Part shown: positions 1-64,000 of the stretch, piece by piece
How the letters are laid out: each line of letters starts with the position of its first letter
Position numbering within the stretch: position 1 is the stretch's first letter
DNA from: Tetraselmis striata
Lineage: Eukaryota; Chlorophyta; Chlorodendrophyceae; Chlorodendrales; Chlorodendraceae
NCBI GenBank assembly: GCA_006384855.1
Contig: VCJN01000388.1
Coordinates: forward strand, 1 to 64,000
Direction of reading: 5' to 3'
DNA: 64,000 nucleotides
Program-made: the position numbers and the translations under genes
The notes under the pieces: model-generated
Told to the model about the DNA's origin: nothing
What the model saw: only the letters and a program-made list of their open reading frames with translations
Databases searched by the model: none

Positions 1-43
1 AAGATAGTCACGGCACATAATGTGCCGATGTGGGTAATTGTGT

Positions 44-89
44 ATTGTAATGCTGGCACGGCATTGTGTAATTGTAATGCTGGCACGGC
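44..89. repeat. Short tandem duplication
   Basis: The string attgtaatgctggcacggc occurs twice about 26 bases apart, with a shorter partial match upstream. No gene is visible around it. Confidence 0.5.
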
Positions 90-1761
90 CCAAATTTGGC
101 TTATTAAACACGCATTTCCCCAATGATTTTTTTGTTTTTATTGTTGGGCGCAGTAGCTCTTAGGCGGTAGGGCCACTGCGTCCATGTATGGACCCGTTTA
201 TCGGGGGAAGCCCATCAGGACAACATATCATAATATAACACATGCTTTTAAATATAGTATAATTAAGAACTTTCCGAGCATCTACCACAATATAAACTGT
301 GTGTGAGTTGTTTGTTGTCAGCTAAGGGCAGAAATTGCATTGATTCATGACTCTGTCCCGGCATACCAAATTTGACCTCGTGCTTGCATCTCCCATTTCC
401 CCCCCATCAGCCCTCTATGATAGATCAATGGTTCCGCGGCCTCTCGTAGCCTTGCCGCCATGCAACGGTCTATGCAGGCATTATATACGCAGCGGCGCAT
501 ATATATGGGGCGCCAAGCCATGTAGTGTTATATGCCCAAGACGACCAATATGGCGCCATGTCTTACTGCGTCAATTCACGGTTTTAAGGGTTGTCTTGAA
601 ATTGAACCATATATATGAGGACGATATATGAACGCATGAAGAAATTTTAGGGCTTTAGGCCATTAACCCTGATTTTTACTATAACCTAACGCTAATGAAT
701 CCGGATAACTAATCGACGCAGTAGTCGTGCCCTGCCAGCTACTGCTAGTGACGATCAATAGCGCGTAGTAGTAGTATCACGGGGATGTGCGGCGGTGTCA
801 CCGTCAATGACAACATACGCATGCATATCAACCATTGTGGCCCTAGGTCCATGGGGTCAGGAATTGCGAGGACCTCCTGGGTGAGAGATGATGTGGACGA
901 GAACTCTTTCCTGAGTTTGATACCAAAGTCCATTGTAAGCGTTTGTTATCTGCCGCCGTTTGCCCTCTCCGTGTCCGTGAGCACGATTTTCCCCAAGCTG
1001 TTGTGACGGTCTAGTGTTAAACCGCTCAGAAGTTCACACGAGACCGTATGGCCGTAGTTTTCGAAGGGGCATCCAATTATAACAAGATGGCGCGGCGGTT
1101 TGTTAATTAGTCGTGCAATTACACCGACCTCAAGTTAAGCACCGAATACGGGGAACTACGTGTATCTGTACCAGCGATTACAATCGCTTTACTTTTCGGG
1201 TACAGGATTTGCTTGTTATCTGTCGAGCACTCACAGCCTTTCAATTGCAGTAGAAAAAAAAACCTATCTTCCGTGAACACGACACCATCATCAGCAACAA
1301 GCCCTCATGATGCATGTGCCTACATGTTCCCCATGAACCCAGCCCCATCTTCCCAAACCCGCTCCAGGCACACTAACCGGCAGACGACAAGACACTCCTA
1401 CTGCGCATTTTCCCGCATCCGCATGCAGACGCGCGGCCAGGGGGCGGCGGTATCAAAGACATTTACACACATGGATGAATGTACAACTTCAGCCCCGCCC
1501 TCAGGCGCAGATCTGCAACGCTGGGCCGAACTCTCAAGGACACGACAGCCGCACAAGGCGCTGCCGCGGCTACATATTCCCTAGCTATGTGGAGCACATG
1601 AGGCGGGGCCACCCAGCATGGCCTCGTGAAAGCATCTCCCTCTTCCCCCCCCCCTTCATTAACAACTAACGCACTCCCTCAACCCCCTCTTCAACACTAT
1701 GCTATGCCAACAGGGGTCGCCACTTGGCCGGCTGGTCAATGGCTGGCAGCCTTCAAGTGTT
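90..1761. other. Non-coding stretch before the legumain gene
   Basis: I see no conserved coding region on either strand; the open frames here are short and of odd composition. A TTACA (minus-strand UGUAA) near 1463 could be a distant polyadenylation signal of the legumain gene, about 300 bases past its stop. Confidence 0.4.
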
Positions 1762-3947
1762 TCAGCGGCAAGTCGTCACCGCCGCCACAAGGAAGGGCTC
1801 GAGGAAGCCGAGGTTGCACAGGTTGGCAACCACCCGGCTGTACTTCATGCCGTACTGGCCCAGCGCGCCGCACGCGGCCTCGTAGCCGGCGATGCCCCGC
1901 TTGAGGCAGTCCCAGTCGTCCACCAGCTGCTCCGTCTCCGGCCGCCCCATTTCGGTATACATCAGGGCAGCGGCTTTGTTGTCGTCGCCCGGGCGCGCCC
2001 ACTCCTCGGAGCTCGGCGCGGAGGCCAGGAACGCCGCGGCCGTGGACGCCAGGCCCGGGGCCGACTCCAGCGTGGCCTCCAGCACGGCGCCCATGGTGCG
2101 GTCGATCGCTGCGCGCTCCACAACAAAGTCATTGAGCTCGTCAAACGCGGCGGCCTTCTTCACGGGGTCGGTGACGCGCAGGTACTCCGTCGTCAGCGCC
2201 AGCAGCTCCGCGTCGCGCTGCGGCACGTGCGTCTCCGCCGCCCCGGATGCCACCGCGACCTCCTCCACCTCGAGCAGCTCGCTGCGGCGGGCGCGGTACC
2301 AGTCGCGCCACTCCGTGGGTGTGTGAGGGAGGGGCCGCGCCGCCGGCTCCGCCTCGCGGCGCTTGCTGGCCGCCGAGCCAAAGCCGATGTAGCGACCCAC
2401 CGGCTCGGACGTCATGCTAAGGTCGCCCCACTGCAGCACATGGGAGCCCTGCAAAAGTGCCCCGCAGTCCTCAAAACCGCAGCGACTCACAGCCAATCCC
2501 GCCCATGCCCGCCAAACCCTAACCCCAGGCAGCCCTTGTTGCCAGGAGGCCGCGCCTCTGATCAGCACAGCGCCACCTCGATGATAATGGCCACGCACAC
2601 AAGGCCGCTTGCACCCGGCAATGATACGCGTGTCGGGCCCTCCCGTCTCCTGGCGGGGCGCACCTGCATGTAGGTGCCGTTGTTGGAGGTGCGGTACTTG
2701 ACGCGCTCAAACTGCTCCTGCAGGCTCTCCGTCCGCCGGTCCGCAGCGTCGTCGTCCTCGAGGAACGCGACGGAGTAGAGGTCGCCCAGGCACGTGGAGA
2801 ACTCGGGCGGCGGCGCGGGGAATTGGCCCGGGCAGTAGGTGCCCCAGGAGGACTCGCGTGCGTTGGCGGCCGTGGTGGCGTAGATGTTGAGGCCTTTAAG
2901 GTCCATGCCCTGTGCGGCCAAGGGCGGAGAGGGGGGGGGGGGGGGGGAGCTCTTCGTGTCAATATACATAATGGTTCGCGTGACATCAATACATCAATGG
3001 TCTGACACTCCGGGCATGCTTGCCTGGAAGACGCTGCCAGACTCGCAAGCCTCGATGTAGGCGACGAGCTCAGAGAAGCCGCCCGCGGCGGACTTGTTGG
3101 TCAGCGTGTCCACGAGGTCGTTGGCGTACAGGAAGGGGCCGCTGGGCATGCCAAGGATGCCGGGGGCGCCGTGGTCCGCAAAGTAGAAGAAGACACGGTC
3201 GCCGGGCCCGCTGGCGATCACCTTGCCGTTGCCAATGCCGTCCATGCCCTCGGCGTCTCCTGCCAGGACCTGTCCCCACAGAAGGAGCCCAGAACCACGC
3301 GCTTCAGGACGGGCTATGGGCCCCTGTTGTGGGGGTAGGTACCGGTGAAGAACCGCAGTGGCTGCCGTTGGTGGCTAAGCTGTACCATTCAGTTAGCATG
3401 GGAGTCAAACATTAGGCATGTGAGGGTTCCTGAAGGACATGCATGCAAGGGGATTGACAGGGTACCTTTAGTACGTTCCTGGCGTTGACCTCCGCCCCGG
3501 TGTAGTCCTTGGAGATGCCGCGGTACACGTTGCTGCCCGCCGGTTGGTTGAAGATCTGCCCCGGGTGAGGGTTCAGCGGGTTGTGCGCGATGTCGTCCGC
3601 CATCATGACGACAATGTTCTCATCCTTCAGGCCACCGCGCCGCAACACCTGCATGCATAGGCAGCGGCCTGCTCAGCGCCGTCATGCGAGGGCACAAGGT
3701 GAGTGGGGGTGGGGGCAGAGGGAGAGGGCCCCGCCTGACCTGGTACGCGTGGCACACATCCGCTTGGTGCCGGTAGTTGCCCCAACCTGCCGAGCCCGCC
3801 ACCAACAGAGCCCACTGCCGTGGACCGTCCGGCTGCTCTTCCCGGGGCTTCTCCAGATGCGAGGCCGCGCGGTTCCCCGAGACACCTATGGCCGCCAACA
3901 CTGCCAGGCCTGCCAGCAGCAGCGTTGCCTGCGCCCCGTGCCATCAT
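1762..3947 (-). CDS. Legumain / vacuolar processing enzyme (C13 cysteine protease)
   Basis: Asparaginyl endopeptidase of the secretory or vacuolar system, which matures proteins by cutting after Asn or Asp. Exons on the minus strand, all phase 0: 3947-3740, 3648-3466, 3269-3009, 2909-2664, 2448-1762, each with GT and AG borders. Exon 1 encodes a hydrophobic leader ([16 protein letters not shown]) and then the start of the caspase-like fold ([20 protein letters not shown]). Exon 3 holds both catalytic residues, His in [10 protein letters not shown] and Cys in [11 protein letters not shown]. Exon 4 holds [20 protein letters not shown]. Exon 5 is the C-terminal prodomain. The total is about 528 residues, close to plant enzymes (about 480-490). 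Oddity: the ATG pair at 3947/3944 is one base out of frame with the leader, and a GGGG run lies between, so either a one-base error or a missed 5' exon is likely. A GPI8-type transamidase is less likely because of the plant VPE-like prodomain. Confidence 0.92.
2933..2947. repeat. Poly-G (sense poly-C) run in a legumain intron
   Basis: A G run on the plus strand just upstream (gene sense) of exon 4, read as poly-C in the transcript. Similar runs lie in introns of all the other genes here. Confidence 0.8.
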
Positions 3948-4840
3948 GACAATGCTTGTTGAGCGCTGCAAAGCGACTGATGGTCGACCCTGTCGTGGCA
4001 CATCGGCAAACACACAAGGTGAGCTGGCAGACCATAACGGGAAACAGGTTGTAATGGACAAAGCCACTCGGCGGCGGCGGCGAAAGGGGGGGGGGGTGGG
4101 AATGGGGGGCTGTGAGCATCGCGTTGTAGACACTTCGACAAGGTAGTGTAATTCTCGCGAAAAGCTCGCGCGTGCTCGCGCGTGTGTGTGGCAGCGTATG
4201 TCGGAGGAGGGGTCGATCGTACAGAGGTCCTCAGCGAGTGCGGAAAGGTTCGCAGGGGGTGGCGGCGTACTTGGCAAAGGGTTGGAGACTGCCCCGGTCA
4301 CGCGCGTGCGCGCGGGAGCGGGGGGGGGGGGGGGGGGGGGGGCTATGCTCGGCAGGTGCCGACAACCAAATTAAACTCGTGGGGGAAAGCGGGAGGAAAG
4401 TGCAGATTAATAGGGCCAGGAGGGGGGGGGTTCACGTGGGCTACGACTTCAAAGCTAAGAGAATGAGTGAAGGCGGCAGATGCGCGAGGGTGCGACGCCT
4501 GCGCCGCGACGAGGTTGGTAGCGAGTGCGTAGTCGCTGTCGTCGTATCGTGTGTGACGAGGGAAGGGGTGTGGCTTCAGCGGATGGGGGGAGGTTTAAAA
4601 TACGTCTGTCGACCGAATAGCGACCTACCACAGCACCGTACTACGCGGTCAAGGGACCGCCAGCGCGCCATTTTCTTACGATACAAATACTATTGAGGGT
4701 TTTTCGTAGTAAGTCTGCTTTCTAAGTGCAATAATTCCTTCAATAGACTGACGTATCATCTTGGAGATATCAAACCGCCAATCGGCGGGAGATCCCGCGT
4801 TTGATCGCATACACGTTCGGTGTGATCCGCGCCAGCATCG

Positions 4841-4872
<32 letters not shown>

Positions 4873-5694
4873 TTCGATGAACCTTCCCTGCTCGCAGGCG
4901 CACTGTCGACAGGGGACAAGACGCGCGACAGGTAGAAACCTCGCTGCTGTTGCGGTGAGTTGGCCGTCGACTGGGGGACTTGCCAGACCCTGCACAAGGG
5001 GGGCACCGGTGGTCTGGGTAGTCTCCTCGCGCGACACTGGCGCCAGAAATAATCAAAATTATAATAAACAATTGTTGTGCTGTCTCCCCAGAGCCAGGCA
5101 GGCCGGCTGCACCGTGATTAAATAGCAGGGTAAGCAGCAGGACGCCAGACATACCCCACGGTCCTGGGCTCGGAGCGAGTTGTTTCGCTGCTGCCGCCAG
5201 TAGGTTGCAAGGCTGGAGCAGTGCTCACCGATTTCCGCGCCGAATGTTCACTACCAAATGGGACGGGTGTCGACACTAGATTTCGAGGCAGCAGAGAACT
5301 AAGCGACTACCCGGTACATTATTGGCGGTTTTACTGCCTTGCCCGGCAATGGTGCATTGGTACCCGTGTCTCCATGTGTGAGTGTGTGCGACTGCGACTG
5401 TATGTGCAAATGCGGAAAATAAAGTAGAAACGTCGTTCGCGCGCAAAAACGCATGGATGATGGCGCAGGGGACGCCGCCGGGACGGCAGCGCACCGACTC
5501 CGGCCGGGGGTAGTCGCAGCAGCGCGGGCGGTCGTCATCGGTATATACGGGGGGACTTCGACAGATACTCGTAGTCGCTGTGTGCAGCAGAGTTTCGATA
5601 CATCCGTTGAAATTAAGAAAACGTTAATCCTAATACGAATTCATAAAAATGTCTGGATAATGTTCATAGTAAAATAAAATAAAAATTTTCATCA
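3948..5694. other. Intergenic region with poly-G and poly-C runs
   Basis: No conserved protein is visible. The region holds a G run near 4321-4342 and a C run at 4842-4872 (31 C). The open frames here are created by these runs. A TTA target duplication of the next transposon closes the region. Confidence 0.5.
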
Positions 5695-6099
5695 TTACCC
5701 CCTATATAGGATCGATATTCACTTCGGTTCGGTTTTCATTATTTTTTAATACTTTTTATTATATTTCAGCGCATGACGTGAGCTGCTGTCCCGTACCGCT
5801 GCGCGGGCTGGAAGCGTCCTGTCTGTACACCACGCCAGCGGGGTCTGGGTGTTTCACGCCGCCCAACAGCGATCGGCCGGCCGCCAAATTGAAATACTAG
5901 TGCTGATCGATGAACACCGCCGCCGGGCGAGCCACAACACATTAGGCGGCCCTCAGCCCCGACCTGCTCAGCGCACCCGAGCGTCGCGACCGTCGTCGCG
6001 CGCCTCTGTTGCCATGCCACCGTCACCAGGGGGCAGTAGGTCATGCGGCGGCCGGACTCGACACTTGCTGCTGCCCACCATTGCGCGCGTCGAGCAGTC

Positions 6100-6891
6100 C
6101 GAAGAATTGCCGCATGCCTGCGAGCCTGCCGGATTGTCGCCAGACCTGCGAGGGCATCGTCGACGTGCTGCACCCACTGTTCATGCCTGGTAAGCCCACT
6201 CCAGAGCAAGTCCGCAAGGTCGAGGAGCGTTTTGCCTGTCGGCGTGGTATCCGGAATGTCGGCGGCGCTGTGGACGGCACCCACGTTCCGTGGCAACCCG
6301 ACTGCGAGGACTACATGGAAGACTTACACAACTACAAGGGCTGGTATTCCATCCTTGTGGTCGCCATGGTGAACAGCTTCTACATGTTTGTCGATGCGGA
6401 AGTTGGGCGCCTGGGAGAATGAGCGACAGCACAGCCACCCAGCTCTCAAGCGTCTACTAAGGCATGTTGGAGGATAAGGAGGGCTGGCTGGGCCCCGGCG
6501 GCCTTCTCATCAGCAACGGAGCATGTGGTCTGTGCGACTTCGTGATGGTGCCTTACCCTGTATGGACTGTGACGGACAAGCAGCGGTGGTCTAACTTCTG
6601 CTTTAGCTCCACCAGGATGTTCGTTGAGCAAGTGTTCGGGATATGGAAGTCTAGATGGCGGGTTTGCAGCAATGCTCTCATCCCATGGTGACGCTCATGA
6701 TGTATGCCGCCATGATATTGCACAACATGTGCATTTATTATAGGAATACTCCTGAGTGGGATTGTGGCGATGATTTTATGGATGATGCAGCGCCAGACCT
6801 TGCAGCGTTCATGGAAAATTTTCCGCATTCTAGATGCAAGAACCGCAAGGAACACAGTGCGGTGCACTGTGTGCACCTCAATAGATCCTGA
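6100..6891 (+). pseudogene. Harbinger-type DDE transposase, degenerate
   Basis: This matches the DDE superfamily endonuclease domain (DDE_Tnp_4/HARBI1 type). The first frame, to 6422, has GAVDGTHVPW with the first catalytic Asp, then KGWYSILVVAMVNSFYMFVD and GRLGE. A stop follows. Another frame from 6464 continues with the PYPV region, then STRMFVEQVFGIWKSRWRV, which contains the third catalytic acid (E of VEQ) and the family's usual FG-K-RW signature. A third frame from about 6655 gives the C-terminal LHNMCIYYRN. The second catalytic Asp is expected where LLISNGACGL stands, and no Asp is there. Two frame changes plus this loss suggest a dead transposase. The element's ends are still good, so it could in principle be mobilised in trans. 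Confidence 0.85.
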
Positions 6892-7275
6892 GTGAACGCT
6901 TGCTCTTCCGGGGCTGCCGCTATGGCACAGCGCAGGGAGGAGATAGCAGATAGATTGTGGATTCCCAAATGCCAAGCGGCTGCTGGCTACAATCCCAATT
7001 CTTATGATAAGCTGCAGTGATAACGACAGTAAATTATATACCATGTTAATAGCAGTATCGCTTTCACACAATATAACTCTGCTGGTCAGCCAACCCACCA
7101 CCGCTCCCGCCCGCCCGCATGGGAGCGCTTTCTGATTCTCTCTTGCTTGCTTTCATATCTACGTATGTCTATGTCTGTGTGTGACACCCCCCCCCCCCCC
7201 CCCGACCGCTATATATGGCCATAATGTAATTACATCACTTGCACTCTATCATCATCATCGGCATTAGCATCAGCC

Positions 7276-8480
7276 TCACTCCTGATTGCCACTCATAACA
7301 TCAGCAGGATGCCCTGCATGACAGTCAGTCGCAGGAGGAACTCCACTAGCAAGTGGCTTGGCATAGTCAGTACGCGCAGGCGGTGCTCCTCCAAGATGAT
7401 GAGCAGGCGCAGGCAGAGTTGCTCCAACAGGTGATCCGGCATGACAGGGAGGCGCAGGTGGTGCTCCTCCAGCAGATGGCCATACATGATAAGCAGTGGC
7501 AGGCGGAGGACCTGCAGCAGCAGGCCTGATGGCCTGGCAATTCATTGAAATAGCGGTGAGGAAAGCCTCCCTGTTCATACGTGCATCCTCCCTATTCTTA
7601 CGGCCTTCCTCCTTCAGGGCGTCAGCTTGCTGGCGGGCTCCCTCCTTGACAGCGCCCGCCAAATACGTGGCACACTCCAGGGCGCCCCCGTTCAACGCCT
7701 TGGCCTGCTCCACGGCGGCATGCAACAATGGCGGATCAAGCGCAGCAATTGCGCAGGAACACTACCTCACCTTCTTCATTCTGAGCCTTGGCGAGCGAAT
7801 GCAGCACATCGCTTTCGAAGTCACCACTGGCGCCTGCTGCGAAGGATAACACGCCTATAGTGAGGACGTGCGTGGGCACCAGCGCGCCAGAATGCAAATA
7901 GGGCGGTACGGGTCGGGCAGTGGTCAAGCAGCGGGATCTCCCACCTTCAGCACTGCCCTCTTCGACATACACTGGATTCACAGGCTCGCTTCCCTGGATA
8001 GACTGGGGAGCGCCTGCGTCATCGGCTGCGAGTGGCAGCACGCACGCCGCGACTCGTGAGAACGCGCGTGCAGCGGGGGCACTCGCAGTAGGTTGAGCGC
8101 TCGTTTACTCGACAGTTCGACTTGCGGCGGCTGCGGTACAGACTACAGACAGGCAAGCAAGCAATGCAGCAGCGACTACCTTCGTCGGAGCCATAAGACC
8201 AAAGCCCCCCCGAGCCGTCGCTTTGGGAGGGTGAGTTGTCACCGAAACCGTAGGCTTCGTCTTCGTCCTCCTTGGCAGGCTGCTGCTCACTAACACGGTC
8301 CGGATCGACTTGGTCAGCCTCTAGGGGTCGCGCTCTGGGACTGCGGGCGGGCGGTCCGCGGGGCCGGTCGGCTGGCCCTTGCCCAGGAAGCGCCACGCGT
8401 TCCGTGTGTCAAAGTTCGGGGCGCCGGTGCGGTCGGGCAGGGGTTGCTGGCCAGACATTGTGCCTGCGATGGCGCGGGTA
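7276..8480 (-). pseudogene. Second ORF region of the Harbinger element (DNA-binding partner?)
   Basis: Minus-strand frames run towards the transposase. The clearest is 7728-7276, with an alanine- and glutamate-rich helical stretch (LAGAVKEGARQQADALKEEG) and then a Pro/Ala-rich tail. Further frames lie at 8041-7736 and 8396-8019, with an acidic stretch (KEDEDEAYGFGDN). Harbinger elements normally encode a Myb/SANT-like partner protein, and position and orientation fit that role. I cannot see a clear Myb tryptophan pattern, so the role is inferred. The frames do not join without shifts. Confidence 0.45.
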
Positions 8481-8552
8481 GGGTACAGGGTGCGGGTGGA
8501 GACTCCGAAGTGCGGCGATGGCGCTCATGCGCGCGCGGAATAAAAATATTCA

Positions 8553-8615
8553 AACCGAGAGTCCGGTTAGCCAGCACCCCCCCCGGGGGGGTGCTGGCTA
8601 ACCGGACTCTCGGTT
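8553..8615. repeat. Near-perfect 63-base palindrome
   Basis: Left arm 8553-8584 and right arm 8585-8615 are reverse complements with almost no spacer. The arms read AACCGAGAGTCCGGTTAGCC and meet in a CCCCCCCC/GGGGGGG centre. It lies inside the Harbinger element near its right end and could form a strong hairpin or cruciform. Confidence 0.9.
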
Positions 8616-8812
8616 AAGGAAAATGTGTGGTCTTGCACCCCGAGGTGCTGACGTTGCAACGACCAGGTAACGGTCAATTCGACGATTCGGTAAGGCCGCT
8701 AAACCGGGCCGGTTAGGATATTCGCGAGTACAATATTTTTTATTCCTTAACACCGGGAAATCGCTTAACCGAACCGAAGCAATATCGATCCTATATAGGG
8801 GGTTACGGGTAA

Positions 8813-11666
8813 GGCCAGTAAGAATTGTAAGTGTGTTTTAGGTGCCATATCTCGCTCAAAACAGGGTGGAAGGGGGGGGGGGGGGGGGGAGAATCTGATA
8901 GCTGGCCCTGCCTGGCCCAAAGTGTTGATGCTAGTACTTTCCACTTTGCTTACCGGCTCCAACTAATCGACGTACCGTACCGCACAACCTTCACTTGCAC
9001 TGCGGCCGCAGAGGCCTCCGGGCAGTGTTTGAGGACAAGCACAGCGTACACTTGGTGCGGCTAGCCCGGCATGTCGATGTCGGCCCGAGCGCAAATACCT
9101 ATCAGCATGCAACCACGCCTACCTCATGTCGCCAGCCTTCGGCTTGGTGGGTAGCTGACACCATGTCGGTATCCACCATGCACGCCGTGAATAAGGTGGA
9201 GATGAAGTGGGGCGCTTGATCGTTACTTTGACCCGTGCTCTATATCGATATACTCGATATATACGATCCCCTATAGAGCAACATTGGCTAGAGCCCCTTA
9301 CCGTGCGCAACATGCTAGAGTATGCAGTGAACGACCTGGACCTTAAAGATGAAAATGAAATTGATTACAACTGCTAGTCTGCTGCATCCACTGGCCCAGA
9401 CTGAGTTGTTCTTAGGACCTGCTATCTCTGACCATGGTAGGAAACACTAGGTGTAATTACAGCTCAAGCTAACGGCCTTCCTCCAGTGTGCCCAAGCCCC
9501 TCCTCCTTCCAGTGGGCTGAAGCTAGGACAGCAGCGCCCCCCTGCGGTCCCTACCTAAGTCATGCCTATCCCATTCAGAGCTCAGCAGGCAAGCTTAGGC
9601 AGCCAAAGCATCCCGCCTTCAGCTACCAAGGTGAGATGGGGGAAGGGGGCTGACCGGAATAGCTTTTTGGTGCTCAGTATTTATCCACTGCTGAGCCGGC
9701 TAGCATGATTGGTGGGGGCTGCGATGCCCTCCGACATGTAATTGGGTAGGTGTTGCATGTGCTGGTGGTTGTGGGAATCAGCGGTGTGTGTTATGTGTGT
9801 GTGGTGAGTTTTTGGGTGTGTGTTGGTATAATATGAGCTGCACCGGGCACATGGTTAGTGGTGGCCGGTGTTCTTGGGTCAGTTGGCTTGGTTGTTGCTG
9901 CGGTGGCTCGCTCTGCAGCTTACTGGTGTGAGCTGCTAGACGGGTGGGCTGCATCGTCATCCGTTTCCCACTCGCTGTCTGAGCCGCGGGTGCCGGAAAG
10001 GCGTGGCTTGCTCCTGCTGCGGTTGCGGGTGGAGCCGTCCGAGCGGTTGCGGCCCCGGGGTTGCTTCTTCTTATGTTAGGCTGTTGTGGCTGCCTTGCCC
10101 TTGCATGTTGGGGTGGGCAGGCTGGGGTGACGTTCCAGCTGGATGGAGAGGCGCTGTGGGTTGCGCAGCTGGTGTGAGTCCGCTGTGAGGCTGGCCAACT
10201 CGGCGGCTATTGCGGGTTGACTGGCAGGAGAGGAATGTGCTAGCAGCTCTGGCACCTTAGCCTATCCGTTGAACACATTGCAGTGGTCTTCGTGGAGCAT
10301 GAGTTGTCCAGCTCGCCATCCTCGGATAAGCAGAGGCGGCGTGTGACTAGCGAGTCCGTCACATTATTCCGAGGGCGAGGGATAGGGCGAGTCCGGCCCT
10401 ATTCCGCTCCGCCGATGATCTGACCGACGACCCCCCCCCCCCCCCCTTTCGGCAAACAGAACTTCGGAAACCTGTCCGGCAGTCACATTTCATATTCGCA
10501 GCAGCAAGCACTCGGAAAGATGATGCACCCGGGCATGATGGTGAGTGGCGCATCCGCTTCCGCTGCGCCCACGCGCGAGAGAGCGGCGACAGCACGCCGC
10601 GGCTCAGCGCGAATATTAAGATTAATAGAGGTAATTGATGGTTAGTGATAGAATTCCCAACACTGTTGGGTCACCGTCTATAAAACACTATCATAAAAAT
10701 ACTGGTACTACTCTTACCCGGCACTTACCACGAAAAAAAGTCCGCCCTACCCGTCGGCCCATTCGAGTAATGCGAGGTGGGGCAAGCCCCAGCCTGCGGA
10801 GCAAAGCATTTCGGGAGTGCGATACATGTGCCAAAAAAAGGCGATGTGAGGGTGGACCCGACGGTGGACCCGACGCCATACCTGGAAATTGTTCACATTC
10901 CAAGTAAAACACAACGCAGTTCCGGGCCCGAAAATCGGACATTTTAACGTACGCGTACGTGTATGCGCCCTCCAGTACCTCTGGCAGTCACCATAGTGCC
11001 CGACCGATGTCTAGAGACCTTGTAGGTACCTGTGCCAAGCCCTTTGGGGGTAGTACATGCGGTGTCATAACGGGTACCTATACGGGCAGTCAATAAGGGC
11101 TCCACAGTGCGCACCTCTGGCAGTGTGCCAACATCCACATCTAGGAACTCCAGCAATATGTCCAACTGAACCGTAGGCATGGCTCCGGGAGGCTGGGTCG
11201 GGTTCTGCAGGCTGCCAAATGTGTGGTTGGCAACTTGCAGGTTCGCTGTAGCCAGTCCGGTGGCGCGCAGCAGCCGCATGCTCCAAGCAGACAACATCTA
11301 GGATGCTATTATGATATGAAATAAAGACGTGCCCACTCGGCACTTCAAGCTCGCCTGGTGGGCACACGCCAAAAAAGGGAGGGGCAGCCATAGAACACTA
11401 CTTTAATCGTGTGGTTTGTCCTCTGATTGCTGCCCCCATGCCTTTATATGCACACCTACGCGTGTGCCGCATATGCCCCCTACACAATATATGGACAATT
11501 GCAGCACTTTTTCCATGGACACCGATGTTTAGAGTACTTTACACAGTACATTAGTAAGCAACAAAACTTGTGGAGCAGGGGGGGGGGGGGGGGGGCGGGG
11601 AAGGGGGGGGGGGGGTCAGATCACAGGGGGGGGGTACCCTGAACACACTTACAATTCTTAATGGCC
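8813..11666 (+). mobile_element. TIR transposon family 2, long copy
   Basis: Inverted ends begin GGCCAGTAAGAATTGTAAGT on the left and GGCCATTAAGAATTGTAAGT on the right (read inward). The flanks are TAA (8810-8812) and TAC (11667-11669), an imperfect 3-base duplication. The copy at 41315-42255 has the same ends with a perfect TAA duplication. Both ends carry similar subterminal sequence followed by G or C runs. Internal frames at about 9119-9340 and, on the minus strand, 11391-10944 match the other copy, but I recognise no transposase. The duplication length hints at PIF/Harbinger. Confidence 0.75.
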
Positions 11667-11669
11667 TAC

Positions 11670-12278
11670 TAATACAATAATACTGATGAAACTACGGATG
11701 TATTGTAGTGTGCTAAATGAGGTTTTCTTTGGTTTTGGAGCGGACGATGGCTGCCCACCACATTCACAGCAAACGGATGTAATATTGTTATAATGTTTAA
11801 GCGACTATAGGTTCGCGACTACAAATTATCGGATAATACACGATCAATAACCGACTCATAACGAAGTATCGATTCTTGGCAAGCCGGCTGAAACTTGAAA
11901 ATCCAAAGAGTTTCTCGCCCACTCTGGATGCCTCTGCTTGCAATCTCCTCTTGAAGGGTCACCCGAGACCCATCCTACTGAAAGCCCCCATGATATATAT
12001 ACTTTTTTGCTTGTTCGTATACATTCCGTATAACTTCGTTTAGATTTTTTTTTTGTTTTCTTGGCTATTTAGCCGTCGTCGCCTTTCTAGACACGGACCT
12101 TTCGGGACAGGATAACGCTCGGTTCCCGTGAAGTTCGACAATTCGGTGGTCGCCAACCGAGCTTGCTCGTCAAGTGTAAGAAGCGAATCATATTACGCTT
12201 CGTTGTTCCGTATCATATTTGCGAATGTTTCTTTTGGTACTCGCAATATAATTTACGAGTACAGATTTTCACCCGATT
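11670..12278. other. AT-rich intergenic stretch
   Basis: No coding signal on either strand. It lies between the family 2 transposon and the first recombinase element. Confidence 0.5.
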
Positions 12279-12728
12279 TGATCTAAACTAGTTTATGGGG
12301 TTTCCTCCTTTCCTAATCACTTTTCGTTTCCAGCTACATGTGTTGCTAAAAGTGTTAAGCGGTATTGGTTTTTTTTCGCCCCCGGGACAGGACTGGCACC
12401 AGTGAAACCTTTGCAGCGTCCCTACGACGGCCGTTGAGGCAGCAATCCAGTCACGGAAAGGCATGGGTAGGCGACGCTCCGTTTTAGTACGGTACGGGTT
12501 ACTAGTTCACCCGTCGCTGCGCCCGGTAGTGTGCAACATGATTAGAAATAAAAGCAGCCGCAACAACAAAGCCGGCTATCTCCCGGTTTCGCTATGTTGC
12601 ACAACGATTAAATGTCCCGTAACATGTTGCGGACAAGATATATCGATCACGTGTTATTTCAAGACCACACCTGGCTTACCATATATGTGTGTAGTTCTAC
12701 CTCATCTGTACGTCCGCCGTGCGTCACC

Positions 12729-13641
12729 ATGCCAGATGAAGAAGACCCCGTATAGCTGAGCCGACGGTCGAATCGCTCCAAGCGGACATGCAAGCTCGGT
12801 ATACATTGCTGCTCGAGCTCTTATCGTCGTTGGCCCAATTGTCGGCTCATGGACGTGTTGTCGATGGAAACACAGCACGTGCCTCTGGATTCGGGCAGCG
12901 CGTCGCGGGCGGACAGCCGACAAGCAGCGGGAGAGCTACATCGCGCCCCGACTTGCTAGAGCTAGCAGCCAGGAGCGGCCATAGTGTCGGAGCAAAATCC
13001 GCGAGTGACGATCGAGGACGACTACCTCACAATGCCAAAGCTACTACGGCAGAGAGCATAGCATGGTCACGAGGATGTTCGCCCCGTCAGCCGGGTGCAT
13101 GGGCGTCTCCCTCTGCCTACCAACCTAACGGACGACTGCAGCAAGCATGATGACCGGCGGCTGCCGGTTCATGAGGAGTACGTATGAATGACGTGTTTTG
13201 AAGCTCACGCCGCCGCTATCCTCGTGGCTCTCGACGAGGTGCTATACTCTTCGTCTCAGTTCGTTGCGAATCATTACTTCACTCCCTACCTCGTGCGCGC
13301 TCCGAACCACGCCGAGGCCATCGACAAGGCGTTTCGCGTTGGTCTAGCCTTCTTATTGCGGAGGTTTAACGAGATCAAGCGGGTAGCAAGGTGACCAATG
13401 GGTTTTGGACGTGCTGCGGGCGCTCAACACTTCGAACTCGCAACAAGAAAGCACTCGGGCTCTGCGGGTTTTTGGCGGGGACCTGATGCGCCTACGAGCG
13501 TCGGGTTTTCGAGGCAATAGTCGGCAATAGCGCCAAGGCCACCGCCACTGCTCGTGTGGCGGCGACGCTCGTCGCAGGTCGCGGGCGTAGACGCGGGCGC
13601 TTTGGCAGTCGGGGGCGTGGACGCGAAGGCGAGCACGAGTG
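12729..13641 (+). pseudogene. Gag-like ORF1 of element copy 1, broken
   Basis: Fragments match the intact ORF1 at 28110-28985: MPDEEDPV at the start (then a stop), ARASGFGQRV, RPDLLELA, the block APNHAEAIDKAFRVGLAF, and an Arg-rich tail. It ends at GEHE followed by TGA, in the same place as the intact copy. Several frame changes are needed to read through it. Confidence 0.75.
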
Positions 13642-15420
13642 ATGGGGTGGGGCGCCTTCTGCCGGAGCTGCTGGCATTTTGCGAGGTCGCGTTTTGGCGA
13701 CCGCCGCACTGCGGACGTAGCAGCTCAACGGCGGGCGGATGAGCGTCCCGTGTCCGGACCGGACCCCCAATCCTACAGACTTCATTTAGACCTTCCTCGA
13801 GGTGCGGCGCTTCTTACAGCCAAGCCGAGTGCGGCTCAACCATCCGCACACATGCACATGACGGTTCATCAACACCCCGTCTCCCGTACCATTTCATCGC
13901 TGCGTCCGTCGGCCGTTATACTCTACGGGTTACAACTGGTTCGCAGCGACCAACATTCGCGCATGTACGTTACGCGCGAAACATGCGCCACGAGCGCGAC
14001 GGGCGCGTGGGGCGGCCCGCCTACCTCAACATTGCCCCGCAAACCCGTTCTACTGGCGCCCAGACTAACTCGTCCGGCAATTACCTTTCAAGTGATGGCA
14101 ACTCAACTGCCACTGCGGGTTATTTTGCCGGAATGGCCCCGCGTCCTGTTACCCCGTCGGTCAAACGTCATGTTACCCCTGTTACGTGTTTGACGAGCGA
14201 GAAGCTCCCGCCCCATGGGCGCCTTCGCTTCGGACCCGTCTGCATGAGGCGTTCGGCTCGGACGAGATGGAGCAACGCATACTCGATATCCTCTCCAGCT
14301 TGCTCACCTCCCATACTCTACGAGGCTACGCCGGCAAGCTGTCACAGTTCGCCGAGTTCTACCACGACTCAGAGAACATCAGCCCGTTGGAAGCAAGTAC
14401 TACCGTTGTTCGGCACGTCGCTTGGATCGGAGAGCGGGGCCACATTGGGGCCAAGTCGTAGTTGCAGCCATACATGCATGCAATCAACACGTTCTTCAAG
14501 ATGCACAACATCGACCCATCGCTAAGGACGGCCTACACCTTATCGCCACACGTCGTGGCGTGCTAATTAGGCAACGCCGCATGGAGACTGTCGCTTTGCG
14601 TGTTCCGTTGCCTGCCGATGTCGCTTACTCTTCCGTTGAGCGTGCCGAGTTGATTGTTTCTGCTCTTCCCCCCAAGTAGTACCAATACGACTTCCAGGCC
14701 TTCGTTCGCGGCCGCGGTGAGTCGCCGACCTCCTCTTCTTCGCGCGGGGGCTTATTGGAATGTCTTGCCAAGTGAGGGACGTGCATGTCGACTCCTACAA
14801 CATCACCCTACACGGGTACCGCGGGAAGGCCCGCGCCGGCCGGCGCGGCCCCGGCGAATTACGCGTGCTGCCTCTTCCTGTGTCGGAGCACCTTGCGTCG
14901 CCCGTCTCCTGTATAACTTCATCGACAACGTCCAGTCTGTCCCTCTGGTCCCTGCTGCCTTGGCCGAGACTAACTTCTGGGCGGTCACCCCGAACGAGCT
15001 GTCCAAGCCGTGGACTGCCGCTACCATGTCGGATTGGCTCCGTAGTACGGCCATTTGTCTTGTCGGTGTTGCCCCCGCTGCCGGCTCTTCATCGAGCTCT
15101 CACAGCCTTCGCAAGGGTGCAGCTTCTGTTGCGAACTCCATCGGAGTCCCACAGTCCCACATCCGCCACCAAGGAAGGTGGGCGACCAACTCCGACGTCG
15201 TTCTGGACTACATCGAACCCAACGCTACGTCCCCCCTTCACTTGGCGCGTGGTTCTTCTTCGGCCACTTCGCGCCCCGCCTTCGCCACTTGCAAGTTCAA
15301 CAAGAATCCGCAGCAGTGGCCCTTCCGATGCCCCCCTTCGTGGCCTGGCGCTGTCCCTGCTTCGTCAGTCTGCCGCTCTCTTTTTTCGCTCTTCCCTGGC
15401 AAAATCAGACTCAACTTGAA
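13642..15420 (+). pseudogene. Tyrosine recombinase of element copy 1, broken
   Basis: Fragments in different frames match the intact recombinase at 26445-28073. The helical N-terminal SAM-like region is at 14186-14461 (SHTLRGYAGKLSQFAEF), and the catalytic HSLRKGAASVAN block is at about 15100-15140. A conserved Tyr follows in VLDYIEPN. Stops and shifts, for example after SLGAKS near 14460, make it inactive. Confidence 0.8.
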
Positions 15421-15423
15421 ATG
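15397..15423 (+). repeat. Repeat B1 of element copy 1
   Basis: TGGCAAAATCAGACTCAACT and what follows match the B repeats of the intact copy, directly after the recombinase frame. A diverged B2 is at 15713-15737. Confidence 0.75.
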
Positions 15424-15808
15424 ATACCTAAGCTAGTTGCTTTGAAATGAAATTAGTTGATCACGGGGTTTCCTCCTTTCCTAATAACCACTTTCCGGCT
15501 ACATGTGTTGCTATGTGGTACGGGTTACTAGTTCACCCGTCGCTGCGCCCATTCGTGTGCAGCATGAGTACGCATAAAAACAGCCGCACCAGCTGAGCCT
15601 GCCATCTTCCAGTTTCGCTTTGTTACACACAGCGCCATCCCTCACTCCGTTTTCCCTCCACGCTCTTGAACGTGTAAATCCTTCGCCATCTTGATGATCC
15701 TTCGCCATCTTTTTGGCATAACCACACAACTTGAAACCCGATACTGTAATATAATACCTGTACAGAATTACAAAAAGGGTACAGGGTACAGGGTACAGGT
15801 AGGTCGCT

Positions 15809-15864
15809 ACAGGTATCCGGCACCTTAATTAAGATTACAGGTATCCGGCACCTTAATTAAGATT
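15809..15864. repeat. 28-base perfect tandem duplication
   Basis: Two exact units, 15809-15836 and 15837-15864, each beginning ACAGGTATCCGGCACC. Just upstream, GGGTACA is repeated three times. They lie between the element end and the MRT4 gene. Confidence 0.9.
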
Positions 15865-16425
15865 AAAAATTGCTCGAATTTATAATCCGTTTTGTTGGGT
15901 AGGGGTTCTGATGTACTGTAGCTTTTTGGTTACAGGGGCTACAGGGGTTCTGATGTCCCTCATGGCCAGGTGCAAGCGCGTGACGCGCGCCTTCGCCGCC
16001 GACGGCCGCCTCCCGCCGACGCCGACGACGACGACTACGGCGGCGCGCCGGCGGCCGCCGTGTCGCCGCCGCCCATATTCCTACTAACGCCGTCCCCTGT
16101 CTGCACAAGGACCACCGCCTCTCGTAGTCAAAGCGCCCATTGCCGACGCCGCCAGCCCAACAGCTCGTTAAAGGCCAACCGCTGCACCGTTGTCGCAGCG
16201 AAAATAATCCCCCCCTCAGGCCTGTTCCAGCAACCCCTCGGCCGAGTTGAGGTGCGCCCCCCCCCCCCACCCCCCCCCCCCCCCCCCTTCTCGCGTGGCC
16301 CACGGAATGTGGTGTCCGCCACTCTAACGTCCGCATCACGCCTCGTCGTCTCTCAGGCATCGTTCGCCAGGGCGCAGCTGTGTGATTCGGGAGGCCGCGG
16401 CGCGCCAGCTTAGTGTCGGAACACC
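15865..16425. other. Upstream region of MRT4
   Basis: No conserved gene. It has a C-rich interrupted run at 16257-16288. The MRT4 promoter should lie here, but I see no clear core element. Confidence 0.35.
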
Positions 16426-16995
16426 ATGCCGAAGAGCAAGCGGAACAAGCTGGGTGCGCCTCCCCTCCACCCCCTCCTCGATGTGCCGCCACTTTGTCGA
16501 CATGCACGCCTTCACGCACAAAACAAGGTCGAGGGCTACCCCCTCCAGCCCCCCCGGGGCGCTCGGTGCCTAGAGCGGCGAGTGCCGTTCTTTTCTCCTG
16601 GCTAATCTGAAGATTTACAGTGCACTAAACTGTGCTGATTTCATTGGAAATGTCTCGGTTCCTTTGCGTGAATCCGAAACGCCGCGTCTCCCTCACGAGC
16701 CCACCCTGTGCGATGCATGCCAGCCCCGCTTGGCCTGCTCTGTGCGCCCTACCGACCCGCTGACGTGGCCGGTGTGGTGCGGCGGCGCAGTGTCGCTGAC
16801 AAAGGTGAAGAAGAAGACGAAAGAGTGGAAGGAGGGGCTCATCACGCTGGTGCACGAGTGCGTGGACAAGTGAGTGGGCGCGCGGGGGAGGCGGGGCGGG
16901 GCTGCCACCCTGGCCTGCGGCATGGGGGGGGGGGGGGGGGGGGGCGGGCGGGCAGGGCACAGGGTGGGCCGGGGAAGGTGTTGAGCGGCATGCTG

Positions 16996-17026
<31 letters not shown>

Positions 17027-17561
17027 TCCCCTCCTTTCCTCATCATCACCGCTGCTGGCGGCAGGTATGAGCGCGCGTACGTATTCAAGTACATGAACAT
17101 GCGCAACGCGCGGCTGAAGGAGCTGCGCGAGGAGCTGCAGGACAGCAGCCGGTGCGCACCCCGCTGCCCCGCCCCTCGCCCGCCTCTCACCCGCAGCCCG
17201 CGCAGCGGGGTGGGGCGGGGTCCCCATGCGGCAGCGAGCGGGCCGGCCGTGCGAACGCCCTTTTGCCTGCGCGCGGCGGTGACGTGCCGTGCTCGGTGGG
17301 CCGCCGCAGGTTTGTGATGGGGTCGATGAAGGTGCTGCGGGTGGCGCTGGGCAAGTCCGCCGCGGAGGAGTACCAGGACAACCTGCACAAGCTGGGGGAG
17401 CACCTCACCGGCAACGCGGGCGTCTTCTTCACCAACCTGCCCGCGGCGAAGGTGGGCGGCGCAAGCGGCACCTCTCCCTCCTCGTCCCCGCACCACAGGC
17501 AGCGGGTGGATAGGCGCCGGCTACTCACGCGGCCACTGATAGGCACAACAAAGAGAGAGCG

Positions 17562-17611
<50 letters not shown>

Positions 17612-19780
17612 TGTGAGAGAGAGGCGTCTGTCACGTGTACTGCGCTATGCAAGCAGCCGAGTACCGGTCTCCCGGCGCACCTATGACGACGCTCATCATG
17701 GGCCTCGAATCGGACTTGAATGCAATGCAACTTAAAAGAACACTCGTTATAGTCCCAACATCCTCTCGCGTTCGTTTGACCTCTGGCGGGCAGGGCAGGC
17801 TCGTTTTAGCCGCGCTCTCTTTCCCGTGCCGGCACCCGAACATCGGATATCGCGCAGCAAAAGGCTCCCCCCCCCCCCACTCACCATCCGGTCCCGCCTG
17901 TGGACCTCAATTCGACCGGGCCAACACCGTGGCGGAAAGGGGTTCGGACCGGCGACGTCTTGCCCCCAAACAAGCGCCAGAACCGAGGCTCGAAACCCAC
18001 CAATGGAGGCAACAGACAATTTGCATGTAGGCGAGCAGAAAGACACAGAGAAGCGGACACACACACACAAGTGTGTCTGAAGGTCGGGCGGTGAACATCC
18101 GTTATGTATTTGGTCGCATAATACACGTAGGGGAGAGAATTGAGATGGACAAGGAAAATGAGAGCAAGAAGAACCCCCCCCCCCCCCCCCCCCCCCCCAT
18201 TTGCCTTGGGCATCCGGTGCAACTGGTGGTCGATTGGGGTGGGGGGGGCGACGGGGCTCATGATATGCGGTGATGGCGCGGCGCAGGTGACCAAGCTCTT
18301 CGACGACTTTGAGGACATCGACTTTGCGCGGCCGGGCTCCAAGGCCACGCAGGACTTTGTGGTGGGCGAGGGGGAGGTGCAGGGGCCGGTGGGGCCCTTC
18401 CCGCACACGCTGGAGCCGGTGCTGCGCCGCCACGGGCTGCCCACCAAGCTCGACAAGGGCGTCATCAAGGCGGTGTCCGACTACCAGGTGGGGCGCCGCC
18501 CTCCGCCCGCCGGTGGCATCCTTTTCATTGGGGGAGTGGTCGAACCCTAAACCCAAACCCTACCCCCACCCGCATGGGACCCATGCGCCCATTCCCGCGC
18601 AGATTTAGGGTTCAAAACCCAAACCCTAATAACATCTGCCATTTCGCATTTCAAAAGGGTTTGAAAAGTAAATGAATATATTTATAGAAATAATTCTATT
18701 TAGCAAATAAATCTAATCATATATATTTTGATGTTAGTTTCTCTTTTTGAAATATATACATAATTCGCAGGGGACAACACGCACCAAAGCCGCGCTGTGC
18801 GTCCGCTACACATTTGTATGTTTGACCTCCGCGGAGACAGAGAGGAAACCATGTTATCTCGAAATATGTCAGAATACACTACGAATGCAGCGGTCGATGG
18901 TTCTCAGCAGCATGGACCTTGGACCCCGGTAGTTGAATGGTCACGCGGGAGAGGCGGGTATGGAGCGGGCCGGAGGTCGTAACGGGCCGTGCGCGGGGCG
19001 GGGCGCAGGTGTGCAAGCAGGGGAAGACGCTGAGCGCGGACCAGGCGGCTCTGCTGCGGCACTTCGACATCAAGATGGCGCGCTTCAAGATGTTTCTGGC
19101 TGCGGAGTGGGTGAAGGACGGTGAGCGCCTCCCCTCCTTGTGGCGTCAGCCGTCAGCGGGGCGTGGGGTTAACCGAAAGCCTAACTACCCTGGCTAGCCC
19201 ACACAAACCCTAAATCCCAAGTACCTGAACCCTTAACCCCATAAAAAGTATCCTGGGTCTCCTCGGGTTTTTAGGGTTTATCCACCAATAAGGCATTTAT
19301 CCTTAACCTTCAAACGCATTTCCTGAACCAGGAGAACCCCATAAACCCTAGGAAGTATCGCTGGGGTCTCCTGTCCCGTGTCTCCATGTATACCAACAGG
19401 ATCTCACCCTAAGCCCTAAATCCATTTGATAAAACTAAAACCAACCACGAACCCTTACCCCTAGGAAACAGTCTCTTGGGCCTCCTTACCCTTTCCTCCT
19501 CATTCACCTGCAGTGGTTTACCTCTAAACCCTAAACTCGATCCGTGAACCCTAAGTATCCCGTAGATGTCACCAGCCGTCATTGCTTGCTACTGCCGGCC
19601 TGCCAGCCTCAAGTAGGATCCCGTATAGTAGAGAGGTACTGAGAGCTTTGCCGTATGCGTATTGTGCCGATTGCAGGCGGCAGCGTGAACGTGATCCGCG
19701 ACAAAGAGGAGCTGGAGGAGTTGATGGAGCTGGAGGACATGGCGGGCGAGGGCGAGGAGGACTTCCTCGAGCTGCCCTGA
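16426..19780 (+). CDS. MRT4: Ribosome assembly factor MRT4 (mRNA turnover protein 4)
   Basis: Nucleolar paralogue of ribosomal stalk protein P0; it holds the P0 site on pre-60S particles. Seven exons: 16426-16453, 16791-16869, 17065-17151, 17310-17451, 18287-18487, 19009-19120, 19677-19780. All have GT-AG borders and fitting phases, giving 250 residues (yeast and human about 236-239). The start MPKSKRNK and then VSLTKVKKKTKEWKEGL are the family signature. YVFKYMNMRNARLKELREEL and LGKSAAEEYQDNLHKLGEHL follow; the last exon is acidic (LMELEDMAGEGEEDFLELP). The first exon is only 28 bases. Introns 5 and 6 hold telomere-like motifs, and a GA repeat lies in intron 4. The gene looks intact. Confidence 0.97.
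17562..17609 (+). repeat. (GA)n microsatellite in MRT4 intron 4
   Basis: About 24 GA units with few interruptions, inside the intron between exons 4 and 5. Confidence 0.95.
18541..18632 (+). repeat. Interstitial telomere-like motifs in MRT4 intron 5
   Basis: AACCCTAAACCCAAACCCTA and, further on, TTTAGGGTTC followed by another CCCTAA block. These are degenerate units of the plant-type CCCTAAA repeat, in both orientations, within the intron. Confidence 0.7.
19200..19560 (+). repeat. Degenerate telomere-like motifs in MRT4 intron 6
   Basis: Many scattered CCCTAAA or near matches (ACCCTAAATCCC, TTTAGGGTTT, AACCCTAAACTC) fill most of this intron, interleaved with AACCCTTA and CTCCTGGG-like words. 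This is not a perfect array. Confidence 0.65.
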
Positions 19781-19867
19781 TGCCATGGCGCGACAGTCGC
19801 CAATGGGCGTACGAGTAGAGCGGCGCCGCGGCGCCCTGCAGTTTCTCCGCAATAGCGCACCCGCCAG

Positions 19868-19872
19868 TGTAA
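19868..19872 (+). terminator. UGUAA polyadenylation signal of MRT4
   Basis: TGTAA 88 bases past the stop, in the context TGTAATGC. UGUAA is the standard chlorophyte polyadenylation motif. Confidence 0.6.
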
Positions 19873-19939
19873 TGCAAACCTCAAATAGGCTCTTTGGAGG
19901 CAGCTTGTTCGGGCGTGGCAGGCAGCAGTGTGAACAGAC

Positions 19940-20168
19940 GCACTAAACACACACACACACACACATATATAGATGTACATATGTATATGTGCACATGTAT
20001 ATGTATATGTATATATACGTGCTCCTGCTACATACATGTAAAAAAACAAACACGTATATATATGTGCACATGCACATGTACATGTGTATATATATACGTG
20101 TGTATATAAATTTTTTTAACATGTATGTAGCCGCACGTATATAGCACGAGCACGCACATATATCTTTC

Positions 20169-20220
<52 letters not shown>

Positions 20221-20240
20221 AATATCTTTATGTATATATA
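19940..20240. repeat. AT/GT-rich simple-sequence block with inverted repeat
   Basis: Alternating ATGTATAT, (TA)n and (GT)n. CTACATACATGTAAAAAAAC and its near reverse complement around 20117-20131 form an inverted repeat. It ends in (GT)16 at about 20184-20218. No gene. Confidence 0.8.
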
Positions 20241-20659
20241 TCTTTATTCATTACTGTACAGAAACCAACGGTTTGCGGATGAATAACGTTTTCAACCCCC
20301 CCCCCCCCCCCCCCCGGGCTCCCCACCCCCCCACCTGGGCGCGAAAAGGGAATAATATATCAGAACTGAGAAATAAATCAGAATAAAGAACGAATATATA
20401 ACGAATATTATGACGCAAAGGTGCAAACAATTTCCAATTTTTCGCCCCTCAGACCGTATTTAATTTTACGGTATGTAATATGCCATGTAAACACGGGTGC
20501 CGCCGTGGTATACTAAGAACACCGTGAATCCTGTCCTGAACCTACCGTGAATCCTGCCTGTTGAAGGTTGAATCTAGATGGCACCATAGATAGGGCACTA
20601 CACGTGCCGACGCACCGATACGCACCCTGATCATTTCAAGCCTAATAACATTGGGCTTG

Positions 20660-21125
20660 CGTGCAACCTGTTGAATTCCGCGTTGATTCCGCCATAGTTC
20701 CGCCTACATTAGTCCTCTGGCAGGCAGGGCAGGGCCATATCCACGGTGTGCTCAGTACCCGACCGCAGCTCCGCTGGCTTGGACGTGTCAGCCGGATGGG
20801 ATTTGAGCGTCTCCCCCGCTTCATGCTGGCGTCGTCATGGGTGCCTCACAAGCGCGCCAGGGGCAGCCTCAAGCTGACCTATGGCCGCGCAATTCAAAAT
20901 TCTCTCAAAAGATGTTTGGCATCGACACCGCATGGCAGCCAACAGTGACCGATCGCACCAAGCGCTGACGCACGACAACTTCAAAGGCGCAAGCCGAAGA
21001 AGAGCAGACGGGACCCTGGTGAAACGCCGTAGTTTCTAATATGTATACTGTAGCCGCATCACCTACTACAGGAATCCCAGCCCACTTCCCCGAGAATCCG
21101 TGTGTATTATCATGGCCCATCGCCC
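20660..21125 (+). mobile_element. 5'-truncated LINE 3' end, copy 1
   Basis: The plus frame 20661-20948 ends a non-LTR retrotransposon polyprotein. LRWLGRVSRMGFERLPRFML and then WVPHKRARGSLKLTYGRA are the typical post-RT C-terminal pattern (RWLG-V-RM, RLPR, K-RG-P). The same protein end and 3' untranslated sequence recur at 52960-53390. The 3' UTR runs on through CACTTCCCCGAGAATCCGTG. No reverse transcriptase core is present, so this is a dead 5'-truncated insertion. Confidence 0.75.
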
Positions 21126-21572
21126 CTGACGAATTTCCTGATACGACGAGTGTGACACTGACTGGCTGGCTGACTGACTGACTGACATAGTAACCTGACG
21201 GCACCGGATATGGCGGACGTTTGTATGAGCTGCGCACACCTGCCGAGTTCGAGCCAGTAGAGACTACTGCGACGTGATCCGATAGGCGCGCCGGTACCTG
21301 TATATAAATGGGAAGCATGTAGATTAAGGCCATATCATCACCACCCGGCAGCGCTCTACAGTACCCGGCCAATGCTCCCGTGGAAAGCAAAAACATGCGC
21401 TGTACAATTGTGGCTTGTCTGACGACATATCCTAGTACAAAGTCGACAAGTCGTGCCCCCCCCCCCCCCCCCCCCAACACCCACAGAGCCCCGGCCGCTG
21501 CTGCCCTCGCCCCTCCTTGCCGTGACACTGACACGGCTCGTAATAAGCAGACGGCCTCACGGCCCGGGATGT

Positions 21573-22562
21573 TTACAGCTCGGGCGGCGGGAGCTCCGCG
21601 TAGGGCCGGGTACGGAACTGTACCTGTCGCACCGCGTGCGCGGCGGAGCGCTCGAGCACGGTTGAGGGCGTGGTGCTCTGGATCTTCTTCAGCTTGGGGA
21701 GCGCCACCTGGAGCTGGTTCCGCCCTGGGGCGGGCAGTGGCGGCGGAGGTGAGCCCGTGGCCGCGCATCAAGCTGGGAGAAAAGTATGCCAAATAAACCG
21801 CACCATGTAATTGGGCTAGCGAGTCCAATATAAACATACAGTTTTTGCAACCTCAAACCGGAAATCAGTGTAGTATTACCTGGGAGTGATCTAACTGATA
21901 TGTCGTGCGTACCCAATACTGTACAAACCCAAACGGTCCGCAGATAAATAACGTTTTCGATTTATCCCTCTCCCCCTCCCCCCCCCTCGCGAAGACGGAA
22001 AAACTCTTTAAATGGAGGAAAAAGTCAAAATACATCACGAACATTCCGACGCGACGGTGCAAAAGAATTCATCGTTTTTTTGGGCCCCACGGACCATATG
22101 TAATTGTACGGTATGGGTCTCTGTAGATGGGTCTCATTTATGTAGTGACCCAGAGATGAACAGTGGGTCGCTACATGCAGCCCAGTGTGGTTGCGGTAGC
22201 CGTACATCCGCAGGGTGATAATTGGCGTCAAGAGGATCTACGGGTGCCGATGCGGACACACGAACACTGCGTGTAAGAACCCGCCCTGCCAGCCAGAGAT
22301 CAAATGCACGCAAAACCACAGCAGAAACATAGCGAATGCTGCTGTGTGTTGCGTGCAACCCCAATTTGAGGCTTATGATACGGGAGCCTATGGAAGCGCC
22401 GGCAATGCAGCGTCTCATCTCCCCAATTGAGACGCAACTTTCTCCCGCTTTCCTGCTGAGTGCCCCCCCTCCCTTCTCTCTCTCTTTCTCTCTCTCTCCC
22501 CCTCTCCCTCTGTTTCCCTCTGTCTGTCTGTCTATCTGTCTTTTTCTGTATCTCCCTCCCTC

Positions 22563-22594
<32 letters not shown>

Positions 22595-24847
22595 AGAGCA
22601 TTATAACAGCACGGCCAGCAAAGCAATGGGGGAAAGGGGGGGGGGCGCACCCTCTGGATCCTCCGCCACATTGGTGACCAGCTGCAGCAGCTTCATGCAC
22701 AGCGTGTCATTGTCGATGTCAAGCAGGCCGACGATGGGCTTCACAGCGCCCTCCGCCACGATGGACTTCTTGCCTGCGCGAACCCCCACACCCACCCCAG
22801 ACAACACCGGGTGCCCAGTGCAGCGTTGCATCAAGGCCAGAGGCTCAGGGCAAATTCCAACCCCCCCCCCCCCCCCCCCCCCCCCATTCTTTTACCAGGC
22901 AGCTGTGTCCTGCATGACCCAATCAGGGCCATGGGGCGCTACGGGGAGGACATGATTCAGATGGCCACTCAGCCGCACCTTCGATGGAGATGGAGATCGC
23001 CATGAGCGCGGAAGTGGCGGCAACGGTCAGGCTCATGGAGCCGCGCTGTTACGCCGGGAGACACGGGCGCACAGAGACGGTCAGCCGATGGCAGCCGATT
23101 CCGATAGGTCATCCGCGTTGGGCAATCCTTATTGTACGGTCTAAGTAAATGCGTACAAGCCGCGTATGGATACTGCTGGTACGAGCAAGGATTACGTATA
23201 GCGCGTTCGGTATTAAGGATTACAAACGGTTTGGTATTAAGGATTAATATCAAAGGCACTAGACACGGAGGATTATGTAATCCTTGTTACCGTGTGTGAG
23301 GAGCTTTTTAAGATGGCGAGACTTCAGCAACACTAAAAAGACAGTAGAATGACAGCAGAATAGAACAGAATGATTAGAAAAAACGCTAGAAGGGTGGAAA
23401 GGTCGAAAGGAACGGCCAGGCACCGGCGTTTAAATTTGTTTGCCATGTACGCGCCAGTCATAAGAAGACCGCTGCGAACAAGCGCCTGCCCCGCCTGCCC
23501 GAGGTCAAATGTGGGCAAAACTACAGCGGAACCATGGGGACTGTTGTAATGGGTTGCGTCCCACCCCGCATCGAGGCTTGTAATAAGTAGAGTCCCTGTC
23601 GGTGCATCGGTGCCCGTAATGATTCGTGACAGTGTGCGGATGCGCAGCACCGGACTCGGGATGGAGGCGCACCGTGAGCAAGACCGTCAGGCGCTTGACG
23701 CAGTCCGCATGGACGGCGCGCACTTGGATCGCGTTCCCCGAGGTGCATAGCGCCCCTAGCAGCCCAGCCGCGCCCTCTTGCACGTGCAGCGGCCGGCTGC
23801 GCGTCATCAGGTCAGCCAGCACTGGCACCGCGTCCGTGGCTTCCAGCAGCTGCGCCATGGCGCTTTCGTTGTGGCGGGCCTCTGCGCGCAACACGGACGG
23901 GAGCAGAATCCGGTGAGGGCATCAGTACACGAGGCTGTATGGGGCACAGGGGGTAGAGGGAAGGGCATGCTGCGCGGCATCACACGGCGGCGCCGTACGC
24001 ACCTGTGCAGGCCTTGAGCAGGTTGAGGCCCAGCAGTGTCAAGTCGGGCGACTCCTTTTGGATGAGCTCCACCAGGCGCGGCAGCGTGTCGCCCATGCTG
24101 ATGATCGCGGAGCGTGCACCCTCGAAGCGCGCCGCCTCGATGAGCGCCTTGTAGGAGGCCACCCTGGGGGAGGTTTGAGCGTAAATTCAGACATCCAATG
24201 TGAGGGCCGCGTGGCATCATACACATTCATTCATACATCACATTAAAGAATGGCCTGGTCATCGGGATGAGCTCCCCCCCCGCCCCCCTCCGCGCCCGGT
24301 TATCCACCTGACATCCTCCACCTCATCCTCGAGGCACTTGACAAGCGAGTAGAAGGCGCCATCTTCCGTCATTTCCGACACGCCCACATCCTTGCTGGCC
24401 ATAATCTCCAGCGCCGCCGCCGCACGCTCCCGCACCAGCGCGTCATCGTCCGACAGCAGCGCGACCAGCGCCGCGTCCACGCCAGCTTCCAGGCACTGCA
24501 CGTAGCACTCCGACACCGCCAGCAGCTCGCAGCAGGCCAGCAGCGACTTTTGCCGCACGGTCAGGTCCTCATCTCGCAGCTCCCGCTCCTGGGGTCCAAG
24601 CAGGCACTCGCTCAGCTCCGCAACCCGATGTGCTCGAGGGCCTTTTTAACTTACTGAACTCCCTATGTAGGCAAGATATCCACAGCAGCCGCGCCAAAGC
24701 ATGGGCAGCTACCATCTTGGGGAAGGCCACTTTCTCGAAGCCGCGCGTGATGGTGGTCTTGGGCGCCGGCACCACGTTGTCTTTCGCCTCAAACAGCACC
24801 ATGTGCCGCAAGTTTGCGTCCATCGGGCTGAGCCTTCGGGCCGCCAT
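21573..24847 (-). CDS. RSPH14: Radial spoke head 14 / RSP8-like armadillo protein
   Basis: Armadillo-repeat protein of the ciliary radial spoke. Exons on the minus strand: 24847-24713, 24588-24308, 24163-24003, 23881-23673, 23045-22979, 22773-22651, 21724-21573. All have GT-AG borders and matching phases, giving 375 residues (human about 348). The N-terminal ITRGFEKVAFPK and RELRDEDLTVRQKSLLACCE align with the start of animal RSPH14. Repeats follow, each with LL...AA.AL-type helices (LVALLSDDDALVRERAAAAL). Further on come ISISIEGKKSIVAEGAVKPI, VTNVAEDPEG and a final exon starting RNQLQVALPKLKKIQST. The family assignment rests on this order of motifs; a different armadillo protein is possible but less likely. 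It implies a motile cilium. Confidence 0.88.
22440..22594. repeat. CT-rich tract and (GT)n in the last RSPH14 intron
   Basis: A long TCTCTCTC/CCCTCTG polypyrimidine stretch on the plus strand, followed by about 14 GT units ending near 22593. It lies within the roughly 930-base intron before the final exon. Confidence 0.85.
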
Positions 24848-25550
24848 TGTGCCGACCCACGCGCCCCGCGTCTCGGCTGCCCGCCAACCTGCCCGCGTAT
24901 GCCTGCTCAGCGACTGTACACGCGCCTGTCGTCCCTCCCAGGACAACAACGCCCCTCTCCGACGCAGTCTCTCTCGCAGCGCCGTCCAGCCACGCGGAGG
25001 CTGCTTGCCGACACGCCGCCTCGCTAGGGTTTGCTGCCTCTGGACACACGCGCTACGTGCTGCGGTCTTGTGATCAGCCGAGCGGTTGTGCGCAGGGGGT
25101 ATGGCTGCACGATTGTGTGCCCCTCGTCTGCTTGCTTGCCCGGGGGCATGTGGCGCGGTTGGGTGGGGCGGGAGCATGCGCAGCTATTATAGTCGCTCTA
25201 CTGCTGGCATGCCGCCGAGCCAGGCCGCCGCGGGCAACGCCGAGGTAGAACCGATACGGACTCACAACGATATCGGTGTCAAATATGGTTACATATATGA
25301 TATAATATAATTACATGAGCCAGCAGCAGAAGGCATATGATATAATAAAACAAAAAAAAGCGACCTGCTACAGGTATTACTGTGATACAGTAGTAAACGG
25401 GCTCGACAACACGGTTTATGCGAAATGTAATTGTATCATAAATAAGCGGGAAGATAGTAATAACCCGCATTCAGATTCCTTATTTACTAAGCGGCGCTTC
25501 GCGCCGGGGATTTGTGGAGGTGCCCCTACCTCTTGGGTTGAGCGTGGTGC
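24848..25550. other. Upstream region of RSPH14, no gene seen
   Basis: GC-rich near the RSPH14 start, then AT-rich from about 25260. The long minus frame extending upstream of the RSPH14 start has no recognisable motif. Confidence 0.4.
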
Positions 25551-25555
25551 GGCCG

Positions 25556-25860
25556 TGCGGGATGCGGGCCGCTTTTAGCCGGCTTGTCGTGTTGATCTTG
25601 TAATACTGTTGTTTCCGGGTAATAATGCTTTTAGCGTTAGATTTGTCAGTAATTTATTTTTCAAAAGAGACGTATTATTTGTAAAACAGATTAAATCTGC
25701 AAGCCGCGTAAAAGCGGGCCGCTGACCACTGGTGTGCATTACAAAAAGGCCGGTACCCCACCCACCGCTAAAAGTTGTATTACCCCCAAAAAAAAAAAAG
25801 CAGCACCGCAAGATCAGCAATACAGTACAAGCCGCCTACAGGCGGCCCGCGTCCCGCACG
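25556..25860. repeat. Imperfect inverted-repeat unit (MITE-like)
   Basis: The left arm (about 25556-25642: GCGGGATGCGGGCCGCTTTT, then GGTAATAATGCTTTTAGCG) matches the reverse complement of the right arm (about 25765-25858). One arm of the same family is also at 46262-46370 (ACAAAAAGGCCAGTAAC, ACCGCTAAAAG, ATCCCGCACGAGGC). No protein is encoded. Confidence 0.65.
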
Positions 25861-25924
25861 AGGCCGCGCAGGTCGGGCCGGTCGTCAGGTCTACGGGGCG
25901 GGCACGGCGCGAATCGCCACGCCC

Positions 25925-26015
25925 GCCGCCTGTACCGGCACCGGACGCCGGACGCCGTCGCTCGACCGTCGCCCGTCCGTCGACGGACGCCGGGCCCCGG
26001 GTCGGCGGACTGCCC
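25925..26015. repeat. GC-rich CGTCCGGCGTCC repeat, copy 1
   Basis: A block of overlapping CGGACGCC/CGTCCGTCGACGG words. Its reverse complement is at about 59480-59595, where the order of words is nearly the same. Confidence 0.7.
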
Positions 26016-26058
26016 CCGCACCGCGGCGACCCCTTTTTACACTACCATCATGTTACAG

Positions 26059-26086
26059 CATTTCAAAGTTGAGTCTGGTTTTGCCA
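26059..26086 (-). repeat. Repeat B2 of element copy 2
   Basis: 28 bases beginning TGGCAAAACCAGACTCAACT on the minus strand, identical to B1 at 26364-26391. It marks the 3' edge of the element. Confidence 0.9.
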
Positions 26087-26179
26087 AAAAGGTCGCGCAG
26101 GCTGTTTTACACGGTCAAGAGCCGAAATTGGCAGGAAGGTTTAGCGAAAAGCGTGGAGGGAAAACGGAGTCAGGGGGGG

Positions 26180-26365
26180 CGCTGCGTGGAACGCAGCGAA
26201 AACTGGAAGATGGCAGGCTCAGCTGTTCTGGCTGCTTTTATGTCTACTCGTGCTGCACCCAACAAGGGCGCAACAACAGTTACTAGTTCCCGTACCACTG
26301 CGCAGCACTTGTAGCTGAAAAGCGGTTAGGTCAAGGATGGAAACCCCATAAACTAGTTTAGATCA
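26180..26365 (-). repeat. Repeat A2 of element copy 2
   Basis: 186 bases, the same as A1 (29099-29288) except that A1 has four extra bases (TAAC) near its middle on the plus strand. It overlaps B1 by two bases (TG). Confidence 0.93.
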
Positions 26366-26391
26366 TTTCAAAGTTGAGTCTGGTTTTGCCA
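26364..26391 (-). repeat. Repeat B1 of element copy 2
   Basis: 28 bases just past the end of the recombinase gene, identical to B2. Confidence 0.9.
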
Positions 26392-26444
26392 GTCTTGAGC
26401 GAACGGAGAGAGCGGTGGATTGACGGAGAAGGGGTAGCGCCAAG

Positions 26445-28073
26445 TCATGAAGGAGGCACTGGGAAGGCCACCGCTGCGGAGTCCTGTTGGACTTGGAAGT
26501 GGCGGAGAGGGGCGATGTGTCCAAAGAAGAACCATGCGCCAGGAGAAGGAAGAACGTTGGGGTCGATGTAGTCCAGAACGACATCAGAGTTAGTGGCCCA
26601 ACCGCCCTGGTAGCGGATGTGGGACAGTGGCGCTCCAATGGCGTTTGCTGCAGAGGCTGCGCCCTTGCGTAGACTGTGTGAAGTCCAGGAAGTGCCAGCA
26701 GGGGGGGCAGCGTTGACTAGGTTGACTGCTGTAGACAACCAGTCTGACATCGTAGTAGCAGTCCAAGGTTTCGACTGCTCAGCCACATTGACAGCCCAGA
26801 AGTTGGAGGTAGCCAAGCCAACAGTAACCAGGGGGACAGACTGGACGTTGTCGATGAAGTAGCGCAAGAGACGTGCCACTCGAGGGTGCTCGGACACTGG
26901 AAGGAGAAGTACGCGCAGGTCGTCAGGTCCCCGCCGGCCGGCGCGACCCTTCTCGCGGTAGATCTGCAAGGTGATGTTGTAGGTGTCGACATGCACATCT
27001 TGCACTCGACAGGAGACGCCAGTAAGGCCCCTGGCAAAGAACAGGAAGTTGACAACCGAGGCCAAGAGGGCTCGGTAGTCGAGGTGGGACTCTGGGTAAG
27101 GAGCAGACACAATTAGCTCGGCCTTTGAGACGAAGCGGTAAGCTACATCCGCAGGCAGAGGGACACGCAAAGGGGCAGCGTCCAGTCGACGCTGACGTAA
27201 CATTAACCCACGTCTTGCCGAAGTGAGGTGTAGGCTGTCCTTGGCGATCGGGACGAGGTTGTGCAGCTCGAAGAAGGTGTTGATGGCAGACAGATAGGGC
27301 TGCAGCGACTTAGCTGCGATATGCCCTCGCTCCCCGATCCAGGCAACGTACCGAACAACAGTAGCAGTAGTCGCCTCTAGCGGGCTGATGTTCTCGGAGT
27401 CGTGGCAGAACTCAGCGAACTGAGCCAACCTGCCGGCGTAGCTCTTGAGGGTCTGAGCGCTGAGGGAGCTGGAGAGCAGGTCGAGCGTCCGCTGGCCTAG
27501 CTCGTCTGAGCCGAACGCGTCCTGTAGTCGGGATCGCAGTGACGCAGCCCACGGAGCGATAGCTGCGGGCTCGTCGATTACGTAAGTGCGTCGTTTTACT
27601 GACAGAGTGCCACCGGCACGGCTACTGTTCGCAAAGTACTCGGCAGCAGCGGTTAGGTTCCCGGCGGTTGGCCGCCGGTAGTTGCTGGACGGGTTTGCAG
27701 TAGCTCCAGTACGGGTTTGCGGGGCTAGGTTCAGGTAGGAGGGCCGCCCCGCGCGCCCTTCGCGCTCATAGCGCCTGTCCCGTGCGTAACGTACACGCGC
27801 GAAACTTGGTCGTTGCGAACCGGTTGTAACTCGTAGTGTAACAACCGACGAACGCAGAGATGGGGTTGTAAGAAAGGCGGATGGTTGAGCCGCCATGTGC
27901 AGGTGTGCGGATGGTTGAGCCGCACTCGGCTGTAGCTGTAAGAAGCGCCGCACCGAGGAAGGTCTAAATGAAGTCTGTAAGGTGGGGGGGTCAGGTCCTG
28001 ACACAGGGCGCTCATCCCGTCGTTGAGCTGCAAGGGTGCGCCTTGCGGCGGTCACCGAAAGGTGGCCTCGCAA
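26445..28073 (-). CDS. Tyrosine recombinase (DNA strand transferase) of the element
   Basis: Site-specific recombinase that would integrate the element's circular DNA through a tyrosine intermediate. The domain is 542 residues counted from a TTG at 28073. It has no ATG near the front, and its frame is open back to the UGA that ends ORF1, so it is probably made as a readthrough fusion. The SAM-like core-binding region is around residues 190-240 (AQTLKSYAGRLAQFAEF). The catalytic set can be seen: Arg about 348 in FFARGLTGVSCRVQDV, His466 and Arg469 in HSLRKGAASAAN, Trp492 in YQGGW, Tyr502 in VLDYIDPN. The front 150 residues are Ser/Arg/Pro-rich and look like a linker. Crypton recombinases are an alternative family, but the A-B repeats favour Ngaro. 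Confidence 0.9.
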   Translation of the reverse strand: MRGHLSVTAARRTLAAQRRDERPVSGPDPPTLQTSFRPSSVRRFLQLQPSAAQPSAHLHMAAQPSAFLTTPSLRSSVVTLRVTTGSQRPSFARVRYARDRRYEREGRAGRPSYLNLAPQTRTGATANPSSNYRRPTAGNLTAAAEYFANSSRAGGTLSVKRRTYVIDEPAAIAPWAASLRSRLQDAFGSDELGQRTLDLLSSSLSAQTLKSYAGRLAQFAEFCHDSENISPLEATTATVVRYVAWIGERGHIAAKSLQPYLSAINTFFELHNLVPIAKDSLHLTSARRGLMLRQRRLDAAPLRVPLPADVAYRFVSKAELIVSAPYPESHLDYRALLASVVNFLFFARGLTGVSCRVQDVHVDTYNITLQIYREKGRAGRRGPDDLRVLLLPVSEHPRVARLLRYFIDNVQSVPLVTVGLATSNFWAVNVAEQSKPWTATTMSDWLSTAVNLVNAAPPAGTSWTSHSLRKGAASAANAIGAPLSHIRYQGGWATNSDVVLDYIDPNVLPSPGAWFFFGHIAPLRHFQVQQDSAAVAFPVPPS

Positions 28074-28106
28074 GGCTCCTGCAGCTCCGACGAACGGCGC
28101 CCCACA

Positions 28107-28112
28107 CCGTCA
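28107..28112 (-). promoter_or_regulatory. Possible stop-codon readthrough site (UGA CGG)
   Basis: ORF1 and the recombinase are in the same frame, separated only by UGA and 12 sense codons before the first possible TTG start. UGA followed by CGG is a known leaky context in some plant RNA viruses. The stop sits at the same place in copies 1 (UGA UGG) and 3 (UGA CCG), with downstream sequence aligning without gaps for the next 13 or so bases. Confidence 0.5.
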
Positions 28113-28985
28113 CTCGTGCTCACCTTCGCGGCCACGTCCACGTCCCCCGCCACGTCCTCGACCACGCCCGCGACCTGCAGCTGCAGCCGCCACTCGAGAA
28201 GTAGCGGTCGCCTTGGCGCTGCTGGCAACGGTCGCCTCGAAAACACGACACTCGTAGTCCCGCATGAGGTCCCCAAAGATCGCGGAACCCAGGTGCTCCG
28301 AAGCAGGCTGAAAATGCTGAGCTCGCAGCACATCCAGAACACCTTGGTCACCGTGCACACGCTTGATCTCATTGAGCTTCCGTAGGAAGGCCAAACGAAA
28401 CCGAAACGCCTTGTCGATGGCCTCGGCGTGGTTCCGGGCTCTCGCGAGGTAGGGGGTGAAGTCCTGGTTGCTGGAAGGGACGTAGGGCAGTAGCTCGTCG
28501 AGCGCCACGAAAAGGGCGGCCATGTGGGCCCCGAAACACGACATCCACAAGTACTCCTCCTGGGCCGGCAGACGCCGGTCATCCTGCTTGAGGTACTCGT
28601 TCGTTAGGTCGGTGCTCAAAGGGAAAAGTCCAGGCACTCGGCTGACCGGTCGAACGGCCTCGTAACCAGACTCTGCTCTCTGCAGTAGCTCTGGCACCGC
28701 GAGGTAATCATCCTCGGCACTCACGGATTTTGCTCCGACACGGCCGCTCTGGGCTAGCTCTAGCAAGTCGGGGCGCTCTGCGGCTCCCCCGCTGCCTGTC
28801 GGCTGTCTCGCGAAGCGCTGCCCTGAGCCGGAGCCATGTGCCCCTTCTCCATCAACAACGCGATCACGAGCCGTCAATTGTGCCACAGCTGTAGCCAGCT
28901 CTCGCAGTAATGAAGACTGGGCCCTCATATCTGCGTTCAGCGACTGCAGCGTCGGCTCAGCGACGGGTTCTTCTCCATCTGACAT
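28110..28985 (-). CDS. Gag-like ORF1 of the element
   Basis: 291 residues from MSDGEEPVAEPTLQSLNADM, chosen because the decayed copies share this start. It has a short coiled region (RAQSSLLRELATAVAQL) and a central conserved block (NHAEAIDKAFRFRLAFLRKL). The tail is basic, rich in Arg and Gly (RGRGRGGGRGRGR), and could bind nucleic acid. No zinc knuckle is present. I call it gag-like from its position and basic tail only; the sequence family is not recognised. It ends at UGA (28112-28110) followed by CGG, after which the frame stays open into the recombinase. Confidence 0.75.
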   Translation of the reverse strand: MSDGEEPVAEPTLQSLNADMRAQSSLLRELATAVAQLTARDRVVDGEGAHGSGSGQRFARQPTGSGGAAERPDLLELAQSGRVGAKSVSAEDDYLAVPELLQRAESGYEAVRPVSRVPGLFPLSTDLTNEYLKQDDRRLPAQEEYLWMSCFGAHMAALFVALDELLPYVPSSNQDFTPYLARARNHAEAIDKAFRFRLAFLRKLNEIKRVHGDQGVLDVLRAQHFQPASEHLGSAIFGDLMRDYECRVFEATVASSAKATATSRVAAAAAGRGRGRGRGGGRGRGREGEHE

Positions 28986-29098
28986 AGTAACGCACGGACG
29001 TACGGACGAGAATATCACACTCGGGTGGCGAGCCGGGTGTGGTCTTGAACAACCTGGGGTGACCTTGCTCGCAACGGGTTACGAGACAGTTTTTACAT

Positions 29099-29288
29099 CG
29101 CTGCGTGGAACGCAGCGAAAACTGGAAGATGGCAGGCTCAGCTGTTCTGGCTGCTTTTATGTCTACTCGTGCTGCACCCAACAAGGGCGCAACAACAGTT
29201 ACTAGTTCCCGTACTAACCACTGCGCAGCACTTGTAGCTGAAAAGCGGTTAGGTCAAGGATGGAAACCCCATAAACTAGTTTAGATCA
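29099..29288 (-). repeat. Repeat A1 of element copy 2
   Basis: 190-base 5' repeat starting TGATCTAAACTAGTTTATGG on the minus strand; see A2. Confidence 0.93.
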
Positions 29289-30192
29289 TATCCTCGGACC
29301 ACCGTGTACATAGTCGCTGTATAAATATAGAGGGCACGCCTCGCTTGCTGATTCAGCAATAAAAACGCGCTGCGGTACCGCGTTATTTTGGCGTTTCAGA
29401 CGAATACATGACGTGCCTGGGCTAGAATACACGCGCATCCATTCAGAATCTTACCGTCTTCGGAGGTCATTCTAGAAATCAAACGAGCACAGATCGAACG
29501 TATGACGGTTCATACGCGAAGACGCAGCACTGGAGGACGGAGGACGGACGCCGAAAAATCCGTGATAAGACCGTATTGTAACCGGTATCGATTCTCTCGT
29601 ATTCCAGGCGATTTCGGGCGCGGCTCTCCTTTTCCTCCGCTCAACCCAAGAGGTAGGGGAATCTTTTATTATCTATATATTTATTGGAGTCGCTCGCAGA
29701 CGGCGGCGACGACGGAGAAACGGAAGCGCGATGGAGAAACGGAAGCGCCGGACGAAGGAAGCGGTTTATATAGATGAGCGACTGTAGTCGATATTGCCAT
29801 CCCTGGACTCGCCAGTCCCGCGGCAGCTCTATTACGCTGCGGAGGAATACGGATTTTTATAACATGGCCTTTAAAATTAGGAGTCGCTCGTTACAGTATA
29901 GTCGGGCGCCCGCGGGGGCGGCGCACGCGCGCGAATTGGTCCGCCGGCGCGCCGCCGACCAGCCGCGAAAGATCGGCGGCCGACAGTCCCGACCTGCCGG
30001 GCAGACGGGCACAGGCAAGTAGTGGTACTGTATCCTATCTATACTACCGCAACCTCACCCCAACGCACAGTGTAGCCTCAGCGCCCATTCCGACAGTCGC
30101 TGCGCGGTTGCAGGCTGCGGCATCCGGCTGAGAGTCTAGTGGGGGGCGCACCTGAGGCGCGGCTGCCGACGAGAGCGCGGCGAAGGGCGGCG
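29289..30192. other. Upstream region of TRM112, no other gene seen
   Basis: Mixed composition with short open frames of no recognisable content. The TRM112 promoter should lie near 30050-30190. Confidence 0.4.
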
Positions 30193-31349
30193 ATGAAGCT
30201 GATAACGCACAACATGCTGGCGTGCCACATCAAGGGCGTCAAGAACGGGTACCCTTTCAAGATAGAGGCAAAGAAGGTGGAGGAGCGCGAGGCGGAGTTC
30301 AACCCGGGTACGAACACCTATGTGCTAGTTGCTGTGTCTTTAGCGAGGGGAGGCGCGAGCCGTGGCAGAGGGATGGGGCACCCCGTTGGTTGGCGGACCG
30401 CAAGCGCGGACGGCTGCACATTCGCACGATGTCGGGGGAGCGCGCGGCATGGGCGCAGACCGGAGTAGCCTGACCGGAGTATTTGTGGGTGAAACTGTGG
30501 CGCATCGCAGAGTTTCTGCGTCACATTTGGCCGCGGCTGGAGTGGAAGGCGCTGAAGGAGGCCGCCGAGACGGTGAGCGCAGCCGCCCCGGATGGCCCGC
30601 TCACTCCCCCGCTTGCCTGCCTCCCGACCTCCTCACCCCTTCGCTCGACCGCCCACGCGCTTGCCTCCTTGTCTACCGACGCCCCCTCGGAGCGTGACTG
30701 GACGGCGATGACGGCGCGCATGGCGTACACCCGCTGATCGGGCGACTGTCTTCTCCTTTCGCGGCGCAGTTGGGGCAGATCGGGCTCCCGGAGAGCGTGG
30801 CGGAGGAGATGCTTCAGGACGAGGAGTTTCTCAGGCAGCTGCACCACGTGCTGCTGGAGGTGCGGCCCGCTCCTCGCCAGCCAGCCCCAGCCAGCCAGCC
30901 AGTGTACACCTCGTAGGCATCACGCGATGCCGGGTGGCGGTGTGGGGCACACAATCGGAGAGGAAGGAGGGCGAGGGGCCAGGGGGGGGGGGGGGGGAGG
31001 GGGGCGAGTTGCGGTATGTGCAGCTGACAGCTTGCCATGGAGTCTGCCATGGACTCGCCGGGCTGCTGACAGACAGCATCAATTGTGCAGTGTGTCAGCG
31101 TTCGGTGAACGTACACGAGAAGCCCTTATCAGAATCTGAGGAGCCCAAGCCGCAGTAGTTGCGCCACATGCGGAATCGCGGGGATCCAGCCGGGGTGCGT
31201 GAAGGGTGACCTGTGCTGACCGGGGTGTGCCCGGGCGCCTGGCGCAGGTGCACCTGGAGGAGGGCTCGCTGGTGTGCCCCGAGACCGGCCGCAAGTTCAG
31301 CGTGGTGCAGGGCATCCCCAACCTCCTGCTCAACGAGGACGAGTGCTAG
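30193..31349 (+). CDS. TRM112: TRM112 methyltransferase activator subunit
   Basis: Small zinc-binding partner that stabilises several methyltransferases acting on tRNA, rRNA and release factor eRF1. Exons 30193-30307, 30511-30572, 30770-30859, 31248-31349, all GT-AG, phases consistent, give 122 residues (human 125). The start [20 protein letters not shown] is the family signature. EFNP joins [12 protein letters not shown] across intron 1, then [16 protein letters not shown] and VCPETGRKF...[12 protein letters not shown]. The usual zinc ligands are reduced to the single CPE cysteine near the end plus the C-terminal Cys, as in other eukaryotic members lacking the full set. Intron 3 has a poly-G run near 30980. 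A TGTAA about 300 bases downstream (31647-31651) might be its polyadenylation signal. Confidence 0.97.
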
Positions 31350-31667
31350 CCGGGGCGGCGCGGGGGCTTCCCCGTGACTTCCGACCTGGGCGTGACGCGC
31401 CGTCCGCCCAGGGAGCCGACCCGAGGAGGCGCGGAGGTGCGATCGATCAGTCTCCTGCAGGTGCTGCGGCAGCTTGATGGCTGCGGATGATTTGGTATCC
31501 TCGTGGGAATGTAGCGGGAGGCGGTGCGGTTGCCGATGGCAGGTCACCGGGCCGCTCTGCCATGGGTGGAGGAGCAGGCCAAGGCTAGGGTCCGCGCTGC
31601 GGCGATGACACTCCTGCAGACTGGGCGGCGACGGCCGCGGATCGCTTGTAAGAACGCAGACCATCCC

Positions 31668-31698
<31 letters not shown>

Positions 31699-33001
31699 AC
31701 ATACTCTCTCTCTCTCCATCGACCGGGCGAGAATGCAATCACTTCAGGCTCGTCCGTTGGAGTGGTATGTCAAATATCTCCGCTGATGGTGCAGCGACAC
31801 CGCGCTCTGTGATGCAATGGGGGGGGGGGGGGGGGGGGTCAGAGAAACAGACACTGTGAGTCGGCGGTTGCAGCCACCGCATGATTGTCAAGCAGGTGTA
31901 GCTGCGTTGTCAACCCTCGAGAGGCGATTATAGGTTTGAACGTGTGTTCCTAGCGCAGGGCGGCCGGACTCAAAGACGGCGCCTTCTTCGACTGCGCCGC
32001 CGTTTGTGCCGACCGATGAAGCATCTGCCCAATCGGCCCATCCGCGGGACCTCCGCATATGAGAACCCCTACTAGTATCAGTCACTTCTCACGGATACGT
32101 AGCCGCCCTGCCATTGGTATAGACAATCCCCGCGCGAGCATTTATATTACGATCATGCAACATGTCTATACAACGTTACAGCTGACAGCTCCGCTTGGAT
32201 GCGGATGCTGATGCCGCTGCAATGACAAGCTGCCAGCGATGTGGTCGCTATGTTGATGGCAATGGTTTAGACGGTGAATGTTCCCGAGTTGGGAACGAGA
32301 GTCCGTCACTGACCTTCAATTCGTCTTGCGAAATGCTTCGGCAAACTTGCTTGAAGACTCAAAGGGAGGAGGGTTGCCTATTGTCTCTAAAGGTTTTGCT
32401 TCATATCTCGTAGTAGTAGGCGGCAAACACGGCCTATTGGATGACTCTCTGCCAGTAGCGACTCTTCGGTCCCTTGGATGCGTGCTTAATGCCTCCGGAA
32501 AGTCTCCTCCCGCACCTCCCATCAACTCTTATGAGAGAGGGGGGGGGGGGGGGCGTAGTTTGGGAAGCGGGGATGATGCTGTCTGCGGGGCTGACTGGCG
32601 GTGCACGTGGACGTTACTCCGCAGTCGCTCCGGTGATGGGCTGGAGGGGCCGCTCGCCGCCAGGGGTCTTGTGCAGTCGGGTCAGCGCGGGATTCGTAAA
32701 TTGGAAATTTGTCATGACTGAAGCAAGCACTTTCTCTTGACAAGCCGCCCTTACCCAGCACCAGGGAAGGGCGCTACCAACCCGCTCAGGGTCCGCCACT
32801 TATAGCGCGTACGGCGGGGCCTCTGTAGGCCAGCGTGCATAGTTCATAATATGCGCATCCAGATAGAGATAGACCGGCCTTTTGAGTGCTGCATGCCATT
32901 CGCTCTGCCTTTTAACAATATCTGCGTGAGGCTCCCACCTTTCTCCGGGTGGCCCATGGAAAGTGCCCTCACCCACCCACACCCCATTGGCCTAGGTGTC
33001 C
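31350..33001. other. Region between TRM112 and the HA-repeat gene
   Basis: Poly-C at about 31665-31684 followed by (CA)n, poly-G at 31819-31838 and 32539-32552. The plus frame 32195-32413 begins with a small CxxC pair (MTSCQRCGRYVDGNG), but nothing after it supports a zinc protein. I see no certain gene. Confidence 0.4.
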
Positions 33002-34254
33002 TCATTTTAACCTCCATGGAAAGCCCAACGCCTCCAGCTTGGCCAGCCGCGCCCCGACAAGCCGCCCCTTGTTGTACCTCAGGCGCGGCTTGTCAGCCCA
33101 TGTCCCAAGCTTCTTGCGTTCCGTATCGTGCGGGGTCACCGAGCAGTGGCCGCTCCTCTCCTTGAAGGCGCACATGAACATGACCTCGAACATGACCTGC
33201 CAGGCATCCTCCTTCGGGCCCCACGCGATGCCAACGTCATGCAGTGCCCCCTGCCTCTCCAGTGCCAACCGCCCCCTCCGCCACAGCATGCGCTGAGCGT
33301 GTACCCAATACCCCAGCCTCTTGCGGTCCTCAGTATGTTTTGTTGGCACCCGGCAGTGGCCATGCTGCGCCTTGTAGGTCCGCAGCAGCGCCAGCCACTC
33401 CCACCACTGCTTGTCAGTGTCGCGCACCCCGCGGGACGGCCCGATCGTCCACACAAAGCCGATGTCCTCCAGCAGCCTCTGCCGGCGGGGCAGCATCTCT
33501 CCATTGCGCTTCCTCTTTCGCTGCCTGCTAGCCCACTACTAGTGGGCCATACCCAGTGAATGGCACCGGGCAGTTGCCCGCAATCTCCCGATACGCCTTG
33601 AGGTGCGCAAACATGCGCTGCCACTCTGCCTCCTTTGGGTCCCACTCAAAGCCTAGGGCCTGCAGCGCCGCTTCACGGTCAGGGCTGAGATCCCCATTGC
33701 GGAGATGCACCCGCTGGGTGGAAACCCATCCGCCGAGCGTCGGGTTGACTTCGTCGCTCCGAGGCACCAGGCAGTCCCCGTACTCATCCTTGTATTCCTC
33801 CAGCTGATCGTACATGCGCTGCCACTGTGCCTCTAGGGGATATCGGTCGAACCCCAGCGCCTCCAACGCCGCCACCTGCTCCGCCCTCAGCTCCCCCGTT
33901 TTTGTGCTTGTGCCGCTGCTTGTTGACCCACTTGCCCAGCTCCGGGTTGGGCTTGTAGTCCCGAGGCACCAGGCAGCCCCCGTGCTTCTCCTTGTACTCC
34001 TCCAGCTCCTTGCACCGCCTCCACCACTGCGCATCAGGCCCCAAGCCGCCCGCCGCGCCAGCCATGCCACGCCGCCCAGGCCAAATGCCCGCAGCCCTGC
34101 TGCCCGCTAATGCAGCAAAGGCCGCCGCATCTGACGCTGCCCCGCCGCGCGCCCACGACGGCCGTCGACACGACTGGACCTGCCGAAGCCTCGACCCGGC
34201 TGCTCCGACGGCCGTCGAGCCGAGCCGCACCGCTGCCGGCCTTTCTACCTCCAA
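33002..34254 (-). pseudogene. Protein with five helicase-associated (HA) repeats, frame-broken
   Basis: HA-domain repeats (about 65 residues, W...L..Y...HG.C.VP......LG.WV..QR) occur in tandem in many algal proteins of unknown role. Minus strand, in order: unit 1 (LEEYKEKHGGCLVPRD...LGKWVNKQRHKHKNG), unit 2 (LEEYKDEYGDCLVPRSD...LGGWVSTQRVHLRNGDL), unit 3 (LKAYREIAGNCPVPFTGYG), unit 4 (LRTYKAQHGHCRVPTKH...LGYWVHAQRMLWRRGRL), unit 5 (ERSGHCSVTPHD...LGTWADKPRLRYNKGRL), ending GFPWRLK and a stop. One shift lies at an A/G run near 33900, inside unit 1. The second lies near 33535 inside unit 3, where VVG-stop in one frame continues as WASRQRKRKRNGEML in another. Either sequencing indels or a recent pseudogene. 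No helicase motor is visible. A short duplicated block (CTGCCGGCCTTTCTACCTCC) lies upstream at about 34230-34310. Confidence 0.75.
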
Positions 34255-34821
34255 CGGCCGTCGAGCCGAGCCGCACAGCTGCCGGCCTTTCTACCTCCCT
34301 CCGACCGGCCCTCGACTCCTCTGCCGCCCAGGCGCAATTTTGTCGGGCCCACCGTGCCAGGCGGCACTCCGCCGTTGCCGGTAGTAAGGCAGCGGTGCGG
34401 CCGAGGAAGGACGCCGCCACAGTGCGTTAGGCCATCGCAGCGGCGCTGCTGGACGCGTCCAGGCTGGGGCTGCGCGCTTGCTGCACCTCGCTGAGACTGG
34501 CTGCTATTCATAGCATGCTGTCGCAGTATTCCGAGCCATGGCCACCCGCAAATGGGCGGCATCAGACACTGCTGAGACAAAACTACCAGATGAGCGACAG
34601 GAAGCGCTAACGATGGGCTGGTTACACGGGGTAGCGACAAGTATGGGATAATCCTTACGCGCGCCGCCGAAACGGCCGTTCGTAGAGACGCGCTGCAATT
34701 AGGGTTTCACTTTTTTCTCGCCCGTACAAGTGGGCCTCGGTCTGCAACCGGTAAAGGTCGGTGGGTAAATGTTTTTTACACGGAATGAGAAAGCCGTGAT
34801 GTATCCGCTGCCTCTATGTAA
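34255..34821. other. Upstream region of the HA gene
   Basis: Holds two near-identical copies of a roughly 47-base unit with ACGGCCGTCGAGCCGAGCCG. No conserved coding sequence. Confidence 0.45.
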
Positions 34822-35118
34822 TGATCAGAATTAGTTTATGTGGTTTTCTCCTTTATTTCCTCACCGCTTTTCCGGCTACATGTGCTGCTAGGTGGTACGG
34901 GATACTTGCTCACCCGTACTCGCGTGTGCAACACGAGTAGACATAAAGCAGCCGGAACAACTGAGCCTGCTATCTTCCAGTTTCGATGTGTTACACACAG
35001 GGATTAACTATCCCGTAACCTGTTGCGGGCAAGGTCACATGATGTTTCAAGACGACATCCGGCTCACCACCCGTGTGCGTGATTATTATCCGTACGTCCG
35101 TGCGTCGTCATCACGTCC

Positions 35119-36023
35119 GATGGACGAGAAGACCCGTCGCCGGGCCGACGGTCGAATCGCGTCAAGAAGACATGCGTGCCCAATCTACATTGCTGCTCGA
35201 GCTCACAGCATTGATGGCCCAATCGGCGGCTCGCATCGTGAATGTGGTGGCGATGGAGACGGAGCACACGGCTCTGGTTCCGGGCAGCGCGTCGCAGGAC
35301 AGCCAACATGCAGCGGGGGACCCGCAATGCGCCCCGCCTTGTTAGAGCTAGCCCATAGCGGCGGTGTCGGGGCAAAATCCGCGAGTGACGAGGACGACTA
35401 CCTCGCGGTGCCACAACAAAGGCTTGTTATGAGAATGTGCATAGCCGGTTATGACGAGGACGTTCATTGGACCGGTCAGCCGAGGACCTGGGCTTTTCCC
35501 TTTGTGTACGGACATGACGAACGACTACCTCAAGCGCCAGGATGACCGGCGTTTGCCGGCCCAAGAGGAGAACATTTGGATGATTGACATCTTTTGGGGC
35601 TCAAACAGCCGCTCTCTTCGCGGCTCTCGTCGAGATGTTGCCCTACGTTCCCGCTACTACTAATCAGGACTTCTTCCCCTACCTCACGCGCGCCGAGAAC
35701 TACGCCGAGGCCATCGACAAGGCGTTTTGCTTTCGTCTAGCCATCCTGCGGATGAGGCTTAGCGAGATCAAACGTGTGCACGAGGATTAGGGGATGCCGG
35801 AGGTACTGCGGGGTCAGCATTTCCAGCCCGTAGCAGAGCACCTGGGTTGTGTGGTATTCGGGGCCATGAAGGGCGATTACGAGCGTCGGTCTTCGAGGCT
35901 ACAGCCGGCAACAGCGCGAAGGCTACCGCCACTGATGGAGTGGCGGCGACGCTCGCATATGTCGCGGGCGTGGACGTGTACGCGGTGGCGGTCGAGGATG
36001 CGGCCGCGAAAGTGAGCGCAAGT
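35119..36023 (+). pseudogene. Gag-like ORF1 of element copy 3, broken
   Basis: Matches the intact ORF1 in pieces: STLLLELTALMAQSAARIVN, LLELAHSGGVGAKSASDEDD, NYAEAIDKAFCFRLAILRM, and a degenerate basic tail ending before TGA CCG. At least four frame changes. Confidence 0.75.
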
Positions 36024-37684
36024 GACCGCGTGGGGCGCCTTATGTCGGAGCTTCTAGCGCTTTGCGAGGTCACCTTTCGGTGACCGCCGCACAGTCGTCG
36101 GCGAACATTGACAGCTCAACAACGGAATGAGCGCCTCGTGGCCGGACCAAACCCCCTACCATGCAGATTTCATTCAGACCTTCCTCGGTGCGGCGCTTCT
36201 TACAGCCACAGCCGAGTGCGGCTCAACCATCCGCACACCTACACATGACATTTCAGCAACCCGTATCCCATGCCATTCCATTACTGCGTCCGTCGGTTGT
36301 TACTACTCTACGGGCTACAAGTGGTTCGCAGCGACCATCATTCGCGCGTGTACGGTACGCGCGAGACATGCGCTACGAGCGCGACAAGCGCGCGGGGCGG
36401 CCCGTCTACCTGGAGATTGCCCCGCAAACCCGTCGTCCTGGTGCCCAGACGAACCCGTCAAGCAATTATTACCGTCCAACTGCTAGCAAGTTAACCTCTG
36501 CGCTCGATTACTTTGCCGGAATGGGCTGGCCTCGTGTTATACCCCGGGAGTTAAACGTCGCTCTTACGTGATTGATGAGCCCGGGGCTCTGCCCCCATGG
36601 ACGGCTTCACTCCGGGCCCGTCTACTGGAAACGTTCGGCTCGGACGAGCCGTGGCAACGCATCTTCGACCTCCTCTCCAACTTCCTCACCGCCCACGCTC
36701 ACAAGCTACGCCGACAAGCTGTCTCGCAGAGTTTTGCCACGACTCCGATAATATATATCAACCCGCCGGAGGTGACTACGGCCACCGTCGTTCGGTACAT
36801 CGCTTGGATTGGTGAGCGGGGCCACATTGGGGTTAAGTCGTTGCAGCCCTACCTATCAGCAATCAACACGTTCTTCGATACGCATAACGTCGAACCCATC
36901 GCTAAATAATAAAACAGCCCGCACCTCGCCGCCGCGCGTCGTCGCATGCTACTTAGGCAATGCCGCATAGAGGTTGTTCCATTGCGCGTCGTCCCGTTAC
37001 CTGTCGATGTAGTTATTATTTTGTCGATGAGCGAGCCGAGTTAACTGTGCCCGATCCTCCTCCCGACTCTAGCAGTATAACTTTTGGGCCCTTATGGCCG
37101 CGGTTGTCAAATTCGTGTTCTCTGCCAAGGGACATACTAGCGTGTCCTGCCGAGTGCGGGACGTGCATGTCGACTCCTACAACGTCACCCTACATGCGTA
37201 CCGTGAGAAGGGGCGTGCCTTACGGCGCGGCCCCGACGACGACCTACACGTCATGCTCCTTCATGTGTCGGAGCACCCCCGCAGCCCGTCTCCTACACCA
37301 CTTAATCGACAACATTCAGTCTGCATCCATGGTCCATGCCGCGTTGGCCGAGACTAACTTCTGGGCGATCATCCCGAGTCCAAGACTGCCGCTACAATTT
37401 CGGAACTGGCTCTCTACTACTGCCGTTCGTCTCATCTGTGCTGCCCCTCATGTTGACACTTCCTGGACCTCTCACATCCTTCGCAAGGGTGCAGCCTATG
37501 CTGCTAACGCCGTTGGAGTCATGCTGTCCCACATCCGCTACCACGGCGGATGGGCCACTATCTCCGACGTCGCGTTCTGGACTACATCGACCCCAACTTC
37601 CTCCCCTCAGCTGGCGCACGGTTCTTCTTCCGTCGGCCACATCGCGCCCGCCCTTCGTCACTGAAGTTCAACAATACTCACTCC
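36024..37684 (+). pseudogene. Tyrosine recombinase of element copy 3, broken
   Basis: The region 36161-36909 matches the N-terminal half (YLEIAPQTRRPGAQTNPSSN; VVRYIAWIGERGHIGVKSLQ). The C-terminal half is in another frame: CRVRDVHVDSYNVTLHAYRE, then a DTSWTSHILRKGAAYAANAV block in which the catalytic His is preceded by Ser-His and the Arg is kept. The Tyr region is frame-shifted. Confidence 0.8.
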
Positions 37685-37798
37685 GCAACAGTGACCTTCT
37701 TGGTGCCCCCTTCGTGGCCTGTCAATACCCCTTCTTCGTCAATCATCTACCGCTTTCTTCGTTATCTCTTCACTCGCAAAACCAAACTCGATTTCAAA

Positions 37799-37966
37799 TG
37801 ATCTACACTAGTTCATGGGGTTTCCTCGCTTTTCCGGGCTACATGTGATGCTAAGTGGTACGGGTTACTAGTTCGCCCGTAACTGCGCCCGTTCGTGTGC
37901 TGCAGGAGTAAAGCAGCCGTAACAACTGAGCCAGCCATCTTCCACTTTCGCCGTGTAACACGTATC
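37799..37966 (+). repeat. Repeat A2 of element copy 3
   Basis: Begins TGATCTACACTAGTTCATGG, followed by the CCGGCTACATGTG-type block also found in A1 at 34822 onwards. Confidence 0.75.
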
Positions 37967-38206
37967 GCGCGCCCCGGACTCCGATTTTCCTCCACGCATT
38001 CATTAAAACTTTAATTATGCCAATTTAGACTCTTGATCGTGTAAAAACAGCCTGCGCGATATTTTTTGGCAAAACCATACTCAAATTGAAATCAGCATAC
38101 ATCCAGGCCAGCGGTCGCCCGGGCAACGTCGTCACTTCGACGAAAAGGCACACTGTCTACTTAGTTAGCAGAGTCAGTCAAAGCAAAAACGTATCAAATC
38201 CGATTA

Positions 38207-38900
38207 CTAGTAACACGGTATACCGGCACCATATATAACAAACTGGCGGGGGGGGGGGGGGGGGGGGCGGCGTGCGATTACATGATCGACTTCGCGTGCG
38301 TGTCCTCCACGACCCCCACTTGAAGCAACGACCCCCGCTGGTGTACCCCGGGAATCGCGGCGACCGAGGCGGAGCATGCTAAGTTGGCAGCGGACCGGGC
38401 GTCTTCCGCCCCTGTGCAGGGTGTTCACCGGTACTACCCTTTTGTGGTTGAGGACCGCGGCCGTCTCGGGAAGTCCGCTTTGACGGTGGTCTACATCTTC
38501 GCAGTGCTGTTGGCTGTGCGCAACTTCCGTGGCGGTCCTTCCGCCCCGACCTCTTGCTTTCTTCGTGGTCAATCCGTTCAGGCACTTCGAAACTTTGTCG
38601 CCAGCCAACCTGCTGAGTTCCGCCGTCACCTGTCGCGCACACGGCGGGGGCTGTTGCAGCGGGTCTCGGCTTGCGTGCATGGTACCCTGGGCGGCATTCT
38701 CTCTGCCGGCGTGCAGATGGCCAAGTCTGATGCGTGTGCTCGTGCCCACTCTGCGTCTTCTCATGCTACTGCTTCCACCCCGCAGTCGTTGTAGAGGACC
38801 TTTCTGATTGCCTTTTATTTTGGTGATTTCCGATATCGCCTTCTGCTGCTAGCTCATGTAATTACATATAACAAACTCATTGTACTATCAATACATATGT
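38207..38900 (+). mobile_element. LINE 3' end with C-terminal pol domain
   Basis: The plus frame to 38794 encodes RYYPFVVEDRGRLGKSALTV, the conserved C-terminal motif after the reverse transcriptase in many plant and algal non-LTR elements (PF.VE..G.LG..A). It ends STPQSL and a stop. The 3' untranslated part (GATTGCCTTTTATTTTGGTG) recurs on the minus strand at 58165-58325. The 5' part is missing, with a poly-G run at 38248-38267. Copy is truncated and inactive. Confidence 0.75.
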
Positions 38901-38924
38901 GGTACATTAAAAACAGCCTCGTTG

Positions 38925-39056
38925 TCAATCCGCTCGGTAGAGCGGCTTGTCTCCTACTCAGGAGGTCCCCGGATCGATTCCCGGCTCTGTCAATTCAGAG
39001 CAATATCGTCCGGGCCCGTGTCCCGGATCTACCCGGTTGATGCATAAAAACGGGTT
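38925..39056 (+). repeat. tRNA-derived SINE-like head
   Basis: GCTCGGTAGAGC resembles a tRNA D-arm, and GGATCGATTCC resembles the B box and T-arm, spaced as in a tRNA. The acceptor stem does not pair and the anticodon stem is poor, so it is not a working tRNA. The following body (GCAATATCG, GGGCCCGTGTCCC) matches the minus strand around 58050-58105. Confidence 0.6.
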
Positions 39057-39100
39057 GTATATTATGTAGGAACCCCCCCTGCGGCGGGGCCGAAAAGCCC

Positions 39101-39138
<38 letters not shown>

Positions 39139-40129
39139 AAAAAATTCGAAAGTGCGGTCTCAAACAAGCATTTTCGCTTTAGGATTCGCCATTCGGCATT
39201 CTGGCTCCCAAAATGCATATTAAGGCATTGAGTTCGGGTTTTCAGCCAAATACGCGCGATGAATCTTTTCGGGTTTTTGCCGACGATGAATCTCAAAGAC
39301 TGCGCCGATCGAGTGGCGACGGTCTACTTTCGACAACTCGCATGCTAGAGGGGGGGGGGGGGGGGGGGAGTGCGCCAACGTGTTATGATAGTATTTATTG
39401 TTCGTAGCCCCGTAGAGATCTTTGTGTGTGCGAGCTGCGACATCTGCTGGGCCTGGCGGGGCCTGGGCTGCGACACGACTGCTGCTACGGTGCTACCCGG
39501 TACGCGACTTATCGCGCTGCTCCCTCCCCCCCCAGCTGGCGCTGTTCAACATCATATGCTAGCCATGCTCCACCTGCAGTTGGACTGCGCCCGGGGGGTG
39601 AGACGCTGGGCAGTAAAGCAGAAAGTACTCGGCCTACTCTTGGACAATGCAACTGGACTGCACGGAGGGGTCTGCAGGCGGCGGGCTCGGTCTGTAGGCC
39701 CCAAGCGCAGTCCAGTTTACAGATCCAGGGGGTTCAAATTAGTGTTCAGAGGGGTGTTCAAGGGGGCCAAAAGGTTTCGGGTGTATATCGGTTTCATTAC
39801 GCCCTTCGATGGCTGCCTGGGCCGGGGCTGGGCGTGACGGGGCGCCGGGGGGTGGGGTTCTGGGGGGCCGGGGGCTCGCGAGCGGAGTTTGTTGGGCGCC
39901 AAAGAAATTATATCACTACGAATACTCGTGCGACATAGCGACTACTAGCGACTACATGTTGCAGCACCAATCTGCTGCTGTATAAACGAAGTAATCGTAT
40001 AAACCAAGTAATTACATTGGATATAGAAATTACGTATATACAGCTTAGAATGCGATATGCATTTACATATATATGAGCAGCGCCCGCCCCGGTGCGGGTC
40101 CCCTCGTGGACGTTCCTACATAATATACA
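39056..40129. mobile_element. Probable insertion bounded by an 18-base inverted repeat
   Basis: TGTATATTATGTAGGAAC at 39056-39073 is repeated as its exact reverse complement at 40112-40129. The SINE-like body stops just before the first copy, and its 3' part appears to resume near 40250. Inside are poly-G runs at about 39103-39135 and 39350-39368 but no recognised gene. Confidence 0.45.
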
Positions 40130-40244
40130 GTCGCGGACTCTCGCCCCCCCGCGCCCCCCGGCTCCCCCGTCCTCGAGAACCCCCTGTTTCCCCCAAGGGT
40201 TATGGAGGGCTCCAATAACCCTCCTGCCGAGCGCATGTCTATAC

Positions 40245-40345
40245 TACATAATATACAGCCAGACCTACGACTGAAGTTGATGCCCGAGCTCAAGTGTTGG
40301 GGAGGCTTCTGCCGATGACCCGGGGCGAACTCTACTTTCACTTTT
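40245..40345 (+). repeat. 3' part of the SINE-like repeat
   Basis: CCAGACCTACGAC, CTCAAGTGTTG and GGGGCGAACT follow the order seen on the minus strand of 57915-58005. It seems separated from its tRNA-like head by the insertion upstream. Confidence 0.5.
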
Positions 40346-40977
40346 AGTACGTAAAAACCCAATTAAACTCCACGGGATGTCAAATCCACGATATTGGTCG
40401 GCAGTCGATGTCACGTGCCGACGTATCCAATAACGTATCCGATAAACATAGGCCGCCTTTCAGTCTAAATGAGTCATAAACGCATGCCGTAAATCTTCAT
40501 ACGGGCACGACTTTTCTCGTACAAACCACCGATTCGAGCGGTTTATGGTTTCGGCCGGCCACTCGAAAAGTGACATCTCACTTTCGGTTGCAACCGCAGA
40601 CTCATGTGTCCTCATGCACCGTGCCCATCTCCCGGCCCCCCCGCCACCCGTGAGCCACAAAGCGGGAATAGAAACGTACGTCGATCCGTCAGGGTACTCA
40701 TGTAATGTGCGGGACCGCGGTGGGTGTGGGGAGCGGTCCATTGTCGGCCCGAGCGGCCGATGAGGCGCAATGCAGCGTGCACCGTCGGGCGCCATCGGCC
40801 GAACCTTGGGCACCCCACCGCACTGCTGCCGACAAATAGGTCCTCCCACACCACTACCGATAGCCAACGACTAGTTTCAGGCTCCCGTGCCGAGCCATCG
40901 TGAGTTTGTAATTCGCTACGATAGGATACAAACGCGCTACAATAGGTGGATGGGGGGGCTCGCGACCGCGCATCGCA

Positions 40978-41010
<33 letters not shown>

Positions 41011-41311
41011 CGCCGCTCTTTCGGAGATGGACGGGGCAGTAGGTGGTCATGGCGGCCTTGTCCTGCTGACCACTTGCTACGCTATGTTCGTATGGTTTCC
41101 GGGTACCCTCATGTTTGCGGTCGGCCAATTCATTGCGCATAATATAATTATATGATCCGCGCAATGTATAATATTACAATTTGCGGCTCAGTGAGCCCGA
41201 TTTATTTTTTAGGTCGGTCCGCAAGTGTCGCGATATTAACAACCAGCGGCGAGGCTAGTCACAAACCCTCCAGCCGCGTGCAAATCGAAGTGATTTACGG
41301 CTACGACTCGA
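40346..41311. other. Intergenic, no gene seen
   Basis: Poly-C run at about 40979-41009. Open frames on both strands are short and without motifs. Confidence 0.4.
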
Positions 41312-41314
41312 TAA

Positions 41315-42255
41315 GGCCGGTAAGAACGAATTGTAAGTGTGTTTTAGGTATCATTCCCCCCCCACCCCCCCCCCCCTCCGATCTGACCCCCCCCCCCCTC
41401 CATAAGTATTGTAGCTGGCTGATATACTGTTTTAAGTACTATTAACATTAGTGTCCAGGGAAAAAGTGCTGCAATTGTCCATATATTGTGTAGGGGGCAG
41501 CTGCCACACACGTAGCACGCGTGCATATCAAGGCATGAGGGCAGTATTCAGAGAACAAAGCACACGATTATACTGTAGTAGTGTTCTATGGCTGCCCCTC
41601 CCCCTTCTTGCGTTTGCCCACCAGGCGAACTCGGAGTGCCGAGTGGGCACCTCTTCCATCGCATCTCACATGTTGTCTTGGAGCATGCGGCTGCGACCGG
41701 ACTCGCCAGTCACACGCCGCCTCTTTTTGCCCGAGGACGGCGAGCTGAACATCTCATGCTCCACACGACCACTGCAATGTGCTCAACGCGCTCAAAGGAT
41801 AGGCTAGGGTCCAGGTCGTTCACTGCACATACTCTAGCATGCATGCTGCGCACGGTACATGCCCCTAGCCAATCTTGCTCTAGGGGGTAGAGCACGGGCC
41901 TAATGGAAAGCTCCATGCCGTCCCACTTCACCTCCTCCTTTACGATGTGCCTTGTGCATACCGACATGGTGTTAACCACCCAAGCCGAAGGCTGGCGATG
42001 TGAGGTAGGCGTGGACGGTTGTGGACTGATAGCTATTTGTACTCGGCGGGCCGACAACAACATATGCCAGCCTAGCGCGGCGGCGGCGGTGTTGGTGAGG
42101 GTTGTGCGGTAGGTGCGTACGGTAGTTGGAGCCGGTAAGCAAAGCGGAAATTACTAGCATCAGAACTTTGGCCAGCTTCCCCCCCCCCCCCCCCCCCCCC
42201 CCAATGTTTTGAGCGACATATGGCACCTAAAAGACACTTACAATTCTCACTGGCC
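41315..42255 (-). mobile_element. TIR transposon family 2, short copy
   Basis: Ends GGCCGGTAAGAACGAATTGT (left) and, read inward, GGCCAGTGAGAATTGTAAGT (right), flanked by a perfect TAA duplication (41312-41314, 42256-42258). Opposite in orientation to the copy at 8813-11666 and shorter by about 1.9 kb. The shared internal segments (for example CATGTCGGTAT and AGTATGCAGTGAACGACCTG) show that it is an internal-deletion derivative or a divergent sister. Confidence 0.8.
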
Positions 42256-42258
42256 TAA

Positions 42259-42706
42259 GGAAACTCGGCGTTAAGCGATTACGACCACTCGCGAGCCGCA
42301 ACCGTAATTTCGTATCGGATCCCGGTACGAGTATTTGCGGTTACGACTCAAACAAATGGAACGCGGCCTAAATATGTTTTTATTCGCCTAAATATGCTGT
42401 TTAAAATCAATATGTTGTCCGGCGGCTGGTGATGTCCGGTACTTCTGGTACAAATTGCAATATTATGGCATTCTTATTGCATTAATAAGGCTACTGCAAG
42501 CTAATATAATATTGTACATATTGCAATAACATTATCCTGGAGAAGCCGTTGCGACGCGTTCGGCCGCGCCCGGCCCCACGTCTGCGTGCGCGCTATCCTT
42601 GTCGGCGCCGCATCGGTTTTAGAGGATCCATTCGACACACCCGCCGCAGAACTTTGGCCGCGGGCCGCCATTAGGCATCACAACACCCACTCATCTCAAA
42701 GCAGCC
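42259..42706. other. AT-rich stretch upstream of an unknown ORF
   Basis: Several ATTGCAATA-type words between 42440 and 42530; no coding evidence apart from short frames. Confidence 0.4.
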
Positions 42707-43324
42707 ATGACCCCCACCATGCCCAAGCAACTGATTGGTGGAGTTCTGTCAGCATGCGTGAGCGTCAACATCGGCAACGTGCAGAAGTTATGTACACCTG
42801 CGCTGCGTTGTCTTGCCTCGGCCTCCCTACCGCTTATTCAACACGATGCCGTTGTTGTCGCCATGAGCGTCCCAAAGAATACCGCCGACAACGCGCAAGA
42901 TTGTACTGCGTTTATCAACGATGGTACCCTCTCCGACGTGCTGGAAACGCTTGAGGTGGCTTTTCTCCAGTTTACGACAACTCTTCCGGACGGTGGGGGC
43001 GCGCCCATCGCCGGTGAACCCTATATATTGCGTACGATGACGGTAGCCACATCTGGCAGCATCCGCCAACTACCCATCACGCGGCACGCCGGTGACCCCA
43101 ATAGTTTGTCAAAATTGAGGAGACATTTCAACGATACAGTAGAATGCCTTAGGACAATGTCGGAGCGGAGAGCCAGGCAGGTGAAGCAAAGCAAGGAGGT
43201 CATGCGCGTGGAGAGGGCAGCAACTCAGCAACAGTCAGCACCAGCTCACAAGCAGCCAGCAGGCGAGCAGGCGCGGCGCACGAGGGCATACGCCACGCGC
43301 CGCCCAGCCATGCGCAACGTCTGA
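42707..43324 (+). CDS. Hypothetical protein, 205 residues
   Basis: Uninterrupted frame from an ATG (MTPTMPKQLIGGVLSACVSV) to TGA. The middle has a mixed hydrophobic and charged composition like a folded protein (LSDVLETLEVAFLQFTTTLP; SKLRRHFNDTVECLRTMSER). The tail is basic and Gln/Ala-rich. Not recognised: no membrane segment, signal peptide or metal motif. No intron needed. It lies among transposons, next to the family 2 element and a foldback repeat, so it may be part of an unrecognised mobile element. Confidence 0.45.
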   Translation: MTPTMPKQLIGGVLSACVSVNIGNVQKLCTPALRCLASASLPLIQHDAVVVAMSVPKNTADNAQDCTAFINDGTLSDVLETLEVAFLQFTTTLPDGGGAPIAGEPYILRTMTVATSGSIRQLPITRHAGDPNSLSKLRRHFNDTVECLRTMSERRARQVKQSKEVMRVERAATQQQSAPAHKQPAGEQARRTRAYATRRPAMRNV

Positions 43325-44084
43325 GCGCATCTTCGAGAGTGACGACAAAGTAGCACGCATCCATCATTACACAGCCATAGTATGGTAGGCTTCGGCCGGG
43401 AGGGCAAGGGGTTAACACTTCCACAATGTAATCATGTGATTTTTCTTCATAATAACCGTCCTCTCTTGCACCTGTGAATGCAGCGGGAGAAAAAGGGGCG
43501 CTTAAAAATGGAGGCACCTGACGAAACGCCAAATCAATTTGTGATGCAAAATACGTAATCTGTATTAGGCCGATTAGATTACTGTTCTTGTTTTAAGTAT
43601 AGCGCCAGATGTGGGGAGAAAAGGGGGGGGGGGGGTCGTTCCTTTTCGAAAACATTTCCTTTTCCGGTATATAGTGCTTAATACACTACTGTTTAACCAT
43701 TGCCATGCACCTACCGTCGTTGGCATTGAATGTCACTGCTGCTGGTATTCATCATTCTACTGATATAGAGCGGTAGATATATATATATAGATATATATAT
43801 ACTCCTTACGTCACGAAACTAGTTATTGCTGATGTAATGATGTGCATTCTAGATGTACTTCAATGTAGGTATATAGCGTGGGCACCCAAATATGTGGATA
43901 GTAACCGAAATCCATACGAAATAGATTTCATGCCGTGAGCGACACTACGACGCCACATATATATTCCGGCCAACACGGTTTCGCGTGCTGTTGCGCTTGC
44001 GATACAGTCCGTAATTACGGGGACCGTAAGTTAGTAGTAGCAGTTGTGCGTGCGCGCGCAACTCGCGAGGCGCCCGAAGATATA
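43325..44084. other. Non-coding stretch with (TA)n
   Basis: Poly-G at about 43624-43635 and a GATATATATATATA block near 43773-43802. No gene seen. Confidence 0.45.
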
Positions 44085-45560
44085 TATCGTCAGATCGGGT
44101 GGCATGCCATCGCACGTGGCCCGACCCACCCGTCTAGCTTCGTATGTTCTAGCGTATAGCGGAGACAACACACGTTATTCACTTAGTGATGAACCCGGCT
44201 GCTGTCCTTCCCTAACGCCCGGCCGCGCTTCCAGAAGCGACAGCCGACGATGCGACAGCCGCTACCTCCCAACTACCCTGGGTCAGTGAATAACACAGCT
44301 GACAGCTCCCCCAACACCTTTCGTATAGCACATCGTATAGAGCTACAGTATAGAGCTACCGTACCTCTCATCCTCCCGCCCGAGTGCTCCCCCATGCGAG
44401 CCCGCCCTCGCTCCGCGGCTAGTGTTTCCGTGTCGCGCTAGTTGCCGCGACTCCTGCAACACCCCGACCACGAGGCGTTGACCCGCGACACGGGGGCAGA
44501 TCCAACGCTAGCGGCGCCGTCTCACGCGCCAGTGTGCGGTACATGCGATGCTACGGGTAATTTGTCGGGGAGTTGGTTGGGGCTGAGTGGTTATGCTGGA
44601 GTTTGAGGGGTTGGCAATGCATATTGTATAGGTGGTACGCATGCCGTCCGCACCGTGTCGCCGTACGCATGGCCCGGCCTCCACCACACGGTGACGCTAT
44701 GACGCGATGGCGGTTTTTATGCCACACGATGTCCCGAATGGCATGTTTGCGTGTGACATGTCCGTGCATCACCGCGTCATCGGCAGTATACGCACGGTAC
44801 CCGTACGTGCCACCGGTGACGATGACGATGACGATGATATCGTTGCATAGAACGCGTCTCACACCCGAACACGATGCCATTTGGGACGTCGTGTGACATG
44901 AAAATCGTCATCGCGTCACCGCGTCACCGCGTGGTGGAGGCCGGGCCATGCGCACGGCGAAACGGTCGGTGTAGCGGACGGCGGGCGCATCGCCTCCGTG
45001 ATGCGCCCCCTCAAACTCCAGAACCACTGAGCACCAACTAAATCCCCGACAAATTATCCGTAGCACATCGCATGTACCTCACTGGCGCGTGATGCGGCGC
45101 TGTGAGACCCCCCCCCGCTAACGTTGGAACAATTCTCGTTTCGCAGGTCAACGCCCCGTCGTCGGGGTGTTGCAAGGGTCGCGATAACCAGCGCGACGCG
45201 GAAACAGTAGCCGCGGAGTGGGGGCTCGTAGGGGGAGCACTGAGGAGGGAGGATGAGAGGTACGGTGGCTCTATACGTCTGCTTCGATGTGCTACACGGG
45301 AGATGTTGGAGGAGCTGTGTTATTGACGGAGGGTTGGGAGGTTGCGGGGGCCCATCATCGGCTATCGTTCTTGGAAGCGCGGCCGGGCGCCCATGAGCGA
45401 CAGCCGGGTTCACCATTAAGTGAAACTATGTTATCTCGTCCGCTGTATGATGGAACTTTCGAAGCTAGGCTGGTGGGCGGGTGGGTCGTGCCCCGTGCGT
45501 GGCGGCAGGGTACGGCACTTCCGTGGCGTGGGGGTGGGACGAGATATCGGCGGGTGCCAT
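44085..45560. repeat. Long foldback: two arms of about 700 bases
   Basis: The left arm (about 44085-44768) and the right arm (about 44852-45560) are imperfect reverse complements along nearly all their length. Matching landmarks are CCCGGCCGCGCTTCCAGAA, AACACAGCT, CGTACCTCTCATCCTCC, GCAACACCCCGAC, AATTTGTCGGGGA and ATGGCCCGGCCTCCACCAC. A spacer of about 85 bases between them contains (GATGAC)n. A piece like the spacer recurs just outside at 45650-45710. No coding function is apparent. Confidence 0.8.
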
Positions 45561-46261
45561 GTCCGACCCGCGTAGCAATGACGCGGCGACCGTCATTTAG
45601 TATACAGTAGCACGATTTTACTATCATCGTAGGAAGTAGATTTCACGTACTATGTTCACGTACCACCGATGACTACAATGACGATGATGATATCGTGCCA
45701 TGCATAGAATGATCCGCCCTTTATATTGCGGCCCGCTCTGATGAGACGACCTGAATCATGCGCCTTTGTTACCGGTCGCCATACATCTAGTATGACGTCT
45801 ACATGTAGCGACCAGTCTCTATTATAGCGCTGCGTTGGGAATGCATCAGACATGCGGTATACTATATATGCCGTCATACACCATATTATGCCGTGAGCAC
45901 GCACCATGCAGCTATTCCGGTTAGCTCCCCTCTCCCTCCCCTCCCCTCCCTCACCTCAGTAATAGCAGGCGGGACGCATGTGGCTGCCTTAGCGTGCTTG
46001 CCGAGCTCCGGATAGGATGGGTATGACTTCGGTAGGGACACCAGGGGGGCGCTCCTGTCTTGGCTATAGCCCGTTGGATTACCGAGGAGGGGCTAGGAAA
46101 CAAAGGACGATGGCCGATAGCTTGAGCTGTGATAGCACTTCGTGTTCCCCACTGTGGTCCTCAGAACAACTCGGTCGGAGCGAGTGGATGCAACAGACAA
46201 GCACTTGTAATCAATTTCAATTTCAATTTGCCGTCAGACTACTCGTACATGTAATGGTGTG

Positions 46262-46370
46262 AATTATACAAAAAGGCCAGTAACAAATTCACCGCTAAAA
46301 GAAGTATTTAAAGATCAACACAACAAGCTGCCTAAAGCGGCTCGCATCCCGCACGAGGCGGGATGGATTA
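46262..46370. repeat. Single arm of the 25.6-kb inverted-repeat family
   Basis: ACAAAAAGGCCAGTAAC, ACCGCTAAAAG and GCATCCCGCACGAGGC match the right arm at 25740-25858. It borders the decayed gene that follows. Confidence 0.6.
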
Positions 46371-46379
46371 GTGATGCGC

Positions 46380-48123
46380 GCACGGTTTAGAGTCCGGGCC
46401 ACGCGCGTGCACGTGTGGGCGAGGGTGATCCACGGACGTGCGTTGCATATTCGACAACGGGATGGCGCACGAATCTTCGCCGTCTCATGAGGCGGCGAGC
46501 ACGCTCCCAAGCCGCCACCAAGCTCAGGACCCCGAGAAACTCTTGCGAGTAATATGGCATGATGGTGAGCCCGGGTGGTGCCTCGAGTGCCTCGCGATGA
46601 GCTGGCACCCCGATCCGCGGCCAAGCATGCGATACGTTGCACAGCGTGGCGCACCCCCGTGCTCACCTCACCCACTTTGCCGAAGACTATGCATGTGCAC
46701 TCCGACATGTCCAAGATGACGTCTTGTCGAAGAGGGCCCTTCTGTCCCGGCTCCGTGTTGTGCCACGCTGCATCCCGCACTGCCAACCTCCGTTGTATGT
46801 CGCCCAACATGGCGGAGCGCTCAATAAACCGATCCACAACCGTGGCCTAGGGCACCGTAGTGTACTTGACCTCGTACCGCATAGTCTTGAACTCCAACAT
46901 TGTGGCCTTCAAGCTCCGGGGATCATAGCTCCCGGTCACGACGTTGAACACCGTGAGGGGGAGCTTTGCGTCCGGCATCTTGTCCTCGACTTCATCCCTA
47001 GGTACTGTGTTGCCGAGAGGCACTGCCCGCTTGAACAAGTCATCCACCTTCCTGGCGGCGGCGTACAACGATACCCAGGTCGTGAACACGGTGATCGCAG
47101 ACGGCGTATGCGATAGCGTCGTGTTGCACACGCAAATGAGCGTTTCCGTGTACCAAGAGGTTCATGAGCGCCATAGAGGTCGACAGTGACGGGGTTGTGC
47201 TATGTTGAGGGCAGAAGGATTTGGCTGCTAACCACCGGGGCCATGCATGGGCTAGGTAGAAAGAAGTACCCGGCAGCGACCTCCCGCGACTCATGCGGAG
47301 ACATGACAGTCCGCGCGGTGGGGATGGCCACCGTCCACATGCCCGATCCCGCGTCGACCTGGCCGAACAAGATCCGTTTCCCTATATGTGACAGGGAGAT
47401 GGCCTCCTCATTCTGAAGCCGGGAGTGATTGGCATGGTCTAGAAATGCCGTCAACTCCTTTTGCGAGCTCGCCGCAGCCTCCGCCTCCCGCTCCATCATT
47501 CGGGCCTCCGCGTCGCTGAGGTGGCAAGCAGTATAGCCGTCTGGAGGCGGCCCTACGCCTCGCGCACCGCCGCGGCGTAGTTGGCCGACCCACGAGCATC
47601 GTTGAGGAAGTGGTCATCATACCAGCGGGCGGAAAAAATTGCGTCGAAGCTGCCTCGGTCAAGTACGGACTCAAGCGGTGGATAGACGAAACCATGGGGG
47701 AAGGTGTTGGTGTCGGAGTTCCTAGTGAGGAACCACGGGAGGATGTCATTCATGCAACCGATGAAGGCGGCATATCACGAACGGTAGCCATGCGGCCGAT
47801 GCCAGCGCCCTTCAACCGTGCGTGTGCGTGGGGAGGTGAATCTACCGCGCGCCATGGCCACTGCATCCTCGCTAAAAGTAGCCGCATCTGCGGCCGTCGA
47901 TGAGTCAGGGTCGTGCCAAAGCTCCGCCAAGAAATCGGCGACCACTGGGTTGGTGTCGGTGCCCTACGTGGAGGGATATAAAGAGACCCCTAGCACCCGC
48001 TCGACCGCAGTGAGGACGGTGGCATCCACCGCCTCCGCGAAGGCCCCCAATAACTCAAACGGAAGGCAGTTGCAGAGCCAATCCCCGCTATGTGTTGCAT
48101 CCAATGCTTGAGCAGGGCCCATG
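46380..48123 (-). pseudogene. Decayed unknown gene, minus strand
   Basis: Consecutive minus-strand segments look like one protein: MGPAQALDATHSGDWLCNCL from 48123 (stop at SLYPST), ADFLAELWHDPDSSTAADAA, CMNDILPWFLTRNSDTNTF with IFSARWYDDHFLNDARGSAN to 47553, EEAISLSHIGKRILFGQVDA, KVDDLFKRAVPLGNTVPRDE to 46847, and MLGDIQRRLAVRDAAWHN. Stops and frame changes separate them. The protein family is not recognised. The composition is that of a real folded protein, so this may be the remains of a transposon-borne gene. Confidence 0.45.
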
Positions 48124-48528
48124 CGTGGTGATGCAGCAGGGCGTGGGTGTACCGACGGCTGGGCTGGATGTACTGGCAGCTACTGGCAGCATCTTATCCC
48201 GGGCCGCCCTTGGACGACCTTCATCATCCTGAACTGCCGCTTACTATTTTAAAACACGTAAAGCGACGAATCCTCCTCTGCAGCAGAATAAATAACTATG
48301 TACATCTAAATATAAGTCTACACTTCTAAATACAACGCAATACTTACCGTATGGGGTATGGGACCCCCCCCCCCCCCCCCCCCCCGATTGCTCCCGGCTC
48401 CGCCGGCCTCGGCGTGCGTGCGCGCGACTGTGGCGGATACGGCGCGCCAGCCAGCAGTTCTAGCACACAAGGATACTTCATCGTCGCCACCAACACAATA
48501 AGCAAACAAACTCGCGCTTGCCGCAAGC

Positions 48529-48566
48529 AATTGCTTATTGCAATTGCTTCTCAATTGCAATTGAAC
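48529..48566. repeat. CAATTG palindrome cluster
   Basis: GCAATTGCTTATTGCAATTG and then CTCAATTGCAATTG: four overlapping self-complementary words just upstream of the cysteine synthase gene. Confidence 0.7.
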
Positions 48567-48654
48567 GGCATCCCGGGCTTCAAGGCAGCCGTCCGCAGCT
48601 GCGAGCCTGTTTGTAACCCAGCGCCAGAACCAAGTTTTGAGCAGTCGGAGGACG

Positions 48655-52737
<4,083 letters not shown>

Positions 52738-52855
52738 GGGGGGCTGACAAATGCGGTGCCCCCGCATTTCCCGCTCCGATGCGTGCGATGGCAAGGAGGG
52801 GACCGGGTAGTGCGATACTAGGATAGTCGCCACTAGGCACCGGCCTAGCCCAGGC

Positions 52856-52860
52856 TGTAA
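52856..52860 (+). terminator. UGUAA polyadenylation signal of the fusion gene
   Basis: TGTAA 119 bases past the stop, in the context CTGTAATGCTGG. Confidence 0.55.
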
Positions 52861-52959
52861 TGCTGGCCGGGCGTGCACGAGACTAGATTGATGCTCACTT
52901 CAAATTCACGCCAATACACCACATGTCCACGAAGAAGCGCTACAAGTAGGGAGTCTAAT

Positions 52960-53390
52960 CCATGGACTGCTTCATACCCATGTGGCAGCTCGCTTGGCTT
53001 GGACGTGTCAGCCAGATGGGATTTGAGCGTCTTCCCCGCTGAATGCTGGCGGCGTCATGGGTGCCTCACAAGCGCCCCAGGGGCAGCCCCAACATGACCT
53101 ATGGCCGCGCGGTTCAGAAGGCCCTCAAGATGTTTGGCATCGACATCACATGGCAGCCAACAGTGACCGGCCGCAGGTCAGACTGGCACCAAGCGCTGAA
53201 GCACGACAATTTTAAAGGAAACCCAAAGAAGAGCAGATGAAACCCTGATGAAACTTGAACTTGAATTATCTGTGTGTTGTAGCCCCATCATGCACCACAT
53301 TGTGCTGATGCGGGAATTCCACCCCATTTCCCAGAGAATGTATGTGGTGTTGAAGGCCCATCATCCGTGATTGTTTTCTTGACAAAGCAT
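52960..53390 (+). mobile_element. 5'-truncated LINE 3' end, copy 2
   Basis: The plus frame near 52990-53240 gives WLGRVSQMGFERLPR, a stop, then MLAASWVPHKRPRGSPNMTY and KALKMFGIDITWQPTVTGRR, ending KGNPKKSR. It matches the copy at 20660-21125, and the 3' UTR continues alike (CCCATTTCCCAGAGAATGTA). No reverse transcriptase domain. Confidence 0.75.
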
Positions 53391-54718
53391 GTATAGTATT
53401 GACTAAGCGACTTATATCATAGATTCGGGAAGCGCCCATGGCAAGTACTCGTACGGCCAAGCCGGAATTGGTTCCAGCAGATATGAAGCTGGATGAACCC
53501 GGCTGGAGAGGTTTCATGTTGATTGTAGGGTTAACCCCCCAAAGCCCATACGGCCGGTTGGAAGAACGCCGGAACTTGGTTATGGATAGCTAGACGGGAC
53601 ACCTGCGATTTGTGCGCGCTACAATCGTTGCCCGCGGAACGTTCAGGCTATAGAAAGCTGCGAGCTCAAGCATCCCGAAAAGGTGATTTAGTGCTGCGCG
53701 GAGGAGTGGCACTTGAGCTGACCGTTTTTCCCGCCATGAGCGGTGAGGACTCGCGGGTGAAGGCGCGGAATAAAACAAGGAGGTGGAGGCAGCTCAGCAG
53801 GCGGTTTGCATAACTTCTCCGGTTTCTGCTCACATCGATAGGTACAGGTGCCGACGCAATCACAAGAACCCGCATCCTAATTCTCATCCGAGTCAAGGTG
53901 CTGGCGAATTGTCCTTAATTCCGTAACAAATAAGTCCGTCATGATTTGTGTCCTCAATTTCGTAGCAAACAAGACAGCCGCGATTTGGGCTCTGCGTAGT
54001 AGTGCGCGTGCATGTGGCATTTGTTCTCAGAAGTGCTGCAGCGCCCGTGTGTACACAGACAGCCTGACTCAATATGAATGCATTGGTTTGGTTAAAACTT
54101 TCATATCATCTTGCACTTATATTGATCCGTTACTTTGTCTATATGAAAGCTTTTATGATTGACTCCATACGAAACTTTTTACTGGAATAAACTTTATATT
54201 CTCAACCGTGTGTAACTTGCTCGAAGCCACGAAACATTATAGGCTTTGTAGAATAATGAATGCATGATTAATTCTACAATATATGAAATATATATGTTAT
54301 ATATATCTGTGTGTGTGTGTATACAATTACCCTGGATTGTACTCTATCATAAACGGCTTACTATACAATAAATAACAACAGCTAAAAGAAAAAAGCTTAT
54401 ACCGTGATGTAAATCTTCAGTCCCTTGCGCTATGGGGGTTGCCGGATCTTTTCATTATAGGGAGTAAATGGAAACCTTTTCACAGCGATTCCAAGGTGCA
54501 CGCGAGGCAGTGGGCCCTCGCGGGAAGGGAGGGAAGGGAGGGCAAGGACCGCATAGACAAGTGGACATCACTGGGATAAACCTGCGGGATCACTGGTCAT
54601 CTGAGCAGAATCGGCAAGGCCATGCGGTGCCTCAATGCTCCACCTCTTTTCGCAGATGTCCGTCACACTCCGCGGAGCCACCGACACCGGCGGCGTCCCG
54701 CAGCTCACGCAGCAATAC
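53391..54718. other. Intergenic, no gene seen
   Basis: AT-rich from 54100 with a TATATGTTATATATATCTGT(GT)n piece at 54280-54320. A GGGAAGGGAG repeat is near 54530. No coding evidence. Confidence 0.45.
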
Positions 54719-54723
54719 TTACA
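54719..54723 (-). terminator. UGUAA polyadenylation signal of CCDC77
   Basis: TGTAA on the minus strand, 45 bases past the CCDC77 stop. Confidence 0.55.
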
Positions 54724-54767
54724 CCGTGGGGACCCAAGAGCACATGGGGAGAGATTACGGGGCTGGG

Positions 54768-57403
54768 CTATCTTGCGGGCTTGCGGCCGCCGGGCGGCGC
54801 GGACTTGGGCGCCGCCCGCTTGGCCTTGCCGGGCGCCTTGGAAGCCGCGGGCGCCGGCGGGGCGGGCCGCCCGGGCAGCTTGCGCCGCGAGGTGTCGAGC
54901 CGCGCCTGCAGGCCGCCCAGCGCGGCGCGGATGCCGCGCAGGTCGCCGCCCAGCGCGGACGTCACGCTGCCCGCGTCGCTGCGCCCGTCGTCGGGCGGCC
55001 CCTCCACGTCGGGCGCCCGCCGCTCCAGCTCGTCCAGCAGCGCGTCCAGCCGCTCGTCGTCGTCCAGCCGGTGGACGAGCTTGAGCTGCTGCACGCGGCG
55101 GTCCACCGCCGCCAGGCTGCGCCGCAGGTACGTCACGTCCGCGGTGAAGCCCTCCATGTCCAGCGCGCGCCGCGCCTCCACCGACGCCAGCTGCGCGCCG
55201 CAGTCCCACCGCGGCAACCAGCGAAACGCACTCAGGGCGGCACGAGAGGAGAGCACAAGGCGGAGGAACGGCGTACCGGTGTACACCATGCCACAAAATA
55301 CCGAGCCGTTTGTCCGCATCGAGAAGGCAGTAGAGTGCCGGGACAACGGGGATGCGTTCGGATGCGTTTCAACCATCCAAGTATACCGCTCCCTTCGTTG
55401 CTGGGTGAAGCGGGTCAGAAACCATGACCATGCGCCGCGCTCAAAGTAAGGAACCGGTATGCGCCATGTCGCCCCGCCCGGGTGTAGCGGCACCCTGATC
55501 ACAACATCCGAGGCTCGATGAACTATTTTAGGCACTGCTGGAACGCCCGTCAGGTGAGTCAATGCCCGGATGAGCGACGCCGCCGTACTGCCGGTAGCTA
55601 TAGCAGGGAATGCTCCCGCCCACAATGCAGCGGAACGGACCCCCTCCCGCCCCCCTCCCCCTCGGCATAGGCATGACACGTGCGCCACGGCTGCCTCACA
55701 GCGATGCGCCCACTAAACCACGACCACGCCAGCGACGCCCACCACACCCACCTTCTCCTCCAGCGCCTTGACCTTGGCGGCCAGGTCGGCGACGCGCTTC
55801 TCGTACTGCGCCTTGACCGCGCTGTGCACGCCCTCCAGGTTGATCAGCTCCTCCTCGCGCGCCTTGAGCTGCTCGCGGAACGCGCCGACGTACTCCTCCG
55901 TCTTGGCCTCCGCCAGCGCGCGCGCCGCCTCCACGCGCTCGCCCGCCTCGCGCGCCACGTCGCCCAGCTGCGCCTCCATCGCCGCGCGCTCCTGCGCCAG
56001 CGCCGCCTCCGCCGCCACCGCCGCGCTCGCCGCCTCCTGCTTCTCGCGGCGCAGCACGATCAGGTCCTTCGTCGTCTGCAGCAGCGTCGCCTCCGTCTTC
56101 TTCAGCTTCCCCGCCTGCGCGTCCAGCCGCTGGTTGTACGCCACACGGTGCGCCTCCTCGTCCTGCTCCCGGATGCGTCGGTCCGACAGCAGCGCGGAGA
56201 TGCGCTCGTTGGCGAACTGCTTCTGCTCGTTCAGCTGCGCCTGCAGCGACTCGATCTTGAGCATCATGGAGTCCGTGTTGGCGGAGGGCAGGTACACCGT
56301 GCGCATCACGCGCTCGGGGGAGCCGCCGCCCCGGCCGCCGGCGGAGGAGCCGGTGCCGGCCGAGGGGCGTGCCGGCGGCCCGCCACCCGGCGCGCGCGGG
56401 AACACGGTCATCCGGTCCGGCTTGGCGCCGCGGAAGTACGTGATCTCTTGCTCCACCGGCTGCGTGAGCGACAGCAGGTGCTGGATGCGCTTGCGGTCCT
56501 CCGTCTCCTGCGGGAGGGCGCGCGCGCACCAGACCGGTCGTCAGGTCTGCCCCCTTGACCGGCCTCCGTGCCGTGCACATGTCGGGTCCCTGCGCCACCT
56601 CTTTGCGCCGCCACAGCGCATCGGACCCCGCCGACTCCGCCAGGACCACGAGAGAGATTTGCGTGCTGCCTCAGCTCGGCTCCGCCGCTACCGTCAGGGT
56701 GGGTTCTCGTGCACCACACTCCCACCCGCAGGCACCGCTGTGTCCGGCAGGGCTAAACGGAGGGGGAAGGTTGGGGGGGGGGGGGGGGGGGGGGGGAGGA
56801 GGGGGGGGGGGGGGGGGGGAGGCACTGCACCTGCAGCTTAAGCTCATCGTTCTCGGCCTGCAGCGCCAGCAGGCGCTCGCGCTCCTCGAACAGGTAGGTG
56901 TGGCTGTCGGACAGCGCCTTCTGCAGCTCTCGAACCTGCCAAGCCACAACCAACCGCGGGGGACACGGCGGACTTCGGCCACCCTTCATGGTAGCCATGC
57001 GTACCCTCCAGGGTGCAAACGTTCTTATGGTAGCCTCCACGTGTGAAAATCCGGGCTATGTGTGGCGCAGCGGCGGAGAAGCCGAGCACTTCGAGTAGGA
57101 CTGGGGCGGGGTTCTCGTCGTCGGCGGGAATTTATAATCCCGAGTCGGGGTTTTCAGGTTTGGGTTTACCTCGTCGGCGCGCTTGCGGTTCTCCCACTCC
57201 AGGCGATGCAGCTCCCGCTTGTCCACAGCGCACGCATCCAGCCGAGTCAGCAGCTCGCCACGCTCTCGCTCGAACTCGTCCAGGCGCTGCTTGTAGAAGC
57301 CCAGCAGCTGCGGGCTGGGCTGGAGCTCGCCCGGCGCCGGCGGCCGGTTCTCCTTGCTCACCAGCACGCCCGGCTCCACCTCCACCCCCCGCGACCCCGC
57401 CAT
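54768..57403 (-). CDS. CCDC77: CCDC77-like centrosome/basal-body coiled-coil protein
   Basis: In animals CCDC77 is a centrosomal coiled-coil protein; a basal-body role here is inferred. Exons on the minus strand: 57403-57170, 56935-56831, 56507-55752, 55190-54768, all phase 0, GT-AG, 505 residues (human 488). Start chosen at the ATG giving MAGSRGVEVEPGVLVSKENR. LLGFYKQRLDEFERERGELL is the first helix. ELQKALSDSHTYLFEERERL and RKRIQHLLSLTQPVEQEITYF are near-identical in pattern to animal CCDC77. A long coiled coil follows (IESLQAQLNEQKQFANERIS to VADLAAKVKALEEK). The final exon has ARRALDMEGFTADVTYLRRS and a Pro/Lys/Arg-rich tail. A Gly/Pro linker sits at about residues 140-170. A poly-C run (sense) fills intron 2. 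Confidence 0.88.
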
Positions 57404-57910
57404 ACCCGCGCGCTCCACGCCCCACACTCCACCCCCGGCCTGGCCGGACGGACGTTGGGTGCTTTGCTTGCGGAGCTGCCGGGGGATGCGGTGTCCTGAT
57501 GAAACGCGTCGCGGCTGCTCGTCGGCGGATGTGCGCGCAACCGAAGTGTTCCGGCATTTCCGACGACGAGGACGGCACGACACAGCAGAAAGGCATCATC
57601 ATGATTGGGTACTCCTCCGCCCCCCCCCCCGTTCTGCGCCTTCATCGTCACTTGCCTTCTGACGTGACGTACCCGGGTACCTGTATACCCGAACAAAGTC
57701 GTCGCGGGCAGCTCGCGCGACGATTGAGGTAGCGACTATGAACGTTGACTCGGCGTTGACCGCCATCCCGTCATTTGAGAAAGGGCGCGGGGGTGCGATA
57801 CCCGAGTAAATGTATTTGATGACCGTCAAATCAGGTGAAATCGCTAAATTAATGACGTGGCAGCGGGGCGAGTCGGAATATCTTGATTATATAGATATTT
57901 TAGCCGTTCA
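57404..57910. other. Upstream region of CCDC77
   Basis: No second gene. The minus frame extending upstream of the CCDC77 start contains no recognisable sequence. The promoter is expected here. Confidence 0.4.
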
Positions 57911-57914
57911 TAAT

Positions 57915-58165
57915 AAATAAGTTCGCCCCGCCGGGTCGCCATCGCGCGGCATAAGCCGCTCAGCACTTGACCCCTTGGGCCAACTGCTGTCGTAGGTCTG
58001 GCATACCCTGTAGCCAGTAGACAGATGCCCCATTCGAGACCCGAAAGGGCTAGTGCATTAACGGGGTAAACATGGGACACGGGCCCAGTCGATATTGCCA
58101 TGAAATGACATTATAGCCGGGAATCGATCCCGGGACCTCATGAGTAAATAAGAGACCACCGCTCT
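57915..58165 (-). repeat. SINE-like repeat with tRNA-derived head
   Basis: On the minus strand, TAGAGCGGTGGTCTCTTATT and GGTCCCGGGATCGATTCCCG form most of a tRNA-like head (the D-arm start is missing). The body (GCAATATCGACTGGGCCCGT) and tail (CCAGACCTACGAC, CGGCGGGGCGAACTTA) follow. The same order occurs around 38925-40345. Confidence 0.6.
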
Positions 58166-58330
58166 ATTTTATTTACATGAGCTAGCCGCAAAAGGCGATA
58201 TCGGAAATCACCAAAATAAAAGGCAATCAGAAAGGTCCTCTACAACGACTGCGAGGTGGAAGCAGCAACATGAGAAGACGCAGAATGGGCACGAGCCCAC
58301 GCATCAGACTTGGCCATCTGCACACCGCTC
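58166..58330 (-). mobile_element. LINE 3' end joined to the SINE-like head
   Basis: The minus strand matches the end of the LINE at 38700-38870: the last codons (GGCCAAGTCTGATGCGTG-like), the stop, then GATTGCCTTTTATTTTGGTG. The LINE tail meets the tRNA-like sequence inside its D-loop. Confidence 0.65.
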
Positions 58331-59410
58331 TATCGAGCGGACAAACAACGAGCCATGTACTCGTACCTCACTCCGCGCCCGATCCGCTCCACGTATATAC
58401 TCACCAGCGCCGTACGCACGACGACATTGATTTCAGGGTTGCGCCAAAAAATGGCATGCAAGTCATGGTACTACATCCTAAAGTCCCAACTTCAGCTGAA
58501 TTCAGTTTAGCATGAATACCTCCCGGAAATGGCATGAATACCCCCATATCTGAAGTCCCTCTAGAATAACGAGATACGGGACGTAGCCGTAGTATATGCC
58601 CCACATGCTTTGTGTGGCGGATAGTATGGAATAGCCCACTATCAGTATATTAGCTAGTGTTGACGCGATCATCGGCAATACGAGAATATATAGTGTATTA
58701 CTATATTATGTACGGACCGGGGGAGGGGGGCAATCTGAATTCGTATATGTGATTGTATAACTACATATGTCATTTGTATATGTTATCCTTGGCGCCAGCT
58801 GTAATTGGCCATGCTGCTCTCTTGCTTGGCGGCTGTTTGACGCTGCGATGCTGGAAGGATAGCCACAACGCATATTACACCTTGCCACACCACTTTTCCT
58901 CACCAAACCACCCTCTTCCCTCACGATACAAACGAGTATGGATGCCGCGGACCCAGCCGCGCAGCCTGCACTGAACGCCGGCGACGCGGGTGGTGGCTTT
59001 CATGCGTGTCATCGGCGGGAGGCGCCAAGCAACCAACCTCCAGCACTAACACCGAGGCGTCATCAGCCCGCGGCCGCTCCGCCGCCCGCCTCCTTGCTAT
59101 CCCCCGTAGTGTTGGACTCTTGGTGACGTCTATTCCCAGTTCCCTATCGCGCCTATTCTGTCCGTGTCCCATACCGGCGGTCCCGATGTTCCGATAGAAC
59201 TCGACGACGACGATGAGGATGATAAGCTCAAACCCACATGGGATCTCACTGCAAAGGCGGGAGGGTCATAGGTTTGTAATCACACACATGTAACAGTATT
59301 TTCATCAACCGTTAACGAATTTTGCCACTTCTCCGCGCCGTTGGGGTGGGGGGGGGGGGATTCAAGCCTGAATTCAGCATGAAGACCTGCATACATGAAC
59401 TCAAGTAGAC
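58331..59410. other. Region with no certain gene
   Basis: The plus frame 58938-59126 (Ala/Pro-rich, MDAADPAAQPALNAG) and a following frame ending VPIELDDDDEDDKLKPTWDL before a stop at 59270 could be fragments of one acidic protein, but no family is recognised. Poly-G at 59348-59360. Confidence 0.35.
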
Positions 59411-59479
59411 CCGTTGCATGAGTGTGGAATCCAGAGAGCCGCAAAGATCAATCGTAGTAGTCGCTACATTGTACAGCCC

Positions 59480-59597
59480 CGCGTCCGCCGACTCGCCGAC
59501 TTGGGGCCCGGCGTCCGTCGACGGACGGGCGATGGTCGTCCGGCGTCCGGCGACGGACGAACGACGGCGTCCGGCGTCCGGGTCCGGACCTTAGAAA
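59480..59597. repeat. GC-rich CGTCCGGCGTCC repeat, copy 2
   Basis: Reverse-complement relative of 25925-26015, rich in GGCGTCCGTCGACGGACG and GGCGTCCGGCGACGG words. Confidence 0.7.
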
Positions 59598-60610
59598 CGG
59601 CGTTCAGCTCAGCATGAACTGAATACCTTCAGCGCAACCATGGTTCATGTCGCCCGCGAACTCAACGTTCTATTAGGAGACAGGTAGGGCAATATTAGAA
59701 TAGAATGGATCACGTGTTGATAATTTGCCTTTTTTGAGAGTAAACTGACATCTACATCTTGGTCGTATTGCGAATCGATTACGGATAGCACTTTTGACAT
59801 TTTCTTATTAATGTACACTGCCCATGTAATATGAAAATAAATATACGTACATTTCTCCAAATTGTATGAAGTTACAGTAGTAGTAAGTAATGCATACAAA
59901 TGCAAAACCGTTAAAATACGATATTGTTATCATCATGCATTTGATGATATGTACCAATTATCAACGACGATATTCCTGAGTCGTATCAGGTGCCTACTGG
60001 TGTCAGCTGTGGATATATAATGACATAATATTATCGCCTGCCGCGTATGTTCATCATTGGGGCAAGTAAGGTTTATTTCAAAGTCCATGATATATTCGCA
60101 CCCATAAACTCTGACATTGGTATTGCCCGTTTAGGCTCACAATACATTAATCCCATGTACGACGACAGCGAGACACATGCTGCCCCCCCCCCCTCCCCCC
60201 GCTGACGGACAAATAATTACTTGGTCAGCAGTCCTTGCTGACCCTAATCAAATTTGTGACATCTAGGGCATTGGCATCACTTGGGTCATGCCCAGTCTTG
60301 GAGCGCCTCCCTACTAGGACGTCCCGTCTGCCACACCAGTATGCCTATGTATGTATGTAGATATCGAGCATGTAAAAGCAGCAGCTTATGCAATAGATCT
60401 TGCGAAACTATACATAGGCGGATGTACATTTTTACATATATATATATATATATACACATAGATATATATAGTTCTATACATATCGGACCTCGAGGCATAA
60501 CATTTTTTGCTCCCGCTTGCAGCGGTTCCTATCGGCTGCGGGGCATATGATGCCTAGCCTCTATATCTATATTCTACATCCGCGATATCCTATGTATTCG
60601 CAGACTTGCG
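59598..60610. other. AT-rich non-coding stretch
   Basis: TA-rich runs at 60430-60475 and a C run near 60183-60200. No gene seen. Confidence 0.45.
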
Positions 60611-61743
60611 CCCTTAGTCTTGCTTGAGTGTGCACTCGCACGCGCGCTTGGTTTGCGCTCTAGATGTCTTCAATGGAGCACCTATGCCTTTCAGCTCCAC
60701 CTTTGGCGCGCCCACTTTTGAGGGTGCACCTGTATGTGGGCTTTCCGGCTTCACCAGTGTTCTTGCAATCTTCTTGCCCCTTAGTGGTTACCAAGAGGGG
60801 GAGACGTCGGGTACATCGAATCCTTATATGCATGCATACACATACATATATGCACATATCTTCATATGCTGTCGTCACTAAGATTATCTATCTTTATGGG
60901 CGTCTGTATATGCGCACATATGTCATGGTTATAGATGCATACAAAAACGTTCTCGCGCGTGCACATCCACCCGTCCACATATGTCTATTCATTGCTTCTG
61001 TCATTGACTATCGTTTTTTGCGACATTGTTCCCCTTCTCGCCCAGTGTACGTGTAGGGAAGTCTGCAGCCTCGCATACGCGCGTTGCTGTATGGCAGCTT
61101 GCCCCATGTCTGGTCTTCCTGCTCATCTGTTGGCCACTCCGGACCACTCTTCTGCTTCTGCCACTTTTGCCTTGCAGAGCCTGCCGCACCAAGGCAAGGC
61201 ATCGTATTTGCAGTCGGCTGGGCAGTTTATGTCACATTCTCGTGGGACGTACACTTGGTCCCGTCGCGCCACTCTGCTGACAGAGTGCTCGCTGGTGCTG
61301 ACTGGTGCTCGCTGGCCCCCGGGTCTACGGCGCGCCCTTCACTTCAAGACTGCTCTCCTTTGGCGGTCGTGGCCTTCCTGGAGTACTGGCGCTTGTCGCA
61401 TGTGAGCAGTGCGCCTGCAAGCGCGCTGCCGCTAGCGCATGGCACGTCGGTTCCTGTGGCCCCATCCACGCTACGCACCGCTGCCAACTTCAACTTGTCC
61501 GGCATCATGACCACCCTTTGGCGCTGCGGCCCTTGGCGCCCCGAGGCTGCAAGCGGCAACTCGCGTGCACGATACCGTGCAGCAGTGTCTGCAGGGGTAT
61601 GAGCTACAGCGCTTCGCGTCTGCGGGCGCGACTCCCGCTGTTGCCGTACCCTTGGCTTCTGAGACGTACTTGAGCGCGGTTTCGGATCTGCACATCAGCA
61701 TCGCTGCCTCTTCCGAGCTACCTTTGCGTGGTGCTGTGGCGTG
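60611..61743 (+). pseudogene. Possible remnant of a coding region, unknown
   Basis: Plus-strand frames of protein-like composition follow each other with shifts: GAPMPFSSTFGAPTFEGAPV near 60680, HLLATPDHSSASATFALQSL near 61120, LAVVAFLEYWRLSHVSSAPA near 61370, and LASETYLSAVSDLHISIAAS ending at a stop at 61743. The family is not recognised; it may be a retroelement ORF. Confidence 0.3.
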
Positions 61744-61745
61744 AC

Positions 61746-63729
61746 CTATGCATGTTTAGGAGCGGGGCTAGGGCCGCGGTTCGGGAATTTGGCGCTAGGG
61801 GGCTGCCTTGCCACAGCGGGTAGGCGTTGTGGTTGGGTGGGGATGCGGGCGGTCGGGTCCGCGAGAGGGTCCGGTGTTGGCGGATGACTCGGTAGGTCGG
61901 GTTTCAAGTGGGGATGGGGGGGGGGGGGGGGGGGGGGGGCTGCGGCCCGCGATGTGGCTACGACCGCGGCTGACGTTCCAGCGCCGCCCGCCGCCGAGGC
62001 CGCGGCCTTGGCCTCAGCAGCCGGAAGGCGGGGGGCGGCGCTCTCCTTGGGTGCGCCGGTGGGCAGAGGGGTGCTTTTTGGGGGTGCGCGGCCTGAGTCG
62101 ACGGTGGTCCAGCCCGTGAGCTGTGCCATCGCCGCCCGGATGAAGAGGGCACGCTCGGTGTCCGTATTGTCTGGGCGGGTGTATGTGTGCAGGTAGCCGC
62201 CGCCGTACGCGTCTAGGGAGACGTCAAGGAAGCTGAGGCCGACTCCACGGGTAGCGAGCGCGCCGAGCAGCCACGCGTGTCTGCTGGCCAGCTGACCAAT
62301 CGCTGTCATACGCGGAGGGGGGGGGGGGCATGCGGTAGGCGTTGGGGTTGTTGGGGTCATCTTCGATGGTGAGGCGTAGGCGGCGGGTCCGCGTCGCGAA
62401 GATCATTGCCAACGGGGAGGTGACCGACATATCGACCCGCATGGCCCTCGGCTCATTGAATAGCGGTGTGCGTGGAATGGCGGTTTGGGCCGGCAGGGGG
62501 GAGGGGGGTGGGGCATCACTTTCTTTGGGGCGGGGGGTCAAGGGGTTCGAAGTGGCCGTCAGTGACCCATAGGAAGAAGTCGTCGCTGATCTGTTTCGAT
62601 GCCTCGTGCCCGGAGACGGCGGAATATCGGGGTTGGGTTCAGTGCTGATCTGGAGGTGGAGTTCCGGCATGTGGTTTCTTGCGGGGAGGCAGATCAGTGC
62701 TCCATGTGGCGCCCCCGCGAGGAGAGTGGCGTCATCTTGTGAGGCCAGTTCTAGGCGGGCTGTTGTGGCGGCAGAGCGTGGTTTATGGATATGGCGTATT
62801 TCCAAGGTAGCGTATAGGAACGGATCGGGGAGGCGTACCATCGGGAACGGCTGGTTAGGGGCGCCGGACGGAGGGGGCGGTGTTGGAGGGTGCCTCATGC
62901 GCTTGCCAAGCTGCGTCTGTGGGAACGATAGCCACTGACTCGAGGTTTGCCGGTCTGCAAGTGGAGCCTTTGGCGGCGGCGGCGACTTCGCGGGCGTGCA
63001 TGAGGGTTAGGAACGATGTTGGTCAACCACATGTGGAGTTCGGTGGCCGACATGCTCGCGAGGGCTGGGCTGGCGATATGGAGTGTGCTAAGAGCACGGA
63101 TGGCGAATGTGATGATTGGAGCGTCTACACGAGGTTGTGAGGCTTGGCCGGTGGTGGTACACAGGCGGTTCGCCGTCGCTGTACGGGGGTCGGCTTGCAT
63201 GCGGATGGCCTCAACGGCATGGACTTTGGGAAAGGCGAGTTTCACAGTGCCCGTCATGCCGTCGTCATCATGTCTCGGGGCTCAGTCTTGCCAACCGCTT
63301 TAATTAAGGCGTTTGGAGCGGACGTATAGTTCCAAAGAAGTTGCTGTGATGTGGGGCCATATTTCTTGATGTTGTGGAGAATGGCCGCCACCGCGTTGTG
63401 GCGTTCGACAGAGGTGGTGATGTCGTGTGGGGGGTTATTGGCGATGTCGTTTTGAGTACCATGGTGGCTGTGTCCGACGGGGGGAGAGGTTGTACGCGCA
63501 CGTAAGGGTTAGATATTTTAGATCGTGCAGGGTAAGTTTGCAGAGCGTAGGCATCGCTAGGCCCAAATGGGCCGCCGGAGTCAGTTGGGGGTCTGCAAAC
63601 GCGTTGGGCCCATGTAAACTTAGGGGTTTGACATGGGCGGGGGATAGGGGCGCCCTTGTGGTTGTGGAAGGTCCGGTCGGAAGGCGGGGTCTGCGGCATC
63701 GCCGGCCGCATGGGTGGCCGACCTGGCAT
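61746..63729 (-). pseudogene. Pro-rich gag-like unknown ORF, frame-broken
   Basis: Minus-strand frames 63729-63304, 63257-62895, 62898-62224 and 62360-61746 look like one protein cut by shifts. The clearest join is at a C run near 62320, where RRLRLTIEDDPNNPNAYR continues as RMTAIGQLASRHAWLLGALA in the next frame. The last part has GVGLSFLDVSLDAYGGGYLH and then a Pro/Ala-rich tail. No enzyme motif is visible. It converges with the preceding region, and the stops nearly touch (61743/61746). A retroelement ORF1 is one guess; the family is not recognised. Confidence 0.4.
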
Positions 63730-63953
63730 GCGGCACTAGGCCAGAGGTAGCTGCGGTCGCAGCGGCATGGGGACCCTTGCTCATACTTGGCTTCAGCGCG
63801 GAGCGTTGCGTTTTGGTTTTGGTTTTGCCGCTGCCGCGAGGGGCCGCGGCGGCCGGGGCGTCAGTGGACGGGGGCCTTGGTGCCGGCGGCCCGGTGTTGA
63901 ATACGTAAGGATCTGCGTGGGATGTGGAGGGTCTGATCGGGTGCGCATTGCCC

Positions 63954-63996
63954 GGGGGGGGGGGGGGGTGGGGGGGTGGGGAAGGGGGGGGGGGGG
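63954..63996. repeat. Interrupted poly-G tract at the window end
   Basis: Three G runs with single T or A interruptions. The sequence ends shortly after, so whatever follows is not visible. Confidence 0.8.
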
Positions 63997-64000
63997 TTGC

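Follow-up and report, generated by a model that had tools for sequence, protein, structure and literature searches.

The analysed window, a 64,000-nucleotide stretch of the Tetraselmis striata genome, contains a compact element in which two coding regions are enclosed by split direct repeats. A green-algal source is likely from the sequence as well, in view of light-harvesting proteins and a chlorophyte-type UGUAA signal. The repeat order A1-ORF1-ORF2-B1-A2-B2, the size of 3.2 kb and the lack of reverse transcriptase (RT) reported in the first-pass annotation were borne out by the repeats, ORFs and coordinates, and neither RT nor RNase H was found among the ORFs, translations and domain matches of the 3.2-kb element. 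Its features, together with those of two further copies, are as follows.

26061-29289, coding strand minus: whole element, 3.2 kb; A1 - Gag-like ORF - UGA - tyrosine recombinase (YR) - B1 - A2 - spacer - B2
29289, minus strand: invariant A, shared core base beside A1
29099..29288, minus strand: A1 repeat, 5' end of the element; terminates in a 7-bp hairpin
29154..29161, minus strand: TATA-like box CATAAAAG in A1 (position derived by hand), putative promoter
28110..28985, minus strand: ORF1, Gag-like, 291 aa from ATG; RG-rich C-terminus; UGA stop
28014..28112, minus strand: gag stop UGA CGG with RNA structure, putative readthrough signal; retains pol's first bases
26445..28109, minus strand: ORF2, YR, in the same frame as ORF1; 554 open codons past the UGA
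26366..26391, minus strand: B1 repeat, TGGCAAA...TTTGAAA
26180..26365, minus strand: A2 repeat, adjoining B1; B1A2 corresponds to both element ends joined
26235-26242, minus strand: second copy of the TATA-like box, in A2
26087..26179, minus strand: A2-B2 spacer, 93 bp; contains TGTAA (26107-26111), 25 nt ahead of B2
26061..26086, minus strand: B2 repeat, 3' end of the element; host junction and empty site examined
12279..15737, plus strand: older, broken RT-less copy
34822..38092, plus strand: older, broken RT-less copy

As previously described, B1 and B2 are the same 26-mer; A1 and A2 each measure about 186 bp. The two open ORFs are both present, although they proved to lie on the minus strand in one shared frame with a single UGA between them. 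The two older copies are real relatives with the RT-less layout; they are disrupted by stops and frame changes, and their YRs are approximately 60% identical to that of the window element over the aligned pieces.

The ORF1 product is homologous to the Gag of an RT-bearing relative in the same genome, L069 (26% over 128 aa, pairwise E 6e-4). ORF2 matched the Pfam model Phage_int_SAM_1 (6.1e-8) and, below the cut-off, Phage_integrase (0.0013), and its profile aligned with Cre across HxxR, GGW and the catalytic Tyr (E 0.0007). R188, H306, R309, W332 and Y342, to which we presumptively assign catalytic roles, are invariant among six aligned YRs, and the predicted protein therefore appears to possess the conserved catalytic residues that membership in the PAT-like group (DIRS order) requires. 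AlphaFold yielded a useless model for Gag (pLDDT 39) and a weak one for the YR (pLDDT 52). When diverged sister copies were compared, w ranged between 0.08 and 0.35 for the YR (27 comparisons) and between 0.03 and 0.37 for Gag (31 comparisons, which are not independent, with six copies entered twice as L048/L071, L068/L072, L063/L073, L049/L074, L061/L075 and L054/L076, and in which part of the match of L050 and L059 falls in another copy at the same locus). These values indicate that purifying selection acts on both Gag and YR of the sister copies. Values of dS between 0.3 and 0.5 were obtained for sister copies whose aligned YR is uninterrupted by stops, and the value of 0.5 for L048, whose aligned YR is stop-free, rules out that the sister copies form one recent deletion subfamily. 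Support was low inside the YR tree of the RT-less elements.

The in-frame UGA between gag and YR is followed by CGG, a context resembling that of type II readthrough, for which a structure 6-12 nt after the stop is described in PMC11166343, whereas the shared stem begins farther away here, about 17 nt past the gag stop. A 100-nt stretch at the stop folded with a z of -4.1, which includes a first hairpin after the UGA that occurs only in the window's own family, while the first 61 nt alone reached a z of +0.9, no better than shuffles. With this hairpin excluded from the pair count, the covariation signal was mixed: shuffles matched the double-change pairs in 102/500 cases and the pair types in 158/500; the covariation score was matched in only 4/500. 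UGA CGG and the downstream structure probably constitute a readthrough signal. A short intron between the ORFs was rejected as an alternative, since most sister copies retain the in-frame UGA (L051, with GTGTCGG, is among the exceptions) and the fold is located at this stop, which would favor recoding over splicing. In addition, pol's first bases, TGACGGTGTGGNNCGCC, persist in the RT-less element where gag ends, and in the +1 frame of the RT-bearing relatives the same bases encode the conserved pol start DGVARR. As judged from this comparison of reading frames, a vestige of pol has been retained at the gag stop of an element devoid of RT.

The element is abundant and highly uniform. B1A2 junctions (up to 2 mismatches) occurred 1012 times in the 224-Mb assembly as compared to 0 for the reversed control pattern, an occurrence beyond chance, and 37 of the 40 matches listed, the window copy counted, were full-length at 99-100%; both numbers rule out a one-off deletion. 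None of the 108 scored YR stretches contained a stop. Among 100 listed repeat ends, 45 of 49 neighbour spacings amounted to 2.65-2.93 kb and none to 4-9 kb, and a by-eye comparison of 100 listed junctions with the RT matches revealed no RT adjoining B1A2. The situation in which most copies would carry RT at the same place, making the element a plain derivative, was accordingly not encountered in these spacings and junctions; among the remaining junctions, about 900, one could belong to a copy that has these ends and also bears RT. The 4-base difference between A1 and A2 that had been noted earlier is real in the window copy but was rejected as a family trait, because only this copy among eight full copies has the insertion; A1 equals A2 in six of them and L008 differs by one substitution. 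Between families, A1 and A2 change together.

At 12 of the 40 places scored, the joined flanks of the window copy were found intact (140/140), representing the predicted empty site letter for letter. Integration is clean and YR-like, without target duplication. A search for integrated full-length circles, in which B2 would be joined to A1, yielded five pattern matches, none of them exact, each with 3 mismatches and resembling ordinary host flank. Since a B2-A1 junction is expected only if two copies insert in tandem, its absence is not decisive.

The search for RT-bearing relatives that had been proposed earlier was successful. Three elements of the same genome (L069, L070 and L078) share the layout of the RT-less element and additionally contain pol with RT and RNase H, arranged as Gag-(pol)-YR-B1-A2; their B repeats are bounded by TGGCAAA...AAA, the junction reads AAATG(A/G)TC, and a B2 was identified in L069 and L070. 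The genome thereby contains the RT-bearing relative that a trans-mobilised non-autonomous YR retroelement requires. In one such family, the RT frame is open in 33 scored copies, whose scores are almost the same. The YRs of the RT-bearing relatives are approximately 40% identical to that of the RT-less element, and the YR ORF overlaps pol; the gag-frame ORF is open across pol to the YR in L078 and interrupted in L069 and L070. It is not obvious that RT from the RT-bearing families seen would recognise the RT-less element, whose A and B sequences are unlike theirs. L079, examined as a third RT-bearing group, had no readable B1A2, and the 323 junction matches of this search are not all RT-bearing elements, as at least two (C431 and C611) are RT-less-like. 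Among viral contigs, 24 stretches matched a pattern and none was confirmed as a relative.

PAT-like retrotransposons, which belong to the DIRS order and include chlorophyte families in Chlamydomonas and Volvox, have in common with the RT-less element the A1-...-B1A2B2 split direct repeats, Gag, YR and the lack of target duplication. In contrast, the element has no RT, no RNase H and no Dam-like domain, and its Gag and YR are placed in one frame via the UGA. Since RT and RNase H are absent from this element and present in L069, L070 and L078, it represents a derived relative of the PAT-like group rather than a full member. Of the earlier label 'Ngaro-type', the split repeats stand, but these are common to Ngaro, PAT and VIPER, and a weak match of the L078 pol to the Dam-like domain PF05869 (E 0.013, 15.6 bits, cut-off 28.1; none in L069 at E 0.1) may point to a PAT-like rather than a Ngaro affiliation. 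Plant elements of the TR-GAG type, LTR elements with gag and without pol, are partly coding non-autonomous retroelements that keep gag, although they are of the LTR type and have no integration enzyme of their own. Ngaro and VIPER, as portrayed in PMC6681497, resemble the element in their split-repeat order and differ from it in RT and RNase H, which are missing here; Ngaro as described in PMC4157794 is without a methyltransferase domain, unlike L078 with its weak Dam-like match. The overlap of YR and pol in the RT-bearing relatives is similar to that reported for DIRS1-like elements (PMC3266345). SIRE, a non-autonomous VIPER derivative of the A2-B2 region of less than 0.5 kb (185 + 30 + 220 bp; PMC6681497), is also a non-autonomous member of a YR retrotransposon family, but is too short for a YR, whereas the element described here encodes a selected Gag and YR. 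Cryptons, according to the account in PMC3212892, have no long direct repeats and a very low copy number in most hosts, medaka excepted; they share with our element the YR as sole recombination enzyme and the lack of RT, and differ from it by the Gag, the long split repeats and the roughly 1000 junctions found here.

The data show the structure of the element, how many copies it has, the selection acting on its two ORFs, its clean integration, the RT-bearing relatives and the vestige of pol. On this basis we consider it likely, with a probability of about 0.66, that the element belongs to a PAT-like (DIRS-order) YR retrotransposon lineage that lost its RT, is selected for Gag and YR, integrates by its own YR and borrows RT. 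Transcription would start from a promoter in A1, whose TATA-like box is kept in A2 of the sister copies in 173 of 192 aligned cells, a rate no higher than that of the rest of A. The RNA would end near B2, at a UGUAA signal: UGUAA is the chlorophyte poly(A) signal described in PMC1868727, and TGTAA precedes B2 at 16 of 17 sister B2 sites (the L046 row, a B1 site, being excluded) as well as in L069 and L070, its conservation (99/100 cells) being little better than that of the whole spacer (94%). Gag would then be translated, with a Gag-YR protein arising by readthrough of UGA CGG, and an RT supplied in trans, most likely from PAT-like families that are intact in the same genome, would copy the RNA. 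Using the internal B1A2 copy, the missing ends would be restored and a circle formed, which the element's own YR would insert at T-A-Y sites without target duplication. The presence of about 1000 copies, many of them near-identical, despite the lack of RT is probably due to such borrowing from relatives in the same genome.

The first-pass annotation had left two options, a family that kept its recombinase and borrows RT or a Crypton-like DNA mover, and the former is best supported by the RT-bearing relatives, of which one family is open, their homologous Gag and their related YR. Movement as DNA only, in which the YR would excise or recombine a circle (either A-ORFs-B or the complete element) and reinsert it like a Crypton, with split repeats and Gag as relics or in another role, is unlikely. 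A cycle with DNA circles and the YR alone has been proposed for Cryptons, and Crypton-type families can be abundant, with more than 2,700 copies in medaka including non-autonomous ones (PMC3212892). The clean, YR-like integration fits such a mover, and tandem arrays of the unit A-ORFs-B are present, with three YRs on C2249 at intervals of 2916 bp and four A ends on C348 at intervals of 2.92 kb; these head-to-tail arrays of a 2916-bp unit fit DNA circles or unequal crossing over equally well. However, a DNA mover has no obvious need for a Gag under purifying selection, most Crypton hosts contain very few copies (PMC3212892) as compared to about 1000 junctions here, a poly(A)-type signal lies shortly before B2, A1 and A2 evolve in concert, and a Pfam scan of the YR to E 10 returned phage-integrase models only (the library is not confirmed to hold a Crypton DUF3504-type model). 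A replicative cycle free of any reverse transcription, with the YR spreading DNA circles via the B1A2 junction and Gag acting in some DNA-stage role, appears improbable as well. The same applies to RT borrowing from an unrelated Ty3-like or LINE element instead of the PAT-like relatives: the A and B ends of the PAT-like families are unlike those of the RT-less element, and the RVT_1 search was filled by RTs with open frames of about 1539 aa (150 scored among 3001 candidates, and classed as Ty3-like from their frame size alone), but one PAT-like family is open and uniform, and the PAT-like relatives have Gag, YR and the B1A2 logic in common with the element, so that their RT would be adapted to such a template. 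Plain deletion derivatives sharing the termini of an RT-bearing element and mobilised passively, with the ORFs as passengers, are very unlikely, for although RT was lost and RT-bearing elements (L069 and L078) exist, both ORFs are under purifying selection at a dS of 0.3-0.5, none of the 49 spacings fell within 4-9 kb, and the termini are unlike those of the RT-bearing families seen, whose YR would need another site.

While SIRE, a known non-autonomous YR retroelement, is a short remnant (PMC6681497), the lineage preferred here, a coding one with RT borrowed in trans, has about 1000 copies, many of them near-identical. The loss of RT and RNase H with retention of Gag and YR suggests that the coat protein and the end-specific recombinase need to be self-supplied and the rest can be borrowed, and may illustrate a plausible route from YR retrotransposons to RT-free Crypton-like elements; if the cycle without reverse transcription were true, the lineage, with its roughly 1000 copies, would be a bridge between retroelements and Cryptons observed in mid-transition. 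With intact RT-bearing relatives and a compact 3.2-kb element at hand, split-repeat replication by RNA with a B1A2 template or by DNA circles becomes testable. Two abutting elements on C764, considered as a possible circle product, read as an insertion of one copy into the A1 of a second, at TTTA/TGGGG.

The window element occupies positions 26061 to 29289, with its coding strand on the minus strand, and in sense order consists of A1, ORF1, a UGA, ORF2, B1, A2, a spacer and B2, with the following features:

29288-29099, minus strand: A1 repeat
minus strand: ORF1 (Gag-like), 291 aa from ATG, with an RG-rich end
minus strand: ORF2 (YR), in the same frame as ORF1 past a single UGA, 554 codons open
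minus strand: B1, 26 bp, and B2, identical to it in sequence
minus strand: spacer between A2 and B2, 93 bp

These repeat and ORF coordinates bear out the order A1-ORF1-ORF2-B1-A2-B2, the identical B repeats and the open ORFs reported in the first-pass annotation, while the 4-bp indel between A1 and A2 that it described is present here and private to this copy among 8 aligned full copies, 6 of which have identical A1 and A2. ORF2 matched phage-integrase models, and a profile of six YRs aligned with Cre over HxxR, GGW and the catalytic tyrosine. RT was absent from ORF1 and ORF2 by Pfam, and the ORF list of the element held no further frame of RT size. On the best reading of our sequence comparisons, the element derives from PAT-like retrotransposons as a variant that lacks RT and keeps Gag and YR; the genome holds about 1000 of its junctions and many near-identical copies.

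In the host assembly (224 Mb) a DNA search with the element returned 37 of 40 matches at full length and 99-100% identity (window copy counted), and a YR search, in which the best candidates were scored, gave at least 108 matches, 98-100% identical and all free of stops in the 382-aa stretch. The 35-nt A-end motif occurred at 1560 places and the B1A2 junction at 1012, both with up to 2 mismatches and with 0 in the reversed controls. Same-strand neighbors among 100 listed A-end places gave 49 spacings, of which 45 measured 2650-2930 bp and the remaining four 968, 11537, 95721 and 105669 bp; none fell within the 4-9 kb expected for an RT-bearing copy. Since all variable columns except one were private to a single copy among the 8 full copies, the variation is a sign of a recent burst.

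RT-bearing relatives were found in the same genome. Two loci, L069 and L070, came from a Pfam-based YR search followed by sequence retrieval. They carry, in this order, Gag, an ORF encoding RT and RNase H (L069: RVT_1, E 9.7e-17; weak RNase H match, E 0.065) and YR, with 28-29 bp B repeats flanking A2. A genome search with this RT gave at least 101 matches from 97 scored places, including at least 33 of one family at 60% identity, each spanning residues 1-434 of 435; this family is probably young, because its members lack stops and have nearly equal scores. Its member L078 combines a Gag frame of 293 codons, a pol of 849 codons (RVT_1, 1.1e-11; RNase H models; a weak Dam match, 0.013, below the cut-off) and a YR of a type with at least 114 matches in the assembly. 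The B1A2 of L078 is TGGCAAACAGTGCCTCCTTGGGTAAA-TGGTC, and TGGTC-type junctions numbered 323 (control, 1), some of them not in RT-bearing copies. Between any two of the three YR lineages (RT-less, L069 and L078) identity is about 40%. In the YR tree the RT-less copies stand apart from the YRs of the three RT-bearing elements at a support of 1.0, support within the RT-less part being low. ORF1 is homologous to the L069 Gag, with 26% identity across 128 aa and a pairwise E of 6e-4. Some 100 bp downstream of where the RT-bearing L069 copy ends in B2, a piece of an RT-less element starts (L069:98-735). A further frequent junction type, TGGCAAATCGTGCCTCCTTGGGTAAATGGTC, found on contigs C42, C54, C78, C141 (at 15479), C205 and others, is 2 bases off the L078 family; no L078-type YR or RT stood beside such junctions among the matches listed (contigs compared by eye), and they may mark another, independently reduced family.

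The window element's lineage has lost RT. In all three relatives gag and YR share one frame and pol lies in +1, and taking pol out yields gag-UGA-YR in a single frame. Between the L069 and L078 pols the alignment is good from DGVARRADSC on and poor before it, and in L069, L070 and L078 this conserved start lies exactly at the gag UGA in the +1 frame, as though the U were skipped. Skipping of the U at a stop is an antizyme-like shift. With YR in the gag frame, a single stop codon in these relatives could be used in two ways, by frameshifting into pol and by readthrough in the direction of YR. The gag stop of the window element is at 28112; because TGACGGTGTGGNNCGCC is common to this stop and to those of L069, L070 and L078, the RT-less element retains the first bases of pol, in a frame that closes about 20 codons on. 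The same sequence, with a few changes, is found at the gag stop of most sister copies (diverged RT-less relatives). Overlap of the YR ORF with pol is described for DIRS1-like elements (PMC3266345).

Readthrough of the UGA between Gag and YR is likely. A UGA CGG followed by a stem constitutes the type II readthrough context (PMC11166343), for which a stem distance of 6-12 nt is given, shorter than the approximately 17 nt past the stop at which the stem common to our copies begins. Folding of the 100 nt from the gag UGA gave -56.4 kcal/mol, whereas shuffled sequences gave -41.0 and none of 200 did as well (z -4.1); the first 61 nt alone folded no better than shuffles (z +0.9). Over 26 copies, pairing held in 90.3% of cells, compared with 31-54% when the partners were slid; 4 pairs were altered on both sides, and shuffle controls were mixed, the covariation score being reached in 4 of 500 and the double-change pairs in 102 of 500.

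Selection was assessed by pairwise Nei-Gojobori dN/dS (own script) between the window copy, the one reference common to all comparisons, and sister copies, including broken ones, which are expected to raise the ratio. Gag gave 0.03-0.37 in 31 comparisons, in which six copies enter twice as two loci (0.15-0.37 in the 10 covering more than 200 codons), and YR 0.08-0.35 in 27. Both proteins are thus under purifying selection, and, with dS from 0.07 to 1.4, the RT-less copies appear to have diverged over a long period in which Gag and YR stayed in use.

On the best reading, the element would supply its own Gag and YR and borrow RT, most likely from PAT-like relatives in the same genome. Since the A/B sequences differ between the RT-bearing families seen and the RT-less family, the YRs of the RT-bearing families are unlikely to fit the RT-less ends, which would account for the retention of YR. 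The interpretation in the first-pass annotation is partly supported, borrowed RT being the best reading and a Crypton-like, DNA-only cycle a possible but less likely one. Tandem A-ORFs-B arrays, found head-to-tail in the RT-less family at C2249:54044-61021 (unit 2916 bp) and, with this unit probable, at C348:1466-10275, agree with circles and equally with unequal crossing over. The RT-bearing L078 copy also forms a head-to-tail array, its A past B1 continuing into a second Gag. RT ORFs of about 1539 aa, Ty3-like by frame size alone, were numerous and uniform among the best 150 RVT_1 matches scored.

In an RNA ending at a TGTAA signal, B2 would be largely or wholly missing, and a start past the TATA-like box in A1 would leave out most of A1; B1A2 can restore both parts. 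TGTAA lies 25 nt upstream of B2 in the window copy and 19 nt upstream in L069 and L070. Among sister B2 sites 16 of 17 have it intact, and 99 of 100 aligned cells are kept, the figure for the spacer as a whole being 94%. Most of the chlorophytes that have been studied use UGUAA as their poly(A) signal, with a peak about 17 nt upstream of cleavage (PMC1868727). Light-harvesting proteins are encoded in the host genome. A1 and A2 change in concert between families, which fits rebuilding from B1A2, although gene conversion may also cause it.

At the integration sites, counting only junctions with exact end motifs, the host base preceding the invariant ATGATC was T in 8 of 10 distinct 5' junctions, and the first host base past GAAA was T or C in 32 of 33 distinct 3' junctions. 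The B1A2 sequence GAAA-TG-ATC equals both element ends joined with one A in common. The flanks of the window copy, joined on the shared A (140 nt), were present intact (140/140) at 12 of 40 scored places, an empty site inside a host repeat; therefore insertion caused neither target duplication nor target loss, as expected for a tyrosine recombinase. This repeat (window 25990-26060 and 29289-29360) had at least 40 scored matches, and the copy L035 is inserted a few bases away in another copy of it.

A precedent may be TOC1, a Chlamydomonas element that is related to PAT-like elements and lacks RT; its description was not found in the open-licence literature searched. Likewise, no Gag-plus-YR element without RT was found described in that literature, including passages of PMC6681497, PMC12477816, PMC8226300, PMC4157794, PMC3212892 and PMC3266345. 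The assembly also includes bacterial-looking contigs (L039-L042) with XerD-like and prophage-type integrases among bacterial-looking neighbors. Nested inverted repeats at window 44404-45225 (111 nt at 82% and 93 nt at 88%, with 600 and 129 nt between arms) are possible transposon ends.
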